From Paracoccaceae bacterium (lineage in GTDB: Bacteria; Pseudomonadota; Alphaproteobacteria; Rhodobacterales; Rhodobacteraceae): a DNA stretch of 64,000 bases. Numbering within the stretch: the first letter of the stretch is position 1; every line of letters begins with the position of its first letter. The notes beneath the pieces are model-generated. The model was given only the letters and a program-made list of their open reading frames with translations, was not told where the DNA came from and did no database searches. The stretch is from assembly GCA_033344815.1 (NCBI GenBank), contig JAWPMR010000001.1:3396136-3460135 (forward strand), read 5' to 3'. Both the position numbers and the translations under genes were made by a program. This document shows, in pieces, positions 1 to 64,000 of the stretch.

Positions 1-1
1 G

Positions 2-982
2 TTCGAGCGTTTTGACGATTTGGATCAAGTGCTGGATCATGCAGGCCTTAGCTATTTTCCTGATTTTGACGCACCGGAAAGCCAACAGGTGTTTTCCGAT
101 GCACAGCATCCTCACGACGGACAGGAATCCGCCCGAAAACTCTATGTGGCACTGACCCGCGCGCGCGACAGGCTCATTCTTGTACTGCCAAAAGAGCGGA
201 CGACCTCACGCGAGCGGCCGGAACGGATGGTGGACGTGCTCCGCGACAAGGGTGGTTTAGTGACACATGAGACTGGGCTCACCCTTAGTGGGCGCGCTTT
301 TCCTACACGCATAAGTGACGGGATCGCAGCGGAACCTGACAGGACGGAGGTATCGGACGAAATGGTGCATGCGGGCTTTGGAGCCCGTCGCGCAAGCGAC
401 GCTACTCCAAAAACGGTTTGGCGGCGCAGCCCATCGACTTTGGAAGCGGCGCAAGACTTCACCAGCAACCCTTTGACAACAATCGATCTTGGCGCGCCGG
501 TGACGGACACACGGATGGTGGCTGCAACGATGCGGGGTACAGCCTGGCATCTGGCATTGCGCGTCTTGATACAGCACCCTCACAGAGTCGAACACTTGCG
601 CGCCGCGACGGGTCTTTCCGAGGCAACGCTCACGGAGATCGGGGCACAGGCTGCCCTCCTGACGGCATGGTTGAGCGAGCGTGGTTATGATCGACTGCAT
701 TTTGAACTTCCTCTGCAAGAGATCGCCTCAGACGGCTCCGAGACAAACGCCATTGTCGATTGCGTCGCCGAGGGTCCTTCAGGTGTGCTGATCATTGATC
801 ACAAATCTGGGGCTTGTCCTGATCCAGAGACACGTTTCGCCACGTATTTACCTCAGCTTACAGCCTATGCGGACCTAGTGCGCCAAAACTGGCCAGAAAA
901 GCGGCTAGACGGCGTCGTGATCAATTGGATGAGCGAAGGGACACTGTCGGTTTCCCCTGTTGCGCAGGAGGAACGCGTCTGA
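2..982 (+). CDS. UvrD/AddA-type helicase-nuclease, C-terminal part (5' end outside window)
   Basis: The reading frame is open from base 2, so the true start lies upstream. The visible 326 residues hold a superfamily 1 helicase motif VI (YVALTRARDRL, bases about 145-177). Near the C-terminus there is a RecB-type nuclease signature (IIDHKSG, about bases 790-812), whose Asp and Lys would bind metal and catalyse cleavage. This combination is typical of AddA or exonuclease V beta-like proteins, which unwind and degrade DNA ends. The stop codon overlaps the start of the next gene (TGA at 980-982, ATG at 982), so the two are translationally coupled. In this context it is more likely part of the defence-like operon than the housekeeping addA, because addB is not next to it. 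The N-terminal ATP-binding motifs cannot be checked here. Confidence 0.85.
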   Translation, partial: FERFDDLDQVLDHAGLSYFPDFDAPESQQVFSDAQHPHDGQESARKLYVALTRARDRLILVLPKERTTSRERPERMVDVLRDKGGLVTHETGLTLSGRAFPTRISDGIAAEPDRTEVSDEMVHAGFGARRASDATPKTVWRRSPSTLEAAQDFTSNPLTTIDLGAPVTDTRMVAATMRGTAWHLALRVLIQHPHRVEHLRAATGLSEATLTEIGAQAALLTAWLSERGYDRLHFELPLQEIASDGSETNAIVDCVAEGPSGVLIIDHKSGACPDPETRFATYLPQLTAYADLVRQNWPEKRLDGVVINWMSEGTLSVSPVAQEERV

Positions 983-2151
983 TGTCCCTTCTGGCATGGA
1001 TTGATTTTGACCAAGCCGATCGTGACCGGACCCGCCGGATCATGGATTTGTTCGGCCAGGAAGACAGCCGGGACGAGTTGGGATTGGGCTCTGTGCGCGA
1101 CGCGTTGGCGGACTTGATGTTTCCCAGCACGTCCACCATCCAAACGCGTCTCAGATACATGCTTTTTGTGCCATGGATATATCAGATGGCGGGCCAACAA
1201 GCCGGGACGGCCGCCGTTCGGCAGACGCTAGCACGAGGGTTGGAGTTTCGCCTGATTGAGGCTCTAATCAATGGCGGCGAAACACAGAATGTTATCGGAC
1301 GAGAAGCGCGGGAAACGCTGAAACGCCTGCCAAGTGATGTGTATTGGGCGGGTCTTTATACGATTGGCATTCGCCGCTTTCAGGGGAGCCGAAACGCCTG
1401 CTTTGAAGCCTCGCCCAGAGAGGCCCGCTCACTCTGGGCCTCAGGCCTGCCCTCTGCTCCTGAAGGTTTTCTGGAGGATTTGGACAGTTCGGTTGCTTTC
1501 GCACTGACGCCTGATGAGGCAGGGTTCATTCGGGATCGCTTGACGCATCAGGCTCCCACCAGCCTGTTGACGCTTTTGGCGCGAGAAAAAACCGCACCTG
1601 ACTGTGATATGATCTGGAAGCACCCGCGACGATCAGATTGGCCAAGGGATATCACGATAATTGTGAAACATGCGCATCGGTTCTCGGATCTGATGCATGG
1701 CGCGTCGTTGCTTTATAATCTCATGCTTTGTGAGAAGGCCGCAACGATGAAGGGTGGTGATGGTTCCACTTGGCACGATCGCGGTGAGAACTATGCGTTG
1801 CTGCTGGATAAATGGGCCCAGTCCCTGAACATCAGCCAGTTGTTGGATTGGGATCTTTTCGAGCTTTGGGATCTGTCACGGGATACCATTCACAAAGTGA
1901 AACCGCAGACATGCCGTTTCATTGAAACCTGGCGCGACATCGTTGTGCGCACAAATGGCCTTGTTGCAAATAATACCGAGGCGCGCGCGTTGATCAAAGA
2001 TCGGGAGATGAGACTAAAGGGAGGAAAATCCCGCTTCCGAAATGACGGTGCGCTGATGCGCTGGAGTGGCGCATCTGGAACAGCACCGCTGAACTACAGA
2101 TGGCAGCCTGTTGTCTCCAATCACGTCAAGGATTTAGTAGATGCCGGATAG
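982..2151 (+). CDS. DUF6361-like protein of the helicase/nuclease operon
   Basis: A 389-residue soluble protein that begins MSLLAWIDFDQ and continues with segments (SVRDALADLMFPSTSTIQTR, LRYMLFVPWIYQ) that I recall from proteins annotated DUF6361. The family name is from memory and no function is known to me. The start is ATG 982, which overlaps the preceding stop; an upstream in-frame ATG at 925 lies inside the previous gene and is rejected. The 3' end overlaps the next gene by 11 bases. I see no signal peptide, membrane segment or recognised catalytic motif. Its fixed place between a helicase-nuclease and a PLD-type protein suggests it is a structural or targeting subunit of the same system. 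Confidence 0.8.
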   Translation: MSLLAWIDFDQADRDRTRRIMDLFGQEDSRDELGLGSVRDALADLMFPSTSTIQTRLRYMLFVPWIYQMAGQQAGTAAVRQTLARGLEFRLIEALINGGETQNVIGREARETLKRLPSDVYWAGLYTIGIRRFQGSRNACFEASPREARSLWASGLPSAPEGFLEDLDSSVAFALTPDEAGFIRDRLTHQAPTSLLTLLAREKTAPDCDMIWKHPRRSDWPRDITIIVKHAHRFSDLMHGASLLYNLMLCEKAATMKGGDGSTWHDRGENYALLLDKWAQSLNISQLLDWDLFELWDLSRDTIHKVKPQTCRFIETWRDIVVRTNGLVANNTEARALIKDREMRLKGGKSRFRNDGALMRWSGASGTAPLNYRWQPVVSNHVKDLVDAG

Positions 2152-3985
2152 CGCTGCGCTAGATCCGCAAAATCGTGCACTTTATGGGGAAATCCTGCGC
2201 GCACCTGCGGGCTTTGAGTTGGATGCAGCTCTGGCCACGACTTACACGCTTGACTTTGAAACAGCTCTTGTGGTTCCGGCGACCCTTGCGTTTCACGCAG
2301 CTGAAAACAGGCAGGAGACACTCGACACGCCGCTTGCCCTTCTGGAAGGGTTGGAGCGATTGTCATCGCGCATCGCCATCTTTTGCGAGGCGGGTCGGAT
2401 TAAAGCCGTGCCAAAGGGTGCCAACCGCCTGACAGCGCTTTTGGAAGAGACTGTGACAGAAGTGGTTGCACCACGCGGTGGTGCGTTTCACCCCAAGCTT
2501 TGGCTTTTGCGTTTCAAACCACTTGGTGGAAAAGGTCCGTCGCGCCTGAGGCTGGCACTCTTGTCTCGCAACCTGACGACAGATGCGTCCTGGGATCTGT
2601 CATTGTCCTTGGATGGTGCGACTGAGTCATCAACGAATGCCGCGAATGCGCCACTGGTTTCCCTGATCCGCACTTTGCCAAGCCTGTCGTCCGGCCGTCC
2701 AACGCCTGACCGTGTAACGCGCATGGTGACCTCGCTTGCTGATGACCTGGCCCGAGCCTGTTGGATCCTGCCAGAGCATGTGCGTGCCATCCGATTTGCC
2801 GTCAACGGGCTCACTGACCGTGTTTGGCGACCTAAGATCGGCAAGAGCCTCGGGATCATTTCTCCGTTTGTCACCGACAGTGCTCTCGCGACGCTGGCGG
2901 GTAGCGTTGGACCTGAAAAATCGTTTCTGCTTGGGCGCAGCGATGAATTGGCTTTGTTGAAGCCAGAAACGCTTGCATATTTCGCCTCTGTCCGCGTTCT
3001 TGATGAACTAGCCGAAACCGAAGATGGCGAGGACGCAGAAGAGGGTACCAAAGGACCCGTTCCGGCGCGTGGCCTGCACGCAAAGGCTTTCATCACCGAG
3101 CGGTACTCCAGCACCGAAATCACAATGGGGTCCGGAAACGCCACGCGGGCTGCTCTGCTTAGTGGAGAAAATGTTGAAGTCTTTGCGACGCTCTCGGGAT
3201 ACACGCGTGATTTGGGATCAGTTGAACAACAGCTTTCGTCTGAACATCTGGGCCGTTACTTACGCGACTTCGTACCGTATATTCCAGAGGATGTCTCCTC
3301 TGAGGAGGCTGCCGAGGGGCGGCTGGATGAAATCCGGCGGCAGCTGGCGCAGGCACATCTGCAGATGCGCTGTGAGACCTATGAGGGCGATTTGATTGGC
3401 CTTCATCTATCGGCGGCAAATGCAGTGCGTATTCCAGAAATTGCGGAGGTTCGTATTTGGCCATTGGTCGCCGGGGATGGGTTCGGCGTTGAGCTTTCGG
3501 CGCTGGATGGTAAGGAACAACTCTTGGCGCGGCTGCCCCTCAAGAATGTCACGCGGTGGGTTGGCGTGCAGCTTAAGGACAAAGAGACAGGTCTCGAGCA
3601 AGAGTTCACGCTCGGAACAGAACTTAATAATCTGCCAGAAACCCGGACCTCAGAAATTCTGCGTGCGCTCATTGAGAACAAGGAGGCTTTCTTGCGCTAT
3701 ATTCGTCTTCTGCTTGGAGACGTTTCAGAGGCTGCGAAGGCTTTGTTTGCGGCAGGCCAAGGGGGCAAGTTCTTTGGCGATTTTTCTGACAACAGGGACG
3801 CACCGCTTCTGGAAGATATGGTCCGCGCCTTGGCGGGGGACGGCAGGCAATTGCGCGACATTGAACGGTTGGTCACCCGTTTGAGTGATCCTGAGACTGG
3901 GAAAAGTGACGTCATCCCAGCAGATTTCTTGGCGCTGTGGGAGACATTCCGGCAAGTCGTACCGACGGAGCCAAGGGATGGCTGA
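2141..3985 (+). CDS. Phospholipase D-superfamily protein, probable nuclease
   Basis: A 614-residue protein with two HxK half-sites typical of the PLD superfamily. The first is near residues 117-119 (GAFHPKLWLL, followed by SRNLT). The second is near residues 313-315 (GLHAKAFI, followed by GSGNAT). In PLD-type nucleases two such halves form one metal-independent active site with a His nucleophile. The classical final Asp of HKD is not clear, and GSxN-type residues follow instead. The C-terminal half of about 250 residues is not recognised. The gene overlaps both neighbours (11 bases upstream, 8 downstream). PLD proteins accompany helicases in DISARM (DrmC) and in Dpd systems, so a DNA-cleaving role is likely but unproven. 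Confidence 0.85.
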   Translation: MPDSAALDPQNRALYGEILRAPAGFELDAALATTYTLDFETALVVPATLAFHAAENRQETLDTPLALLEGLERLSSRIAIFCEAGRIKAVPKGANRLTALLEETVTEVVAPRGGAFHPKLWLLRFKPLGGKGPSRLRLALLSRNLTTDASWDLSLSLDGATESSTNAANAPLVSLIRTLPSLSSGRPTPDRVTRMVTSLADDLARACWILPEHVRAIRFAVNGLTDRVWRPKIGKSLGIISPFVTDSALATLAGSVGPEKSFLLGRSDELALLKPETLAYFASVRVLDELAETEDGEDAEEGTKGPVPARGLHAKAFITERYSSTEITMGSGNATRAALLSGENVEVFATLSGYTRDLGSVEQQLSSEHLGRYLRDFVPYIPEDVSSEEAAEGRLDEIRRQLAQAHLQMRCETYEGDLIGLHLSAANAVRIPEIAEVRIWPLVAGDGFGVELSALDGKEQLLARLPLKNVTRWVGVQLKDKETGLEQEFTLGTELNNLPETRTSEILRALIENKEAFLRYIRLLLGDVSEAAKALFAAGQGGKFFGDFSDNRDAPLLEDMVRALAGDGRQLRDIERLVTRLSDPETGKSDVIPADFLALWETFRQVVPTEPRDG

Positions 3986-6900
3986 ACGTTTTAGCGCCGA
4001 GCGCGCTCTTCGCCCGCTGAAGCCATTTCAGCGCACCACTGTCGAGTATGTTTCGCGCAGACTTCTGAGCGATCCGGACGCTGTTCGGCATTTTCTGGTG
4101 GCTGATGAAGTGGGGCTTGGCAAAACCATGATTGCGCGTGGTGTGATTGCCCGCACCATCGAAGCGCTCCAAGATACCGTGCCGCGTATTGATATTGTCT
4201 ATATTTGTTCAAACGGTGCGATTGCCAAACAAAACGTGGCCCGCTTGAACGTGATGGGGGGCGAGCAGTCTCGGATCTTGCCAACCCGTCTCACAATGCT
4301 CGCACTGGAGCTGGCACGTGCAGGCGGTATCAAGGAAAAGGGAGTTAACTTCTTTAGTCTGACGCCGGGAACATCGTTGGACCTGAAACAGGGTGGCGGC
4401 ATGAAACAGGAACGTGCCTTGATCCTGCGACTGATTTGGGATCTCCTCGATGATCGTCGCGGGGTCTCCAAGATGCTGCAGGGCTATGCAGGCAAGGAGG
4501 GCTGGAAGTCCACGCGCGGCTGGGTCGATGCGCAACCCATTGAGCCGCAGATTGCCCAAAGGTTTCAGAACGCAATTTCCAAGCGGCCGGACCTGCTTGC
4601 TGAGCTTGAAGCCTGCGCGCAGTGTTATAAAGGGCTTCGGCACAATGATCGGGACCTAAACCGACGGCGCGAAACAATTGTCGGTGAGTTGCGCACCATT
4701 CTTGCCCGTGAAAGTGCCGAGGCGCTAGAGCCGGACCTGATTGTCCTCGACGAATTCCAGCGTTTTACCGAACTTCTGCACGGTGACAGTGAGGCGGCAG
4801 AACTTGCCCATAAGCTCTTTGACGCGGTGGACCCTGATGGCAACCAAGCCAAGGTGCTTTTGTTGTCCGCCACGCCGTACAAAATGCTATCGCTTCGCGA
4901 AGATGATGCCGACGCCGGCGATCATTACCGCGAGTTTCTGGACGTTCTCGATTTTCTCTTTGGGGAACGCGGCGAACATGTCCGCGCCGAGTTGGAAACA
5001 GAGATGCGGCGCTTTCGCAACGCTTTGCAGACCCTTCCGGGAAGTTTTGATATCGCCAAAGACATCAAATCCGACATTGAAGGAACACTGCGCCGCGTTA
5101 TTGCCCGAACCGAACGGGTGTCTGAAACCGCTGATCGTGATGCAATGATGCGGGACATCGACGTCCCGGTGACTGTGGAGCCAAGTGATCTAATCGAAGC
5201 GCGCGCTGTCGCGCGCGTTGCTGACGCGGCAGACGCACCGGGCACAGTCGAGTATTGGAAGTCGGCGCCATATCTTTTGAGTTTCTTGCGTGACTACAAG
5301 CTTGGCCAGCGGCTGGAGCATCTCAAGGACGCGCCGCCAGCATCATTGGTTCAGGCCATCAAGGACGCCAAATCTGCGCAAATCGACAAGCGTGCAGTGG
5401 AGGCCTACGACGCAATCCCAGATAACAACGGTCGGATGCGGGCGCTGAAGAAAATTGCCTTTCAGAACGATATGGCAAAACGGCTCTGGGTTCCAGCAAG
5501 TCTGCCTTATTTCGGGCCGCGCATTCGGGCCAGCAAATTGCTCATATTCTCGCAATGGGCGATGGTACCAGACGCGATTGCGGCGCTGCTTTCATATGAA
5601 AGCGAGCGGGCTATGGGGATGGATCAACTCGGACACGCATATTCCGATGCGTTCAGAAAGCAAACGCAACCTCTGAACTTCAGAAAGACCAAAGCACGCC
5701 TGACAGGTTTGCGTGCCCTGCCATTGGCTATCCCTTCGCCGACGCTCGCAAAAGCAGTGGACCCTTTGACAATTTTCCTCAGCGGTGAGCCTGTACCTGA
5801 TGTCACGACGATGCGCACTTTGGCAAAAGAGCGGCTGGTGTCGTACGCCAAAAAGATCGACAAGAGACTTCACCCTGCGGAGCGCGGCGGTCTCTTACAA
5901 AAACTTGCTGATCGGCTTGGAGAAGAGGGCAGTGGTGTGCGGGCCGAGACGTGGGAGTGGGCATGTGCGGCGTGTCTTGACCAAGACCATGACGGGTTTG
6001 GCAAGTGGCTCGCTCAAGGGAAAATACTAAGCGACGAAATCCGCGACGATGGTCTCGAAAACTGGTTTGAACATATCGATGCTTTGAACGAAGCGTCCCG
6101 GACGGAGCATGTTTTTGGACAGCCAGACTTCGACATCTTGCTTGATCACTTGACCGATTTAGCATTGGGCAGTCCCGCGACCTGCGCGTTGCGTTCTCTT
6201 CGGCGCATGGCGCCCAATCTATCCTACGATGATCCAGCTCTTCTGAATGCCGCAGCGCGCGTTGGGATGGCGTTTCGCGGGCTCTTCAACCAACCTGAAA
6301 GCCAGGCGCTGCTACGTGGAAACAGCGATGAAGTCTATTGGCAGTCAGTTCTGCATCATTGCGTAGATTATGACCTACAGTCCGTGATGGATGAATATGT
6401 GCACGTCCTTCTGGAAGCAGAGGGACAGACAGATGCCGGCCCATCCGAAGCGGTTACTGTGATCTCCAAGGCTATCGATGAAGCACTCTCGCTCAAACCA
6501 GCTCGGATTGAAATCAAGCGGTACCAAGCTCGTCGAGGACGCATCCATACACCCAAACCGTTCGGAATGCGGGGCCGCTTCGCGACCCGTTTGGTTGCAA
6601 AAGGTCAGGAGGATGCTGCCGCTCAGCGAACGGTTACCATTCGCACAGCCTTTAATTCACCGTTCAAACCATTCGTGCTTGCCTCCACGTCGATCGGCCA
6701 GGAGGGTTTAGACTTCCATCTATATTGCCACCGCCTTGTGCACTGGAATTTGCCCGCCAATCCGGTTGATCTGGAACAGCGCGAAGGGCGCATTCATCGC
6801 TATAAAAACCTCGCAATTCGCCAAAATCTTGCGGAGCGCTCTTCTCAGCCTCGAACCATGGTCGGCGCGGATCAGGACGTTTGGAGGCAGATGTTTGACG

Positions 6901-7163
6901 TTGCCCAAGAAGGTGCCGCGCGCGGGGGTGGTCTGGAACCATTCTGGCTCTTGGAAGGCGAAACTTGCATTGAGCGGTATGCGTTGAGTTTGCCCTACAG
7001 CCGCGAGACCTCGTTGATGGGATGGCTCAGACGCTCTGTCGCAATCTACCGGCTGGCTTTCGGGCAACCGCGGCAAGACGATCTGCTGGCCTTTCTTAGC
7101 AACTTGAATGGCTCGACGGATGAGATCGATATGGAAGCGCTGCAGATCAGTCTCAGGCCATAG
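3978..7163 (+). CDS. Large SNF2/DEAD-like helicase of the defence-type operon
   Basis: A 1,061-residue superfamily 2 ATPase. Visible motifs are Walker A (DEVGLGKT, residues about 43-50), Walker B (VLDEFQRF, around 257), motif III (LLSATPYK, around 297) and a C-terminal helicase lobe with QEGLDFH and QREGRIHRYKN near residue 930. A long insertion of several hundred residues separates the lobes. The start is ATG 3978 (MAERFSAERA), which overlaps the PLD gene by 8 bases; an ATG at 3885 lies inside that gene and is rejected. The protein resembles the DrmD/DpdE kind of helicase in layout, but I cannot assign it to either. It is the last gene of the operon. A mobile-element pseudogene on the opposite strand follows 64 bases later. 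Confidence 0.88.
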   Translation: MAERFSAERALRPLKPFQRTTVEYVSRRLLSDPDAVRHFLVADEVGLGKTMIARGVIARTIEALQDTVPRIDIVYICSNGAIAKQNVARLNVMGGEQSRILPTRLTMLALELARAGGIKEKGVNFFSLTPGTSLDLKQGGGMKQERALILRLIWDLLDDRRGVSKMLQGYAGKEGWKSTRGWVDAQPIEPQIAQRFQNAISKRPDLLAELEACAQCYKGLRHNDRDLNRRRETIVGELRTILARESAEALEPDLIVLDEFQRFTELLHGDSEAAELAHKLFDAVDPDGNQAKVLLLSATPYKMLSLREDDADAGDHYREFLDVLDFLFGERGEHVRAELETEMRRFRNALQTLPGSFDIAKDIKSDIEGTLRRVIARTERVSETADRDAMMRDIDVPVTVEPSDLIEARAVARVADAADAPGTVEYWKSAPYLLSFLRDYKLGQRLEHLKDAPPASLVQAIKDAKSAQIDKRAVEAYDAIPDNNGRMRALKKIAFQNDMAKRLWVPASLPYFGPRIRASKLLIFSQWAMVPDAIAALLSYESERAMGMDQLGHAYSDAFRKQTQPLNFRKTKARLTGLRALPLAIPSPTLAKAVDPLTIFLSGEPVPDVTTMRTLAKERLVSYAKKIDKRLHPAERGGLLQKLADRLGEEGSGVRAETWEWACAACLDQDHDGFGKWLAQGKILSDEIRDDGLENWFEHIDALNEASRTEHVFGQPDFDILLDHLTDLALGSPATCALRSLRRMAPNLSYDDPALLNAAARVGMAFRGLFNQPESQALLRGNSDEVYWQSVLHHCVDYDLQSVMDEYVHVLLEAEGQTDAGPSEAVTVISKAIDEALSLKPARIEIKRYQARRGRIHTPKPFGMRGRFATRLVAKGQEDAAAQRTVTIRTAFNSPFKPFVLASTSIGQEGLDFHLYCHRLVHWNLPANPVDLEQREGRIHRYKNLAIRQNLAERSSQPRTMVGADQDVWRQMFDVAQEGAARGGGLEPFWLLEGETCIERYALSLPYSRETSLMGWLRRSVAIYRLAFGQPRQDDLLAFLSNLNGSTDEIDMEALQISLRP

Positions 7164-7227
7164 AAACCAGGCCTCTTGTTTGGCCAAGCGCAAGGACTCT
7201 GCGGCGGGGACCGAACATTTGAGAATA

Positions 7228-8981
7228 TTACGCTGCTGCTTGAAAAAGCAATTTGAGATCAGAGCGAGCCCCCGCAACCATCTCAACTTGCGATGCAAGT
7301 TCACGAAGATCGGCCGCCCCTACCGGGTGGCCGTCTTTCGTTTGCAAGTTGAGATTTGAGCGCCCTCCCGCAACCAACGATCTCTGCGATAGCAGGTTGT
7401 TTAGTGCCTCGGCCTCCGAAAGGAAGTCGGGGTTTTTCTTTCCTGCCGCAAATCGCAGGATTGCGCCTAGATCGCCGCGCAAGATGATCGCCAATTACCC
7501 GTTGTCAGGCATGAGCGTTACTTGCTCGATCAGCGACCGCAGAACCTCGACCGCTGGTGCGCGGTCCTGCTCGCGCTGTAAGTTCTCGCATAGCTTGCCG
7601 ACATGATCCTGATAGACATGTGCCATGTTCGGATGCAGCAGGGGCGGTGGCTCATCGGCATTTGCTAGCATCTCAGCCAGTTCGGCTTTGCGCGCTTCCA
7701 GCTTCTCGGCCTTGTCCTTCAGCTTGAGTGGCGGGTAGCCCTGTAGAATGGCGTCGACCATCTTGTCCAATTCACGATCAGCCCGTTCAAACTCTTTTTG
7801 CCATCCAACCAAATCCTCGCCACGCTCGATCCTAAGACGGTTCACCTCATGCGTAAATTCGGCGCAGAACTCCTTGAAGAGCTCCGGCTCCATCAAATGC
7901 TTGCGCAAACCGTTCAGGATCGAGGCTTCCAAAGCATCGCGCCGGATATTCATTCGATTGCTGCATGTCCCTTTGTTGCGGGCTGTTGAACAGCCCAGCA
8001 GGTCTTTTGAGATCAGCGAATAGCCACCGCCGCAGCATCCGCATTTGATGAGGCCCCCCAAAAGGTGCTTGGGTCGCCTGCGATCATTCATTGGATTGCT
8101 GCTATCCCCGGTTGTATCGAACGTAAGGCTGGCTTGTAGCGCCTTGACCTCGTTCCACATCGGCTGTTCAACAATCCGTAGATCAGGCACTTCGTGCACA
8201 ACCCATTCGCTTTCCGGGTTCGGGCGGGACACCCGCCTGCCGGTGTCGGGATCCTTCATGTAGCGCAGCCGGTTCCAGACCAGCCGCCCGATGTAGAGTT
8301 CGTTGTTGAGAATACCTGTGCCGCGCTTGGGGTTACCGTGGATCGTCGAAGGCCCCCATTCCTTGCCCTGCGGTCCCGCGATGCCTTCCTCATTCAAGGT
8401 CAATGCAATGGTGCGTGAGGATTGCCCGGCGAGGTAATCGCGGAAGATCCGCCGTATGACAGCCGCTTCGATCGGATTGATCTCGCGTTCCCCCGCTCGT
8501 CCGGGACTGCGGTCCGAACCACGTCATAGCCAACGCAGCGCCCGCCGCCGGACCGCCCCATTTCCACCCGACCACGCAGACCGCGCCGAGTTTTATCCGC
8601 AAGATCCTTCAGGAAGAGCGCCCCCATTGTGCCTTTCAGGCCGATATGCAGCTCGCTGACCTCGCCTTCGGACAGCGTCACGATGCTGTCATCGGCGAAG
8701 CGCATCCCTTTATAGAGCCCGGCGATATCTTCTTGGTCCCGCGAAAGCCGATCCAGTGACTCCGTAAGAATTACATCGAACCGCCGCTTGAGCCCATCGG
8801 CGATCAGTTCCTGAACGCCTGGACGGAGGAGCGAGGCCCCGGAGATCGCACGATCCGTATAGCGGTCGATAATCGTACAGCCTTCGCATTCCGCGCGTGC
8901 ACGGCAGATGCGTAACTGATCCTAAATTGAGGCATCGCGTTGATTGTCAGATGAATACCATCCGTAAAGTGCCGCTTTCAT
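7228..8981 (-). pseudogene. Large serine recombinase, decayed
   Basis: Read on the minus strand from ATG 8981 (good Shine-Dalgarno GGGAGGTGAG just upstream), the frame gives MKAALYGWYSSDNQRDASI and then hits an amber codon at 8924-8922. Downstream are recognisable resolvase segments (YTDRAISGASLLRPGVQ, ESLDRLSRDQEDIAG), a recombinase domain, a zinc-ribbon-like CGCCGGGY segment and a coiled coil. A one-base loss in a run of five C (8490-8494, plus strand) shifts the frame. An ochre codon at 7497-7495 interrupts the C-terminus, which continues in frame to 7228. The catalytic Ser is kept, but the usual Arg of the Y-A-R-Y-S-S motif is Trp. The gene is therefore dead by four independent marks. Serine recombinases of this type mobilise integrative elements. 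Confidence 0.85.
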
Positions 8982-8993
8982 ATGCTCACCTCC

Positions 8994-9233
8994 CTAATCG
9001 CGGGGGCTGCTCTGTCCATGACGCGCGGTTTCCGCTTCGACAAAATCTCTTGCAGCTTGCCGTGCCAGCAGACGAACCAAGTCGACCAGACGTGGGTCAT
9101 CGCTTGCACGTCCCACGCGCACGATTTCGCGATCTGCTGTCCCGGCCCCAATGGAGCAATGCCCTGTCGAGGTATCGCTTGCCGTCTGGCCGCCGTATTT
9201 TCTTTGATCGTTGGGTTCCATAAACTCCAGCAT
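8994..9233 (-). CDS. Small conserved protein upstream of the recombinase
   Basis: A 79-residue protein, hydrophilic, rich in charged helices (LVDLVRLLARQAARDFVEAE). It ends 12 bases before the start of the recombinase pseudogene and is in the same direction, so the two formed an operon. It has no motif I can assign. Small proteins in this position are common beside large serine recombinases in Rhodobacteraceae, and may help directionality or regulate excision, but this is inference. The start could be MLEFMEPN at 9233 or the second Met four codons later. Confidence 0.5.
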   Translation of the reverse strand: MLEFMEPNDQRKYGGQTASDTSTGHCSIGAGTADREIVRVGRASDDPRLVDLVRLLARQAARDFVEAETARHGQSSPRD

Positions 9234-9564
9234 GACAGACGGCGACAGTCCCTCAAGAAAAAACCAAATGGGAAAACAGCGCGTTGCGGCCTGCGCTGGC
9301 GTGTTTTGGCGTAGGCACTCGCGGTATGGGAAAATTTAGCGTCGCACATTTAGGCACCGTAAATACTGGTGTTCAGATGTGTGTCGGTCTGCATTCTGTC
9401 CATGGAGAGGTCCTCGGCGGACGAATTGCCAGCGCAATCGAACGCTCCCGCGAGAATGCCACAACCTGTCCGAGTCGCAAAACGCCATTGAAATGGGGTT
9501 GCGAGATTACGCGGTTTGTACGCGCGGCTACTCCGGCGGGAAAGTGAGAGATGGGTTTGGGGTG
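9234..9564. other. Gap of 331 bases
   Basis: I see no convincing gene here. The only open frames are short and have atypical composition. The segment separates the recombinase operon from the DUF932 leader. Confidence 0.5.
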
Positions 9565-9611
9565 CCGTGACGGGCTAGGGCTGGAGGAGTGGCCTCCGGC
9601 GCCTGTCGTGG
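9565..9611 (+). ncRNA. Structured 5' leader of the DUF932 gene, copy 1
   Basis: An outer 10-base-pair stem pairs 9565-9574 (CCGTGACGGG) with 9602-9611 (CCTGTCGTGG), with several G-U pairs. It encloses a hairpin of stem GGAGG/CCTCC (9583-9587 with 9593-9597) and loop AGTGG. The start codon of the DUF932 gene follows 10 bases later (ATG 9622), so the element overlaps or sits just before the ribosome-binding region. A second copy with a different stem but the same loop precedes the ParB-type start at 11036, which supports a real RNA fold. Confidence 0.6.
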
Positions 9612-9621
9612 AGGTTACCCC

Positions 9622-9993
9622 ATGATCCAGGAACAGAATTTCAATGCGCGCCCCGATGCGAATGGCGTCTACAAGGTGGATGTGTCGCGCGGTACGAATG
9701 TGGACTGCGTGTCGTCCGAATGGTTTTCGCGGCCGGATGACGAGCGGTATCTGTCGCTCGACGATTTCTTCGCGTCGGTCAATGGTCGCGCGGAGCGGAG
9801 CCGGACGCGCACGGTGGAAAGCGCTGCGATCCGCGTGGAGGCGCATCGCGATAACCCTGAGAAGTTGGGGCTGGTCTTGCCCGGAGCTGATGAGCCGATT
9901 GCCCCAACGCATTGGAGCTTTGGCCAGCTCTCCAGCCTCGTCGGCGCGCCCGCCGCCTACGCGATCTTGCGGTGTCATCAGGCTCCCACATAG
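9622..9993 (+). pseudogene. DUF932 (plasmid-like) protein, truncated
   Basis: The first 113 codons match what I know of the DUF932 family found on plasmids and integrative elements (NFNARPDANGVYKVDVSRG, WFSRPDDERYLSLDDFF, THWSFGQLSSLVGAPAAY). The match stops at about base 9960. The remaining ten codons are foreign and end at a stop codon inside the inserted HEPN region. Full-length family members are far longer, so only the N-terminal third remains. The start is ATG 9622, directly after the structured leader. The missing part seems to have been replaced by the 9.96-10.95 kb segment, since the region upstream of the ParB gene that normally follows resumes after it. Confidence 0.75.
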
Positions 9994-10930
9994 TTGCGGG
10001 TCGCACCTGAAAAGCCGCGTGAGATCAGGTACTGCGGGTACTCGGCCCGCAAGTCATCTGTGCACCGATTAACCAGAAAAGCCACGTCCTCAATGGCTTT
10101 GCGGGTCTTGTCTTCTGTGATGGCCTGGATCGCATACTTAGGGCGGTCGCAGTTGTGTATGCAGTCATGCCGTCTTTGACAGATGCTCTGCATCCGACGA
10201 CCAAGATGCTCAAGGGCTAGCTTTTTGGCTTTGTTCTTCGCTGCACCCTGCAATTGATTGTACTGCGGCTGGTTTATCCCGAAAAGTCGTTGGCGCATTT
10301 CTGCATGCAATATCCAAGCTTCTACAGTGTCTTGCGTTAGCAACTTACTTCCCTCCCGGCAGAAAATATTCAAGAGGCCCTTGATTTGTTTTATTGAGAG
10401 TACGTTCTCCTTTTCGATTATCTCTCTTGCGGCCATACGCCAACGCCACCCATTAGTGGTGTTTAAAACGGCTATTACTGGGACTTTTAAATTGTTTAAC
10501 TTGTCTTGAAGGTCTCCGTCGGGTTGGTAATCTTTGGCCCTCAGAGTTCGAGAGACAAGATCCGCACATGCATCGCAGAAAAAGGCATCGCTGGCACCAA
10601 CTGCAGTCATCCAGGACGATCTGAATAGGTCATCTTTGAGTCTGCCATCGGAAGCGCCACCGCGTGTATGCGGATGTCTTGCGCTCTTTTCATGTCTTCG
10701 TCGAAATGCTGTTTTGCAGTTCCGAGTATCAATGGAAGTTCCTTTCCGGTTTCGATCAAATCTTCGGGGAACCTATCGCACCAAAAATACTTTCTTTGAG
10801 TACTCTTGTTCGAAACGTTTGCTTGGCAATAGCCACGACAGTTCCGAATGTCAGGCGGAGTCGGATTCGAAAAACGGTTCAGATCGCTTGCTAGGCGCGA
10901 CTCTTCCAGCTGTTTCGTTCGCCGATAGAT
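9978..10930 (-). pseudogene. HEPN-domain protein (RiboL-PSP-HEPN-like), frameshifted
   Basis: The intact 3' portion (ATG at 10610 to stop at 9978, 210 residues) carries a HEPN RNase motif R-x4-H (RRHDCIH) and the segment WRWRMAAREIIEKENVLS. The same frame is open further upstream and reads DLFRSSWMTAVGASDAFFCD, which fits the start of the HEPN fold. The preceding helix (HFDEDMKRAQDIRIHA) is found only in another frame that is open from about 10930 and ends at 10607, so a frameshift lies near 10630-10680. The upstream frame has no early ATG and stops at a likely junction near 10930. HEPN proteins are RNases in toxin and abortive-infection systems. The segment is more AT-rich than its flanks, suggesting transfer. 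The two frames overlap as ATGA, so coupled translation of two proteins is a less likely alternative. Confidence 0.6.
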
Positions 10931-10974
10931 TTAAGGTCCATCGACTCTTTAGAGGGAGAGGTGGCCCGGGTTTT

Positions 10975-11025
10975 CCGTGACGGGTTCGGAGGTCGGGAGA
11001 GTGGCTCCCGGCTGGCCCGTCGCGG
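10975..11025 (+). ncRNA. Structured 5' leader, copy 2, before a ParB-type start
   Basis: An outer stem pairs 10975-10984 (CCGTGACGGG) with 11016-11025 (CCCGTCGCGG). It encloses a hairpin of stem CGGGAG/CTCCCG (10994-10999 with 11005-11010) and loop AGTGG. The architecture and loop match copy 1 at 9565-9611, but the inner stem differs in a compensating way. ATG 11036 follows 10 bases after the outer stem, the same spacing as in copy 1. Confidence 0.6.
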
Positions 11026-11035
11026 AGTAATCCCG

Positions 11036-11464
11036 ATGACCAAGCAACAGAAAATCACCCTCAGCGCTTCCTGCGACATCCCCTTCAACAAGCTGATGCT
11101 TATCGACGCGCTGACCGACTTGTTCATTCTGCGCGGTGTCCCTGCCTACATCCGGTCAGACAACGGCCCAGAGTTCATCGCTCAGGCCGTTCGAGATTGG
11201 ATCTCAGCAGTCCGTGCCAAGACCGCCTACATCGAGCCCGGCTCGCCCTGGGAGAACCGGTATTGTGAAAGCTTCAATGCAAGGCTTCGGGATGAACTGC
11301 TGAACGGAGAGGTCTTCTACTCGCTAAGGGAGGCGCAAATCCTGATCGAACAATGGAGCAAACACTACAACACCAAACGACAACATAGGGCCCGGGGCTA
11401 CCGCCCACCGGCTCCGGAAACCATCATCCCGATGAAACCCAGGCCAATCATGCACAAACATTAA
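11036..11464 (+). pseudogene. Chimera: ParB-like N-terminus fused to IS3 transposase OrfB C-terminus
   Basis: The first 20 or so codons (MTKQQKITLSASCDIPFNK) match the N-terminus of the ParB/RepB-like proteins that follow DUF932 genes in rhodobacterial elements. From about base 11090 the frame continues as the C-terminal part of an IS3-family integrase-type transposase. This part contains IRSDNGPEF and the DDE glutamate region (YIEPGSPWENRYCESFNARL), then the YRPPAPE tail. The N-terminal half of the transposase, including its first Asp, is missing, so it cannot be active. The fusion is in frame and probably arose by deletion between an IS insertion in parB and the IS interior. The residual product of 142 residues may still be translated from the leader-linked start. 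Confidence 0.7.
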
Positions 11465-11615
11465 AGTGCACCACTCAAGTGGCGCGGATCAGCATAGCCA
11501 TGGCATCTCACAATGATTGGGATAACGCACTTTAAGATTTTTCCGTTGCGCTTGCGTAGATATGACACCGTACAGCGGACAAGTATATTTAGGAACACTG
11601 CGAGTGAGTGAGTAG

Positions 11616-11879
11616 ATGAAAGATGCATCCACTATAGTAGACGGCAACAACCTTAGGAGTACCGAGGCCCTCTCAGAGTCGCCGCGCGAAATCGTAGAGA
11701 CCTTGGCGTCGAACAAAATCAGAGGGTTCCTCGGCACCATCGGTGAGGACGGTCAGTATTTGAATAGGTTTGCTGAGAGTTTGGCAGGGCAAACGACCGA
11801 CGTGGCAACTGACTATCGTGATCGTTTCGTGGTTGAGCTCATTCAAAATGCTTACGACGCTCACGCCTGCCGGAGTTGA
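11616..11879 (+). pseudogene. Hsp90-like (sacsin-type) ATPase gene, only the N-terminus left
   Basis: An 87-codon frame reads REIVETLASNKIRGFLGTIG and then DRFVVELIQNAYDAH. The last segment matches the GHKL/Hsp90-type N-box (E..QNAYDA) of sacsin-like ATPases, which often occur in phage-defence islands. Directly after the N-box the frame runs into unrelated DNA at about 11866 and stops. The rest of the gene, normally many hundreds of codons, is absent. The start is ATG 11616; a weak ribosome site precedes it. The fold assignment rests on one motif, so it is moderate in strength. Confidence 0.5.
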
Positions 11880-12180
11880 GTTGGCCATGGCCGCTTCCAT
11901 GCCGCGCTGTCCTCGCAGCAGTCGCGTCAGGCGATAGCGGCCCGGCGCGATCAGGTCTGCTGTGCCCGCCTGCACGATTTCCCATATGCCAGGCGGGCTT
12001 TCCACGGCCAGCGCATTAGCACCGCCGAACAGCGTCAGATCAGTGACGCTTTCTAACGTGCCGGTCAGCAGATCGACCACTAGCGCATTCGGAAAAGTGC
12101 ACCATCCGGCCGCCATAGACGGACGACACCGGGTTGTTCGCGGCCTCACCCCACCAGAGATAGGTCGCCTCGAGATACCG
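11867..12180 (-). pseudogene. Gene-transfer-agent/phage tail 'megatron' protein fragment
   Basis: On the minus strand the segments YLEATYLWWGEAANNP and then, in a shifted frame, FPNALVVDLLTG, GIWEIVQAGTADLIAPGRYR and RLLRGQRG are visible. They resemble the C-terminal part of the baseplate/TIM-barrel protein of Rhodobacterales gene transfer agents (the LRGQ.GTE region). The frame changes near 12110, and the fragment joins the truncated ATPase gene at about 11866. No other gene-transfer-agent gene is near it, so it is a displaced scrap. A tail protein of a related prophage is the alternative. Confidence 0.6.
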
Positions 12181-12294
12181 TGTGGCTTTATCGCTCCTGC
12201 TCAAGCGCCCACTGAGTTCAGTACTGTCTGGCTCAGTTTCACATCCTATATTTTTAGGTCGAATGCATTGTCAACCTTGGGTTTAAGCGTGGTC

Positions 12295-12804
12295 ATGGCG
12301 CGCGAAGGGAGTGACAATAGACGTTTGACGACGCGTTTTTTGCCATTGCCAGATCGAACGGCCAATTCGGCGGCCTGTGATCAATCAAATAGTAACGCTT
12401 GCATGCAAAACCACTGGGCAACCAAGGCTGAACAGGCACATCTAGCCGTGGAGGCGCGTAGACGAATGGCACCCCAGTCAGGAAAGACGGCTGACCATAG
12501 AAGCTGGCAGGAAGCGGTTGAAGCTTTGTCCGCCAGTGTTGGCGCGGATGCAAGTACCGCCCTATCCAGTGAAAAGATGGTCTTGCGTCCGGGCTTTCTG
12601 GCAGTGCAGGACGAGCATCACCACAACGCCGGCATTCACGCCAAGCAAGATCAGACAGCCCAGACGCAAAGCCTGCAAATTTGGCGTCCTTTCATTCAAA
12701 GCCCCTCGGCTCCGGCACAAAAACTTGATGCAGTATACGCCGCTCAGACTGCGTTGTTGTCCGGCATGTCCTGGGACGTAAAGCATCCCGTCGCCCGGAA
12801 ATGA
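12295..12804 (+). CDS. Hypothetical protein coupled to the TPR gene
   Basis: A possible 169-residue protein starting at ATG 12295. Its stop overlaps the start of the following TPR gene as ATGA (12801-12804), which is the main argument that it is real. The sequence is polar, rich in Ala, Gln and His, and shows no motif or membrane segment that I recognise. The frame is open upstream to 11962, but that part runs through the tail-protein fragment. A minus-strand frame over the same bases encodes a hydrophobic stretch, so the coding strand is not certain. Confidence 0.3.
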   Translation: MAREGSDNRRLTTRFLPLPDRTANSAACDQSNSNACMQNHWATKAEQAHLAVEARRRMAPQSGKTADHRSWQEAVEALSASVGADASTALSSEKMVLRPGFLAVQDEHHHNAGIHAKQDQTAQTQSLQIWRPFIQSPSAPAQKLDAVYAAQTALLSGMSWDVKHPVARK

Positions 12805-14807
12805 TCAGTCCCTCGCAAAACCCGCACCAAGCCAAGCCATCATCGTTACAGAAGACCATCCGTGGGATCGCAAAAGCTGAAAAGTGCGGCGATCTCTCGC
12901 TAGCCCTTGCGTTGTGCGACAGCTACCTCAAAGGTTTCCCGGGCAATAAGAAAATTCAACGCAATCGCAAAAGGCTCCTGCAGGCAAGGCCGTTGCCGAA
13001 ACATGCGCCAGCTTCTCTTGATTCAAAAGATGTTGCGAAGATGCGTGAGGCCTTTGAGCAGGGTCGGTTGATGGAAGCAGAACGTCTGGCCGCCGCGCGT
13101 CTTGAGCAATTGCAGCATTGCTTAGATGCTTTGGTCATCAAGGCAGCCTGCCGAAAGCGACAAGGGGCGTTTTCTGAAGCGATACCGTTTCTTGAACGCG
13201 CCGCGCGGCAGTCCCGGAGTGATGCAACCGTCCTGAACGATCTTGCAAACACATATTTGGCCGTGGGCAACATAAAATCCGCCCTGAAAACCTATGAAAC
13301 GGCAATCAAACGGTTCCCAAATGACCCCTATGCGTATTTTAACGCGGCCGTCACCCTGCGACAGCAAGGCAAGCTTCAATCCGCAAGCGAGATGCTGAAA
13401 ACCACCCTCATGGTTCAGCCGCGATTTGTCGAGGCGCTGTCCGAAAGCGGCTCGGTGGCTGCTGATATGGGGCAGTTGGACTTCGGCCTTGCCCAATGTC
13501 GCAAGGCTCTCGAGATCAATCCGGAACATAGCGCCGCACTGACAAATTTTGCCTATTTATCAATCCTCGCCGACGATCCTGAAACAGCTATTTCAGCGTG
13601 CAAGACAGTCATCGCGAAGGATGCACAAAACGCGGATGCGATAAACACTCTGGGCATGGCGTATTCGGCTCAAAAGTCATTTGAGAGGAGCATCGCCTGT
13701 TTTAGGGAAACGCTCCGGCTCGCCCCGGATCATCCTTTTGCGGCCAACAACCTGGGCAATGACCTTTTGGAAAAAGGCGAGGTTGACGAAGCGCTGAGGC
13801 TCTATCAACAGGCAACGGTGTTGCGTCCGACATACGATACCGCATGGGTCAATCGACACAATCTTGAATTGCAGATTGACGGTGCGGTGAGCGCCATTCC
13901 GACGGGCGCTGTCTTGATGGAACGTTTGTCGCTGACACCAAAGTTCCAAATTCAACAGGCGATCGCTCATTTCCTCAAAGCGGATGATCAGGCCGTAAAG
14001 CAGGCGTTGGCACAATTCGACAAGGCTGATCTACTAGGTGAGTTGAAGGCCATGCCCGCACAAGATGCGGTGTTCTGCAAAGCCTACGCGCAATACCTCG
14101 CCAAATTGACCAATTTATACCGTCCCGAGGTCTCAGGTGCGGAGGACCCACTGTACCATGTCGGTGAAAGCCATTGTTTGAGCTTTGCGGGGCACAAGCT
14201 TCAGATTGATGGGGCACAGCACATCGTGCAACCGCGGATTTGTTTTGGCTTGAAGGCGTTCCATCTGGGCGCTGCCAAGACCGCAAAGTATCGTGCTCTT
14301 GTGGCACGGCATCTCGCAAACATACCATCGGGTGCGCGCGTTCTTCTATCGGTTGGAGAAATTGATTGCCGCTGGAATGATGGCATCATCAAGGCGGCGG
14401 AAAAGCGGAAAAGCGATCTGAGCGCACTGACCCGCAAAACGGCGCAAGACTCTATTGCCTGGATTGCGCAGCAAAATGCGCGTTGGCATCATGATTTGCA
14501 TATGATTAATATTCCGGCCCCGACGTTTTTTGAAGAGCTGACAAAAGAGCAGAACCAGGAAGCGGCTTTAGTCGTGCGCCTATTCAACACTGTGCTGGCG
14601 GAGCTGGCCTCCGGACATGGCATAAATGTCATCGACGTTTACTCACATACCAACAATGGCGACGGTTTCTCAAACAGTATTTACCATTGTGACTACCGGC
14701 ATTTGGACAGTCGCATCCTTCCTGAAATCGAGCGCCAACTCAATACGCGTGGCTGTCCGTCCCCCTACACCGTTGAAACCGGCGGGGCGCAAAATTTACC
14801 TGCGTGA
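12801..14807 (+). CDS. TPR protein with C-terminal SGNH-hydrolase-like domain
   Basis: A 668-residue protein. About residues 50-360 form a run of tetratricopeptide repeats (for example AYFNAAVTLRQQGKLQSASE, and NLGNDLLEKGEVDEALRLYQ) that would bind partner proteins. The last 220 residues hold GESHC, SVGEIDCRW and YHCDYRHLD blocks, which correspond to blocks I, III and V of SGNH/GDSL esterases, with a D-x-x-H pair in the last. Such fusions occur in exopolysaccharide and capsule modification loci, but no glycosyltransferase is nearby. No signal peptide is visible, so it should be cytoplasmic. The start ATG 12801 overlaps the stop of the preceding frame. Confidence 0.75.
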   Translation: MISPSQNPHQAKPSSLQKTIRGIAKAEKCGDLSLALALCDSYLKGFPGNKKIQRNRKRLLQARPLPKHAPASLDSKDVAKMREAFEQGRLMEAERLAAARLEQLQHCLDALVIKAACRKRQGAFSEAIPFLERAARQSRSDATVLNDLANTYLAVGNIKSALKTYETAIKRFPNDPYAYFNAAVTLRQQGKLQSASEMLKTTLMVQPRFVEALSESGSVAADMGQLDFGLAQCRKALEINPEHSAALTNFAYLSILADDPETAISACKTVIAKDAQNADAINTLGMAYSAQKSFERSIACFRETLRLAPDHPFAANNLGNDLLEKGEVDEALRLYQQATVLRPTYDTAWVNRHNLELQIDGAVSAIPTGAVLMERLSLTPKFQIQQAIAHFLKADDQAVKQALAQFDKADLLGELKAMPAQDAVFCKAYAQYLAKLTNLYRPEVSGAEDPLYHVGESHCLSFAGHKLQIDGAQHIVQPRICFGLKAFHLGAAKTAKYRALVARHLANIPSGARVLLSVGEIDCRWNDGIIKAAEKRKSDLSALTRKTAQDSIAWIAQQNARWHHDLHMINIPAPTFFEELTKEQNQEAALVVRLFNTVLAELASGHGINVIDVYSHTNNGDGFSNSIYHCDYRHLDSRILPEIERQLNTRGCPSPYTVETGGAQNLPA

Positions 14808-15787
14808 ATACTGCTATGTCTACCACAACCAAATGATCCGAACGCTGAAATCTGATGTGGACGGCTGCAGGCATTACAGTCCCGACGCCAAAAGCATGTT
14901 TGACCGCCCGCACCAATGGCGGTCCAAACGGACCGGTCCCGATCTGACGCGCATCCGTTGAGGAATAATCCCAGGCCCGGCATGTCGGACACGTGACAAC
15001 CTCTGAAAGGATCGTTCATGGTATCAAAGATGTTGGGCTATGGGTTCTTGTCCGAAACACGGATTGACAGAAATCCGCTTGCTGCCTCATTGAGAGCAAA
15101 CAGGCGGGCCGGGGTGCCGTGTACTGATGGACAGATTGACCGGTCGGACCCAGACGTCACGCATCAGGTCAATCCTAACGTGGATACTATCGAATTTATC
15201 GAATGCTAAGGCGTAAACGCCCAAATCCGAGATTTGGTCAGACAACCGGATCAGTTGACCGAAATGAACGCTCTTTTCACCTAACTTCTAGATCAATGCC
15301 CGCTTTCGAAAAGATGCGTTGCAGCGTCGGTTGGTTTTCGGACCGGGCTTGGGTCTCGCGGGTCCTTTCGCCGGCTTCTCGCTACCGAACAGTCGCGGTG
15401 ACACAGAGAATAGGAAAAGTGTGCGTTTTTCGGCCTTCGGATGTAGCGTGGTATCCGCTCAACTTGGCTAGCCCGGTTGGGCGAGGCCGGCCAACGGGTC
15501 GAACCAAATTACGCCTCCGAAGCTTCAGTGGTTTTGTAAAAACGATCAAACGCCTCTTCTGCACCTTTAACAGCTTTCCGGCTATCAGGCGCAATTGGCT
15601 TCGTGGCACTTGACTGTCAATGTAGTTGTTAGCCTTTTGGAAATATTGGATATCTCCGTTTTACGCCGACACCCAATCGGAGTAATTTCGTTTGCTGGAA
15701 CCGGGCAGATGAAGAAGCCGGACTGAACAGATGAGCCCTCGTTGAAAAGTTACCATCGCAATTTTAAACGGCCCTAGTCGCTATTGG
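14808..15787. other. Gene-poor stretch of 980 bases
   Basis: I find no gene that I can support. A 63-codon frame at 15018-15209 has a fair ribosome site (GAAAGGA) but no recognisable content. Short frames at 15380-15610 on both strands look like noise. The right end lies downstream of the flavoprotein gene on the minus strand, so its transcript probably ends here. Confidence 0.5.
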
Positions 15788-17170
15788 CTAACCGTCGCTT
15801 GATGTTGCTTTGCCAGCACATCGCCCGAGCACAATCGCGCTCAACAAGCCATTGCCTGACAAATAGCCACTGTCACCGCTGCCCGAAACGCCGCAAGCTG
15901 CACCTCCTCCTGCGTAAAGCGTGTCGAAACCTGAGCCGTCGATGCGCAGAACCTGCCCCTTCACGTTCACCCGCAATCCGCCTTGCGTGTGAAAAAGAGC
16001 CCCTGTTACCCGCACGCCAAAAAATGGTGCGGCCAAAGGTGTTTCGCTGAACGTGCGACCGAAATGGTCCGTCCCTCCGAGGGGAAGAGCAGAAACGGTC
16101 TCATCCAAACGATCTATGGGGAGACCAAATACCTCTGCGAGGCCTTGGATCGTTTCGCTGGTCTTTACTGCTCCGGCGACCTCTGCGCGTTTGAAATCTT
16201 CGAATTGTCTCGCGATGGCTGCAATGCGGCTGTCGAAGATGGTGAAAGCTTCGCCGCCGGGTTGGGAAAGCACGGCGCGCGCCGCCTCGGAATAGCCTTG
16301 CATCTCGTTCCAGAAACGGTACCCGTCGCGATTAACTTGAAATCCGCCCTCCGTGATGACCGCCCATGTAATCAGTATTCCATGTGGATGCGCGACGTTT
16401 CCATGTCCTTGGTACGCGCCAAGGTGATGGGTCTGCGCTCCGATTTCATCAGCCCACAGGATCGCCTCGCCGCGGTTGCCATCGTGGCCGAACCAAACCC
16501 CGTCCTGGATTTCGGGCATGTACCGGCCAACCAGATCGCGGTTGCCACCAAAGCCGTTGCAGGCAAGGATCAAACGGTCGCACCCTATGGTTTCTTGTCT
16601 GCCATCTGCCCGGGCCACGGCAATGCCATTGATGTTGCTGTTTTCGTAAAAAAGGATGTGCGCGCGACTCTCACAAATGACGTCGATCTGCAGCGCCTCA
16701 CACCGACTGCGCAGGGCATCAATCAGCTCCGCACCTGATCGCGTTGGAAGACCATGCATCCGGCAACGCGAGTGGCCAGGATAGAGGAAGTCAGTCACGA
16801 CCGAGAACGGCAGTCCATGGGAGTCTGCGAGCCAATCAATCGCATCTGCGGCGTTCGCAGCCATCAAATCCACAAGATACGGGTCATTCTCACCTTTGGC
16901 TTTGGCCTGGATATCGCGGGCAAAAAGAGTTGGGTTGTCATCGATGCCCGCTGCGGCTTGGATTTTTGTGCCCGCCGCCGGGATCAGACCAGCCGACAGC
17001 GCGGTCGAGCCGCCGGGCACGGCATCCGCTTCGATCACCAGGACCTGTTGTCCCGCCTCATGGGCCGAAAGAGCCGCGACCAACCCGCACGCGCCAGCTC
17101 CAATGATCAGTGTTTCACAGGAGATGTCAAAGGCGTCTGGCGGTGGCAGGACCTCAGTCTTTGGCGTCAT
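15788..17170 (-). CDS. FAD-dependent oxidoreductase, fumarate reductase/KstD family
   Basis: A 460-residue flavoprotein. The N-terminus carries the Rossmann dinucleotide motif (LIIGAGACGLVAALSA) and a GG motif (EADAVPGGST). The C-terminus ends with the second FAD contact (YAGGGAACGVSGSG..GYLSGNGLL). Members reduce or desaturate a C-C bond next to a carbonyl or carboxylate, for example fumarate reductases and 3-ketosteroid dehydrogenases. It is the last gene of a six-gene minus-strand operon and overlaps the lyase gene by 17 bases. I chose ATG 17170; a GTG three codons upstream is possible. In the operon it might reduce or oxidise the unsaturated diacid intermediate. There is no Tat or haem motif, so it is probably cytosolic. 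Confidence 0.85.
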   Translation of the reverse strand: MTPKTEVLPPPDAFDISCETLIIGAGACGLVAALSAHEAGQQVLVIEADAVPGGSTALSAGLIPAAGTKIQAAAGIDDNPTLFARDIQAKAKGENDPYLVDLMAANAADAIDWLADSHGLPFSVVTDFLYPGHSRCRMHGLPTRSGAELIDALRSRCEALQIDVICESRAHILFYENSNINGIAVARADGRQETIGCDRLILACNGFGGNRDLVGRYMPEIQDGVWFGHDGNRGEAILWADEIGAQTHHLGAYQGHGNVAHPHGILITWAVITEGGFQVNRDGYRFWNEMQGYSEAARAVLSQPGGEAFTIFDSRIAAIARQFEDFKRAEVAGAVKTSETIQGLAEVFGLPIDRLDETVSALPLGGTDHFGRTFSETPLAAPFFGVRVTGALFHTQGGLRVNVKGQVLRIDGSGFDTLYAGGGAACGVSGSGDSGYLSGNGLLSAIVLGRCAGKATSSDG

Positions 17171-18017
17171 AATGCGCACCTGCTTCCAACTGTTCCGTAG
17201 TGCCGATCACCGCGTTCAAACCTTCAAAATCAAACATGCGATCAGTGAACGGCTTGTTGCTGCCGTTTGCGAGCAGGCTTTGGTAGTAATCCTGCGCAGT
17301 CCGGGCCAAGGCACGCACAATGCCGCCGGGAAAAATTGCAATCGAATAGCCTTGGTGCTCGAGATCCGCAGCGCCAGTGATTGGGGTGGCACCGCCTTCG
17401 ACCATATTGGCCAAGAGCGGCACGCGACCGGTAAACTGGTGCGCAATCTTGCCCAGTTGGTCACGTGTTTGAGGCGCCTCAACAAAGAGCACATCTGCAC
17501 CGGCTTCCAAATAGGCTTCTGCCCTGTCGAGCGCCGCCGAGAATCCTTCAACCGCGATAGCATCCGTCCGCGCGATGATAAGCGTCTCTTCGCTCGCACG
17601 GGCATCGGCCATGGCCCTAATTTTTCCGCTCATTTCGGACGCGGGGATCAGCGACTTGTCTGCAAGATGGCCGCAGCGCTTCGGGTATGTCTGGTCCTCA
17701 AGTTGCAGCGCAGAAGCGCCCGCGCGCTCGTAAACCCGCATGGTGCGTTGCGCGTTCAGCGCGTTGCCAAATCCCGTGTCTGCATCAATGATCACCGGCA
17801 GCTGCGTGCGGTCCGCGATCAACGCCATCGTATCGGCCATCTCGCTTGCGGTGCTAAGCCCGATGTCTGGACGACCCAGTCGCGTGTAGGCCACTGCTGC
17901 GCCGCTGAGATACAGCGCTTCAAACCCTGCATCCGTGGCCAGCGCGGCCGTAATGCCGTCATAGACGCCGGGGGCAACAAGGATGTTTTTGCTTTGAAGT
18001 CGGGTTTTCAGGCTCAT
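17154..18017 (-). CDS. Isocitrate lyase/PEP mutase family C-C lyase
   Basis: A 287-residue protein of the PrpB/oxaloacetate decarboxylase/dimethylmalate lyase group. Visible signatures are SGAAVAYTRLGRPD near the N-terminus, the metal-binding DADTGFG, and the loop signature EDQTYPKRCGH, whose Cys is the usual catalytic residue of C-C lyases in this family. Such enzymes split 2-methylisocitrate, 2,3-dimethylmalate or related hydroxy diacids to pyruvate or glyoxylate plus a carboxylate. Its start overlaps the previous stop as ATGA. An aconitase-type hydratase is encoded divergently in the same locus (23.9-25.9 kb). This is the hydratase/lyase pair used for dimethylmaleate in nicotinate fermentation. 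Confidence 0.85.
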   Translation of the reverse strand: MSLKTRLQSKNILVAPGVYDGITAALATDAGFEALYLSGAAVAYTRLGRPDIGLSTASEMADTMALIADRTQLPVIIDADTGFGNALNAQRTMRVYERAGASALQLEDQTYPKRCGHLADKSLIPASEMSGKIRAMADARASEETLIIARTDAIAVEGFSAALDRAEAYLEAGADVLFVEAPQTRDQLGKIAHQFTGRVPLLANMVEGGATPITGAADLEHQGYSIAIFPGGIVRALARTAQDYYQSLLANGSNKPFTDRMFDFEGLNAVIGTTEQLEAGAHYDAKD

Positions 18018-18634
18018 GCCGCGCCCTCCAGCCAGGCGCGTGCGTCCGCACAGGTCATTTGATGTGTCACCGTACCCAGGGACAACAGCGTTGCATCATG
18101 CACCTCTTGTCGGAAAGCGGCACAGCCATCGCTCAGCATCACCGTTTCGATGTTGCGTAAATGTGCATCCCGTAGCGTCGATGCCACGCCGCCGTTCGTG
18201 ACGATGCCGCCGACGATCAAATGATCCACGCCGACGGCGCGCATGATGTATTCGAGCCGGGTTTGGTAGAAGGCGGAATAGGCGACTTTCTCGATGACAA
18301 GATCAGCCGGGTGCAGGGTATGCACGACCGAGTGTCCGAATGAACCAGGCGCAAAGTCGCCTTTGGCCAAAAACGGGCGCAGCTCTTTCAGGTGCTGTGC
18401 AATCAGAGGCGCGCCATCGCGGTCCGGTACTAACGTGAATTGCGCAGAAATGTAGTGCCCACCTTGTGCGCGCAGCGCGGCCACCAAGGGTGCAATACGC
18501 TCGGGCAAGTCCGCAATGGCATCTGCGGATTGTCCCGCACGTCCGTAAGCGCCCTCCGGATGGATAAAGTCGTTCTGCAGGTCGATGGTCAGCAAAGCCG
18601 TTCGACCCAGATCCCATGTTGTTGGACTACTCAT
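18014..18634 (-). CDS. Isochorismatase-fold protein lacking the catalytic Cys
   Basis: A 206-residue protein of the isochorismatase-like superfamily. The catalytic Asp (D18 in TIDLQNDF) and Lys (K116 in IEKVAYSAF) are present. The position of the nucleophilic Cys, usually TNxCV, reads TNGGV (Gly149), so an amidase mechanism through a thiol is not available as drawn. Family members include maleamate amidohydrolase (NicF), nicotinamidase and RutB, all with Cys. PhzD and EntB lack it and cleave vinyl ethers. Position in the operon (after hyuA, before the lyase) suggests action on the product of ring opening. Both ends overlap neighbours by 4 bases. Confidence 0.8.
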   Translation of the reverse strand: MSSPTTWDLGRTALLTIDLQNDFIHPEGAYGRAGQSADAIADLPERIAPLVAALRAQGGHYISAQFTLVPDRDGAPLIAQHLKELRPFLAKGDFAPGSFGHSVVHTLHPADLVIEKVAYSAFYQTRLEYIMRAVGVDHLIVGGIVTNGGVASTLRDAHLRNIETVMLSDGCAAFRQEVHDATLLSLGTVTHQMTCADARAWLEGAA

Positions 18635-20709
18635 GCGGGAGCCTTCTCTGGTGAGGCCGTCACAGGTTCAATGATGGTGTTGCCAAAACTATCCACACGC
18701 CCCTGTAACGCAGGTTCAATCAAAACTGTCGTGTCCGGCTGGGACAGTATCGCGGGGCCTTTGATGACGGTACCGACGGGCAAAGACAACCGGTCATAAA
18801 TTTCCGTGTCGTGCCACGCGGTGCCAAAATGAACAGGACGCGTTGAAATGGGGTCAACGGCGCCCGTATTGGCCGGAGCAAGGGTGGCCAGGTTAAACTT
18901 CGTGCGTTTCCCCGTGACCGCGCTGCGCAGATTCAATATCCGCTGCACGCCATTCTTCAGAAGCCGACCGAATGTGGCACCATAAGCTGCATCAAAGGCG
19001 GTCTCGATCTCTGCCTTTGTCAAGGCCTGTACCGCGCCGTCTGTCACTGTCACATCAACGGGGACAGACACGGTGTGGGTCTGACCGACATAGGCCATGT
19101 CCAGCTCAAAGCGTAATTCTCGCGCATCGAAGATGGTGCGCGAGGCATCAAGTAGAGCCATCCCCTGGTCCGCGTGCGACTGCATGATTGCCGCCAGAGC
19201 CGTTTCATCCAATGTGCTGACAAGCGTGTTGATCGTTTGCACGAAATCCTGCCGCATATCTGCGATCACACAGCCCATGGCCGAGGTCACACCGGGATAG
19301 CGCGGCACAATCGCGCGCGCGATGCCTGTCTCGGCCAGCATCGCACCAGCATGCAGTGCACCACCGCCCCCAAACGGCATGAAGGCGAAGCGTTTGGGGT
19401 CAAATCCCCGCTCAATTCCCACAAGCCGGATCGCGCCCGCCATTCGGCTGTTGGCAACAGTCAGAATGGCCTCTGCGGCCTCGAGAGTTGTCAGATTCAG
19501 CGACTGGGCGACGTGCGTGTCGATGGCTTTTGCCGCCGCCTTGACGTCCAGTCGATCCAGCTTGCCGCCGATTGGGTTGTCCGGGTCGATGCGCCCCAGG
19601 ACCACATTCGCGTCTGTCACGGTGGGTCGATCATTGCCCAACCCGTAAGCCACAGGACCCGGGTCGGACCCGGCACTTTCAGGTCCGATGTTTAGCAATC
19701 CGCCCTTGTCGACCCATGCGATAGAGCCGCCGCCAGCACCGATCGTCGTAATCTCGATCATCGGGGTCCGCACGACCATGCCAAAGTCGACGGAAGTCTG
19801 CGGTGACAGCATCGACCGACCTTGGGAAATCAACGAGACATCAAAACTTGTCCCTCCCATGTCACCCGTGATCACGTTCTCAAATCCGGCAGATCCCGCA
19901 ATGTAGCCCGCAGCAATCACGCCCGCCGCCGGGCCGGACAGCGCAGTACGCACGGGAAGGCGGCAAGCGGTTTCCACGGCCATCACGCCACCGTTTGACT
20001 GAACGATCATGAATTCACCGTCAAATCCGCCGTCGCGCAGGGCTGTTTCCAACCGGCCCAGATAGCCGGAGACTTCCGGTTGCAGATAGGCATTGAGCGC
20101 GGTTGTCGAGAACCGCTCAAATTCGCGGATTTCTGGTAATATTTCGTGGCTGGCAGAGACATGGTCATTCGGCCAGACCGCGCGCACAGCCGCAACAGCG
20201 GCGGCTTCGTTCTCAGAATTGGCATAAGCGTTGGCAAACAGGACTGCTACAGCAGCACAATCATCGTCCTTCAGCTGCTGCGCCGCCGCGCTTACAGCGT
20301 CCAAATCTACCATTGTGCGTATGGTGCCATCCGCCAGTGTTCGTTCGGGCACTTCGAGGCGGTTGCGCCTGTCCGCAATGGGTTCAAAATCCCCCCGCAA
20401 GCCCCAGGTGCGCGGTCGATCACGCCGCCGCATTTCAAGTACATCGCGCAACCCTTCGGTGCAGATCACCCCGGTCTTCGCGCCTTTGCGTTCAAGCAAG
20501 GCGTTTGTCCCAGCCGTGGTGCCGTGCACCACAACAGCAATCTCAGACAAATCATCAATTTCTCGCCTGATGCCATCCAGAAATCCGGCGGCTTGATCTG
20601 GCCGCGTGGTTGGCACCTTGGCAACTCTTGCGGTGCCTTCGGTTTCATTCAGAACAAAAACGTCTGTGAACGTGCCACCGACATCCACGCCGATCATGAG
20701 TTTGCTCAT
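18631..20709 (-). CDS. hyuA: Hydantoinase/oxoprolinase subunit A
   Basis: A 692-residue protein of the HyuA/N-methylhydantoinase A family. It starts MSKLMIGVDVGGTFTDVFV, which is the phosphate-1 loop of the actin-like ATPase fold, and has HGTTAGTNALLER and NGGVMAVETA family blocks. With HyuB it hydrolyses a cyclic amide (hydantoin, 5-oxoproline, lactam) using ATP. I place the start at ATG 20709, overlapping the hyuB stop as ATGA; the frame extends to 20916 but only through hyuB. The substrate cannot be read from sequence, since the same family includes acetone carboxylase and caprolactamase subunits. Confidence 0.9.
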   Translation of the reverse strand: MSKLMIGVDVGGTFTDVFVLNETEGTARVAKVPTTRPDQAAGFLDGIRREIDDLSEIAVVVHGTTAGTNALLERKGAKTGVICTEGLRDVLEMRRRDRPRTWGLRGDFEPIADRRNRLEVPERTLADGTIRTMVDLDAVSAAAQQLKDDDCAAVAVLFANAYANSENEAAAVAAVRAVWPNDHVSASHEILPEIREFERFSTTALNAYLQPEVSGYLGRLETALRDGGFDGEFMIVQSNGGVMAVETACRLPVRTALSGPAAGVIAAGYIAGSAGFENVITGDMGGTSFDVSLISQGRSMLSPQTSVDFGMVVRTPMIEITTIGAGGGSIAWVDKGGLLNIGPESAGSDPGPVAYGLGNDRPTVTDANVVLGRIDPDNPIGGKLDRLDVKAAAKAIDTHVAQSLNLTTLEAAEAILTVANSRMAGAIRLVGIERGFDPKRFAFMPFGGGGALHAGAMLAETGIARAIVPRYPGVTSAMGCVIADMRQDFVQTINTLVSTLDETALAAIMQSHADQGMALLDASRTIFDARELRFELDMAYVGQTHTVSVPVDVTVTDGAVQALTKAEIETAFDAAYGATFGRLLKNGVQRILNLRSAVTGKRTKFNLATLAPANTGAVDPISTRPVHFGTAWHDTEIYDRLSLPVGTVIKGPAILSQPDTTVLIEPALQGRVDSFGNTIIEPVTASPEKAPA

Positions 20710-22400
20710 TGCGCGGCCTCCCGCCATAACGGGCCATAGGTTTCGTCGGCCTTCACAGCGCTCACCAGCCCGCGCGCAACGTCGCGAGCCACATCCGCGG
20801 GCGCCCGATCCCGGGCAGCGCCATACCCTCCACCGCCAGGGGTTTCGAGGCGTACGGCTTGACCTTGTCGCAATTTGATTCCGCGCATCTTGGAGGCGAG
20901 GGGAGGACGCAACCATCCCTCATCCTGCTCATAGGAGAATACATTCAATGCCGCATCAGATCCGTCCGCGATACCCTTTGGCGCAAAGCGTCCACGTTCG
21001 CCAAAAAGAAATGCTTCGGCACCGTTTTCCTCAAGTACTTCAATCTCGTAGATCGCGCCCGTGCCTCCTCGATGTGTCCCGGCGCCTGCGCTGTCAGGGC
21101 GCAGGGCCCATGTGCGAAACATCACCGGATACGCCGCCTCGAGGATTTCCATCGGGGGGATTGTCGCAGTTGAGATGGGCGCGTTTCCGTGGTTCAAACC
21201 ATCCGTTTCAATAGAGCCCCCGTGCCCGCCCCCGTAAAAACTGAACATGACCCAAGGCTGTCCGTTGCTGCGTTTTCCTGCAATCGACAGCGCGTTGATC
21301 GTGCCATAGGCATTGGCAACGACACGTGTCGGGGCGGCCTTGGCAAAGGCGGAAAACACCACGTCGATCATCCGCAAGATGGTTTCGGTATACCCCCCTG
21401 TCGGGGCTGGAAATTCGGCGGACAACAGCGAGCCTTCGGGTACGACAACATCGATGGGGCGCATCACACCAGCATTGGCGGGCAACACGGGGAAGATATG
21501 TTTGATCGCCACGTAGGCCGTCGCAACAGTTGTCGGCAGTGCGATGTTTACAGGGCCCGCGCATTGATCCGCCGAACCTGTGAAATCCAAGGTCATACGG
21601 TCGTTTTTAATCTCTAGAGCCACTTTGATTGAAAGCGGTTCGTCCGTTATGCCGTCATTATCGAGGAAATCCTCGGCCTCCCAACGACCATCCGGCAGCT
21701 CTTGCAGCTCCGAGCGCATAAGTGTTTCAGCACGGTTGCCAAGCGCGTCCAATGCGCTTGTAACGGTCTGGGTGCTATATTCATCCAGTAGTTCGTCCAT
21801 CCGTCTGATCCCAAGATCAAGCGCGTTGAGCTGGCCATTCAAATCCCCCATCGCCGATTGCGGCAGCCGCGTATTGCGCAACAGAATGTCGATGATGTCC
21901 TGGTTGATTTCCCCCGCGCGTGCCAATTTGACCGGTGGTAAAACGAAGGCTTCCTGAAAAACATCTGTGGCAGCAGGATTGTAATTGCCCGGCACCGCGC
22001 CACCGACATCATGCCAATGTCCGACCGACGCGAGATAGCAAAACAATTCGCCGTCGCGGAAATAGGGCCGAACCAGCCGCATATCACTCAGGTGCGTTCC
22101 GCCGATATGCGCGTCATTGAAAATATAGATGTCGCCATCTTTCAAGTCGCCGTCACTGGCCGCCTTTTCAATCACGGCTTGCACGGCAAATGACATTACA
22201 CCGACAAAAATCGGAAGACCGGATTTGCCTTGCACAAGCGTATCGCCTGAAGCGCCATGATACAGGCCATGGCTGGCATCATGCGCTTCGGCGATGATTG
22301 GATTGAAGGCCGCACGAAACAGCGTGGCGTCCATTTCATCGGCGATCTGCTCCATCCTGCCTGCCAGAACGGACAAGGTGATTGGGTCAATATCTGTCAT
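20706..22400 (-). CDS. hyuB: Hydantoinase/oxoprolinase subunit B
   Basis: A 564-residue HyuB-family protein beginning MTDIDPITLSVLAGRMEQIA, with the family blocks DAHIGGTHLSDM, VGHWHDVGG and GAGTHRGGTGAIYE. The conserved His and Asp residues of the first blocks belong to the metal-containing hydrolytic site of HyuB. It pairs with HyuA for ATP-dependent ring opening. It overlaps the gene before it and the gene after it by 4 bases each, which implies coupled, equimolar translation. Confidence 0.9.
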   Translation of the reverse strand: MTDIDPITLSVLAGRMEQIADEMDATLFRAAFNPIIAEAHDASHGLYHGASGDTLVQGKSGLPIFVGVMSFAVQAVIEKAASDGDLKDGDIYIFNDAHIGGTHLSDMRLVRPYFRDGELFCYLASVGHWHDVGGAVPGNYNPAATDVFQEAFVLPPVKLARAGEINQDIIDILLRNTRLPQSAMGDLNGQLNALDLGIRRMDELLDEYSTQTVTSALDALGNRAETLMRSELQELPDGRWEAEDFLDNDGITDEPLSIKVALEIKNDRMTLDFTGSADQCAGPVNIALPTTVATAYVAIKHIFPVLPANAGVMRPIDVVVPEGSLLSAEFPAPTGGYTETILRMIDVVFSAFAKAAPTRVVANAYGTINALSIAGKRSNGQPWVMFSFYGGGHGGSIETDGLNHGNAPISTATIPPMEILEAAYPVMFRTWALRPDSAGAGTHRGGTGAIYEIEVLEENGAEAFLFGERGRFAPKGIADGSDAALNVFSYEQDEGWLRPPLASKMRGIKLRQGQAVRLETPGGGGYGAARDRAPADVARDVARGLVSAVKADETYGPLWREAAQ

Positions 22401-22963
22401 AAACCAGCTTTCGTTTCAGCGATGTCGTTCCAGACATCCTGTTTGGTGAGCATGCTACCCACGACCTCGAAACGGTCGATGAAGCGAATTCCCGTGAACT
22501 TGGTGCCATCGGGCCATTCACCGGAAAGCGTGCCCCGGCAGTATACGATTGCGGCATCCCCAGCACTCTGCATGGCGTCAAAGCCCTCATAGGTCTTGGT
22601 GACAAACCGGTAGCGTGCACTGGCCCAGGACATCAACTCTTGCAGAGCAGACATCGGGCCTGTGCCAGGAAACTGCATTTGAAAATCTGGGGACAGGAAA
22701 GATTGTGCATACTCGACGTCGCGGGCTTCCATCGCCGACAGAAAAGATCGCACTGTCTCAGATGGGTCAGCCTTGGCGGGCGCGGGCGTTCGCGGGGTAC
22801 GGCCGCGGTGATAATTCTCGCGCGCGATGTCATGGATCAGGATCGTTACCAATTCTGGTGCAGCGGGTACGACGAATCGCACAGCGTCAGTCAGAGCATT
22901 GCCAAGACGCTGTTTCGCCTCTGCGTCATAGCCTTCCAGAACATGTAGTTCGACAATCGGCAT
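22397..22963 (-). CDS. Tautomerase/NTF2-like (SnoaL) fusion protein
   Basis: A 188-residue two-domain protein. Residues 1-65 resemble 4-oxalocrotonate tautomerase subunits, with the required Pro directly after the initiator Met (MPIVELHVLEGYDAEAKQRL). After an Ala/Pro-rich linker (TPRTPAPAKADPSE), residues 75-188 form a SnoaL/NTF2-like cone domain. Tautomerases of this type interconvert keto and enol or shift double bonds. It is the first gene of the six-gene minus operon, so it sits next to the divergent regulatory region with a possible GntR operator. The fusion of these two small folds is uncommon and may couple isomerisation with binding of the same ligand. Confidence 0.8.
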   Translation of the reverse strand: MPIVELHVLEGYDAEAKQRLGNALTDAVRFVVPAAPELVTILIHDIARENYHRGRTPRTPAPAKADPSETVRSFLSAMEARDVEYAQSFLSPDFQMQFPGTGPMSALQELMSWASARYRFVTKTYEGFDAMQSAGDAAIVYCRGTLSGEWPDGTKFTGIRFIDRFEVVGSMLTKQDVWNDIAETKAGL

Positions 22964-22995
22964 GCAGTCCTCCCGCGCATATCTGTATTACTGAT

Positions 22996-23012
22996 AATAC
23001 ATTTAATGTATT
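22996..23012. promoter_or_regulatory. Inverted repeat in the divergent promoter region, likely GntR operator
   Basis: A perfect inverted repeat AATACAT-TTA-ATGTATT in an AT-rich stretch between the minus-strand operon (start 22963) and the gntR gene (start 23105). Its size and symmetry suit a dimeric GntR/HutC-type regulator. It could repress both divergent operons. Confidence 0.6.
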
Positions 23013-23104
23013 TTTGTTAAGTCAAATTTTGCTTGCAAAAATTCACGATCTTAGCTCTTTTATAGCGTGAAGGATGTGAGCGCAGCTTTTTGGGGAGGGT
23101 GTTT

Positions 23105-23911
23105 GTGGAAATCGTCGGGTCAATCGCTTTGCCTGAAGGGGCCAAGGCCAGGCGTGTTTTCCTGTCGCTGCACGATCAGATTTCTGACGGGCGGATTTGT
23201 GATGGTGAGACTTTGCCGGGCGAAAAACGGCTGGCGGAAACTTATGGCGTCTCTCGTGTTACAGTGCGCCGCGCGTTGGATGCACTCAGTGAAACGGGTC
23301 TCATCGAAAAGCGAGCAGGCAGTGGGACAACCGTGCGCTCCAAGGTGCTGATGGGCAAACGCGCGGCGATGAGTTTCAATACGCTGATGCCGCAGCTGGT
23401 GGAAATGGGCCAATCGACAACGGCGCGTCTCTTGTCCTTTTTCTACGGTCAGCCCCCAGATTATGTCGGCCAAGCGATGGGATTGACGTCGTCCGAAAAG
23501 GTACAGATCGCGACCCGCGTGCGCCTGAGCGACGGCGCGCCGTTTTCGCACCTTACGACCTATGTCCCAAGTGCCATTGCCAAGAACTATTCCGAAAACG
23601 ATCTGGCGACGACGCCTTTGTTCAAGCTCCTTGAGCGTGGCGGTGTGCAAATCAAAGAGGCGCATCAATCGGTGTCTGCCACGCTTGCCGGTCCAGAAGT
23701 TGCCGAAGCACTTGAAGTGGCTGTGGGTTCAGCGTTGCTGTCCCTGAAACGCGTGGTGCGGGATGTGGACGGGAATGGCGTCGAATTTCTGTCCGGCCTC
23801 TACCGACCCGATATGTTCAGCCTTGAAATGCCGCTTGCCCGCGTGGGCGACGGCGTCGGACGGCACTGGGAACCTGCGATTGGTCAGGCCGAGCAAGAAG
23901 AGCAGATATGA
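23105..23911 (+). CDS. GntR/HutC-family transcriptional regulator
   Basis: A 268-residue regulator. The N-terminal winged helix shows LPGEKRLAETYGVSRVTVRRALDALSETGLI, and the rest is a UTRA effector-binding domain (SLKRVVRDVDGNGVEFLSGLYRPD). I chose GTG 23105 because a GGGGAGGG ribosome site lies 6 bases upstream; a TTG at 23090 in frame would overlap that site. The stop overlaps the next start as ATGA, so regulator and hydratase are co-translated. It most likely senses the substrate or an intermediate of this catabolic locus and acts at the inverted repeat at 22996-23012. Confidence 0.9.
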   Translation: MEIVGSIALPEGAKARRVFLSLHDQISDGRICDGETLPGEKRLAETYGVSRVTVRRALDALSETGLIEKRAGSGTTVRSKVLMGKRAAMSFNTLMPQLVEMGQSTTARLLSFFYGQPPDYVGQAMGLTSSEKVQIATRVRLSDGAPFSHLTTYVPSAIAKNYSENDLATTPLFKLLERGGVQIKEAHQSVSATLAGPEVAEALEVAVGSALLSLKRVVRDVDGNGVEFLSGLYRPDMFSLEMPLARVGDGVGRHWEPAIGQAEQEEQI

Positions 23912-25314
23912 GGTCGCCGCAGACCCTTTTGGATAAGCTTTGGCGCGCGCATGAAGTTTTGCGGCGCGCTGACGGCGTGTCTCTTTTGTGGGTGGACCGT
24001 CACCTTGTGCACGAAGGCTCGCACCATGCCTTTGCCAAGCTGGCAGCGCGGGGCATGACCGTTGCAGAGCCTGGGCAAACCTTTGCCATGGTTGACCATT
24101 ATGCGCCTACGCGCATGCGCGCGCATATTGTAGACCCGCAGATCAAACGCATGATCGACACGCTGCGCCGAAATGCTTGCGATCACGGGCTGAGGCTGTT
24201 TGATCTGGAGAACCCGGCGCAGGGTATTGTCCATGTGGTCGGGCCAGAACAAGGCCTTACCTTGCCGGGGCTTTTGATCAATTGTGGTGACAGTCACACC
24301 TCGACCCATGGCGCGTTCGGAGCCTTGGCTTTTGGGATCGGTGCGACGGAAGTGGCGCATGTGCTGGCCACGCAAACCGTTTGGCAGAAAAAGCCCAAGG
24401 CGATGCGGATCAGTGTGGAGGGTACACTTGGTGCGGGCGTAACGGCAAAGGACATCGCGCTGAACTGGATTGCGCGTTTGGGCACGGGCGGTGCGCAGGG
24501 ACACGCGCTGGAATACGCGGGCAGCACCATTCGCGCGCTGTCGATGGAAGGTCGCATGACGCTGTGCAACCTGTCAATTGAAGGTGGCGCGCGGTTCGGA
24601 TTGATCGCGCCAGATGACATCACAGCGGCCTATGTCAAGGGACGCCCTTATGCGCCGCAAGGCAATGACTGGACGGCGGCAGAGCAAGCCTGGGGCGCTT
24701 TGACGTCAGACGACGAGGCCGCGTTTGACAATGATGTACGGATAGATGCCGCCGATATCGCACCGACGGTGACTTGGGGCACCAGCCCCGAGCAAGCTTT
24801 ACCTATCGATGCAGCCCTCCCGCATCCGTCCGCACTGGATGATAGCAAGGCAGATGCCACTGCCGCCGCGCTGGACTATATGGGGTTGACGGCTGGTCGC
24901 AGCTTGGCTGGAACGCCGGTCGATGAGGTCTTTATCGGGTCCTGCACCAATGGCCGTATCGAGGATTTGCGCGCCGCTGCTGCCGTGATGGCGGGCCGCC
25001 GCGCCAAAGTGCCGGGGCTTGTCTCGCCTGGCTCGCAACTGGTCAAAGTTCAGGCCGAGCAAGAGGGGCTGGATCAGGTGTTCACCGATGCAGGACTGGA
25101 ATGGGCTGCGTCTGGTTGTTCGATGTGTGTAGGCATGAATGGCGATCTGGTGGCGCGAGGCAAACGCTGCGCCTCGTCCACAAACCGCAACTTCCGAGGT
25201 CGCCAGGGGCCTGGCGCACGCACGCATTTGATGTCGCCTGCTATGGTGGCCGCGGCCGCCATAACGGGCGAGATTTGCGATGTGCGGCCGCTGTTGCAGG
25301 GGCGGGTAGCGTAA
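23908..25314 (+). CDS. Aconitase-family hydratase, large subunit (LeuC-like)
   Basis: A 468-residue [4Fe-4S] dehydratase of the LeuC/homoaconitase type. The three cluster cysteines are visible in IGSCTNGR and SGCSMCVGMN, and substrate-binding GDSHTSTHG is present. Compared with LeuC the central region is divergent, so true isopropylmalate isomerase function is unlikely. Two-subunit enzymes of this family hydrate maleate, citraconate or dimethylmaleate. The gene overlaps gntR by 4 bases and the small-subunit gene by one base. Confidence 0.88.
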   Translation: MRSPQTLLDKLWRAHEVLRRADGVSLLWVDRHLVHEGSHHAFAKLAARGMTVAEPGQTFAMVDHYAPTRMRAHIVDPQIKRMIDTLRRNACDHGLRLFDLENPAQGIVHVVGPEQGLTLPGLLINCGDSHTSTHGAFGALAFGIGATEVAHVLATQTVWQKKPKAMRISVEGTLGAGVTAKDIALNWIARLGTGGAQGHALEYAGSTIRALSMEGRMTLCNLSIEGGARFGLIAPDDITAAYVKGRPYAPQGNDWTAAEQAWGALTSDDEAAFDNDVRIDAADIAPTVTWGTSPEQALPIDAALPHPSALDDSKADATAAALDYMGLTAGRSLAGTPVDEVFIGSCTNGRIEDLRAAAAVMAGRRAKVPGLVSPGSQLVKVQAEQEGLDQVFTDAGLEWAASGCSMCVGMNGDLVARGKRCASSTNRNFRGRQGPGARTHLMSPAMVAAAAITGEICDVRPLLQGRVA

Positions 25315-25925
25315 TGGCGGGGTGGCGCTCGCATGAAGGGGTGGCGTTGGCCCTGCCAATTGACAACATCGATACAGATCAGTTGATCCCTGCGCGGTTC
25401 ATGTCCGCGCTGCGCAGCGAAGGTTATGGCGAGTTTCTGTTACACGACATGCGGCGCGATGAGCATGGTATTCTTGACCCGGCCTTCCCTCTGAACACGA
25501 ACAGGCAAGCGAGTGTACTGGTTGCCGGTGCAAACTTCGGCAGCGGATCCTCGCGGGAAGCCGCCGTCTACGCGCTGGTCGATGCAGGTTTCAAGGCAGT
25601 CTTCGCGCCCAGTTTTGGCGATATATTTGCGAGTAATGCTGTGAACAACGGGCTTCTGCCAGCGTGCGTTGAAAGAGCAAACTGCGACGCACTGCTCAAG
25701 CACACCAGTACCGGGACCTGCGTAGTCAGGATCGATTTAGACACCTGCCGTGCGACGTTTGACCAAAAGACCGTTTCATTCGCTCTCGAGCAAAACTGGC
25801 GTACCAAACTGGTCAACGGCTGGGACGATATCGACCTAACGCAACAGCACGCACAAGAAATCAAGCAATTTAAAGATCACCACCATCGAGCGGCACCCTG
25901 GGCCTTGCCCGCAACGCTGGATTGA
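25314..25925 (+). CDS. Aconitase-family hydratase, small subunit (LeuD-like)
   Basis: A 203-residue swivel-domain subunit. Recognisable LeuD features are IDNIDTDQLIPARF near the N-terminus and NFGSGSSREAAVYAL (active-site Arg and Ser loop), then FAPSFGDIFASNAVNNGLLP. It completes the hydratase with the preceding large subunit. The start ATG 25314 shares one base with the TAA of that gene. About 100 bases separate it from the TRAP transporter genes. Confidence 0.88.
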   Translation: MAGWRSHEGVALALPIDNIDTDQLIPARFMSALRSEGYGEFLLHDMRRDEHGILDPAFPLNTNRQASVLVAGANFGSGSSREAAVYALVDAGFKAVFAPSFGDIFASNAVNNGLLPACVERANCDALLKHTSTGTCVVRIDLDTCRATFDQKTVSFALEQNWRTKLVNGWDDIDLTQQHAQEIKQFKDHHHRAAPWALPATLD

Positions 25926-26021
25926 AACGCGCGGCATTCGCTGCACATAACGACATCCGGGAGATGTCAAAACAAAAGGGCGATGAGAACACTTTCGCTC
26001 ACACCAAATGGGAGACTTCAA

Positions 26022-27035
26022 ATGAAGATGACACTGTGGGGCGGCATTCTGGCCAGTTCGACATTTGCAGCGAGCATTGCGCAAGCGGAAGAGACAATTT
26101 CTGCGGTGCACGCATTTCCTGAAAGCCTGATCTATACCCAGAGCTTTTTGTCGTTTGTGGACAAAGTGAACGCTGCGGGCGAAGGAATAGTGCAGATTGA
26201 CGTACGTGGTGGCCCTGAGGCGATTGGCATGTTCCAGCAGCCCGACGCCGTACGCGACGGGATCGTCGACATGGTCTATACGCCGGGCTCCTTTTACGGT
26301 GGCGCATTGCCCGAGAAGGACGCGATGGTGGCGTCGAACCTGACGGCTGTGGAAACACGCATGAACGGCGGCATCGAGTTGATCGACCAGATCCACCAAG
26401 AGAAGATGGGTCTCAAGTATCTCGGTTGGTTTGACAGCGGCGTTTGCTACAACCTGTGGACGCGCGATGAGCCATCCTTTGACGCGGACGGAAATCTGGA
26501 GGTCGAGGGGCTCAAGTTGCGCGGCAACAACGTCTATAATGCGTTCTTCACCAATTATCTGAACGCCCAAGTGATTGATCTGCCAACCGGCGAGGTATAT
26601 TCAGCCCTGCAGCGCGGCGTCGTAGACGCTACGGGTTGGACACAGATTGGCTTGATTGACCTGAAGTGGAATGAGTTTCTGAACTACCGGATCGAACCGT
26701 GCTTCTTTTCCACAGACCTTGGTGTGATCGTCAATAACGATAAATGGAATTCACTGTCTGAAGAGGCAAGAACGATCGTTCAGGACGTGGCCATTCAACA
26801 CGAAAAAGACAGTGTTGAAGCCTTGCGCGCCAAGCGTGACGAAGATTTTGCCGCGCTGGACGCCGCTGGCATGAAGGTTGTCTCCCTCGAAGGCGACGCC
26901 AAGGCGAAATACCTTGCTGCGGCACGCGAAAAAACCTGGGAGCGGATGGAGACCGTCATGGCGGAGCAGCCCGGTGGCACCGGAAATTATGACCGTCTGC
27001 TTGAGCTGTTCTACGATCTTGATGCTGCGAAGTAA
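26022..27035 (+). CDS. dctP: TRAP transporter substrate-binding protein (DctP family)
   Basis: A 337-residue periplasmic binding protein with an N-terminal signal peptide (MKMTLWGGILASSTFAASIA, cleavage likely after AQA). The mature part has the DctP fold signature region (GLKLRGNNVYNAFF, GEVYSALQRGVVDATGW). The conserved carboxylate-binding Arg is probably in LKLRGN. TRAP binding proteins deliver organic acids to a DctQM sodium symporter. I placed the start at 26022 after a GGGAGACTT ribosome site. Its place beside the hydratase suggests the ligand is the carboxylate or imide fed into this pathway. Confidence 0.9.
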   Translation: MKMTLWGGILASSTFAASIAQAEETISAVHAFPESLIYTQSFLSFVDKVNAAGEGIVQIDVRGGPEAIGMFQQPDAVRDGIVDMVYTPGSFYGGALPEKDAMVASNLTAVETRMNGGIELIDQIHQEKMGLKYLGWFDSGVCYNLWTRDEPSFDADGNLEVEGLKLRGNNVYNAFFTNYLNAQVIDLPTGEVYSALQRGVVDATGWTQIGLIDLKWNEFLNYRIEPCFFSTDLGVIVNNDKWNSLSEEARTIVQDVAIQHEKDSVEALRAKRDEDFAALDAAGMKVVSLEGDAKAKYLAAAREKTWERMETVMAEQPGGTGNYDRLLELFYDLDAAK

Positions 27036-27099
27036 GTAACGTGTGGGACGGTCCCTGGATCGGCCCACTTCCTACAACCTGAATGAAAGATCAAGGCCA

Positions 27100-27600
27100 G
27101 TGATTTCCAAGCTTTATACAGCGCTGGTCGATCTTTTGGCTTTCATTGCGGGCGCGACCCTGGTTTGGCTCATGGTGTCTGTGATTGTCTCAGTGCTGAT
27201 GCGCAATACCGGGCTGCAACCCTTTGCATGGCTCTTCACCTCCGCGGAATACGGGCTTTTGTATATGACAATGCTGGGCGCGCCTTGGCTGGTGCGTGAA
27301 AAGGGACATGTGCACATCGAATTGGTCACCGCGGTTTTGCCGGCTGCCGCGCGCCGCATTGTGAGCCGCATTGTTGCGATTGCCTGCGTTCTGGTGTGTC
27401 TGATCCTCGCATGGAAAGGGATCGACCTGTTCCTGACCAACATCGCGCGGGGTGACGTCGACACACGCGCCTATTATTACCCCCGATGGCTGCTCACCAT
27501 CACGTTCCCCATCAGCTTTGGACTCATGGCCATTGAATTTGCGCGTTTCGTCTTTGGGACCGAGCTGATGCACTCCGGCGAAGCAGGAATTCACGAATAA
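27100..27600 (+). CDS. dctQ: TRAP transporter small membrane subunit (DctQ family)
   Basis: A protein of about 166 residues with four membrane segments (for example LLAFIAGATLVWLMVSVIVSV and IVAIACVLVCLILAW) and the DctQ pattern of a conserved EKGHVHIE cytoplasmic loop. The start is uncertain: GTG 27100 with AAGG upstream gives MISKLYTALVDLL, while ATG 27043 adds 19 polar residues. It ends one base into the start of dctM (TAATG). Confidence 0.85.
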   Translation: MISKLYTALVDLLAFIAGATLVWLMVSVIVSVLMRNTGLQPFAWLFTSAEYGLLYMTMLGAPWLVREKGHVHIELVTAVLPAAARRIVSRIVAIACVLVCLILAWKGIDLFLTNIARGDVDTRAYYYPRWLLTITFPISFGLMAIEFARFVFGTELMHSGEAGIHE

Positions 27601-28907
27601 TGGAATGGTTCGAAGCGCTTGCCCTGCTTATTGGCGCCATCATGTTTCTTATGGCGCTTGGCATGCCCGTGGCCTTGGCCTTTCTTGCGGCCAACATTCT
27701 CGGTGCCTGGGTTTTCATGGGTGGCGAGCGTGGAGTCGGGCAGCTTTTGAACAACGGACTTGGTTCGCTTACAAAATACGCGTTGGTGCCGATCCCGCTG
27801 TTCTTGTTGATGGGAGAGGTGTTTTTCCATACAGGTCTCGGGGGGCGCATGTTCAGCGCCATTGACAAATTGCTTGGCCGCCTGCCGGGTCGCCTGAGTT
27901 ATGTCACCGTTCTGGGGGGCACGGCGTTCTCGACGCTGTCTGGTTCCTCCATGGGATCCACCGCGCTTTTGGGTTCGCTTATGGTGCCAGAGATGGGGCG
28001 GCGTGGATACAAACCTCACATGAGCATCGGGCCCATACTGGGCACGGGCGGTTTGGCGATTATCATCCCGCCCTCTGCTTTGGCCGTGCTATTGGCGACG
28101 CTCGCCCAAATTGATGTGGCCGCTTTGCTCATCGCGGGCGTTATTCCCGGTCTGATCCTTGCGAGCTTCTATATTGCCACGATCTGGCTTCAGACAAAAA
28201 TCGATCCCACAGCGGCACCGGCGTATGATGTCGAGCCGATGACATTTGGCCAAAAGATCGGTCTGTTGCTCACCGAAGTGGTGCCGATGGTGGGCGTGAT
28301 GGTCGTGATAATCATATTGATGATCCAGGGGTTCGTGACCCCGTCCGAGGCTGCGGCATTTGGCGCGCTCGGGGTGATGCTACTGGCCGCTGTTTTCCGG
28401 TGCCTGACATGGGAGGCAATGCGCAAGTCGGTCGTTGGCGCGTTGCGCGTGACGTTGATGGCCTATCTCATCGTGTTCGGCTCGGCTACTTTCAGCCAAC
28501 TCCTGGCGTTTTCCGGCGCTTCGCGGGGGCTGGTCAATTGGGCAACCTCCTATGAACTGGCGCCGCTCGTCATGCTTCTGGTGATGTTCGCGGTCTTGCT
28601 CCTCTTGGGGATGTTCATGGAGCAAATCTCGATGATGTTGCTCACAGTGCCGATTTTCTTCCCATTGGCACAAACGCTTGGCTTCGATCCGATCTGGTTT
28701 GGCCTGATCATGTTGCTTGCACTGGAGATCAGTTTCACGACACCGCCCTTTGGATTGCTCTTGTTCGTCATGAAGGGGGTGGCCCCAAAGGGCACAACCA
28801 TGCGGCAGATCTATACGTCTGCATTTCCATTCATCGGCTGCTCGTTGCTGCTGGTTGCTCTCTTGATCGCGTTTCCCCAGTTGGCGCTTTGGCTGCCTTC
28901 ATTGTAA
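27600..28907 (+). CDS. dctM: TRAP transporter large membrane subunit (DctM family)
   Basis: A 435-residue membrane protein with about twelve hydrophobic segments and the DctM signature region (GLGGRMFSAIDKLLGRLPG, TLSGSSMGSTALLGSLMVPE, GPILGTGGLAIIIPPS). It forms the sodium-coupled translocation channel with DctQ. It is the last gene of the plus-strand operon. I see no strong hairpin terminator directly behind it. Confidence 0.92.
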   Translation: MEWFEALALLIGAIMFLMALGMPVALAFLAANILGAWVFMGGERGVGQLLNNGLGSLTKYALVPIPLFLLMGEVFFHTGLGGRMFSAIDKLLGRLPGRLSYVTVLGGTAFSTLSGSSMGSTALLGSLMVPEMGRRGYKPHMSIGPILGTGGLAIIIPPSALAVLLATLAQIDVAALLIAGVIPGLILASFYIATIWLQTKIDPTAAPAYDVEPMTFGQKIGLLLTEVVPMVGVMVVIIILMIQGFVTPSEAAAFGALGVMLLAAVFRCLTWEAMRKSVVGALRVTLMAYLIVFGSATFSQLLAFSGASRGLVNWATSYELAPLVMLLVMFAVLLLLGMFMEQISMMLLTVPIFFPLAQTLGFDPIWFGLIMLLALEISFTTPPFGLLLFVMKGVAPKGTTMRQIYTSAFPFIGCSLLLVALLIAFPQLALWLPSL

Positions 28908-29435
28908 TAAATGGTGCCGCGCCAACCAAAGGCCGTTGAAGAGATTCAATCCATTCGCAAGGCAGTTGGCAAAACTGCAAAGGTTTCGGTTGGATATGAG
29001 ACCTAATTCCATATGTGTTAGGTATCGGGCGCGCCCAATCAAAGGAAAGCCTAGCGCGCAAACAACCAGATCGCGCGCCAGAGGAGGAACGTACCGGCTG
29101 TTTTTCCGACCGACACATAGGTCATATCGACAGTGCCCAACTCCACATCCGCGTTGGCCGTAGCCATAGAAACCCGACATCAAGACGACCAGCGGATATC
29201 TCAGGGGATCTGGCTGACTATCTGAAAGCTAAGGCATGCCGCACAGACGCGACGCGCCGTATCATCTGCATGGATCGGGTAACTCGGCAACTTTGGCGAT
29301 AGCGAGTTTTACAGTAAAACACTTTTAACGATAGTTGTCTGCACGCGTTCCCCCATTGATTGATTTATCTCAATCGGCACGCGGCCAATTTACCTACCCT
29401 CCAAGGCTTAAAAAAGTGCATTGGAGGAAATTGGT
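28908..29435. other. Gap of about 530 bases
   Basis: No gene is supported between dctM and the secreted repeat protein. Short frames on both strands lack any recognisable content. The last 30 bases hold the ribosome site GGAGG of the following gene. Confidence 0.5.
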
Positions 29436-31472
29436 ATGTTTATACATCGTCGATATTTTTCACGACAAAATTCCGGGGCCAGGCCGTTTTTGGCAGCAGC
29501 CTCTGGGGTTCTCTTGCTTCTCGCGACAGGATTTCCAGATGCTGCCGTTGCTCAGGACGATCCATGTCGTGGTCTGCTGTTTTCCACGTCCGAAGACTTC
29601 ATCACACGCGGCCCTGAACCCAAGGATGGCAATCCAATCATATCGGATGGCGACCTTTTGGCCTGGGACGTTTCAGCCGGGGCGCGGATATGCCGACGCA
29701 ATGCGGATTTGATCCGACAGTTTGACATCTCGCGCGTGGACTTGGGCTTGGATGCCGTGGCTTCCGTTGATGAACGCCACGAGTTGATCGCGTTTTCAAC
29801 GGAACTGGACAGCGTCAACGGCGACCAGTTCACGGCAGGTGATCTGCTTTTTACCAACGGTGGGATCATTCCAAACGCGGCCCTGCTGACGCTTTTCCAA
29901 ATCCCCCGCTCGCTTGACTTGGGTTTGGATGCCGTGACGCTTGTTGGCGATGAAGGCAGGTTGCGACGTCTGGCTGAACTTGCACGTAGTGGAAGGTTAC
30001 GTGAGAGTCCTGAACAGCTTGTCGGCTTTCTCAAAGAGTTGGATGTCGACATCTGGTTCTCGACTGAAGGGACGCCGCCGGAAATCGGCAAGCCGGTTTT
30101 TCTGGATGGTGACCTGCTGTCAGCGCGTGGCGGAGTGATTGTTCGCTCGAATGCCACTTTATTGCCAGCACTTCCTGCCGGCATCCCGGTGCGCGGTGTT
30201 GATTTTGGTCTGGATGCCTTCACACCTGCGCTGGATCCGATCGAAAATGTACCGGTCGAGCTGATGTCGACCGAAATCGTGGGCTTTGGGCCAACGCCAT
30301 TTACAGATGGTGATGTACTGCAACCGGGGCCCTCTATCTGGTTGAAAGCGGGAGATCTGCTCAACTCGCTGGAACCCGCAACGCGAGATCTGGGACTTGA
30401 TGCGTTACATGACGACGTGGGCGATGTTGTCCAATGCGCGCCGCCGTCGATTACCTTCATCAGCGGCGTCGAAGTTGGCATGATTGATCCCACGACCGGC
30501 CTGGCCAATTTTGGCGGCGTCACGCAACGGCCGTTCGCCAGAAACATCCGCGTTCAGGGTTCAATGCCTGAATTGATCAATTGCCCGGATCTGGCAAATT
30601 TCGAGTACCGTGTGGAAGTGGACCAAGGTGCCGGTTTTCCGACCTTTGGTGATCCGGGCGTTGTCCATCCTGCCAGCGAAGACTGGCGGCGCTTGGTGAG
30701 GCCAACGCCGGCATCCCCCTGCCCAATATCGCGCAACGATGTTTATGACAGCGATCCCTTGGGCTGGTTCTCGGTCGCAGACTATCGCCGGTTCGATGGC
30801 TGTGGCGACCCGCCAAGCCTCGCCGTCTGGAACTCGGCCACGGGTGCGCAGGATGCCTTGGTGAGCGTCCGGCTGGTGATGCGGGAAATTGGCGCACCGA
30901 CCCCCACATATGTCAGCGGTTCCGTGCGCGTGCAGATCGATAACGATCGCATCAGCCTGCCCGACAATCTTTTGCAAACCTCGTCTGGCACAGGGGACAT
31001 GTGGTTTGATATCTATCGCGCGTCTGAAACCTCTCCGCTCGGCGATCAGTGCAGGGTTGAAGGGAAAGGTGAAGATGTCGTTCTGGACATGAAAGGGCGG
31101 ATCAATGACGATCATTTCTGGCAATATGATCTGCACTGGTCTGGTGGCTTTGTGGCCGGAGCGCATCCAATCACCACGGCAGCGGATCAAACCCATTTTG
31201 ATGATCCGCGCACCGATCTCGATGGAACAGGCACACAACCGCCGAACTCAATTCTTGTGCCACTCAAGGATGGCTTTGATCTGAGCGCTGCTTACGCAAC
31301 GATTGCAGCAGCCCAGAGCGTTCCAACGGAGTTGCCGGACGTGTGTGGCTTTACTGTGCACTTCCGGGCCTGGGATCGTGCGATTGATCTCAGCTTTGCT
31401 CCCAGTGACAACTTCTTCAGCTACAGAAGTCGACACACGAACATGTGGCGGTCTTTCTGCGTGTCTCGCTGA
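29436..31472 (+). CDS. Secreted repeat protein of unknown function
   Basis: A 678-residue protein with an N-terminal signal sequence (hydrophobic FLAAASGVLLLLATGFP, likely cleavage after AVA). Residues about 30-330 contain four degenerate repeats of roughly 70 residues, each with a DGDLL or AGDLL element, a stretch around an Asn or Ala, and a DLGLDA or DFGLDA element. The C-terminal half is not repetitive and contains several Cys (for example CPISRNDVYDSDPLGW) and a CGFTVHFRAWDRAID segment, like adhesin or beta-sandwich modules. I do not recognise the family. The ATG 29436 follows GGAGG by 8 bases; a Met five codons upstream is less well placed. It stands alone and is followed by a strong terminator, so it is a monocistronic export gene. 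Confidence 0.75.
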   Translation: MFIHRRYFSRQNSGARPFLAAASGVLLLLATGFPDAAVAQDDPCRGLLFSTSEDFITRGPEPKDGNPIISDGDLLAWDVSAGARICRRNADLIRQFDISRVDLGLDAVASVDERHELIAFSTELDSVNGDQFTAGDLLFTNGGIIPNAALLTLFQIPRSLDLGLDAVTLVGDEGRLRRLAELARSGRLRESPEQLVGFLKELDVDIWFSTEGTPPEIGKPVFLDGDLLSARGGVIVRSNATLLPALPAGIPVRGVDFGLDAFTPALDPIENVPVELMSTEIVGFGPTPFTDGDVLQPGPSIWLKAGDLLNSLEPATRDLGLDALHDDVGDVVQCAPPSITFISGVEVGMIDPTTGLANFGGVTQRPFARNIRVQGSMPELINCPDLANFEYRVEVDQGAGFPTFGDPGVVHPASEDWRRLVRPTPASPCPISRNDVYDSDPLGWFSVADYRRFDGCGDPPSLAVWNSATGAQDALVSVRLVMREIGAPTPTYVSGSVRVQIDNDRISLPDNLLQTSSGTGDMWFDIYRASETSPLGDQCRVEGKGEDVVLDMKGRINDDHFWQYDLHWSGGFVAGAHPITTAADQTHFDDPRTDLDGTGTQPPNSILVPLKDGFDLSAAYATIAAAQSVPTELPDVCGFTVHFRAWDRAIDLSFAPSDNFFSYRSRHTNMWRSFCVSR

Positions 31473-31492
31473 AATCGCAGTGAAGGCAATCT

Positions 31493-31526
31493 GCTCCCGC
31501 CCGAGACATCGGGCGGGAGCTTTTTT
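31493..31526 (+). terminator. Rho-independent terminator
   Basis: An 11-base perfect stem (GCTCCCGCCCG at 31493-31503, complement ending at 31520) with a short loop, followed by six T. It lies 20 bases after the stop of the repeat-protein gene. Confidence 0.9.
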
Positions 31527-31559
31527 CATGCTGAACCTGAAAAATTGCTCGGATTCTTA

Positions 31560-32160
31560 CCAAAGTCCCAGCCCAGCAATGGCCAGGTACCTGATAGATA
31601 TCGGGCAATGGCCTTTGAAATTTCTGTCTCGTATGGGCTTCGTAATCTGAACACGCGTGGCTCGGATTCACTTCAAAGTACACCCATGCTCCGTCCGGCT
31701 TCTCACGCGGGTCGATACCAGCCAACGGGAGGGTCAGTGCATACGATGGTTTCACAGACCGCAAGGCAATTTCCAGCGGCAGTACGCAGGGCTCCAGCTC
31801 GGTCGCGCCGCCGTTATGGCCTCTGATATACCGGCAATCGAAGCCGCTGGTCGTGATGCGGGTCACAAAGACTTCTTCGCCCATCAATTGAAGCTTTGGA
31901 TCCTGTCCTTCCACCCGTTCCTGAAATTGAACCGGCAAATTCGCTGCTTGTTGTACCGGGTCACATCCCGCGCGCTGACTATGCGCCCGATCGAGCACAC
32001 GGTACGTACTGTTTTGAAGGTGACTTCCTGCCCTCGCGCCTCGGCATCGTGCACAAAGTCCCGCTCACGCTCCGGCGCATTTGTGAACAATGTGCGTGGT
32101 AAGCCAAAGCAGGTCCGTCCAATAACTTGGGCCTGAACAGGATTGGAATTGTTGGTGCTC
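31560..32160 (-). pseudogene. ATP-grasp protein, decayed
   Basis: On the minus strand, segments of an ATP-grasp ligase are spread over two frames. The upstream frame reads MSTNNSNPVQAQVIGRTCFG and then LPRTLFTNAPERERDFV, and ends in a shifted tail. From about 31980 another frame continues LPVQFQERVEGQDPKLQLMG, EEVFVTRI and GIDPREKPDGAWVYFEVNPS, the last being the metal-binding E-x-N motif of ATP-grasp enzymes. The overall pattern resembles the family used to modify peptides (MvdD-like) or RimK-like ligases. The frame shift near 31960-31985 and loss of the C-terminus make it inactive. Confidence 0.55.
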
Positions 32161-32399
32161 ATCCCGTACATCCGGGTCGGCATTCTGCTGCTGCACAGAT
32201 TGGAAAATACAGTGAACAGTATCACAAGCTGGCTGAAACGCATTCGGGTGAGGCAGTTTTGAGGCAGATCACTGCTTTCGGAAAACTTCGTTGGAGTGTA
32301 GCCGTCGATATGGTCCTGTGACCTCTTCGAGGGCGATCGTATTTTAGTCACCGTCTGTCAGCCGACCCTGCAAATTGTCCGTTGTCAGGGTTTTTAGAA

Positions 32400-33216
32400 C
32401 CAAGGGCGCCTAAACTGAGTGAGAGTGTGGCTCATCTTGTTTGATTGATTATGCGGTGTGTTTGCGGTGATGCGAGCATCGCGTTTCGAGCGCCTTTTGT
32501 TTGATCCTCTCTCGTTGCTGCAGAATGGTTTTGTCGCGTCCAAAGTAGACGTCAGACAGTCTGCCGCTGCGCTGTATCCTGCGATCTCCGAGGCAGGTGA
32601 CACTCTGCGCTGTGTTGCAAGAGTTTCGGGCAACCACGGCACAACAATGGCAAGGCGCGGCAGCCCAAGCGCTCCCGTGATCCAGAACGTAGCTCGCCAC
32701 ACCAGACTTTGGTTGATAATTCCGCCAAGAAGCGGGTTTTGGCCGGACACGAGCGCAAACACGATTGTGACGGCGGCCAGTATCTTTGCAGGTTCTGCTC
32801 CGTCAAAACTATCTCGGATCGTCGCGCGGGACACGACGATGCCTGCAGCGGTCCCGGGCCCTTGGATAATCCGGCCAGCCAACCATGCGGTGTCATCGGA
32901 TGCCACGCTGCATAGAAAAGTTCTTGCCAGAAAAACCGCCAATCCGCTCGTTAGTGTCGGCTTGCGCCCGCGCTGATCCGCCAGCGGCCCAACCAGAAGC
33001 TGCATTGCTGGCAATTGCCGCAAGAAAGACCGCAAGGGTCGCTTGGCTGTTACCTTACGACACTGCCGGATTGGCGGCGACGCTGGGGAGCGATGGTGTG
33101 TAAATGTTTGATGGGCACTGACCGACGGCTGCCATTGCGGCCACAAGACTGATGGTGGGTCGGTTGGCCACTAGCTGTCGAGGTTGATTGTATTGAGGTG
33201 CCTGATCAATTGACAT
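32400..33216 (-). pseudogene. MFS drug transporter (Bcr/CflA-type), decayed
   Basis: An intact start (ATG 33216 after GGAAGGAGTGT) gives MSIDQAPQYNQPRQLV and a first membrane segment, then the frame stops at 33055. A different frame open from about 33050 continues with the classic MFS loop LVGPLADQRGRKP and IIQGPGTAAGIVVSRATIRD, then further membrane segments up to WLPETL. The second half of the transporter is missing. At least one frameshift and a C-terminal truncation are present. Confidence 0.65.
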
Positions 33217-33328
33217 ACACTCCTTCCAACGTCTGAAAGTTTGGGAATAACGCGGCCGCCATGCGGATGGTCTTGCTGGCGCGCGCCATCGCACGCACCT
33301 GGCAGTTTCCCATTGATTTTTTATGTGT

Positions 33329-34078
33329 TCAGGCCTTCAGGGATGCCGTGCCCGAAGCCTCAGCTCGACGTTCTGCCCGCAACTTGCTGATCGAGATGAA
33401 GTGGAACCCAAGGAAGATCGGGACGAAGAATGCAGGAAATAATGCCAGCGGATGATCGTTGACGATGTTGGGCGTATCTCGGGACAGCAAATGGGCAAAG
33501 CCCTCGGATGTCATGATGCCCAGACCAACTGCAAACACAAAGTCCAATATGCCAATGACGTTCGCCCGCATCAGCAGCTTCTTTGCATTTGGCGCGCCAT
33601 TGGCCAGCGCCTTGCTGGCTTGCCAGCCCGCGATACCCGCCCAAATGTCACCAAGCCCAGCCGGCAAAGCGAACTCGGCGGGAATGACTCCACCAAGCCA
33701 GCCAATCAAGAAGACGCCGCCCATCACGCGCGGAATTTGAAACGCGGCAATTGCGGCGAGTGGGGTCGCCATGGTGATCCGTCGTCCAAGCGGTACGACC
33801 CACGCCAGCACCCAGATGAGCGCCGCCCCACCGAACAGGAAACCAAGCACAATTGGAGGATCCTGAAGCGTTGGGGGCACGTTCAGCGCGTTGGCCTGGG
33901 ATGGAGGAACGACCACGGCGAACCACAAACCGAACACGAATGCTGCAACTGCGATGCTCACCCCGGTCTGTCGTTCCGTCAAGTGCGCTCGGCTGACGCC
34001 GATCATCATGATCGCGACTGCAATCAGCGGCAGCGCGACCGCGAACGTGCGCACGTAGAAAATTAGGAAGTCTGTCAT
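33329..34078 (-). CDS. Membrane protein of unknown function, divergent from TetR
   Basis: A 249-residue protein with about six to seven hydrophobic segments (for example VALPLIAVAIMMIGV, LGFLFGGAALIWVLAWVVPLG, LFPAFFVPIFLGFHFISI). I do not recognise a family. It is transcribed away from a tetR gene with 142 bases between the starts, and a palindrome lies in that interval, so it is the likely target of that regulator. Confidence 0.75.
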   Translation of the reverse strand: MTDFLIFYVRTFAVALPLIAVAIMMIGVSRAHLTERQTGVSIAVAAFVFGLWFAVVVPPSQANALNVPPTLQDPPIVLGFLFGGAALIWVLAWVVPLGRRITMATPLAAIAAFQIPRVMGGVFLIGWLGGVIPAEFALPAGLGDIWAGIAGWQASKALANGAPNAKKLLMRANVIGILDFVFAVGLGIMTSEGFAHLLSRDTPNIVNDHPLALFPAFFVPIFLGFHFISISKLRAERRAEASGTASLKA

Positions 34079-34170
34079 GTTCTTACTTTCCAGTTGATTT
34101 GCCGAAACCCACTGCGGGAAGGTGTAAACCCAGATGGTTTCACTTTAAGATTACGTTTGTACTCTAAAAT

Positions 34171-34194
34171 TATAGATGATACATAAAATCTATA
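34171..34194. promoter_or_regulatory. Inverted repeat, likely TetR operator
   Basis: TATAGAT (34171-34177) and ATCTATA (34188-34194) form a perfect inverted repeat with a 10-base spacer, 27 bases before the tetR start. Its position between divergent genes suits autoregulation and control of the membrane-protein gene. Confidence 0.6.
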
Positions 34195-34220
34195 GTGTCA
34201 ATTCCCTGGAGCTCGTTTGA

Positions 34221-34796
34221 ATGCCAAGAATGTCAGAAGCCGAAAAACAAAAGAGCCATGCACGGATAATAAATGCCGCGGCACGCCTCTTTCGGAATGA
34301 AGGTGTGGGCGCGACGAGTATTTCCGACGTGATGCAGGCCGCAGGCCTAACGCATGGCGGCTTTTATCGTCACTTCCCGTCCAAGGAGGCGTTGATAGAG
34401 GCCGCATTCAGCAAGGCCGTTGATGACCTGCTCGCCGAGTGGGAAACCGCTGAAACCGAACACCAAAAAGAACAAGCGAGAGAAGACTACCTCTCGCGCT
34501 ACCTATCCTTGGGCCACGCCCAGAACGCCGGAAGCGGGTGCCCAGTTGCAACTATGGGCGCGGAGCTTGCCACCCATGGAAAGACGACCAAGGCAGAGAC
34601 GTCAAAAGCAATTGAGCGTACGTCCCGTGTACTTGATCCGAGGGGCAATGTGGCAACAGATCAAGGCATAGCAACGATGGCTACGCTGGTCGGCACTATC
34701 ACTCTGGCCCGCCTCGCGAACTCTGAGGATGAGGCTGAAAAGATCATTGAGGCAGGCAAGCAAGGCGTCCAGCACATGCTTGAGAATTGGGCGTAG
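34221..34796 (+). CDS. TetR/AcrR-family regulator
   Basis: A 191-residue regulator with the typical N-terminal helix-turn-helix (ARLFRNEGVGATSISDVMQA, then GLTHGGFYRHFPSKEALIEAAF). The C-terminal domain is of the TetR_C type with a conserved GCPVATMGAEL stretch. ATG 34221 is preceded by CTGGAG. It probably represses the divergent membrane-protein gene. Confidence 0.9.
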   Translation: MPRMSEAEKQKSHARIINAAARLFRNEGVGATSISDVMQAAGLTHGGFYRHFPSKEALIEAAFSKAVDDLLAEWETAETEHQKEQAREDYLSRYLSLGHAQNAGSGCPVATMGAELATHGKTTKAETSKAIERTSRVLDPRGNVATDQGIATMATLVGTITLARLANSEDEAEKIIEAGKQGVQHMLENWA

Positions 34797-34978
34797 ACGA
34801 TTTGAACCTGCCATTTGGATGAACCAGATAGCCGCACCCCTTGAGGGCACTCGAACCCACAGAAAACTCGGTCCTCTGACCCAAAGCGCAAGTATCGGGT
34901 TGCGAAAAAAATCCCCACCGAGCGACAAATGATGAACACACCAGAGAGGCAAACAAAGATAAAACTGTATAAAAAGCG

Positions 34979-35203
34979 CGTCGCCAGAAAATGCAGGCCA
35001 AACAACTGGCAAAACGGCGCACGCTGTATGCCGGGCAGAAGGAACGAGTTGATATCGAAGCCGAAGCAAGATCAACGCGATTGCGTAAAGGCTCGCGCAG
35101 CCTACTGGACCGCGTGACTGGTAAGCGCGCCGCACTGGAAAAACAAAACCAGATAGAAGCCATCCGGTCGCTTCAGCGCGACCGTATGCAGATCATGGTG
35201 TGA
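34979..35203 (+). pseudogene. Relaxase/mobilisation protein C-terminal scrap
   Basis: A frame reading LAKRRTLYAGQKERVDIEAE and SLLDRVTGKRAALEKQNQIE resembles the basic, coiled C-terminal tail of MobA/TraA-type relaxases in alphaproteobacterial elements. No catalytic N-terminal part is present upstream. It ends 108 bases before the IS6 scrap on the opposite strand. Confidence 0.4.
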
Positions 35204-35311
35204 CTGCCTGCTGGGCAAAGAACGAGACCTACATCTGTATGAACGGGCGGTGGTGCTTTCCCATTGCCCGTCAGGCGATTGCGTGGGAATCGGCCGAGAG
35301 GATACATGCAA

Positions 35312-35443
35312 CTGAAGACCGTGCTCAGCCAGAAGGTCGCGGGCATCTCGGTCAGAAAGCGGGCATCTGCGATACCAACGCACTGCCAAAAGAATAACCT
35401 CGCGTGGCAAACGGTGCGGCTTGAATGGGTCTCGGCAAGGCAT
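35312..35443 (-). pseudogene. IS6-family transposase, N-terminal scrap
   Basis: The 44 codons from ATG 35443 read MPCRDPFKPHRLPREVILLA and continue VRWYRRCPLSDRDARDLLAEHG. This is the N-terminus of IS6/IS26-like transposases. The catalytic DDE region is absent and no terminal repeat is apparent. Confidence 0.6.
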
Positions 35444-35601
35444 AGGGTTTTCCTGAAAAAATACTTACACAAAGTCTCGCTTCGACACGCTTGGTACATC
35501 AGAACCCTCACTATTGTGACAGCCCCCCGCAGATGCCTTGTGATGCGACCACTCGGATTTGGCGGCGAAATATGCTACGGTCACGATTGGGGGATCGTCA
35601 A

Positions 35602-37428
35602 ATGCGCGACAACAGGGAATTGTTACACGCACGCGCAGCGCTGGAATCCGGTGACGCAATTGACCATTCTGCAACGCCAGAAAATATCGCGCACAGTTGG
35701 CAGAGGTGTCGTGAGATGGGCCTCGACCCGGGTGCAATGCCAGAGGACGCAGTGGTCAGCTCAGAGGCGTTGCGAACGATCCTGCAGGACAGACAACGGT
35801 TCATCCATCTGGTGCGGCCCGAGCTTGAATTGCTAAGCACCCAGATCGCCGGGACAAATTTCATGTGTGCCTTTGCCGACGAGAATGGCGTTGTGCTGGA
35901 CACGATCATGGATGCGGAGTTTTCTGACAGCGATTGCGCGCGCAGTGTCGTAACAGGATCGGTCTGGAGCGAGGATGTACGCGGTACAAACGCGTTGGGA
36001 CTGGCGCTAAGCACAGGGCGAACAAGCATGGTTACAGGAGCAGAGCACTATTTCGGGTGCCATAGCGCCGTGGCCTGCGTGGCGACCCCGATCCGTGGCT
36101 CGGACGGACGCATCGTCGGCCTTCTGGACGCGTCTTCGGAATTGGCAGAGCGGCAATACCACACGCGTGCGCTTATCAATCTGGCAGCGACGAATATAGA
36201 GAACAGGCTGTTTGCGCAGGCGCACTGGCGTGACATCATCTTGCAGTTTCATCCGCGCGATGAATATCTCGCAACGCAGAGCGCAGGATTGATCGCATTT
36301 GACGAGGCCGGGCGTATCACCGGAGCGAACCGCAATGCCATTCAGTTTCTGTCGCCACAGGAAGACGAAGTTGCCGAACGGTTCGATGCGCTTTTTCGCG
36401 GCGATTTCGGGACGAACCTGCGAACCCTGGAAGAGGTTGGAACGACGCGGTTGTGGGACAGGCTGGGTTCGGCGTTTTTCGCACGACTGCATCCGGAGTC
36501 GCCACAACGGCCGGGCCGCACTACGCGTGCCTTTAGTGGTGGGAGGCGGGTCGAGTCGCCTCTGGCGCGACGAACTGAGTTGCGCGAGCACAGGTTTGTT
36601 TTTGATGATGAGATGGCGCGGGAATGTCGGCGAGTGGCGATCAGCGCTGCGACGCTTGGGCAGCCGATTTGCCTGCGCGGGGCTGCGGGCACGGGCAAGA
36701 CGGCGCTTGCGGAGGCAGTGCACCACCATCTGAATTCCGACGCGCCGCTTATCGTTCTCGATTGCCGAGACCTGCGTGGCGCGCGCCATGATCGGGTTCT
36801 GGAGGACATATTGGCACAAGCGCCGGATGCATTGACGGGCAGCGGTGGCACGCTTGTACTGGAGGCGATGTCGGCTATTCCAAAGGAGGCAGACGCATAT
36901 CTGGACCGTCTGCTGAGCACCCTGCGGGATGCCCCGACGGCTCAACCGTGGTGCATCGTGGCAACGCAGCGCACGCGGCCGAATGAGATTGGCGGGCAGG
37001 TGGTAGCACAAGCGAGCGAGACGTTCCTGGCGGTCGACCTGCCGCTGTTGGCGGACCGCACGGATTTTGATAAGATCGCAAGGAGCCTCCTTACAGCGAT
37101 ATCACCTCAGCACAAGCTGTCCAAGAAAGCCCTGAAGGCACTATCCGAAATGGACCGGCCGGCCAACCTGCGCGACCTGAGGCATCATCTGCGACTGCTG
37201 GCAGCCAGCTTTCCAAGCGGTGTGCTGCGCGATGTGCAGTTGGATCGGGTGTTCCCCTCTCTGCAACGTCAGACAAAAGCATGCGGACGCTGCAACGACG
37301 CACCGATCCGCCGCCGGCGCTGTATCGGGATCCGGCAAACTGTCAGCGCATGTCAGGGAAATGTGGCGCTTGCGTCACGGCGTCTCGGCGTGTCACGCAA
37401 CACGGTTTATGCACATCTCAAGGACTGA
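35602..37428 (+). CDS. AcoR-like GAF/AAA/Fis regulator without GAFTGA
   Basis: A 608-residue regulator. The N-terminal third looks like an AcoR sensor (NIAHSWQRCREMGLDP, GAF-like DVRGTNALGLALSTGRT). A central AAA-like part has a Walker A (GAAGTGKT), but no GAFTGA loop, which is the sigma-54 contact, and its Walker B is degraded (LVLEAMS instead of LxLDE). The C-terminus is a Fis-type helix-turn-helix (NVALASRRLGVSRNTVYAHL). It therefore should bind DNA but not open sigma-54 promoters. It could be a repressor, an antagonist of the full activator at 55.2 kb, or a sigma-70 regulator. Start ATG 35602 follows a GGGGGAT ribosome site. Confidence 0.85.
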   Translation: MRDNRELLHARAALESGDAIDHSATPENIAHSWQRCREMGLDPGAMPEDAVVSSEALRTILQDRQRFIHLVRPELELLSTQIAGTNFMCAFADENGVVLDTIMDAEFSDSDCARSVVTGSVWSEDVRGTNALGLALSTGRTSMVTGAEHYFGCHSAVACVATPIRGSDGRIVGLLDASSELAERQYHTRALINLAATNIENRLFAQAHWRDIILQFHPRDEYLATQSAGLIAFDEAGRITGANRNAIQFLSPQEDEVAERFDALFRGDFGTNLRTLEEVGTTRLWDRLGSAFFARLHPESPQRPGRTTRAFSGGRRVESPLARRTELREHRFVFDDEMARECRRVAISAATLGQPICLRGAAGTGKTALAEAVHHHLNSDAPLIVLDCRDLRGARHDRVLEDILAQAPDALTGSGGTLVLEAMSAIPKEADAYLDRLLSTLRDAPTAQPWCIVATQRTRPNEIGGQVVAQASETFLAVDLPLLADRTDFDKIARSLLTAISPQHKLSKKALKALSEMDRPANLRDLRHHLRLLAASFPSGVLRDVQLDRVFPSLQRQTKACGRCNDAPIRRRRCIGIRQTVSACQGNVALASRRLGVSRNTVYAHLKD

Positions 37429-37518
37429 CGCCCGACTGCAAGAAAGGGTTTGTTCAAGCGTTGGCTCGTACACTGGAAACCGGGTGTAGTAACAAGATCC
37501 GGAGCGCCGGGACGGGTG

Positions 37519-38352
37519 TCAGGCAGCGCGAAAGATTGCCAGCGCGGCCTCCGCGTCTGCCCGGTGGCGAGCCTGCTCGGTATCGTCGAGAAAACGCAGC
37601 GCGGGCTTGGGTCGCTGTATTAACGCCATACCGACGCTCCGCAGGGTGTCGTCTTCGACCATGAAGAGCCCCTGTCGCGGACCGCGAAAACGGTGGGTCT
37701 CGATGAAGGTGGGCAGGCCTTCGGCCTCGGGCCAAAGTCCGCGCCCGTCGCGGGCCTGCGGCAACATAAGGGCGAGCGTCGCCGCGTCCACCTGTCGCGC
37801 AGGGCGCAACCTTGTCCGGCCGACAACGATGATCGGCGGGTGCAGCAGGTGCCATTGCTCGGGTGTCAGAAGGTGGTCGTGGCAGGGTTCGGATGACTGT
37901 TTACCATGAAAGAACATGCGCCGTCCCGTGGGACTGCGCGCGAAACCAAGCCGGGCCAGCAGCGCGCGCGAGGCGGAGTTTTCGTCATGGCAGGTTGCAA
38001 TCAGCGGCGGCGCAGGCTGCTGAAAGCGCGTCCCGATTGCCAGCGTCAGAGCCCGGTGCATGATACTGTTGCCCCAAAAGGCGGGTGCTAGCCAAAACCA
38101 TAATCCACGCCCCAAGCAGACCCCTCCAACGCGCGTTCCGTTCCGTTCGATCAGCCGCAGATGCTCGCCCGGATGGCGGCCATGATCGAGCAGTGCACGC
38201 GCCGCAGCGTCATCGAATGGCCGGGTGACCGTTGCGAGCCATGGCGCGACGCGATCATCGTTGATCTGGGATGCAATTGCGGGAAGATCGGACTGAGTCG
38301 GCGGGCGTAACCTGAGCCCGTCCTGTTCCAGAATTTCGGGAAATTCGTCCAT
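37519..38352 (-). CDS. Tandem GNAT acetyltransferase
   Basis: A 277-residue protein made of two GNAT-like halves. The first starts LRLRPPTQSDLPAIA and includes the usual C-terminal strand-helix (CHDENSASRALLARLGF). The second starts RTRLRPARQVDAATLALM. The acetyl-CoA loop is recognisable only weakly, as in RimJ-type members. I place the start at MDEFPE (38352); a longer frame to 38394 adds a basic stretch. It lies between the two regulator/monooxygenase blocks on the minus strand and has no obvious partner. Confidence 0.7.
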   Translation of the reverse strand: MDEFPEILEQDGLRLRPPTQSDLPAIASQINDDRVAPWLATVTRPFDDAAARALLDHGRHPGEHLRLIERNGTRVGGVCLGRGLWFWLAPAFWGNSIMHRALTLAIGTRFQQPAPPLIATCHDENSASRALLARLGFARSPTGRRMFFHGKQSSEPCHDHLLTPEQWHLLHPPIIVVGRTRLRPARQVDAATLALMLPQARDGRGLWPEAEGLPTFIETHRFRGPRQGLFMVEDDTLRSVGMALIQRPKPALRFLDDTEQARHRADAEAALAIFRAA

Positions 38353-38507
38353 TGCGCTGCATTGCCTTTCACGCCGTCCTTTTGCCACCCGCAATGCGGA
38401 TCACTTCATCAGAATGCCAAGCCAGGTAGAAAGCAAGCCGGTGATTCGGGTGAAACACTGGAATAGTAGAATTTCCGCACTGCAGCGAAACGGGCGTTGG
38501 AACAAGG

Positions 38508-38607
38508 TGTTACACTGTGCCTGATCGTGCGTAACGCATGTTTACGCTTTCCGGCGACGGTGCGCGAAAATCGCTCTGATTCCAGCGACGCGCGGCAATT
38601 TTATTGC
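38508..38607 (+). promoter_or_regulatory. Possible sigma-54 promoter with upstream TGTTACA/CGTAACG sites
   Basis: GG at 38594-38595 and GC at 38606-38607 are separated by exactly 10 bases (CGGCAATTTTATTGCG), which matches the -24/-12 pattern. Upstream sites TGTTACA (38508-38514) and CGTAACG (38530-38536) resemble the repeats before the monooxygenase promoter. It would drive the plus-strand genes from 39042, although the leader would be about 420 bases. Confidence 0.4.
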
Positions 38608-38718
38608 GACACTGTGAAGGTGCGGTACCCTTTTCACTACGGAGTGGATGTGCGGGCCGGGGAGGGGTCGATGCAGCAAATTGCAATACCTCGAACCTAT
38701 GTGCCAGGACACTGCGGA

Positions 38719-38991
38719 TCAGTTAGGTCTCTGCTTGTCAGGGGCACCGGGCAGGACATCCCAGATCGCCGAAAGATCCGTCGCCATACGCTGGTGGACC
38801 TGCTGCAACACGCTGTCTTTCAAGGAAACGTCGAGCCTGTCGATGGCGTCCCGCGCGGTCCGCAGGTCAACCGGATCACCCGTGGCGACAGCGCGATCCA
38901 CCGCGTCGCGGCAAGACTGGTCGACTCCGCCTTCTGCATCGCAGGCCTCCTTCAGGAACTGGAAAAAGCGCGTGTCGGCAGGGTCAAGCAT
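38719..38991 (-). CDS. Hypothetical protein
   Basis: A 90-residue acidic, probably helical protein (ARDAIDRLDVSLKDSVLQQV). No family is recognised. The frame is open further upstream without a clear start. Plus-strand frames over the same bases have improbable composition, so the minus strand is the better choice. It lies opposite to, and just before, the small operon starting at 39042. Confidence 0.45.
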   Translation of the reverse strand: MLDPADTRFFQFLKEACDAEGGVDQSCRDAVDRAVATGDPVDLRTARDAIDRLDVSLKDSVLQQVHQRMATDLSAIWDVLPGAPDKQRPN

Positions 38992-39041
38992 CGCATCGGC
39001 CTTTTGTTTCGGAATGCGCGTCCGGTCTACAGGAACGTCAG

Positions 39042-39335
39042 ATGACAGGTCAATCGCGCGAACTCGTAGACATCCTGAACGAGCGCCTGAAGATCATTCA
39101 GGACATCGCCGCGGCTAACACGGAACATATGCGCCTCAATCAGCGCGCTAGCGGTTTGTTGGTTCTGGATCTGGCGGATGAGCGCGACGGTATCGACGAT
39201 CACGCCCACGAGGACGAACGCGCCCGCAACGAGGCGGCGCTCGAGAAGACGATGGCTGAAATCCGTCAATTGGAAGAGACGCTTTCAGCTCTGGACGCGG
39301 AACTCGAAGCCACCGCAAAACACGAGGATGGATAG
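39042..39335 (+). CDS. Small coiled-coil protein
   Basis: A 97-residue protein. Heptad-like stretches (ELVDILNERLKIIQDIAAAN, and EKTMAEIRQLEETLSALDAE) predict coiled coils at both ends with a short Asp/His-rich middle (ERDGIDDHAHEDE). No family is recognised. ATG 39042 follows AGGAACGTCAG. The stop TAG directly abuts the ATG of the propeller-like gene, so they are one operon. Confidence 0.65.
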   Translation: MTGQSRELVDILNERLKIIQDIAAANTEHMRLNQRASGLLVLDLADERDGIDDHAHEDERARNEAALEKTMAEIRQLEETLSALDAELEATAKHEDG

Positions 39336-40475
39336 ATGAACCAGCACAAGCCACCACAGGCGATGACGCTTTTTGACTTGATTGCCCGACGCTGGGAATT
39401 GGACGGCGCGGTGCGGCAGGTGAGATTCAATGCCTCCGGTACATCCCTCGCGGCGATCCTGGAGGATGGCCGGATGGCGTTCGTGTCGGTCAAGGACCTC
39501 GAAGATCCGGAATCGCGGGTTCGGATTGAAGCCGATACCGGGCGGACAAGCATCCGGCCGCGCGCCAAACCTCTGCCGGTGCCGGTGGTCACCAAGACGC
39601 CTGTGGCGCAGGCAGATGTGGCCATGTGTCGTCTGGGCGCGCAGGGCTTTGCCTTTGCGCAGCTTGAAACCGGCGCTCTTTGGCGGGCCACGGCGCGGGG
39701 CCAGACATTGGCTGTAAAACATGCCGGGGACAGTGTTGTGACCGCGCTTGCTGACGCACCACAGACGGGTCAGATCGTGCGGGCCTGCGGTTATGAGCTG
39801 ACGCTTATGGGCAAAGACGACGGGGCAGAGATCGCATCGGTTGAGCTGACGCATGACATTTCGCGTATCGCTTTCTCCGCAGATGGTCGTCTGCTGGGGT
39901 GCTTTGGAAGCGGGCAGATGAGCATCGTCACAGTTGACGGATTCAAAGCAGGTTCTGTCATAGCGTGCGAGGGTGGTGACGTCCTTGATCTGGCGTGGTC
40001 GCCCTGCGCCCGCTGGCTGGTGGCAGGTTGTCGCGACAAGGCGTTGTTGCTGGTCGATGTAACGGCAGGCACCAGCGACCGGATCGTCGATTTTCCTGAT
40101 GCCGTGCGCGCGGTCGATTTCAGTACCGAGGCCGGTGCGATGATCGCGGCCGGGGCGTTTCGGGTGGCGGGCTGGACCCTGCCTGACTTGCCTTTCGGCG
40201 ATCACGAGGGCGCGCCCATTGAGACCGGCAAACCAGGATTGATGGTCGTCGATCTGGTGGCCGCGCACCCGACACGCGATCTTTGCGCGGTGAGCTATGC
40301 CAACGGGTTGGTGTTGGTCTGCCGCGTGGCCCATCCCGATGAGATGCTCCTGCGCGAGGGCACGGGTGCACGGGCCCAGGCACTGGCCTGGACCGATGAT
40401 GGCGCACATCTGGCCATCGGGGACGCGGATGGTGGGCTGTCAATCGCCACGTTCCCCAAGAACATGTTCAAATGA
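39336..40475 (+). CDS. WD40-like beta-propeller protein
   Basis: A 379-residue soluble protein with repeated blade-like elements, for example VRQVRFNASGTSLAAILEDG, ISRIAFSADGRLLGCFGSG, VLDLAWSPCARWLVAGCRD and AQALAWTDDGAHLAIGDAD. These follow the WD40 pattern of a turn S-x-D/C-G-x-x-L-A. I count about six to seven blades, so one closed propeller is plausible. No catalytic motif is visible and there is no signal peptide, so it should be a cytosolic scaffold. It is flanked by two small genes of the same operon and lies beside the sigma-54/monooxygenase locus. A link to that locus is guesswork. Confidence 0.75.
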   Translation: MNQHKPPQAMTLFDLIARRWELDGAVRQVRFNASGTSLAAILEDGRMAFVSVKDLEDPESRVRIEADTGRTSIRPRAKPLPVPVVTKTPVAQADVAMCRLGAQGFAFAQLETGALWRATARGQTLAVKHAGDSVVTALADAPQTGQIVRACGYELTLMGKDDGAEIASVELTHDISRIAFSADGRLLGCFGSGQMSIVTVDGFKAGSVIACEGGDVLDLAWSPCARWLVAGCRDKALLLVDVTAGTSDRIVDFPDAVRAVDFSTEAGAMIAAGAFRVAGWTLPDLPFGDHEGAPIETGKPGLMVVDLVAAHPTRDLCAVSYANGLVLVCRVAHPDEMLLREGTGARAQALAWTDDGAHLAIGDADGGLSIATFPKNMFK

Positions 40476-40519
40476 AACCAGAACCTAAACTGCACACAAC
40501 ACCGATGAGAGGGCACTCC

Positions 40520-40699
40520 ATGACACAAGCTTTATCGCCAGAAGAACAGAGCAAGGACCGCTATTTTCAGACACTGGCCAAGGTTGCCGAAGAAATGGTC
40601 GGCGATCACGGCAAGGACTTCGCGGCGGGAGCGCTGGTTCTTGCAGCAAGGTGGGTGGCGGAAAACCGTCTTGGCGAGGCCAAGGAACTCAAGCACTGA
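40520..40699 (+). CDS. Small helical protein
   Basis: A 59-residue protein (MTQALSPEEQSKDRYFQTLA and then a helix with FAAGALVLAARWVAE). It follows the propeller gene by 44 bases with a GAGAGGG ribosome site and ends just before the convergent gene at 40707. No family is recognised. Confidence 0.6.
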   Translation: MTQALSPEEQSKDRYFQTLAKVAEEMVGDHGKDFAAGALVLAARWVAENRLGEAKELKH

Positions 40700-40706
40700 T
40701 CCGGGT

Positions 40707-41663
40707 TCAGGAATGTCCCGCCGGATATTGCGTTTGGGGATGTGCCGGGGCCTGCAGGCTCTCGATCTGGCTGACGAGGATGCGGCTCATCGGGGCCGCG
40801 AGCCCGGCAAGCTGATGGTTGGCTTTCGTGTCCCGTCCTGCGGTGGTCAGCGCCTGCGTGAGGCCCGGTTCCACCAGTTGGGCAAAAGCACACAACTCAT
40901 GAATGCGGAAGGTCGCGAAATGCAGGCTGTCACCGTTCAACAGAACATCGCCCTGAGCGCGTTCAGGCAAACTCACGCTCAGCGCGTTGCTGTGCACGGC
41001 GGCCCCCAGTGTGATCAGTACAGAACGACGCCACTTGGCGTAATCTGTATCGGCGGAATGATCGATTCCTACGGTGTAAAGCTTTTCGGAGATGCTTCGA
41101 AAAGCGCGGCCCCCGGCAATATGACGACGCCAGAATTCGTTTGCGTCCTCGACGCTGCGGCAATCGGCAAAGCGTTGCGCCAACTTGCGGCGGATCAGCA
41201 ACACCAGCACCATGTCGACGTCCTCGGAGATCGAGCGCGCGACCTGCATTGCGGGCATCGGCAAGCCAGTCAGCGCCAGCAGGCGCAACGCCGAAAGCTG
41301 TTCCGTCAGCCGCGCCGTAAGCGCCACAAGACCATGCCATTGCGCGGCACTCAGCCCGTCTATCTCGCGCATCGAGCCCGCATTTGTGGCAGCATGCAGC
41401 GACCGGATCCACAGAATGCACTGATCGAACAGGAACACCAGATCGACATCTGCGCTGTCACCCGTGGTCTCCATGCGAGGCACGGCGCAGAACCCCGGCA
41501 AGTTGCGAATACCCGCACGCCAGTGGCTATCAAATTCGAGACCGGCAGCGGACCAGAGCTGTGTCACGCGCGCCAGAAGCTGCGGCGACAGGCCGGGATA
41601 GGACAACTCGGGTGCGACGCTCTCAAGCGGAACGAGTCCGCCAGGCAGGGTTTCGTGGCTCAT
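40707..41663 (-). CDS. Hypothetical helical protein, divergent to rpoN
   Basis: A 318-residue mainly alpha-helical soluble protein with conserved-looking stretches RSISEDVDMVLVLLIRRKLA and ANEFWRRHIAGGRAFRSISE. I do not recognise it; a helical bundle of the DUF5677 kind is one idea. The start is MSHETLPGG at 41663. It is convergent with the 59-residue gene and divergent from the sigma-54 gene, with 95 bases between the starts, so they may share a control region. Confidence 0.65.
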   Translation of the reverse strand: MSHETLPGGLVPLESVAPELSYPGLSPQLLARVTQLWSAAGLEFDSHWRAGIRNLPGFCAVPRMETTGDSADVDLVFLFDQCILWIRSLHAATNAGSMREIDGLSAAQWHGLVALTARLTEQLSALRLLALTGLPMPAMQVARSISEDVDMVLVLLIRRKLAQRFADCRSVEDANEFWRRHIAGGRAFRSISEKLYTVGIDHSADTDYAKWRRSVLITLGAAVHSNALSVSLPERAQGDVLLNGDSLHFATFRIHELCAFAQLVEPGLTQALTTAGRDTKANHQLAGLAAPMSRILVSQIESLQAPAHPQTQYPAGHS

Positions 41664-41758
41664 GGAACTGTCATCCAGTGGTTTACTTGCCCAAGAATAG
41701 GCCGTGCCCCGACCCGCTGGCCAGCAATTTGTCGGCAACAGGACAAAGGAAGCGCGCT

Positions 41759-43003
41759 ATGCCGCTAGGGTTGTCCCTGCGTCCGCTACAAACGCAATCC
41801 TTCCGGTTGGGTCGAGTCGTGAGCATGCTGAAGATGTCGTCTGGGGAGATAGACGACGCGATCGCAGAAACCGCGCGCCAAAATCCGATGTTGATCCTGA
41901 ACCGGCGGCCACCGGGGGCCTCAAGCGCGACCGATGTGTTGGAAATGAACGCAGTAGAAGAACCCGGCAGCCTGTTCAGCCACGTATTGCGTGATCTCTC
42001 TGGGCTGATTGCGCAAGGTGGGCTGATGGAACAACTGATCCTCGCGCTGATCGATGATCTGGAGCCGTCAGGCTGGCTAGGCCGCTCGACCGAAGAGATC
42101 GCCGAGGCGCTGGAACTGTCTGAAGAGTTGGTCGATGCCGCGTTGCGGGTCGTGCAGAAACGCGTCGAACCGGCAGGGCTGTTTGCGCGCAATCTGCAGG
42201 ACTGCCTGCGCTTGCAGTTAGAGGATCAGGACGCACTGGACGACTCGTTGACCTGCCTTTTGGATCACCTGCCGAAACTGGAAACCGGCGGGATCGCGGC
42301 ACTGGTCGCGGCCACCGGACTTGGTGAACCACAAGTTCAGGACGGTCTTGCCACTCTGCGACGACTCGACCCGAAGCCTGGCAGCGCTTTTGCTACTGAT
42401 GCCACCTTGATGCGTGCGCCTGATGTGCGCCTTACGGCTTCCGGCGATGGCTGGGACATCGAATTCCTGTCCTCTTTGCAGGCGGATGTGCGCATTGCAA
42501 GGCTTCCGGGTGGCTTGCAAAACGCCGCCACACGCGCAGCGTTGGCAGAGGCACGCGCATTGAAACAGGCGTTGGATATCCGCGGTTCTGCTTTGGACCA
42601 GGTTGTGCGCGACGTGGTCAAACGCCAATCGGAATACTTCCGCGTCGGGCCGGAGGCGTTGGTGCCGATGACCATGTCCGAGATCGCGCATAGAACCGGC
42701 TTTCATCTCAGCACCATTAGCCGGGTGTTGAGCGGGCTTTTGATTGAGGGGCCAAACGGCATCGTTTCCGCGCGCAGGCTTTTTACCGGATCGGCGTCAG
42801 CGCAGGCGCCGCAATCCAAACCGATGGTTCAGGCGCGCATTGGTGCTTTGCTGGCCAAGGAAGATCCAACGCGGCCGCTGACGGATCGGCGACTGACGGC
42901 ACTCTTGCAAAGTGAGGGCATTTTGGTGTCGCGCCGGGTCGTTTCCACCTACCGACAGGAGATTGGCTTTTTGGCAGCGCCAAAGCGCAAACTACGCGCC
43001 TGA
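41759..43003 (+). CDS. rpoN: Alternative sigma-54 factor (RpoN paralogue)
   Basis: A 414-residue sigma-54. The N-terminal region I is present (QTQSFRLGRVVSMLKMSSGE, ending QNPMLIL). The core-binding region follows, and the C-terminal RpoN box is recognisable (SRRVVSTYRQEIGFL, in place of ARRTVAKYRE). The DNA-binding helix-turn-helix reads MTMSEIAHRTGFHLSTISR. It is shorter than typical RpoN (about 480 residues), with loss mainly in the acidic region II. The usual neighbours of housekeeping rpoN (hpf, ptsN, lptB) are absent, so this is a second, dedicated copy. It lies 680 bases before a monooxygenase operon that has a -24/-12 promoter. ATG 41759; an upstream extension to 41384 overlaps the divergent gene and is rejected. 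Confidence 0.9.
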   Translation: MPLGLSLRPLQTQSFRLGRVVSMLKMSSGEIDDAIAETARQNPMLILNRRPPGASSATDVLEMNAVEEPGSLFSHVLRDLSGLIAQGGLMEQLILALIDDLEPSGWLGRSTEEIAEALELSEELVDAALRVVQKRVEPAGLFARNLQDCLRLQLEDQDALDDSLTCLLDHLPKLETGGIAALVAATGLGEPQVQDGLATLRRLDPKPGSAFATDATLMRAPDVRLTASGDGWDIEFLSSLQADVRIARLPGGLQNAATRAALAEARALKQALDIRGSALDQVVRDVVKRQSEYFRVGPEALVPMTMSEIAHRTGFHLSTISRVLSGLLIEGPNGIVSARRLFTGSASAQAPQSKPMVQARIGALLAKEDPTRPLTDRRLTALLQSEGILVSRRVVSTYRQEIGFLAAPKRKLRA

Positions 43004-43228
43004 AAGGCTTACCGTTCCAGTTCATCATGGCGCTAGGTTTCGCGCGCATTCCCCGAAGCGATTGACTTGCAGCATTCCTGCGCCGCGTTGCGCCACAAGC
43101 TTTGTGGTTGCTGCGGTTTTGAGTCTTCGAAAACCCGCATTTGGCGCGTCGCCAAAGCTCCGCTCCGCCGGTCGATTTTCCATTGAACCCAAGACATTGC
43201 ACTGTTCGTCCTGACCCACAGTAATGGG

Positions 43229-43291
43229 CGTTACAGAAAGGTTGTAACGAAGTGTTAACGCGCGGTGAAACGACTGTAACGGAATGTAACG
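43229..43291 (+). repeat. Cluster of TGTAACG sites, likely activator-binding region
   Basis: CGTTACA (43229-43235) and TGTAACG (43243-43249) form an inverted pair with a 7-base spacer. Two further direct copies of TGTAACG lie at 43275-43281 and 43285-43291. The cluster is about 130-195 bases upstream of the -24 element at 43424, the usual distance for sigma-54 enhancer sites. The likely binder is the AcoR-type activator encoded at 55250. Confidence 0.65.
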
Positions 43292-43422
43292 GTCGCGCAT
43301 CCGTCCCAGATCGTGCCTGTCCCAGCTACGTTCAGGAAACAAAATAAATTCTCATAATATAATGAATAAAATCAATATCCTGTGATCTTTTCGCCCCTAA
43401 TTCGAGTTGTCCGCGACGGTTC

Positions 43423-43438
43423 TGGAACGAGCCTTGCA
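43423..43438 (+). promoter_or_regulatory. Sigma-54 (-24/-12) promoter of the monooxygenase operon
   Basis: TGGAACGAGCCTTGCA has GG at 43424-43425 and GC at 43436-43437 with exactly 10 bases between, and differs from the consensus TGGCACG-N4-TTGCA at one defined position. Transcription would start near 43449, leaving a leader of about 230 bases before the alpha-subunit gene. Confidence 0.8.
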
Positions 43439-43638
43439 ACAAGATATGCACAAGATGCGAGCGACCGGTCGGACCCGGTCTGCTGAAAGAACGAAGGACA
43501 GGGAGAAAGACCATCAGCGCTTAAGGCAAGCCGCCGCGGCGCTAGGGCATGTCGATCTTTTCAACCTTTGCCGAGAACCGGTGCCCATGCGTCATCCGAC
43601 GACGGGCGCTTAATTGAAACGGCAAAAGCCGCCAACAG

Positions 43639-43658
43639 GTGTCCGGGAAACCGGACAC
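43639..43658 (+). promoter_or_regulatory. Leader hairpin with GAAA tetraloop before the alpha subunit
   Basis: A perfect 8-base stem (43639-43646 with 43651-43658) closed by a GAAA loop, ending 8 bases before the AGGAGG ribosome site (43667-43672). It has no T run, so it is more likely an mRNA 5' stabiliser or a translation-control element than a terminator. Confidence 0.6.
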
Positions 43659-43680
43659 AGAGCTATAGGAGGCTCATGGC

Positions 43681-45345
43681 ATGACTTTGACACTAAACAA
43701 GATCACGTCCCAGCGTGGGATTTCGGTGGGGGAGGCGACCAAGAAGATCGCCGACCTTGGCTGGAATCCGAGCTACGTTCAGGAAGCCAGCACCTTCCCG
43801 ACGGATTACAAGATCACCAAGGCACCACGCGATCCAATGAAGCAGGTGCTGCGATCCTACTTCCCCATGGAGGAAGAAAAGGACAACCGCGTTTACGGCG
43901 CTCTTGATGCCGCGCTACGTGGCGACATGTTCCGCAATGTCGAGCCGCGCTGGATCGAATGGATGAAGCTGTTCCTTGCGATCATTCCTTTCCCGGAAAT
44001 ATCTGCGGCGCGTTCCATGGCCATGGTGGCCCGACTGGCACCTGGCGAAGAGCTGCGTACCGGCTTTACCATGCAGATGGTCGACGAGTTCCGCCATTCC
44101 ACGATTCAGATGAACCTGAAGAAGTGGTATATGGAAAACTACATCGATCCTGCTGGTTTCGACATCACCGAAGAAGCCTTCGGCAAATGTTATGCCACCA
44201 CCATCGGTCGTCAGTTCGGCGAGGGTTTCATCACCGGCGATACCATGACCGCCGCCTGCATGTACCTGACCGTGGTCGCGGAGACTGCATTCACCAATAC
44301 GCTTTTTGTGGCCATGCCATCCGAGGCCGCCCGTAATGGTGATTATGCGCTTCCTACCGTGTTCCTGTCTGTGCAGTCCGACGAGAGCCGCCACATCGGC
44401 AACGGCCATTCGCTTTTGATGGCCGCATTGAAAGAGCCGGAGAACCACCTGCTGCTCGAGCGTGACCTGCGTTATGCGTTCTGGCAGAACCACGCCATCG
44501 TGGACGCCGCCATCGGCACGTTCATCGAATACGGCACTACGAACCGCGACAAGGAAAAGGAATCCTATGCGGAGATGTGGCACCGGTGGATCTTCGAAGA
44601 CTACTACCGGACCTACATGCTGCCGCTCGAGAAATACGGCGTGAAAATCCATCACGACGATGTGCAGGAAGCCTGGAAGCGGATCACTGAGAAGAACTAC
44701 GTGCACAAGGTCGCACAGTTCTTCGCCGTTGGCTGGCCCGTCAACTTCTGGCGGATCGAGGCGCAGACCGACAAGGACTTCGAGTGGTTCGAGCACAAGT
44801 ATCCGGGCTGGTATGCCGAGTTCGGCGATTTCTGGAAATGGTATGCCAAGCTCAGCAAGCCCGGCGAGAAGGTCATCACCTTCAACGAAGAGACGGGCTA
44901 TGTCTATCCGCATCGCTGCTGGTCTTGCCTGGTTCCGTGCCTCATCCGTGAGGATATGGTCGTCGACGAGATCGACGGGCAGCTTCACACATTCGCTCAT
45001 GAACTGGATCGCTGGACTGCTGTGGAGGCCTTCTCTGACGAGTATCAAGGACGTCCGACACCTGCGATGGGCAAGTTCTCGGGTAAGCGCGAGTGGGAAA
45101 CAGTCTATGATGGCTGGGACCTGGCCGATGCAATCGTCGATCTCAACTTTGTGCGCGACGATGGCCAGACTCTGGTGCCACAACCACATCTGCGTTTCGA
45201 CGACAAGGATATGTGGAAGCTTGAGCATGTGCGCGGCCACACGCTGGCGTCACCGCTGAAAGCTCTGCGCGGCATGAATGACGCGGATCGCACGGCACAT
45301 ATCGCCGAGTATCAGGCTGGTTTCACCATCAACCCCTGTAACTGA
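43681..45345 (+). CDS. prmA: Soluble diiron monooxygenase, hydroxylase alpha subunit (propane monooxygenase type)
   Basis: A 554-residue alpha subunit of a soluble diiron monooxygenase. The carboxylate-bridged diiron ligands are visible: E106 (PFPEIS), E136 and H139 (DEFRHS), E201 (AETAFTN), E235 and H238 (DESRHIG). With the order alpha, reductase, beta, coupling protein, it matches group 5 enzymes such as propane 2-monooxygenase (Prm) and mycobacterial MimABCD, which oxidise propane, acetone and phenol. The substrate here is not proven. A strong AGGAGG precedes ATG 43681. A hairpin follows the gene. Expression is predicted to depend on the -24/-12 promoter at 43423. Confidence 0.9.
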   Translation: MTLTLNKITSQRGISVGEATKKIADLGWNPSYVQEASTFPTDYKITKAPRDPMKQVLRSYFPMEEEKDNRVYGALDAALRGDMFRNVEPRWIEWMKLFLAIIPFPEISAARSMAMVARLAPGEELRTGFTMQMVDEFRHSTIQMNLKKWYMENYIDPAGFDITEEAFGKCYATTIGRQFGEGFITGDTMTAACMYLTVVAETAFTNTLFVAMPSEAARNGDYALPTVFLSVQSDESRHIGNGHSLLMAALKEPENHLLLERDLRYAFWQNHAIVDAAIGTFIEYGTTNRDKEKESYAEMWHRWIFEDYYRTYMLPLEKYGVKIHHDDVQEAWKRITEKNYVHKVAQFFAVGWPVNFWRIEAQTDKDFEWFEHKYPGWYAEFGDFWKWYAKLSKPGEKVITFNEETGYVYPHRCWSCLVPCLIREDMVVDEIDGQLHTFAHELDRWTAVEAFSDEYQGRPTPAMGKFSGKREWETVYDGWDLADAIVDLNFVRDDGQTLVPQPHLRFDDKDMWKLEHVRGHTLASPLKALRGMNDADRTAHIAEYQAGFTINPCN

Positions 45346-45354
45346 AGACACAGG

Positions 45355-45376
45355 CAGGGGCCGTTCGCGGCCCCTG
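45355..45376 (+). promoter_or_regulatory. Intercistronic hairpin with TTCG loop
   Basis: A 9-base perfect stem CAGGGGCCG/CGGCCCCTG with a TTCG tetraloop, 10 bases after the alpha-subunit stop. It lacks a T run. It could stabilise the upstream mRNA end or reduce transcription into the reductase gene, keeping hydroxylase above reductase. Confidence 0.65.
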
Positions 45377-45422
45377 TCACCACACGGCACTTCTATCGCG
45401 TGATACAGGAGAGGGGGGACAC

Positions 45423-46481
45423 ATGAGCGACACTTACCAGGTTCGATTGGAACCGGTTGGCGTGGAATTCGAGGTCGAAGAGGATGAAACCGTTCTCGAC
45501 GCTGCGTTCAGACAGGGCATCGCGCTACCCCACGGCTGCAAGGAGGGGCAATGCTCGGCCTGCAAGTGCATTCAGCTCGACGGTGAGACTGAGTTACTGA
45601 AATATTCCACTTTCGCCTTGAGCGACTCCGAGAAGGACAGCGGGCACATCCTGATGTGTCGTACACTGGCCTACAGCGATCTCGAAATCGAGCTGCTGAA
45701 CTACGACGAGGAAGTGCTCTCCAAGTCGATCCCGATCAAGCAGTATTCGGGCAAGATCGTCGACTTCGAAAAACTCACTCACGACATTCGCGGCGTGCAG
45801 ATCGAGCTGGACGCGCCTTTGAAATTCTGGGCGGGCCAATATGTCGACATCACGGTCAAAACAGAAGCGGGGGAGGAGATTACACGCTCGTTCTCCATGG
45901 CAAATCCGCCGAGCGAAACCCAGAAACTCGGGTTCATCATCAAGAAATACCCCGAAGGACGGTTCTCCAACCAGCTCGACGACGGAGGCATCAAAGCCGG
46001 AGCAGACGTCCGGGTCGAAGGGCCCTACGGGATGTGTTTCCGACGCGAAGAACGGGAAGGACCCGTGATCCTCGTCGGTGCGGGATCTGGTATGTCTCCG
46101 GTCTGGTCGATCCTGAATGATCAGGTGGCCTGCGGCGAGGAACGCCCGATCCACTTCTTCTATGGTGCGCGCACGCAGGACGATCTCTTCAAACTCGATG
46201 AGATCGCGGCGCTCACGAAGGCCCATCCCTACGTGGAGTTCATACCCGTCCTGAGCCATGCCGATGACGATGCAGGTTGGACTGGCGCGCGCGGCTTTGT
46301 GCACGAATACGTCGACACGCATCTCAAGGAACTGGGCATCGACGGCGATGGAGATGTCTACGCCTGCGGCCCGCCGCCCATGATCGACGCGCTGACTCCA
46401 GTGCTGTTCATGCACGACTTCGATACGGACAGAATCTTTTTTGACAAATTCACGCCCACTTCCGGTTCTTCGAGCCACTGA
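45423..46481 (+). CDS. prmB: Monooxygenase reductase (ferredoxin/FAD/NAD)
   Basis: A 352-residue NADH-dependent reductase. Residues 1-95 are a plant-type [2Fe-2S] ferredoxin with cysteines in GCKEGQCSACKC and the distant ILMCRT. The FAD domain has RSFSMANPP, and the NAD domain has GAGSGMSPVWSIL and a C-terminal YACGPPPMID. It passes electrons from NADH to the diiron site of the hydroxylase. GGAGAGGGG precedes ATG 45423. It lies 77 bases after the alpha-subunit gene. Confidence 0.92.
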   Translation: MSDTYQVRLEPVGVEFEVEEDETVLDAAFRQGIALPHGCKEGQCSACKCIQLDGETELLKYSTFALSDSEKDSGHILMCRTLAYSDLEIELLNYDEEVLSKSIPIKQYSGKIVDFEKLTHDIRGVQIELDAPLKFWAGQYVDITVKTEAGEEITRSFSMANPPSETQKLGFIIKKYPEGRFSNQLDDGGIKAGADVRVEGPYGMCFRREEREGPVILVGAGSGMSPVWSILNDQVACGEERPIHFFYGARTQDDLFKLDEIAALTKAHPYVEFIPVLSHADDDAGWTGARGFVHEYVDTHLKELGIDGDGDVYACGPPPMIDALTPVLFMHDFDTDRIFFDKFTPTSGSSSH

Positions 46482-46528
46482 GATTGGCTCGAACGCTAGT
46501 GACGTGACACAACTCAAGGGAGGCTAAA

Positions 46529-47590
46529 ATGGTAGCAACATCAAGCTCAGTGGGATCCGGTGCGGCAGGGGCCGCACAGTTCGTCGGATCGACAAGCCGC
46601 AAATACAACTACTTCACCCCACGCGGCAAAAGGGCAACGCATTACGAGGATGTCACAGTTGACGTCCAGCCCGATCCCGAACGCTATCTGATACAGAACT
46701 GGATCATCGAGTTTGAGGGCGGCAAAGGTGGCGGCGCCTATCAAAAGGACTACACCGCCGCACGGTCGAGCAATTGGCACGCCTTTCGCGCGCCTGATCA
46801 GGAGTGGGAGCGCACACACTACCAGCGCCAGTCCAGGATCGAGACCATGGTGCAGAGCGTTATTCAGAACGCCCGCAAAGCCGGCGCGCCGGCCACTTTT
46901 GACAAGGCGTGGACGACGATCCTGCAAAAACATCTGGGTGCATGGAAACATGCCGAATTTGGCCTTGGCACCTCGCTGATGCAGGCGCAGCGCTATGGCT
47001 ACACGCAGATGATCAATAATGCGACGCTGACCAATTCATCCTACAAGCAGCGTCTTGCGCAGGACATCACGCTGTATCTGGCCGAGATCGGCATGGATAT
47101 CGAGGGCTGGAATGACGATCTGGGCAAGCAGGCCTGGCTGGAAGATCCGATCTGGCAACCGACACGCGAAGCCATCGAGACGATCATGGGCTGTGAGGAT
47201 TACCTGGAACAGTACTTTGCGATCAATATCGTTTTCGAACCGCTGGTGGGCGAATTGATCCGTTCGGGTTTCTTCATGCAGGTCGCTGCGGCCAATAATG
47301 ACTTTATCACGCCGCCGGTGATCTCCGCTGCGGAGGCCGATTTCGAGCGTAATCTCGCGAACACTGTCGATCTGGTCTACTTGCTGGCCAATGACGAAGA
47401 GTTTGGAACACAAAACCGCAAGCTCTTCACGGCCTGGCTGAACAAGCATCGCGATCTGGCCGACAAGGCCGCCGCAGCATTGCAGCCGATCTGGTCACAA
47501 CCCCATTCCAAGCCGGTCTCTTTTGAGGATGTCAAAGCCGTGTCGCACGAGCGGCTCAGCCACATCATCGATGAGCTGGGTATCGGATAA
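46529..47590 (+). CDS. prmC: Monooxygenase hydroxylase beta subunit
   Basis: A 353-residue beta subunit of the ferritin-like hydroxylase, recognisable by KYNYFTPRGKRATHYEDVTV near the N-terminus and the helical core (LYLAEIGMDIEGWNDDLGKQ). It supports the alpha subunit structurally and does not bind the catalytic iron pair. A GGGAGG ribosome site precedes ATG 46529. The coupling protein follows 21 bases later. Confidence 0.9.
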   Translation: MVATSSSVGSGAAGAAQFVGSTSRKYNYFTPRGKRATHYEDVTVDVQPDPERYLIQNWIIEFEGGKGGGAYQKDYTAARSSNWHAFRAPDQEWERTHYQRQSRIETMVQSVIQNARKAGAPATFDKAWTTILQKHLGAWKHAEFGLGTSLMQAQRYGYTQMINNATLTNSSYKQRLAQDITLYLAEIGMDIEGWNDDLGKQAWLEDPIWQPTREAIETIMGCEDYLEQYFAINIVFEPLVGELIRSGFFMQVAAANNDFITPPVISAAEADFERNLANTVDLVYLLANDEEFGTQNRKLFTAWLNKHRDLADKAAAALQPIWSQPHSKPVSFEDVKAVSHERLSHIIDELGIG

Positions 47591-47611
47591 CTCTCTGAAA
47601 GGGATATATTT

Positions 47612-47983
47612 ATGTCTAATGTTGCACGCGATTCATCCAAGCAAAACATCTTCAAATCAATGAAGGACATCGATCTGAGCTCGCGCGAGGTTTCGCATCA
47701 ATGCGGCGTCACCATGAACGATTCCGTCGAGGCCCGCGCCATCGCCGAATTCATGGGGCAGGATCCGAAAGTCACGGTGACCTACAACCCTGCGACCATC
47801 CGTGTCGACGGCGAGGGCAAGCTGATCTTCAAGATGGACGAGATCACTGAATATCTTGGGCGCGAAATGACCGCCGAGACCTTCGAGGTCAACACCTCCA
47901 CCCACTACGGGCGCATGGTCCGGGTTGATGACAACACCGTCATCCTCTTTGGCGACATGAACGAAGTGATGGAATTCATCTGA
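47612..47983 (+). CDS. prmD: Monooxygenase coupling (regulatory) protein
   Basis: A 123-residue MmoB/DmpM-type effector with the typical segments QCGVTMNDSVEARAIAEFMG and VTYNPATIRVDGEGKL. Such cofactor-free proteins bind the hydroxylase and gate substrate access and oxygen activation. A GAAAGGGAT ribosome site precedes ATG 47612. A hairpin follows it. Confidence 0.9.
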   Translation: MSNVARDSSKQNIFKSMKDIDLSSREVSHQCGVTMNDSVEARAIAEFMGQDPKVTVTYNPATIRVDGEGKLIFKMDEITEYLGREMTAETFEVNTSTHYGRMVRVDDNTVILFGDMNEVMEFI

Positions 47984-48003
47984 CGCCACCTGACGCAGAT
48001 CTT

Positions 48004-48025
48004 CGGGGGCCGGCACCGGCCCCCG
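48004..48025 (+). promoter_or_regulatory. Intercistronic hairpin after the coupling-protein gene
   Basis: A 9-base perfect stem CGGGGGCCG/CGGCCCCCG with loop GCAC, about 20 bases after the stop at 47983 and without a T run. It has the same design as the hairpins at 45355 and 51611. Confidence 0.6.
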
Positions 48026-48064
48026 GGTATTCAAACAAAAACACTGCACCCAAGGGAGAGCACA

Positions 48065-49087
48065 ATGTACAAGACACCCGATGGAAAAGAGATTTTCGTT
48101 CTCGACGGCCACACGCATTTTTGGGATGGAAGCCCGGAGAACCAGGCCAACGTACATGGCAAGCAGTTCATCGACTGCTTTTATGCCTACCACACCAATC
48201 TTAGCCCCGAGGAACAACTCTGGGAAAAATCCAAGTTCGAGAAGTATTCCGAAGACGATATCTATCGTGATCTGTTCATCGACGGACCGGACGACATGGC
48301 GATCATCCAGTCGACCTATCTGAGCGATTTTTACAAGAATGGTTTTTCGTCGATCGAGCGCAGCAATGCTATGGCGGAACGCCATCCGGAACGCTTCATC
48401 GTCAACGGCACGTTCGATCCGCGCGACGGCGAGAAGGCGTTGGAGTACATCCATTACATGAAAGAAACCTTTGATATCAAAGGCGTGAAGATGTACACGG
48501 CCGAGTGGAATGGCGATAGCAAGGGCTGGGCGCTGAACGATCCGGCAGCCTACAAGTGCTTTGAGCTCTGCGACAAGCTGGGCATCCACAATATTCATGT
48601 TCATAAGGGCCCGACGATCATTCCGTTGTCGAAAGACGCGTTTGATGTGCATGACGTTGACTATGCGGCCACTGACTTCCAGAACCTCAACTGGATCATT
48701 GAGCATTGCGGGTTACCGCGACTGGACGATTTCTGCTGGATCGCGACGCAGGAAACCAACGTCTATGCCGGTCTCGCGGTGGCGCTGCCCTTCATTCATG
48801 CCCGCCCACGATATTTCGGCGAAGTGATCGCGGAACTGCTATTCTGGATCGGTGACGAGAAGATCCTGTTCGGCTCGGATTACGCGATCTGGACGCCGCA
48901 ATGGCAGGTGGAAAAGCTGTGGAACTTCCAAATCCCCGACGACATCGCCCAAGAGCGCGGTGTGCAATTGACCGACGAAACCAAGGAGAAGATTCTCGGG
49001 CTCAATGCGGCAAGGCTTTATGGCGTCGATGTCGCGCAAAAGAAGGCCGAATTGGCCGGCGCACCTGTGCAAATCGCGGCGGAGTGA
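48065..49087 (+). CDS. Amidohydrolase-2 family protein of the monooxygenase operon
   Basis: A 340-residue TIM-barrel protein with a metal-binding HxH (LDGHTHFWD) near the N-terminus and the late Asp in LFGSDYAIW. Proteins of this family are regular members of propane/acetone monooxygenase operons. Their task is not settled; metal-dependent hydrolysis or decarboxylation, or help with assembly of the hydroxylase, are ideas. A strong AAGGGAGAGC precedes ATG 48065. Confidence 0.85.
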   Translation: MYKTPDGKEIFVLDGHTHFWDGSPENQANVHGKQFIDCFYAYHTNLSPEEQLWEKSKFEKYSEDDIYRDLFIDGPDDMAIIQSTYLSDFYKNGFSSIERSNAMAERHPERFIVNGTFDPRDGEKALEYIHYMKETFDIKGVKMYTAEWNGDSKGWALNDPAAYKCFELCDKLGIHNIHVHKGPTIIPLSKDAFDVHDVDYAATDFQNLNWIIEHCGLPRLDDFCWIATQETNVYAGLAVALPFIHARPRYFGEVIAELLFWIGDEKILFGSDYAIWTPQWQVEKLWNFQIPDDIAQERGVQLTDETKEKILGLNAARLYGVDVAQKKAELAGAPVQIAAE

Positions 49088-49091
49088 ACCG

Positions 49092-49895
49092 ATGTTGCGC
49101 GAAACTCTCAAAACAGAGCTTGAGGTGGAGATCTGGGGCCGTCTCGACGGCGTGACGGACCCCGAGCTTGACGAGCCCATCACCGATATGGGCTTCGTTG
49201 AGCGGATCGAAGTCTCGGATGCACGGGTAGTTCGGGTCGACTTCCGGCTACCTACCTATTGGTGTTCGCCGAACTTCGCCTTCCTGATGGCCTTTGGCAT
49301 TCGCAGCGCGGTGGTGTCTCTGCCTTGGGTGGTCGAGACGCAGGTGCATCTCAGCGATCATTGTTTCGGAGACGAGGTCAACGAGGGCGTCAATAGCGGC
49401 CGTGCTTACTGCGATGTCTTTGCGCAGTATTGCGACGGGGCCAATCTTGAACGGGTGGAAGAGAAGTTCGCCGCGAAGGCGTTTGATCGGCGTCAGGAAA
49501 CTGTGCTTCTGGGGTTGGGTTCGCTGGGTCAAAGCGCACAGGACATCGTGTCCATGACGCTTGAGACGTTTCAGCAGATTGCCTTTCAGGGCGAAGAGGA
49601 GCTGCGGCAAAAGCCGCGTTATCTCGAGCTGTTGCTGTCCCGTGGACTGGCCAAGAACCCCGACGATCTGGCTTTTCCGACCTGGCAAGGCGCGCCGATC
49701 AGCGAGGCCAATCTGACAGAGCATCTCGGTCGTCTGCGCAGCACCCGCATCAACATGGAGTTCAACAGCGCCATGTGCCGGGGGCTTGCCAAGACCCGCT
49801 ACAAGGAGGTCGAGATCGGACCGGATGGCCCGACGCTGGTCGATTTCATCGCAGGCCGCGTGCCACCGCGAGGTGGGGCAACGGCAACCGGCTAA
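49092..49895 (+). CDS. DUF59-like iron-sulfur assembly protein of the operon
   Basis: A 267-residue protein. Residues 1-90 are a MIP18/DUF59 domain (VTDPELDEPITDMGFVERIE), the rest is specific to monooxygenase operons and contains four Cys (for example LPTYWCSP, YCDVFAQYCD). DUF59 proteins help in Fe or Fe-S delivery, so it may load the diiron site or the reductase. The start is ATG 49092, four bases after the amidohydrolase stop. A longer frame from 49005 lies inside that gene and is rejected. Confidence 0.8.
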   Translation: MLRETLKTELEVEIWGRLDGVTDPELDEPITDMGFVERIEVSDARVVRVDFRLPTYWCSPNFAFLMAFGIRSAVVSLPWVVETQVHLSDHCFGDEVNEGVNSGRAYCDVFAQYCDGANLERVEEKFAAKAFDRRQETVLLGLGSLGQSAQDIVSMTLETFQQIAFQGEEELRQKPRYLELLLSRGLAKNPDDLAFPTWQGAPISEANLTEHLGRLRSTRINMEFNSAMCRGLAKTRYKEVEIGPDGPTLVDFIAGRVPPRGGATATG

Positions 49896-49961
49896 GACGC
49901 TGGAAACAATAAATCAACTGGGAGCATGCCTGATTTGATCGTCAGGCGGGAGGAGGAATTT

Positions 49962-51593
49962 ATGGCTAAACTCATGGTACATGGTGCGGTTGCGAGAAAC
50001 TGCCTTGCGCGCGGCGTCGGACGGCTTGCAGCAGCGGTGGAGCCGACATTGGGCCCCAAGGGTCTCAATGCGATGGTCGACCGTCCGGTGGGCACACCCC
50101 TGGTGACCCGCGACGGCGTCAGCATCGCTTCGGAGATCGAGTTGGACGACCGGTTCGAGAACATGGGCGCGCAGGTGGTGCGCGAAGTGTCGATGCAGAC
50201 CAATGACGTGGCGGGTGACGGCACGACAACGGCCATCGTCCTGGCCAACGCGCTGATCCAGCGCGGGGTTGAGCTGACGGGCAGTGGCGTCAAACCGGTC
50301 GATCTTTGCAAGGGCATCGATCTTGCGGTGGCGCGGATCATTGATGCCATAGACGACTCTTCTCTCGATTGTGAGGAACATCCCGAATATCTTCAAGCGG
50401 TGGCACGGGTGTCCTCGACCGATCCCAAACTGGGCGAGTTGGTGGCCGAAGCCTTCCGTCGTGTCGGACGCGACGGTGTGATTTCGGCTGACTTCGGAGT
50501 CACTATCGAGACCACAATGGACGTGGTCGAAGGCATGTCCTTCGAGCGTGGCTACATCTCGCATCATATGGTGACAGACCGCGAGAACATGGAAGCGGTG
50601 CTGCGCAATCCGCTGATCCTGATGACGGATCAAAAAATCCTCAATCCCGCAGTTCTCGATACCGCCCTCTCGATTGCTGATGGCGAGAACCGGCCCTTGC
50701 TGATCATCGCCGAAGAGATCGCGCCCGAAGTGGTGATCAAGCTGCTCGAAGGCGGTGGGGCGGGCAAGTATCTGATCGTGCACCCGCCGGAATACGGCCA
50801 TTGGCGCAGCGCGATGATGGACGATCTGGCGATTCTGACCGGCGGAGAAGTGCTGGCGCGTGATCTTGGCAAAAAGATCGAGAACGTCACGCGCGCACAG
50901 CTGGGCGGTGCCGAAGTGGTCCGCTCGCATGCCTCGGTTACGTCTATTTTGCGGGGCGAGGGTGATCCTGACGCGATCAGCGCGCGCCGCAACCAGGTGC
51001 AACGCCAGCATGACGTGGCCCCGCCCAATATCGACAAGGACAAACTGCGCGAACGGCTGTCCAAGCTGACCGGCGGGAGCGCGATCATCTATGCGGGCGG
51101 CTTTACGCCCGTTGAGCAGAAGCGCACCATTCAGCTTATTGATGATGCGCTGTGCGCGGTGCGCGCGGCGGCGGAGGATGGCGTTGTCTCGGGCGGTGGA
51201 ACAGCGCTGGCCCAGATCGGCGCATGCCTCGACAGTCTCGACGCGCTGGGCGACGTGGCCAAGGGCATCCAGCTGGTGCGTTCGATCCTGACCCAGCCGC
51301 TGAGCCGTATCGTGAGCAACGCCGGTGGCGATGTCGATGCGGTCGTGAAAGCGGTGGTCGAGGGCGTGCCGGGCCATGGCTACAACGCCGCGACCGGCAC
51401 ATTCGGCGACATGTATGAGGCAGGCATCATCGATCCGGCTCGGGTGCCTGCCAGCGCCCTGGTGAATGCGGCGTCGGTGGCCACGCTGATCCTGACCACA
51501 GAAACTCTGGTCGGCGATCTTGAAGAAGGTGAGGCCGATCCAACCGAGGGCCCCGCCCTGGGCGGCGGCGCGGAATTGCTGGGCCGCGCCTGA
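49962..51593 (+). CDS. Dedicated GroEL-type chaperonin
   Basis: A 543-residue chaperonin with the HSP60 motifs TLGPKGLNAMVD (ATP site), VAGDGTTTAIVLANAL (catalytic Asp) and VVSGGGTALAQIG. It lacks the GGM-rich tail and ends GGGAELLGRA. It is divergent compared with housekeeping GroEL and has no groES beside it, as in the propane monooxygenase operons, where such a chaperonin is needed to fold the hydroxylase. The start is ATG 49962, 5-6 bases after a GGAGGAGG ribosome site; an ATG at 49926 is less well placed. Confidence 0.9.
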   Translation: MAKLMVHGAVARNCLARGVGRLAAAVEPTLGPKGLNAMVDRPVGTPLVTRDGVSIASEIELDDRFENMGAQVVREVSMQTNDVAGDGTTTAIVLANALIQRGVELTGSGVKPVDLCKGIDLAVARIIDAIDDSSLDCEEHPEYLQAVARVSSTDPKLGELVAEAFRRVGRDGVISADFGVTIETTMDVVEGMSFERGYISHHMVTDRENMEAVLRNPLILMTDQKILNPAVLDTALSIADGENRPLLIIAEEIAPEVVIKLLEGGGAGKYLIVHPPEYGHWRSAMMDDLAILTGGEVLARDLGKKIENVTRAQLGGAEVVRSHASVTSILRGEGDPDAISARRNQVQRQHDVAPPNIDKDKLRERLSKLTGGSAIIYAGGFTPVEQKRTIQLIDDALCAVRAAAEDGVVSGGGTALAQIGACLDSLDALGDVAKGIQLVRSILTQPLSRIVSNAGGDVDAVVKAVVEGVPGHGYNAATGTFGDMYEAGIIDPARVPASALVNAASVATLILTTETLVGDLEEGEADPTEGPALGGGAELLGRA

Positions 51594-51610
51594 GCGCGGG
51601 AGACCAAGCG

Positions 51611-51634
51611 GGACCGGCCTTCCGGGGCCGGTCC
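51611..51634 (+). promoter_or_regulatory. Intercistronic hairpin after the chaperonin gene
   Basis: A 9-base stem GGACCGGCC/GGCCGGTCC (51611-51619 with 51626-51634), 17 bases after the chaperonin stop, no T run. It is the third GC-rich hairpin of the operon. Confidence 0.6.
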
Positions 51635-51657
51635 GATCAGAACGAAGGAATGGGACC

Positions 51658-52701
51658 ATGAAAGCAGCGAGACTCTACGAATACGATCCGGCCATGAACG
51701 TGAATCTGAAGATCGAGGATGTGAAAGAGCCCGACGTCGCAGCTCCGGACGAGGTGATTGTCAAAGTCGGGGCCGCCGGCCTCTGCCGCACCGATCTGCA
51801 CATCATCGAAGGGGTCTGGAAGGATATCATGGACACCGAAGGCAGCTTGCTGCCCTACGTGCTGGGCCATGAGAACGCAGGCTGGGTCGAGGATGTGGGC
51901 AGCGCTGTGACCTCGGTCAAACCCGGCGACGCGGTGATCTGCCATCCGCATCGAAGCTGCGGCATCTGCCTGAACTGTCGCTACGGCCACGACATGTATT
52001 GCGACCACGGTCTCTTTCCCGGACTTGGCCTCGATGGCGGGTTTGCGGAATATTTCAAGACAAACGAAAGCTCTGTCATCAAGCTCAATACCGGGGTCAC
52101 GCCGCTTGAGGTGGCACCGATGGCTGATGCGGGCATCACGGCCTACCGTGCAGCCAAGAAAGCTGCCAAACTGCTCAATCCCGGCGGCTATGTCTTGTTG
52201 TTGGGGATCGGCGGGCTGGGCCATATCGCGCTTCAGGTGCTCAAACATGCCAGCGGCGCACGGGTAATCGCGGTGGATCAGGAACCTGCGGCACGTGCGC
52301 TTGCCAAGGATCTTGGGGCTGATATCGTGCTGGATGGTGGGCCAAACCTAATTGATGAAGTCAAGGATCTGACCGGTGGCGGCGCGCATGTGGCGATTGA
52401 CTTCGTGGGCGAGCACGGCACCGAAAACGTCTGCTGGAAGCTGCTACGCCAAGGCGGAGAGCTGATCATGGTGGGCTACGGCGGCACCGTCGAAGTCCCG
52501 ACGCTGGAACTGGTGGCCAATGAGATCAAGATCGGCGGGAGCCTTGTGGGCGACTATGTGGAACTAGTCGAGCTGATGGAGATGAATGCCGATGGTAAGG
52601 TGAAGATGCACCAGACGGAATACAGCCTTGCTAACATCAATCAGGCGATTGCTGATTTCAAGGATCGCAAGTTCACCGGCCGCGGGGTGATTGTTCCTTG
52701 A
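51658..52701 (+). CDS. Zinc-dependent NAD(P) alcohol dehydrogenase
   Basis: A 347-residue medium-chain dehydrogenase. The catalytic-zinc site is visible (LCRTDLH, GHENAGWVEDVG), four cysteines of the structural zinc are in CGICLNCRYGHDMYC, and the nucleotide fold has LLGIGGLGHIALQV. It should oxidise the alcohol made by the monooxygenase, for example 2-propanol. ATG 51658 follows GAAGGAATGG. It is the last intact gene of the operon. Confidence 0.9.
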   Translation: MKAARLYEYDPAMNVNLKIEDVKEPDVAAPDEVIVKVGAAGLCRTDLHIIEGVWKDIMDTEGSLLPYVLGHENAGWVEDVGSAVTSVKPGDAVICHPHRSCGICLNCRYGHDMYCDHGLFPGLGLDGGFAEYFKTNESSVIKLNTGVTPLEVAPMADAGITAYRAAKKAAKLLNPGGYVLLLGIGGLGHIALQVLKHASGARVIAVDQEPAARALAKDLGADIVLDGGPNLIDEVKDLTGGGAHVAIDFVGEHGTENVCWKLLRQGGELIMVGYGGTVEVPTLELVANEIKIGGSLVGDYVELVELMEMNADGKVKMHQTEYSLANINQAIADFKDRKFTGRGVIVP

Positions 52702-52750
52702 CCCGCACATCTGACCCCGAAGGTATCCTTGTGCGGCTCGTTCGCCTGTG

Positions 52751-53113
52751 ATGCCCCGCCCTGCGGTGACCGCTTCCTCCCCAGCCGCCTTTTTCCGTGA
52801 GGTTTTTGGCCCCGACCTGGCCGACCGGATCGACGTTGACGGCTTCACGTTTGTGTAGTGCTCCAACGCCGAAAACCCGTTCAAGCTTGAGGTGACGACC
52901 AGCACAGGGACACCCGGGCCTCATAAGATGGGTAACAGTTGCAGGCAAGCAGCGTTTTGTGCCGAGCATGTTCGGTTCTAGGCCGCCGGTCTTTCGCTCC
53001 GAAAACTTGTTGATCTCAACCATAAGGATAAACTGCTTGCGCGCATTTTCTTCGTTCAGGACCCCTATGGCTATGAGATCGAGCTGCTGCAGCACGCGGT
53101 GTGCTCTCCGTAG
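52751..53113 (+). pseudogene. VOC (glyoxalase/dioxygenase) protein with two amber codons
   Basis: A 120-codon frame from ATG 52751 reads FFREVFGPDLADRIDVDGFT, SNAENPFKLEVTTSTGTPGP and, near the end, FFVQDPYGYEIELLQH. The last is the metal-ligand region of vicinal-oxygen-chelate proteins. Amber codons at 52856-52858 and 52979-52981 interrupt an otherwise intact frame. It is a recent-looking pseudogene. Both stops differ by one base from a sensible sense codon (for example TAC and GAG). Confidence 0.75.
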
Positions 53114-53139
53114 GTCCCAGGGCAAGGGGAAGATATGGC

Positions 53140-54284
53140 ACTTGCGTCACAACTCGTGACGTGCCGGAGGTACTGACGCAAGATCCGTCTTTTGGCGCTA
53201 GCTTTGTGATCGGCGCAGGCTTTATGGCCGGGCAGGCGCAGGTCGATAACCGGGCGCTTAAGCGCGAATTTCTCACACCAGCGACGATGGCCACTCTGAT
53301 CCAGATGGCGCGCGACATCTATCCGCTCGAACAGGTGCAGGACGAGTCCTACGCGCAAGCTGTGAAGGGTTACGACAACGAAAAGGCTGCGCCTGGTGTG
53401 GAGATGGGAATTTCTGCGCTCAACGCGGCGGCACACGGCAAAGGCTGCGCCGACTACGTCAATTTCAGGTGGGCGCGTGACCGCGTGAGCGTGCTGCGCG
53501 CCATAGCAGACAGCGCGTTCTTCCAACAGATACGCGGCGGTCTGGTGACGGGTCTCTATAACCAGAATGCCGTCTGGCCGATCTTCGCCGTCAAGAACGA
53601 CAGCTATTCGGCAGGCGGTTACATCGACTACGGCTTTGACGATATCGGCGATATTACTGGCTTGGTCTATGTTGACGTCGAAGGAACCGAGCATGATCAG
53701 AAGGCGCGTATCCTTCAGGACGAATGCCGCCATGACCCACGCCGTGGCTTTATCTCCGGTTTTGAGTTTGAGATGCTCATACTTGGTCTGCCAATCATGG
53801 TCATCTTCTTTGATCGCAGCGCCTGCGGGCGCGAGTTCACCACAGCACTTGGCCACGATAAAAAAGTGGTTGGCATGTGGATTGTAGGCAAGGACATGCC
53901 GCAGGAAACCAACCGCATCACGCTCAAACACGAGGTGAAGGCCCCGCACGGACTGCCAGTGACGGATGTATATTTCGACGACCATCCAAACGATGTTGCC
54001 AAGCGCAACCATGTCTACATGCAGGACGCTGCGGTCTATGAGGCGGTCGGCGCGACGTTGCCCTATCCCTTGACACAGGACCTTGAGACCAATCGCATGT
54101 CGGCAAATACGCGCGATAGAGATGTAAATGCGCATGGTCGGACCCATGACATCGCTAACCCGTTTGTCTAGGACGGCAATCGGTTCACGACCGGGGCGGC
54201 GTAAAATCTGACGCTGACTATTGTGGGGCTGGTCATCCGGCAGGCTGATTGCATCACCTCGGAACTGGACCGTCAGAACCTTTG
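53140..54284 (+). pseudogene. Fused remnant of gluconate dehydrogenase subunit 3 and GMC oxidoreductase
   Basis: The first part (LKREFLTPATMATLIQMARD, YVNFRWARDRVSVLRAIADS) resembles the gluconate 2-dehydrogenase subunit 3 family. From about 53640 the frame passes into the end of a GMC flavoprotein (TDVYFDDHPNDVAKRNHVYM, AVYEAVGAT, ANTRDRDVNAHGRTHDIANP). Homology continues past an amber (after base 54168) and an ochre codon to NLTLTIVGLVIRQAD and a stop at about 54284. The main part of the GMC protein, with its FAD domain, is deleted. Internal deletion plus two nonsense codons show it is dead. Confidence 0.65.
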
Positions 54285-54655
54285 ATCGGGAGCCAGACTC
54301 CCCTCCGGTCTTTTGGCGTCAGGAAGGCCGGACCCGGTCGCGTCACCAAGTGTTCGCCGAACCGCTCGATCGCTTGATCTTGGCTCGATACGTGCAGGGC
54401 CAATGCCCTGGCCAGACCGTGCGACGGGTTGAAAAATGTGTTCAGTTTTTGAACATATCCAGATCGGGGAACCGCACAGCGCGCACCGATAAATTTCAGC
54501 ATAATAACATGAACCAAAAGGAAAAAACCCGCATCTCCGTTGAAAGCGAATAGTCAGGCGGTACGGCCAGCTATTGCGCAGGTACAAGGCAGTTTGCCCA
54601 TTTTATTGGCTGTAGAGGGGCTTTTCTGTTAACACACCCATGGGAGGAACACATT
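54285..54655. other. Gap of about 370 bases
   Basis: I find no gene. The end of the segment carries a ribosome site GGGAGG for the TTG start at 54656. A clear -24/-12 element was not found. Confidence 0.5.
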
Positions 54656-55144
54656 TTGGATATTTTCTCGAAACGTGATGGTCCGCGTCTCGAAGACGTA
54701 AAAGCGCGCCGTGTTTTAAAGGAAAATGCTGGTACAATCCGCAAGTTGGCCGACCAGATCAGCAATGGGGGCTACTCGCGGATGCAGGCGGACGAAGCGC
54801 GCCGCAAGCAGGCGCCACAGCCCGAAGGCCTGATCATTCATGACCTTAAGGCGAAGGTGCAGTCCGATGTGCCGGAGCCCTATGTCAAGGTCAGCCTCAA
54901 CAACCGCGTTGTGCTTGTGGACAAATGCAACGGCAAGCAGATGTTGCTACTAGGTGAGATTCGCGGAAATTTTCTATCGAAGAAGTTTGTTCTGGCGACG
55001 CGGGAAAACGGCTTCCTGTCGCCGCTTGAAGATGACGTATTGGACGCAATCGCCCATCTCGACGGACAACAAATAACCGACGAATTCACCGAACAAGATC
55101 TGGCCGCCGGGTTGGAGACAGTTTTTGTATCGCCGGTCATCTGA
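54656..55144 (+). CDS. Hypothetical protein upstream of the activator
   Basis: A 162-residue soluble protein starting with TTG (MDIFSKRDGPRLEDVKARRV), 8 bases after GGGAGG. It has an N-terminal helical part and a beta-rich second half (VKVSLNNRVVLVDKCNGKQM). I do not recognise it. It lies 105 bases before the activator gene in the same direction and may be co-transcribed with it. Confidence 0.65.
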   Translation: MDIFSKRDGPRLEDVKARRVLKENAGTIRKLADQISNGGYSRMQADEARRKQAPQPEGLIIHDLKAKVQSDVPEPYVKVSLNNRVVLVDKCNGKQMLLLGEIRGNFLSKKFVLATRENGFLSPLEDDVLDAIAHLDGQQITDEFTEQDLAAGLETVFVSPVI

Positions 55145-55249
55145 CCGGAATCCCCGTTCTTTTTCTCGTGACCTAACACCAGGAACACGTCTCATGACCT
55201 TTGGGGGAGCAACAGGACTATTGAAACGGAAAGCAAGAGGTCTCAGCAA

Positions 55250-57217
55250 GTGACTATTGACCTAAGCCATTCGGAAAATGACACACGAGAAGCGTGGGAG
55301 CGTTTCGTCTCCTCCGTAACCCGTCATGACGAGCGACCTTCGAAGGTCCGAAACGAAATTCTCGATTCCTGGAAACGCAGCAAGGCATTCGGTGTGAATG
55401 CAGGCGCCCAGGCCTCGCGCAAGATCGACGATGAGAACCAACTCTACCTGCGCTGCGAACGCAATGCCGCCTTGCGCAAAGCGGCCACTGTAGCGTTCAA
55501 ACGGCTTGAACCGCATCTGAAAGAGGCCAAGACCATCCTGATCCTAGCCGATGATCAAGGCGTCGTCATTGAAGCCATCGGCGACAGTGTCGTGCTGGAG
55601 AACGGCAAAGACATCCATCTGGAGGTCGGCGGAGATTGGAGCGAAGCCACAATTGGGACCAACGGCATCGGGACTGCGCTGCGGACAGGCAGACCGGCTT
55701 ATGTGCATGCCTCCGAACATTTTGTTGAGGGAGTGCAATCTTGGACCTGTGCCGGTGCGCCGATCCGTGATCCTTTCACCCAGACGACGATCGCGGTGGT
55801 TAACCTTTCCGGCCCGCCACAGATCTTCCGCCAGCATAATGTAGCCCTTGTTCTGGCAACCGCACACGAGATCGAAATCGCGCTCGCCGATCAGAAACAG
55901 GCTGAGCGTACACAGTTGCTGGAAGCGTTCCTGTTGTCAGACCAGGGTCGAGGAAACGACGGCGTCGTTCTGGTTGATCAGTCCGGTCGGGTGCAGTTCC
56001 GCCGGGGATTGGAGACAGACCATCTAGAGCGTGGCCGGGAGCTGACCGTGGGGCACAAGTTGCTGCCAAAACTGGAAGGATTGACGGATCAGGACATCCC
56101 CAAGCTCCTCCCGGTGAACCTTGAGACTCGCGGCATCGAAAGGCTCAGGCTGGATGGTGAATTCCGGGGCGCGGCAGTCTTTCTGAAAGACAAAAGCAAG
56201 GCGCAACGCAAGGTCGTCGAGACCTGCCGGATCAGACCACGCGCCAACGTCGTTGAGAGTGAAATTCAGATTGTTGGACGCTCGCCAAAGATGCTTGACG
56301 CCATAGGTTTGGCGGAACGTGCGGCGCTTGCGAATGTGTCGGTGCTTATCCATGGGGAAACCGGCGTCGGAAAGGAGCTTTTCGCACGGTTGATCCACAG
56401 TCGGTTGCCCGATGCCAAGGCTCCTTACGTTCCGGTCAATTGCGCTGCGGTTTCCGGCGAGCTGATAGGCGCCGAGCTGTTCGGCTATGCCGGGGGTGCC
56501 TTCACGGGGGCGGCACCCGGTGGGCGCGCGGGCAAGTTCGAGCTTGCGCATCGCGGGGTTCTTTGTCTCGATGAGATCGGCGATATGCCGATAGAATTGC
56601 AGCCCTATCTTCTCCGGGCGCTGGAGCAACGGTCGATCTACCGCGTAGGCGACAGCAAGCGACGCAATGTCGATGTCAGGCTCGTCGCCATGACGAACCG
56701 CGATCTGCGGTGTGAAATAGAAAAGGGCAAGTTTCGCCGTGATCTGTTCTACCGTATCGGTGTTTTGACGATAGAAGTGCCGCCGCTGCGCGAACGCCGC
56801 GAGGATGTGCCCGCGCTGGTCGAACACTTTTCCGATCTCTTCGCGGCCAAGCCAGGGCACACGCGGATGACTTTCACAGAAAGGGCGCTTGAGCTGTTGT
56901 GCAACTATCAATGGCCTGGAAATGTTCGTGAACTGCGGAACGTCGTGCAGCGCTTCTATCTGGTCAAGTCCGACCGCGTGGTCACGGCCCAGGATCTGCC
57001 ATCAGAGATCCAGGACGATTTCGAAGCCGGTGACGCGGGGTCGCCGGAGTATATCCTCGACGCCAATTCGGGAGATCTGGAGAGCATCGAGGCGGGTGCG
57101 ATCCGGCGGACTATCGTCGCTGAAAATGGCAATCTGACACGCGTGGCTGCCGTGCTCGGGATCTCGCGACCGACCCTTTATCGCAAGATAAAACGGTATC
57201 ACATCCGCAAGATCTGA
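55250..57217 (+). CDS. Sigma-54-dependent AcoR-type activator
   Basis: A 655-residue enhancer-binding protein. It has an AcoR N-terminal sensor with GAF-like region (SWKRSKAFGVNAGAQ, TIGTNGIGTALRTGRPAY). The AAA+ domain has Walker A (HGETGVGKELFARL), the sigma-54 contact GAFTGA, Walker B (LCLDEIGDMP) and the RRDLFYRIGVL block. The C-terminal Fis-type helix-turn-helix reads RVAAVLGISRPTLYRKI. The start is GTG 55250. The full set of sigma-54 motifs contrasts with the degraded paralogue at 35602. It resembles the MimR-type regulators of group 5 monooxygenases and should act at 43229-43291 together with the local sigma-54. Confidence 0.92.
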   Translation: MTIDLSHSENDTREAWERFVSSVTRHDERPSKVRNEILDSWKRSKAFGVNAGAQASRKIDDENQLYLRCERNAALRKAATVAFKRLEPHLKEAKTILILADDQGVVIEAIGDSVVLENGKDIHLEVGGDWSEATIGTNGIGTALRTGRPAYVHASEHFVEGVQSWTCAGAPIRDPFTQTTIAVVNLSGPPQIFRQHNVALVLATAHEIEIALADQKQAERTQLLEAFLLSDQGRGNDGVVLVDQSGRVQFRRGLETDHLERGRELTVGHKLLPKLEGLTDQDIPKLLPVNLETRGIERLRLDGEFRGAAVFLKDKSKAQRKVVETCRIRPRANVVESEIQIVGRSPKMLDAIGLAERAALANVSVLIHGETGVGKELFARLIHSRLPDAKAPYVPVNCAAVSGELIGAELFGYAGGAFTGAAPGGRAGKFELAHRGVLCLDEIGDMPIELQPYLLRALEQRSIYRVGDSKRRNVDVRLVAMTNRDLRCEIEKGKFRRDLFYRIGVLTIEVPPLRERREDVPALVEHFSDLFAAKPGHTRMTFTERALELLCNYQWPGNVRELRNVVQRFYLVKSDRVVTAQDLPSEIQDDFEAGDAGSPEYILDANSGDLESIEAGAIRRTIVAENGNLTRVAAVLGISRPTLYRKIKRYHIRKI

Positions 57218-57245
57218 AACGACATTGGCGGACTTGCCCAGTTAA

Positions 57246-57452
57246 TCACAATCGATTTTGAAGGATGTTCAACTCGTGGGCAAGCGTGGCATAGTACGCC
57301 TCGGGGCTACGGAAGCTCTCGAAATGCGGCATCTGCACATGATCGGTCCCGTCGCTGTAGTGGGCAGAATTTCCGCCGTGGCGAATGTCTGCGCCACTTG
57401 CTGCAAAGAATTGGTCTGCATGCTCGATCCGCTGGGCGGGAGCGATTGTCTG
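57246..57452 (-). pseudogene. ArdC-like antirestriction protein fragment
   Basis: On the minus strand a short frame reads IEHADQFFAASGADIRHGGN, SAHYSDGTDHVQMPHFESFR and YYATLAHEL. This matches the zincin-type C-terminal domain of ArdC-like antirestriction proteins carried by plasmids. The expected TH-W-T after HEL is replaced by NILQNRL and a stop, so the metal site is incomplete. There is no start, and the N-terminal DNA-binding part is absent. Confidence 0.6.
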
Positions 57453-57532
57453 ACGTCAGCGCTTATGGATCCAAATAGGGTTATTTGCTAAGGGAGTGTT
57501 TGTTGCTCATCGTAACCACCGAGGAGTGGACG

Positions 57533-57793
57533 ATGAGAAAGACAGCGAAGAGCCTTGGCGAGAAGATCGTCAAAGATATTAAACGTGCAACGCGCAAGCA
57601 CTATTCATCTGAAGAGAAGATCAGGATCGTGTTGGATGGTCTGCGTGGTGAAAACAGCATTGCTGAGCTGTGCCGCCGTGAAGGGATATCGCAGGGCATC
57701 TACTACAAATGGTCGAAAGACTTCATGGAGGCCGGAAAGAAGCGGCTAGCTGGGGACACAGCACGCGCTGCGATCAATCCAAGGCCATTGTGA
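57533..57793 (+). pseudogene. IS3-type transposase OrfA, truncated
   Basis: Codons from ATG 57533 (GAGGAGTGG upstream) encode an OrfA helix-turn-helix protein (KHYSSEEKIRIVLDGLRGEN, IAELCRREGISQGIYYKWSK). The match ends at LAGDTARAA, near base 57770, where the recombinase remnant begins. The leucine zipper and OrfB are missing. Confidence 0.7.
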
Positions 57794-58149
57794 CGTCTGC
57801 CAAGAAAGAATTGCGGCGCGTGGACAAGGAAATTGAAATCGTCCTTGATCGCATCATGGGGGCCAGCAGTGACTCGGTCATTCGTCGCTATGAAAGCAAG
57901 GTCGAGCAACTGGAACGTCAGAGGGCCGGATTGGTGGAAAAAGTCTCAAATCAAGGTGAGGCCAAAGGCACCTACGCAGAAAAACTAGAACTCGTTCTGA
58001 AGTTTCTCTCAACTCCATGGAATCTATGGGATAATGGTGACATCCATGTCCGCCGAATGGTGCTGAAACTCGCCTTTACCTCCCCCGTTTACTGCACCCG
58101 AAATGAGGGGGCTAGAACTCCCGATTTATCTATACCGTTAAGGCTTTAG
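57772..58149 (+). pseudogene. Serine recombinase C-terminal remnant next to tRNA-Thr
   Basis: A frame reading CDQSKAIVTSAKKELRRVDK, VIRRYESKVEQLERQRAGLV and LKFLSTPWNLWDNGDIHVRR fits the coiled-coil and C-terminal part of large serine recombinases. The upstream catalytic and zinc parts were cut off by the IS3 fragment at about 57770. It ends 29 bases before the 3' end of the tRNA gene, the position expected for the integrase of an element inserted at that tRNA. Confidence 0.65.
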
Positions 58150-58177
58150 ATAGTGTTTTGGATGGAGGATTCTTTTG

Positions 58178-58252
<75 letters not shown>

Positions 58253-58338
58253 GCCGATGTGGCGCGTGAGTAGACGCAATAACGCATTTGCGCAAGCCTA
58301 ATCTGGACGCTGTGCGCACCCTGCGCTAGACAGACGCC

Positions 58339-58518
58339 ATGGTTCATAAATCAGACCCCAAAAAGCAAACCGGACCCAAGGATGCGCGTGCAGATCGGCT
58401 CAAGGCCGCTCTGAAAGCAAACCTTGCGCGGCGAAAAGCTCAGAGCAGAGCGCGCAGCGATACAAAAGGGGCACAAACAGGCACTCCGGCACCCACCGGA
58501 TCACAAAAGGACGCATAA
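58339..58518 (+). CDS. Small basic protein upstream of murA
   Basis: A 59-residue Lys/Arg-rich protein ([20 protein letters not shown]) that ends 4 bases before the murA start. Small genes of this kind stand before murA in Rhodobacteraceae and are annotated hypothetical. The charge suggests RNA or membrane contact. Confidence 0.65.
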
Positions 58519-58522
58519 GCGT

Positions 58523-59791
58523 ATGGATTCCATTCTTGTTCGGGGCGGTGGCCCGCTCAGCGGGCAAATTCCGATTGCGGGCGCTAAAAACGCCTGTTTG
58601 ACGCTGATGCCCGCGACGCTGCTTTCCGAGGAACCGTTGACGCTGATCAATGCGCCGCGTCTGTCTGATATCAAAACCATGACGCAATTGCTGCAATCCC
58701 TGGGCGCGGAGGTCACGTCGCTGCAGGGCGGGCAGGTCATTGCCCTGTCCAGTCATGATATCAACAACCACATGGCACATTACGATATCGTGCGCAAAAT
58801 GCGGGCCTCGATCCTCGTGCTGGGGCCGCTTCTCGCGCGTTTCGGGCATGCTGTGGTCTCCTTGCCCGGGGGATGTGCGATCGGGGCGCGTCCGGTTGAT
58901 CTGCACCTCAAGGCGCTTGAGGCGATGGGGGCGGAGCTCGAACTCAGGGACGGTTATGTGCATGCCAGGGCCCCGGGTGGGCTCAAGGGCGGGAAGGTCG
59001 ATTTTGACTTTGCCTCCGTCGGGGCAACGGAAAACGCACTGATGGCGGCGACCCTGGCCAAGGGCACGACCGTCATCAATAACGCCGCCCGTGAACCGGA
59101 AATCATTGATCTGGCGCGGTGTTTGCGCTCAATGGGTGCACAGATTGACGGCGAAGGGACCTCAACCCTGACCGTTCAGGGCGTGGACCGTCTGGGCGGC
59201 GCAACCCACGCGGTGGTCACGGATCGCATCGAACTGGGCACCTATATGCTTGCCCCCGCAATCTGCGGCGGGGAGGTTGAGTTGCTCGGCGGCCGGCTCG
59301 ATCTGGTCGCGGCGTTCTGCGAAAAACTCGACGCGGCCGGGATCGCGGTCAGCGAAACGCCAAAAGGCCTCTCGGTGAAACGTCGCGGTGACATCACGCA
59401 TGCGGTGGATGTGACCACCGAGCCCTTTCCCGGCTTTCCCACCGACCTTCAGGCCCAGATGATGGCGCTGCTTTGCACGGCGGATGGCACGTCGGTGCTG
59501 GAGGAAAAGATCTTTGAAAACCGCTTCATGCATGCGCCGGAACTGATGCGCATGGGTGCGGATATCGACGTACAGGGGGGCACTGCGACCGTAAAAGGCG
59601 TGGGTAAACTCAAGGGCGCGCCGGTCATGGCCACCGACCTGCGCGCGTCTGTCTCGTTGATCCTTGCGGGCCTCGCGGCAGAAGGGGAAACGCGCGTGGG
59701 TCGCGTCTATCACCTGGATCGCGGATATGAACATGTCGTCGCCAAGTTGCGCGGCGTCGGGGCGGATATCGAACGGATACAAGAAAAATGA
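58523..59791 (+). CDS. murA: UDP-N-acetylglucosamine 1-carboxyvinyltransferase
   Basis: A 422-residue MurA, first committed step of peptidoglycan synthesis: transfer of enolpyruvate from PEP to UDP-GlcNAc. It contains the K22-N23 pair ([15 protein letters not shown]) and the catalytic Cys118 in [15 protein letters not shown], the target of fosfomycin. ATG 58523 ([10 protein letters not shown]) is used; the frame is open upstream to 58424 but through the preceding small gene. The stop overlaps the DUF2948 start as ATGA. Confidence 0.97.
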
Positions 59792-60255
59792 CGGACGCAA
59801 GTTTTGAAGACGGCCATGAGGCCCCGCTGAACCTTGGCGCGCTGGATGGTGAGGACCTGACCGTCATCTCCGCTCTGGTGCAGGACGCGGTCTTTCCGGC
59901 AACGGAAATGCGCTGGGACCGGGGGGCAAACCGGTTTGCCCTGCTGATCAACCGTTTCCGCTGGGAAGAGGGCCCGGCGCGCGCCCTGTCCCCGGAACGG
60001 GTGCAATCCCTCTTGGTATTTGAGGGCGTGCGCGGGGTGGCCAGCAACGGAATTGACCGCAAGGATGGCGATACTGTCTTGTCCATCCTGTCGGTTGCCT
60101 TTGAAGAGGTTGACGCCCCCGGTGGTCACATGATTTTGACCTTGGCCGGGGACGGTGCCATCCGCCTGTCCGTCGAAGCCCTTGAGGTGGCATTGAAAGA
60201 TGTGACAAAGCCCTATGTTGCGCCTTCCAAGAAAACCCCCGGTCACCCGGAATAA
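59788..60255 (+). CDS. DUF2948 family protein
   Basis: A 155-residue alphaproteobacterial protein with a beta-rich fold ([31 protein letters not shown]). The function is unknown. It sits between murA and hisD and overlaps murA by 4 bases. Confidence 0.85.
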
Positions 60256-60304
60256 AACGGTTTGGCGCGCCGTAACACTCATGTGATCTGCCAAAGGTAC
60301 CGGT

Positions 60305-61609
60305 ATGCCCGTCTTTTTAAACGCCACTGACACAGATTTCGAAACAGCCTTTCAATCCCTGCTGAGTGCCAAGCGCGAAGACAGCCCGGATGTTGATGCG
60401 ACGGTGGCCCAGATCATCGCGGATGTGCGCGCACGTGGCGATGCCGCAGTGCTTGACCTCACGCAAAAATTCGACCGTTTGACCCTGACGCCTGAGAGCT
60501 TGCGCATTACGCAGGCCGAGATTGATGAGGCCACCGCGCAAGTATCGCAAGAAGAACACGCCGCCCTTGCCTTGGCCGCTGACCGCATTCGCGCCTATCA
60601 CGAACGCCAGCGCCCCACGGATGCCGAATGGCAGGATGACACCGGTGCGACATTGGGTTGGCGCTGGACGCCGGTGGCCGCTGCGGGGCTTTATGTCCCG
60701 GGCGGGCTCGCCTCATACCCCTCATCGGTTTTGATGAATGCGATACCCGCAAAAGTCGCAGGCGTGCCGCGTCTGGCGATGGTGGTTCCGGCGCCCGATG
60801 GGGTGCTGAACCCGCTGGTGCTGGTGGCGGCAACGCTTGCGGGGGTTGATGAAATCTACCGGATTGGCGGCGCGCAGGCGATTGCGGCCCTCGCCTATGG
60901 CACCGAGACGATTGCGCCCGTGGATAAAATCACCGGACCGGGCAATGCCTTTGTCGCGGCGGCCAAACGGCGGGTTTTTGGCAAAGTCGGGATCGATATG
61001 ATCGCCGGACCATCGGAAATTCTGGTGATCGCGGATGGGGACAATGATCCCGATTGGATCGCGCTTGACCTGCTCAGTCAGGCGGAACATGACGAAAGCG
61101 CGCAGTCTATCTTGATCACGACGGATGCCGATTTTGGCCGTGCTGTCGCGGATGCTGTGGAAAAACGCCTCGAAACTCTGAAGCGCCGGGTCATTGCGGG
61201 GCCCAGCTGGCGCGATTTCGGCGCGGTGATCAGCGTGCCCGATCTTGCAACCGCTGCCGCGCTGAGCGACCGGATCGCGCCGGAACACCTTGAGCTTTGC
61301 GTCGCGGATCCTGATAGCCTAAGCGCGCAGATCACTCACGCCGGTGCGATATTTCTGGGGCAATGGACGCCCGAAGCTATTGGCGACTATATCGGGGGGC
61401 CAAACCATGTGCTGCCGACGGCGCGTTCGGCGCGGTTTTCATCCGGGCTCTCTGTGCTCGATTTTGTCAAACGCACCACAATGGCGCGTATGACGCCACA
61501 GGCTCTGAAGACCATTGGTCCTGCGGCAGAAACCCTTGCGCACTCCGAGAGCCTTGAAGCACACGGTCTGTCGGTAACGGCACGGTTGCGTAAACTCAAC
61601 GACAGCTAG
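60305..61609 (+). CDS. hisD: Histidinol dehydrogenase
   Basis: A 434-residue HisD, which oxidises histidinol to histidine in two NAD-dependent steps with zinc. Family blocks are GLYVPGGLASYPSSVLMNAI, PGNAFVAAAKR, DMIAGPSEILVIAD and the zinc/catalytic region LLSQAEHDESAQS. Near the C-terminus is the usual GGPNHVLPTARSARFSSGLS. Confidence 0.97.
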   Translation: MPVFLNATDTDFETAFQSLLSAKREDSPDVDATVAQIIADVRARGDAAVLDLTQKFDRLTLTPESLRITQAEIDEATAQVSQEEHAALALAADRIRAYHERQRPTDAEWQDDTGATLGWRWTPVAAAGLYVPGGLASYPSSVLMNAIPAKVAGVPRLAMVVPAPDGVLNPLVLVAATLAGVDEIYRIGGAQAIAALAYGTETIAPVDKITGPGNAFVAAAKRRVFGKVGIDMIAGPSEILVIADGDNDPDWIALDLLSQAEHDESAQSILITTDADFGRAVADAVEKRLETLKRRVIAGPSWRDFGAVISVPDLATAAALSDRIAPEHLELCVADPDSLSAQITHAGAIFLGQWTPEAIGDYIGGPNHVLPTARSARFSSGLSVLDFVKRTTMARMTPQALKTIGPAAETLAHSESLEAHGLSVTARLRKLNDS

Positions 61610-61679
61610 AGCATTGCCCTTTTGCGCGGACCTGCGCTAAGACTTGTCAGCTTGCTGTTTTGTGTAAAGAACCTGACCC

Positions 61680-62159
61680 ATGTCCCGTATATCCGAGATT
61701 TTCCTTGACGATTCTGCTCTGCCCCCGGCCACGCCCGAAATTGAGCAGGAACGCCGCGTTGCGATGTTTGACCTTCTGGAGGAAAACACCTTTGTGCTTC
61801 CCGAACGGGATGGGCGGACGGTGCCGGAGGGTCCCTATCATGTGGGGCTTGCGATCCGCGAAAAGCGGCTGGTCTTTGACGTCACAACTGAAAGCGCGGA
61901 AAAGGCTGCGGAGTTTCATCTGTCGCTGGGGCCCTTTCGTCAGGTGGTGAAGGACTATTTTCAGATCTGCGAAAGCTATTTCGAGGCGGTGAAAAAGCTG
62001 CCGCCCAGCCAGATTGAAACCATCGACATGGCCCGGCGCGGTATCCACAACGAAGGCTCGCGCGTGTTGCAGGAACGGCTTGAAGGCAAGGCGGAGGTGG
62101 ATACCGATACCGCCCGGCGCCTGTTCACCTTGATTTGTGTTCTGCATTTCGGGGGCTGA
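61680..62159 (+). CDS. UPF0262 family protein
   Basis: A 159-residue protein of the UPF0262 family, restricted to Alphaproteobacteria. Recognisable are EQERRVAMFDLLEENTFVLP and RRGIHNEGSRVLQERLEGK. Its function is unknown. It abuts the phosphatase gene (TGA directly followed by ATG). Confidence 0.9.
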   Translation: MSRISEIFLDDSALPPATPEIEQERRVAMFDLLEENTFVLPERDGRTVPEGPYHVGLAIREKRLVFDVTTESAEKAAEFHLSLGPFRQVVKDYFQICESYFEAVKKLPPSQIETIDMARRGIHNEGSRVLQERLEGKAEVDTDTARRLFTLICVLHFGG

Positions 62160-62621
62160 ATGGAGCACGACCTTCCTCAATCGGTTCTGTTTTGTTGCGA
62201 TCATAACGCAGTGCGCTCACCGATGGCCGAAGGGATCATGAAAAAGCTATACGGCACAGGGACCTATGTGCAGTCGGCGGGCGTCACAAATGATATGGAA
62301 ATAGACGGGTTTTCCATCGCCGTCTGTCAGGAAATGAATGTGGAACTGTCGCGTCATCGCAGCCGCAGTTTTGATGAAATGGAAAACTGGGGGGATGATC
62401 TGGGCTCCTTTGATCTGGTAATTGCGCTCAGCCCGGCTTCGCAACGGCGCGCGCTGGATCTGACGCGGTTTTACCATCTGGACGTCGAATACTGGCCTAT
62501 TCTGGACCCCACGGGTCTGGGCGAGACCCGGGAGGCCAAACTGGTGAGCTACCGTCAGGCGCGGGACCAGATCATGGAACGCCTGATTGCTCGTTTCGGG
62601 CCGCCGACAGAAGCAATTTGA
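62160..62621 (+). CDS. Low-molecular-weight phosphatase family protein
   Basis: A 153-residue protein of the LMW protein-tyrosine-phosphatase/arsenate reductase family. The signature C-x5-R-S is at residues 13-20 (CDHNAVRS), and the conserved late Asp-Pro is in ILDPTGLGE. The substrate, phosphotyrosine or arsenate, is not decided by sequence. It begins directly after the UPF0262 stop. Confidence 0.88.
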   Translation: MEHDLPQSVLFCCDHNAVRSPMAEGIMKKLYGTGTYVQSAGVTNDMEIDGFSIAVCQEMNVELSRHRSRSFDEMENWGDDLGSFDLVIALSPASQRRALDLTRFYHLDVEYWPILDPTGLGETREAKLVSYRQARDQIMERLIARFGPPTEAI

Positions 62622-62629
62622 GAGGGTCT

Positions 62630-63022
62630 GTGAAGCACATCATCAAGCAGTATTTTGACGCCTTCAACGCCAAAGATATGACGGGCATGCTGGACTGTCT
62701 GTCACAGGATGTGGCGCATCACGTGAACGAAGGCACCGTCCGGATCGGCAAAGAGGCATTTGCTGAATTTTGCGCCCATATGAGTCGATGCTATGATGAA
62801 ACACTGGTGGATATGGTGATTTTTGAAGCCCCGGATCACGGTCGTGCGGCGGCTGAATACAATGTTCAGGGCCGTTATCTCGAAACAGACGCGGGACTGC
62901 CCGAGGCAAGGGGTCAATCCTACAAGCTGTCAGCCGGTTCGTTTTTTGATGTCACCGGGGGAAAGATTACGCGGGTGACAACACGGTATAATCTGAACGA
63001 CTGGATTGCGCAGGTGTCCTGA
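62630..63022 (+). CDS. SnoaL/ketosteroid isomerase-like protein
   Basis: A 130-residue NTF2-like protein (YFDAFNAKDMTGMLDCLSQD and HVNEGTVRIGKEAFAEFCAH). The family holds isomerases, hydratases and binding proteins; the exact task is unknown. I chose GTG 62630 after AGAGGG; a TTG at 62618 overlapping the previous stop is possible. Confidence 0.8.
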   Translation: MKHIIKQYFDAFNAKDMTGMLDCLSQDVAHHVNEGTVRIGKEAFAEFCAHMSRCYDETLVDMVIFEAPDHGRAAAEYNVQGRYLETDAGLPEARGQSYKLSAGSFFDVTGGKITRVTTRYNLNDWIAQVS

Positions 63023-63026
63023 GACG

Positions 63027-63614
63027 ATGGCGGTGAGGTTGCAACGTTTGACGGGGCGCGCTCTGTCTGAAACCCTGGACGAGATTGCCGCACTCAGGAT
63101 AGCGGTGTTTCGGGAGTGGCCTTATCTCTATGATGGTGACACCGAGTACGAACGCGGTTATCTGAAACGCTATCTCGAAAGCCCGCGCGCGATTGTGGTG
63201 GGGGCGTATCGGGAGGATCGGCTGGTGGGGGTCACGACCGGCACGCCTCTGGCGGATCATGCCGGGGATTTCGGACAGGCTTTTGCAAGCACCGGGCTGG
63301 CGATTTCGGACATTTTTTATTGTGCGGAGAGTGTTTTGCTACCTGCGTTTCGCGGGCAGGGCGTGGGACATGCGTTTTTTGATGCGCGCGAAACACATGC
63401 GCAGGAGTCTGGTTTCAAGACGGTTTGCTTTTGTTCGGTCTTGCGTCCAGAGGATCACTCTGAACGCCCGCTACAGTACCGCCCGTTGGACGCATTCTGG
63501 CGTAAACGGGGATATGAACCCCTGCCGGATGTGATCGCGTCGTTTTCGTGGAAAGACCTTGGCGAGGAGGCCGAGACCAGGAAGCCGCTGCAGTTCTGGA
63601 TGCGCCGTTTGTAA
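63027..63614 (+). CDS. GNAT acetyltransferase
   Basis: A 195-residue GNAT protein with the acetyl-CoA-binding motif in LLPAFRGQGVGHAFFDARE (R/Q-x-x-G-x-G/A). The substrate is unknown. The start ATG 63027 lies 4 bases after the previous stop. Confidence 0.85.
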   Translation: MAVRLQRLTGRALSETLDEIAALRIAVFREWPYLYDGDTEYERGYLKRYLESPRAIVVGAYREDRLVGVTTGTPLADHAGDFGQAFASTGLAISDIFYCAESVLLPAFRGQGVGHAFFDARETHAQESGFKTVCFCSVLRPEDHSERPLQYRPLDAFWRKRGYEPLPDVIASFSWKDLGEEAETRKPLQFWMRRL

Positions 63615-63657
63615 GGGTCCGCAAAAGGTGGCCTGAAGCCCACCCTACCCGCATGTT

Positions 63658-63999
63658 TCAGGATTTGGCGCAGACCGCCTGGGAGGTTTCCGCAAATCTT
63701 TGCCAGGCTTCCCAGAACCGGACATTGGAGGGGGCGCTTGACTGGCGCACGTCTTGCAACAGTGAAGGTTCGTTAAAGAACCGGGTGCTGCGGGCTTGTT
63801 GAGAGGAGGTGAGGGTGCGGTTGGCAACTTCCTGGATGCAACCGCAGCGTTGTTGCGTGGCGCTGCGACGGTTTTGCGCCAAACAAGCGGATCCGATCGG
63901 CCCGATGGCAAACCCGGCCGCAGTGTTGGTGACGACCTGGCGAACCTGCGGGTCAGACCCACGGGACCCACAAGCCGTGACCAGCAAGAAAATACTCAC
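63658..63999 (-). CDS. Small lipoprotein, start at or beyond the window edge
   Basis: About 113 residues are visible. The N-terminus has a lipobox (LVTACGS) that would make it a lipidated outer-membrane or periplasmic protein. The rest carries pairs of Cys (IGSACLAQN, QRCGCIQEV) and FFNEPSLLQDVRQS. Such genes are often labelled 'arginine transporter' in Rhodobacteraceae without evidence. The frame starts with GTG at 63999, but a better start may lie beyond base 64000. Confidence 0.65.
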   Translation of the reverse strand: MSIFLLVTACGSRGSDPQVRQVVTNTAAGFAIGPIGSACLAQNRRSATQQRCGCIQEVANRTLTSSQQARSTRFFNEPSLLQDVRQSSAPSNVRFWEAWQRFAETSQAVCAKS

Positions 64000-64000
64000 T

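Follow-up and report, generated by a model that had tools for sequence, protein, structure and literature searches.

A conserved gene cluster in a Paracoccaceae bacterium with a possible role in the catabolism of hematinic acid

The window analysed here, a 64,000-nucleotide stretch of contig JAWPMR010000001.1 of a Paracoccaceae bacterium, contains genes for HyuA, HyuB, an isochorismatase-fold protein, a hydratase, and a lyase at positions 15788–28907, together with all other genes named in Table 1. The genes for a FAD_binding_2 flavoprotein, the PrpB-like lyase, the isochorismatase-fold protein, HyuA, HyuB, and a tautomerase fused to a SnoaL_2 domain are located on the minus strand, and a divergent run on the plus strand encodes a GntR/UTRA regulator, LeuC- and LeuD-like proteins, and the TRAP importer components DctP, DctQ, and DctM. 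The whole inventory named in the original prediction, which was made from this sequence (HyuAB, the isochorismatase fold, the hydratase, a lyase with KRCGH, the tautomerase fusion, the flavoprotein, and TRAP), was located in the window. The HyuA start (20709) was inferred from the ATGA overlap with HyuB, and the searches used positions 18631–20697; DctQ and DctM were identified by similarity to the annotated TRAP permeases of locus L079.

Table 1. Genes and other features of the locus (positions are those of the window)
Feature	Position	Strand	Basis
FAD-dependent oxidoreductase (FAD_binding_2; flavocytochrome c / TcuA-like)	15788..17179	-	PF00890 9.8e-51
Isocitrate lyase/PEP mutase family lyase, closest to PrpB	17154..18017	-	TIGR02317 prpB 291 bits
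Isochorismatase-fold hydrolase without catalytic Cys (GIVTNGGVAST)	18014..18634	-	PF00857 8.2e-33
HyuA, ATP-binding subunit, ATP-dependent cyclic amide hydrolase	18631..20709	-	Hydant_A_N, Hydantoinase_A
HyuB, metal-binding subunit, ATP-dependent cyclic amide hydrolase	20706..22400	-	Hydantoinase_B 7.9e-167
Tautomerase fused to SnoaL-like domain	22397..22963	-	PF01361, PF12680
Inverted repeat TGTATTACTGATAATACA, between the two gene runs	22984..23001		Conserved motif
GntR/UTRA (HutC-like) regulator; start uncertain	23108..23911	+	PF00392, PF07702
LeuC-type hydratase large subunit	23908..25314	+	TIGR00170 618 bits
LeuD-type hydratase small subunit; TAATG overlap with LeuC	25314..25925	+	TIGR00171 151 bits
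DctP, TRAP importer substrate-binding protein	26022..27035	+	PF03480 2.8e-24
DctQ, TRAP importer small permease	27043..27600	+	66% to annotated TRAP small permease of L079
DctM, TRAP importer large permease	27600..28907	+	82% to annotated TRAP large permease of L079

The cluster is shared by numerous bacteria from sea and soil; HyuA, HyuB, the isochorismatase-fold protein, and the lyase co-occur with a hydratase in both Alpha- and Betaproteobacteria. Among 40 loci of the same family, picked by the tautomerase fusion, 37 contain the isochorismatase-fold gene and 34 the complete set of nine core genes (TRAP aside), with identical order and strands in all 34. Among 80 loci of the genome collection, picked by the isochorismatase-fold gene, the nine genes are complete in 62, again with identical order and strands (62/62); the lyase and HyuA were each found in 80, HyuB in 78, and LeuC in 73. 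The seven loci without a hydratase comprise five contigs of 3–8 kb and two loci cut at a contig start (L128 and L139). Among the 31 class/phylum loci, the lyase was found in 24, a recognised hydratase in 23, HyuA in 29, and HyuB in 28. Exceptions include L222 and L223, which possess the isochorismatase-fold gene and lack HyuAB; L087, L226, and L230, which lack a recognised hydratase and whose scanned flanking ORFs (2, 2, and 1, respectively) are not hydratases; L074, without a lyase or a close hydratase; and the Tistrella pTM2 loci, which have no local lyase, a 66% identical lyase residing on pTM1 (L077). The linkage of the set exceeds chance, and the co-conservation search proposed with the original prediction thus recovered HyuAB, the isochorismatase-fold protein, a maleate-type hydratase, and an isocitrate-lyase-type C–C lyase as one set.

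The hydratase slot varies by lineage (LeuCD type, shorter HacA/DmdB type, or MmgE/PrpD type), whereas HyuAB, the isochorismatase-fold protein, and the lyase are constant. In the window, the large subunit scored 618 bits against the NCBIfam LeuC model TIGR00170 (cut-off 560) and the small subunit 151 bits against the LeuD model TIGR00171 (cut-off 116). Because its score is above the LeuC cut-off, the large subunit is regarded as a LeuC-type paralogue, and the shorter HacA/IPMI-archaeal kind is excluded; it is 56% identical to another LeuC-type gene in the same genome (G000:C1:2274593). Of the two-subunit aconitase-type hydratase originally predicted, the presence of a maleate-type hydratase in the set therefore stands and the type is corrected to LeuCD. 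The short hydratases found elsewhere match the homoaconitate hydratase family model at 407 bits, above its cut-off. The occurrence of PrpD or HacA types in the same slot argues for a role of the LeuCD pair of the window other than leucine synthesis.

HyuA and HyuB scored 494 and 307 bits against the CapA and CapB models, respectively (cut-offs 1000), and the closest models for the pair, caprolactamase and acetophenone carboxylase, all remained below cut-off. Judged by sequence, HyuAB is a member of the caprolactamase/hydantoinase/oxoprolinase family and not a demonstrated caprolactamase. Asp41, His103, Asp106, and His128 of HyuB are present in 135/135 sequences, the last three spaced as in the metal tetrad of CapB, for which Asp-His-Asp-His ligands have been described (PMC8453981). 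The pair thus shares its two-subunit architecture and metal ligands with CapAB caprolactamase and N-methylhydantoinase HyuAB, but its scores are far from their cut-offs, and its partners and presumably its substrate are different.

RutB, BiuH, TrtA, and NicF are isochorismatase-like cysteine hydrolases (amidases), of which NicF is a maleamate amidohydrolase; in the N-methylhydantoin route, HyuAB is followed by N-carbamoylsarcosine amidase, and this enzyme and NicF, like TrtA, use an Asp-Lys-Cys triad. By contrast, EntB/PhzD isochorismatases carry a non-Cys residue at the Cys position and perform acid catalysis on a vinyl ether. In TrtA, C162 is the catalytic residue and C162S is inactive (PMC7948467). 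The protein of the window resembles these amidases in its fold and its presumed action on a C–N bond, following ring opening as in the N-methylhydantoin route, but in the alignment with RutB and TrtA their Cys is matched by Gly149. Asp18 and Lys116, the catalytic Asp and Lys of cysteine hydrolases, are kept in 141/141 distinct homologues, whereas the Cys position is Gly in 140 and Ala in one, the latter at L223, a locus without HyuAB; when loci found by a Gly-containing motif were dropped, Gly was still present in 72/73. The ordinary cysteine amidase step expected originally is thus not supported. We propose that this Cys-less protein may nevertheless release ammonia from an opened alkylmaleamate; to our knowledge, no Cys-less member of the fold has been shown to hydrolyse an amide.

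It is also conceivable, if unlikely, that HyuAB and the isochorismatase-fold protein are not an amide pair. HyuAB would then open a hydantoin or lactam, an enol ether or enamide would be attacked by the Cys-less enzyme in the manner of a true isochorismatase, and another acid would pass to the hydratase and lyase. The Gly at the Cys position, presumably as in EntB/PhzD, the below-cut-off caprolactamase and acetophenone carboxylase matches of HyuAB, and the HutC-like regulator are compatible with such a scheme. However, the closest solved relatives of the protein are triuret hydrolase (63 bits) and RutB (58 bits), compared with 35 bits for 2fq1, named isochorismatase; the top solved chain, 3kl2, named putative isochorismatase, has the Cys; and the hydratase needs a maleate-type acid, most simply derived from an imide.

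The predicted isocitrate-lyase-family enzyme with KRCGH proved to be PrpB-like. It scored 291 bits against TIGR02317 prpB, below the cut-off of 354, and, among solved structures, 192 bits against PrpB and 172 bits against 2,3-dimethylmalate lyase. As to PrpB membership, Asp58, Asp85, Asp87, Glu115, Cys123, Arg158, Glu188, and Asn210, which we take to be the PrpB catalytic residues, are invariant in 149 lyase rows. Phe186, Pro236, and Ile in place of Leu234 (PrpB numbering) are also kept in the 149 rows, a pattern that we assume separates methylisocitrate lyase from isocitrate lyase. The enzyme is proposed to be a 2-methylhomoisocitrate lyase, which would produce pyruvate and glutarate.

A glutaryl-CoA-dehydrogenase-type and/or a glutarate-type CoA-transferase gene adjoins the core in 16 of 157 loci (14 distinct): the dehydrogenase in 15 (at least 60% identity), the CoA-transferase in 13 (at least 48%), and both in 12. 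In all linked loci, these genes have the same orientation as the core gene next to them, the dehydrogenase at most 110 bp from it. Glutarate was predicted after the CoA-transferase had been named, with the dehydrogenase still doubtful; the structure matches of the latter came next. The dehydrogenase of L084 matches 1sir, a solved glutaryl-CoA dehydrogenase, at 620 bits and 4w9u, named only acyl-CoA dehydrogenase, at 600 bits, and the first chain named as a different enzyme at 243 bits. That of L154 has 4w9u as its top match, 3d6b (glutaryl-CoA dehydrogenase) at 575 bits, and the first chain of another enzyme name or type at 226 bits. The linked genes occur in two arrangements, between which the best solved relative of the dehydrogenase differs (1sir or 4w9u). 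No NCBIfam model was above cut-off for the dehydrogenases (FadE, 235–247 bits; Desulfo-type glutaryl-CoA dehydrogenase, 212–215 bits). The CoA-transferases scored 512–533 bits against the succinate-glutarate model (NCBIfam cut-off 750), the next model reaching at most 297 bits.

When 954 accessory ORFs from 144 distinct loci were clustered without preselecting families, ABC ATPases (18 loci) were followed by the dehydrogenase and the CoA-transferase (8 loci each). The glutarate-linkage label requires at least six changes on the HyuB tree (78/136 rows). All linked loci lie on its LeuCD side, and no glutarate genes were found, at the thresholds used, near short-hydratase loci. The best matches to the dehydrogenase (76%) and the CoA-transferase (58%) in the present genome are both unlinked to the locus.

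Because glutarate-type genes adjoin the core, the lyase product is probably glutarate and not propionate, which speaks against the dimethylmaleate-type products (propionate and pyruvate) first envisaged. Formation of pyruvate and glutarate by a methylisocitrate-type lyase needs 2-(2-carboxyethyl)-3-methylmaleate, the imide of which is hematinic acid. Opening of a small alkylmaleimide (citraconimide, dimethylmaleimide, or ethylmethylmaleimide), with the maleate converted to pyruvate or another 2-oxoacid and propionate or butyrate, seems rather improbable. The enzyme kinds are those of the dimethylmaleate hydratase and lyase that act in nicotinate fermentation, and 2,3-dimethylmalate lyase is related to the lyase (172 bits). 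The lyase is, however, nearer to PrpB, a tricarboxylate lyase (192 bits), glutarate-type genes are linked, and DctP keeps Arg167 (83/83), which we take to be the usual carboxylate contact of TRAP binding proteins, yet such imides carry no carboxylate.

Glutarate would also arise from the unmethylated 3-(2-carboxyethyl)maleimide via cis-homoaconitate and homoisocitrate, with glyoxylate as the second product, and the homoaconitate hydratase matches of the short hydratases agree with this. In 5 loci, a DUF4147/MOFRL gene, presumably of the glycerate 2-kinase type, neighbours the module (on the opposite strand in 4/5) and could reflect glyoxylate use in place of pyruvate. This substrate nonetheless appears improbable: the lyase residues follow PrpB and not isocitrate lyase, by the signature assumed above, and we know of no common natural source of this imide. 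Very improbable is the hydrolysis of a glutarimide or lactam straight to glutarate, with the hydratase and lyase serving another purpose. In Tistrella, the glutarate-type genes do adjoin the isochorismatase-fold gene with the lyase absent, but LeuCD is also in that run, the lyase is present in 80/80 genome-collection loci, and in L202 it lies beside the CoA-transferase.

The original route frame (imide to maleate to malate to two acids) is supported by the co-conserved gene set, and a tetrapyrrole-derived maleimide is a plausible source, hematinic acid, already named there, best fitting the linked glutarate-type genes and the carboxyethyl-substituted maleate to which they point. From the gene set, its co-conservation, residue patterns, and operon linkage, we infer all substrates and reactions of the following scheme. 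The TRAP importer would take up the acid, and ATP-dependent ring opening by HyuAB would turn the imide into its half-amide (maleamate). The isochorismatase-fold enzyme would then free ammonia to give 2-(2-carboxyethyl)-3-methylmaleate, with the substrate's own cis carboxylate as nucleophile, via a cyclic anhydride, and Asp18 and Lys116 providing acid and base catalysis. Hydration of the maleate by the LeuCD-type hydratase (in other lineages, the PrpD or the short HacA/DmdB type) would give 2-methylhomoisocitrate, which the lyase would split into pyruvate and glutarate. The latter may proceed through glutaryl-CoA to crotonyl-CoA, for which the candidate genes are unlinked here and linked in other loci. 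That the locus serves to break down a maleimide with a carboxyethyl substituent, with hematinic acid (3-(2-carboxyethyl)-4-methylmaleimide) as the most likely candidate, we consider an evenly balanced proposition. More tentative is the full account of a widespread, undescribed hematinic acid pathway combining ATP-driven imide opening, Cys-free ammonia release by the attacking substrate carboxylate, a homologated methylisocitrate sequence to pyruvate and glutarate, and entry of reduced chlorin-derived forms via the flavoprotein.

In the lower 2-methylcitrate cycle, hydration by AcnB/PrpD precedes cleavage by PrpB. The proposed route would repeat this sequence with one carbon more: in both, a methylated cis-aconitate-type acid is hydrated and cleaved by a PrpB-type enzyme to pyruvate and a dicarboxylate, and some lineages of the new cluster use a PrpD-family hydratase. 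However, the proposed substrate is longer by one CH2 (glutarate, not succinate), the cluster is fed by imide opening and not by propionyl-CoA, and the lyase is below the PrpB cut-off. In the fermentation of nicotinate, DmdAB and 2,3-dimethylmalate lyase likewise pair a two-subunit aconitase-type hydratase with an isocitrate-lyase-family lyase on a dialkylmaleate, whereas the hydratase here is of LeuCD type and the glutarate-type genes point to a tricarboxylate; we know of no HyuAB in that pathway. In fungal nicotinate breakdown, the cyclic imidase HxnM and the amide hydrolase HxnN convert an imide to a half-amide and then to a diacid, freeing the nitrogen as proposed here, but HxnM belongs to another hydrolase family and acts on a hydroxyglutarimide, and the available part of that report describes no hydratase–lyase pair (PMC9304392).

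Tetrapyrroles are abundant pigments. Maleimides including hematinic acid are end products of chlorophyll breakdown and occur in senescent leaves, lake sediments, and fossil leaves (PMC7318184, PMC12860425), and ChuS releases hematinic acid from heme (PMC11442138). In literature searches on hematinic acid or imide catabolism, we found no described bacterial pathway for the consumption of hematinic acid. If the proposal is correct, consumers of this end product of heme and chlorophyll decay would be identified, many roseobacters and some soil bacteria would hold a ready route to the carbon and nitrogen that it contains, and counting these genes in metagenomes would provide a marker for the final step in pigment decay. 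The lyase would have a new specificity, and the Cys-less protein would, as far as we know, be the first of the isochorismatase fold to be amide-releasing while having no catalytic cysteine.

The flavoprotein scored 245 bits against TIGR01813 (cut-off 285) and keeps RFxxExxGYS in 116/116 sequences. It is absent at L106, L116, L130, and L133, loci with complete flanks, and appears optional; we propose that it brings an imide or tricarboxylate in the saturated (dihydro) state to the maleate level by oxidation. The tautomerase fusion, with Pro at position 2 (Pro-1) in 107/110, may be an isomerase for side substrates. Neither has a firm role, although the two probably feed in dihydro and isomeric forms, e.g. 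from the reduced ring D of chlorophyll. The inverted repeat TGTATTACTGATAATACA between the two gene runs is a likely operator of the GntR regulator. TGTATTA-N4-TAATACA, a motif derived from the same intergenic sequences on which it was scored, is found with at most two mismatches in 62 of 89 distinct intergenic regions, compared with 3 of 1780 single-letter shuffles.

All twelve genes of the original prediction were recovered in two divergent runs, ten by HMM searches and DctQ and DctM by their match to annotated TRAP permeases, and the gene set stands. Most adjacent frames overlap or abut, a spacing resembling that of tight operons. An exact inverted repeat, TGTATTA-N4-TAATACA (TGTATTACTGATAATACA), lies between the two runs. 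The same motif with up to two mismatches was found in 62 of 89 distinct intergenic regions, compared with 3 of 1780 copies shuffled by single letters, the motif having been derived from these same intergenic sequences.

Coordinates, strands and bases of the cluster genes and of features in loci of other genomes (L-numbers)
Feature	Coordinates	Strand	Remark
Gene cluster	window 15788-28907		
FAD_binding_2 flavoprotein		-	HMM searches
PEP-mutase/isocitrate-lyase family lyase		-	HMM searches
Isochorismatase-fold protein	window 18014-18634	-	HMM searches
HyuA		-	HMM searches
HyuB		-	HMM searches
Tautomerase/SnoaL-like fusion		-	HMM searches
GntR/UTRA regulator		+	HMM searches
LeuC		+	HMM searches
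LeuD		+	HMM searches
DctP		+	HMM searches
DctQ		+	match to annotated TRAP permeases
DctM		+	match to annotated TRAP permeases
Inverted repeat	window 22984-23001		
Fusion, regulator and DctPQM locus	L058:9738-14243		
Variant locus	L074:4049-17361		
Tistrella pTM1 half-cluster	L077:7657-14681		
Tistrella pTM2 half-cluster	L084:5245-15178		
HyuA match in two pieces	L084:7899-9934		
Asp/Glu/hydantoin racemase family	L078:11891-13317		
Asp/Glu/hydantoin racemase family	L118:12610-13617		
DUF4147/MOFRL gene	L117:2374-3630		glycerate 2-kinase type
DUF4147/MOFRL gene	L167:14264-15664		glycerate 2-kinase type

In total, 157 loci (144 distinct, the others being repeats of one record) were selected by the tautomerase fusion or the isochorismatase-fold gene, which are thus present by construction; gene presence was called by tblastn using identity thresholds set by us. 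Of 394 genomes of the family, 83 matched the fusion (a count that takes in weak hits to SnoaL alone), and 40 loci from them, mostly strong matches, were hand-picked and read over 16-20 kb. The isochorismatase-fold gene is present in 37 of these, accompanied by HyuA and HyuB in all 37, by the lyase, LeuC, the FAD protein and the GntR regulator in 36 each, and by DctP in 29. The nine core genes (the cluster without its TRAP importer) are complete in 34 of the 40 loci, always arranged alike in order and strand; 28 of these have the TRAP genes as well. The other three loci (L058, L071 and L076) contain the fusion alone or with a regulator and transporter; in L058, the fusion, the GntR regulator and DctPQM are kept and the catabolic genes are all absent, possibly because the module was lost in part.

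Scanning a single genome from each species, with patterns including GIVTNGGVA, yielded at least 585 genes related to the isochorismatase-fold gene. Among the best 80 of these, a selection that favours close kin and Gly, the lyase and HyuA were found in 80, HyuB in 78, the flavoprotein in 74, LeuC in 73 and the tautomerase in 69, and the nine genes were complete in 62, every one with the same order and strands; the 7 loci without the hydratase are short contigs or truncated at the contig start. Close relatives of the gene occur in 26 of 385 sampled genomes of the class, 8 of 398 of the phylum and 4 of 19 of the genus (the window's genome counted), indicating that the module is an accessory trait. 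The 31 class and phylum loci, some of which are cut by contig ends, contain HyuA (29), HyuB (28), the lyase (24) and a recognised hydratase (23). The tautomerase, flavoprotein and transporter are the less constant parts of the module. The isochorismatase-fold gene is present without HyuAB in L222 and L223, and no hydratase was recognised by the queries used, or among the few flanking ORFs scanned, in L226, L230 and L087 (Allorhizobium).

The slot of LeuCD is filled by several types of enzyme. In Azospirillum (L082), genes for the lyase, HyuB, HyuA, isochorismatase-fold protein, FAD protein, LeuC and LeuD are located behind a branched-chain ABC importer, and an MmgE/PrpD protein takes the place of LeuCD in Roseomonas (L083) and Neorhizobium (L078). 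A shorter hydratase pair is found in Paraburkholderia (L085) and Variovorax (L086), as well as in 16 of the 31 class and phylum loci, and the L085 pair scores above the cut-offs of the HacA-family and LeuD/DmdB models. Because these different enzymes, all from aconitate- or alkylmaleate-type hydratase/dehydratase families, share one slot, a hydration step appears to be needed and its kind is indicated; its likely substrate in the module is a substituted maleate. A role of LeuCD in leucine synthesis is unlikely, given a second LeuC-type gene in the genome and the other hydratases in this slot elsewhere.

Tistrella mobilis carries two complementary half-clusters, PrpD-lyase-tautomerase-FAD-racemases-PrpD on pTM1 and HyuAB-isochorismatase-dehydrogenase-CoA-transferase-LeuCD on pTM2. 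In the latter (L084; L211 is the same record), the HyuA match falls into two overlapping pieces in different frames, reflecting either a broken gene or a sequence error. The L074 variant contains genes for the FAD protein, isochorismatase-fold protein, HyuAB, tautomerase and TRAP importer, and lacks the lyase; its LeuCD, next to an HMGL-like synthase, is a distant one (34-46%). Asp/Glu/hydantoin racemase family genes, perhaps encoding cis-trans or epimer isomerases, adjoin the module repeatedly; racemase-type genes number two each in Neorhizobium and on pTM1, and another family occurs in L088, L116, L117, L118 and L129.

The best models for HyuAB are caprolactamase subunits, but the scores (494 and 307 bits) are far below the CapA/CapB cut-off (1000). 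The metal ligands of CapB (Asp41, His99, Asp102 and His124, according to an excerpt of PMC8453981) are matched residue for residue by Asp41, His103, Asp106 and His128 of HyuB, invariant in 135 of 135. The natural reading of these sequences is that HyuAB would be an ATP-dependent hydrolase of a ring amide; a function as a carboxylase is possible, the same metal ligands being found in the carboxylases. Conversion of hydantoins to amino acids through N-carbamoyl hydrolysis was rejected, since the hydratase and lyase would be idle.

In an alignment with solved relatives, Gly149 of the isochorismatase-fold protein corresponds to the catalytic Cys of triuret hydrolase and RutB. The 141 distinct homologues compared (at least 45% identical; L086, L218 and L230 fell below the coverage limit and were excluded) all keep Asp18 and Lys116; at position 149, 140 have Gly, one has Ala and none has Cys. 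With loci selected by the Gly pattern excluded, Gly is found in 72 of 73, the single Ala being that of L223, a locus without HyuAB. True isochorismatases likewise carry Gly at this position. Triuret hydrolase has an Asp-Lys-Cys triad and is inactive upon Cys-to-Ser replacement, as described in a portion of PMC7948467. Because none of the 141 homologues has the Cys, a standard amidase was rejected for the amidase-like step originally proposed. We propose that the protein would work by substrate-assisted catalysis, in which the alkylmaleamate's own carboxylate would be the nucleophile and the enzyme would supply only an acid and a base; as the substrate carries its own nucleophile, an enzyme lacking Cys would suffice. 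In N-alkylmaleamic acids, the neighbouring carboxyl attacks and the amine is lost (PMC3913492).

In L084, an acyl-CoA dehydrogenase gene is located between the isochorismatase-fold gene and LeuCD, together with one for a family III CoA-transferase. The best model for the latter is succinate-glutarate CoA-transferase (533 bits, cut-off 750; runner-up 295). Glutarate was predicted after this identification and before the dehydrogenase was scored; the dehydrogenase gave 620 bits to the solved glutaryl-CoA dehydrogenase 1sir, and 600 to 4w9u, a chain labelled simply acyl-CoA dehydrogenase, whereas the top chain bearing a different enzyme name scored 243, and no NCBIfam model exceeded its cut-off (FadE was best with 235, and Desulfo-type glutaryl-CoA dehydrogenase gave 215). 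The arrangement HyuB-HyuA-isochorismatase-lyase-FAD-dehydrogenase-CoA-transferase, on a single strand, is found in Marivita, in one MAG each of Nitratireductor and Cohaesibacteraceae, and in further loci. In L202, from a family other than that of Tistrella, the CoA-transferase gene is flanked by LeuC and the isochorismatase-fold gene, and the lyase lies beyond the regulator; in L061, L146 (cut) and L160 the dehydrogenase was seen and the CoA-transferase was not.

Among the 157 loci, the dehydrogenase was found in 15, the CoA-transferase in 13, both in 12 and either in 16 (14 distinct, as L060/L157 and L084/L211 are repeats of one record). When 954 accessory ORFs from the 144 distinct loci were clustered without preselecting families, these two (8 loci each, as ORFs called) were second only to ABC ATPases (18); the next, a PotA-type ATPase (7 loci), lies at least 0.85 kb off and on the opposite strand in 6 of 7. 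The linkage requires at least six changes on a HyuB tree (FastTree; 78 of 136 rows, comprising all linked, all non-LeuCD and about a third of the rest, with short-flank absences counted as absences), which argues against one lucky neighbour; one old linkage followed by losses is possible. Every linked locus sits on the LeuCD side of this tree. The genome of the window carries its best candidates for the dehydrogenase (76%) and the CoA-transferase (58%) away from the cluster. Given the linked genes, glutarate is probably a product of the lyase, and the original pairing of propionate with pyruvate, as from dimethylmaleate, is probably wrong; the outline of the original route, from imide through half-amide, alkylmaleate and alkylmalate to two small acids, is supported.

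Lyases of this family convert R1-C(OH)(COOH)-CH(COOH)-R2 to R1-CO-COOH and R2-CH2-COOH, so that glutarate as a product implies a carboxyethyl group as R2. Across 149 rows (window included, repeats not removed), the PrpB catalytic residues checked are kept, and Phe, Ile and Pro are found at PrpB 186, 234 and 236. We take this to be the methylisocitrate-lyase pattern, which implies methyl as R1 and pyruvate as the other product; the maleate would then be 2-(2-carboxyethyl)-3-methylmaleate and the imide hematinic acid (3-(2-carboxyethyl)-4-methylmaleimide). The same route with an unmethylated substrate, yielding glyoxylate instead of pyruvate, is improbable because these three residues indicate a methyl group, although a DUF4147/MOFRL gene, presumably of glycerate 2-kinase type function that could serve glyoxylate, adjoins the module in five loci (L106, L116, L117, L118 and L167), mostly on the other strand. 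This recurrent gene, together with the loci without HyuAB or hydratase, lowered our estimate for hematinic acid marginally, from just above even, and raised the small one for glyoxylate as marginally. We regard it as an even call that the pathway is hematinic acid catabolism, homologous to the lower methylcitrate cycle but fed by ATP-driven imide opening; the less specific claims, hydration of a substituted maleate and formation of glutarate by the lyase, are more likely than this.

Hematinic acid is a breakdown product of heme and chlorophyll that occurs in leaves and lake sediments (excerpts of PMC7318184 and PMC12860425), and the ChuS enzyme releases it from heme (excerpt of PMC11442138). 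From chlorophyll, whose ring D is reduced, a dihydro form would be expected, and the TcuA-like flavoprotein would fit as its oxidase; the absence of this protein in Paraburkholderia and four full-flank Rhodobacterales-type loci fits an optional step. An Arg of DctP is kept in 83 of 83, compatible with a carboxylate ligand, and comparison with solved binding proteins for substrate hints yielded no named ligand. Literature searches on the gene set, dimethylmaleate enzymes, hematinic acid use and imide catabolism found nothing on point among the papers listed. The module is present in a tractable species, Ruegeria pomeroyi (strain SZCCDBG043, L132). SnoaL-only proteins annotated as nuclear transport factor 2 family, with 42-43% identity to the fusion's C-terminal half, are found on Salmonella plasmids.
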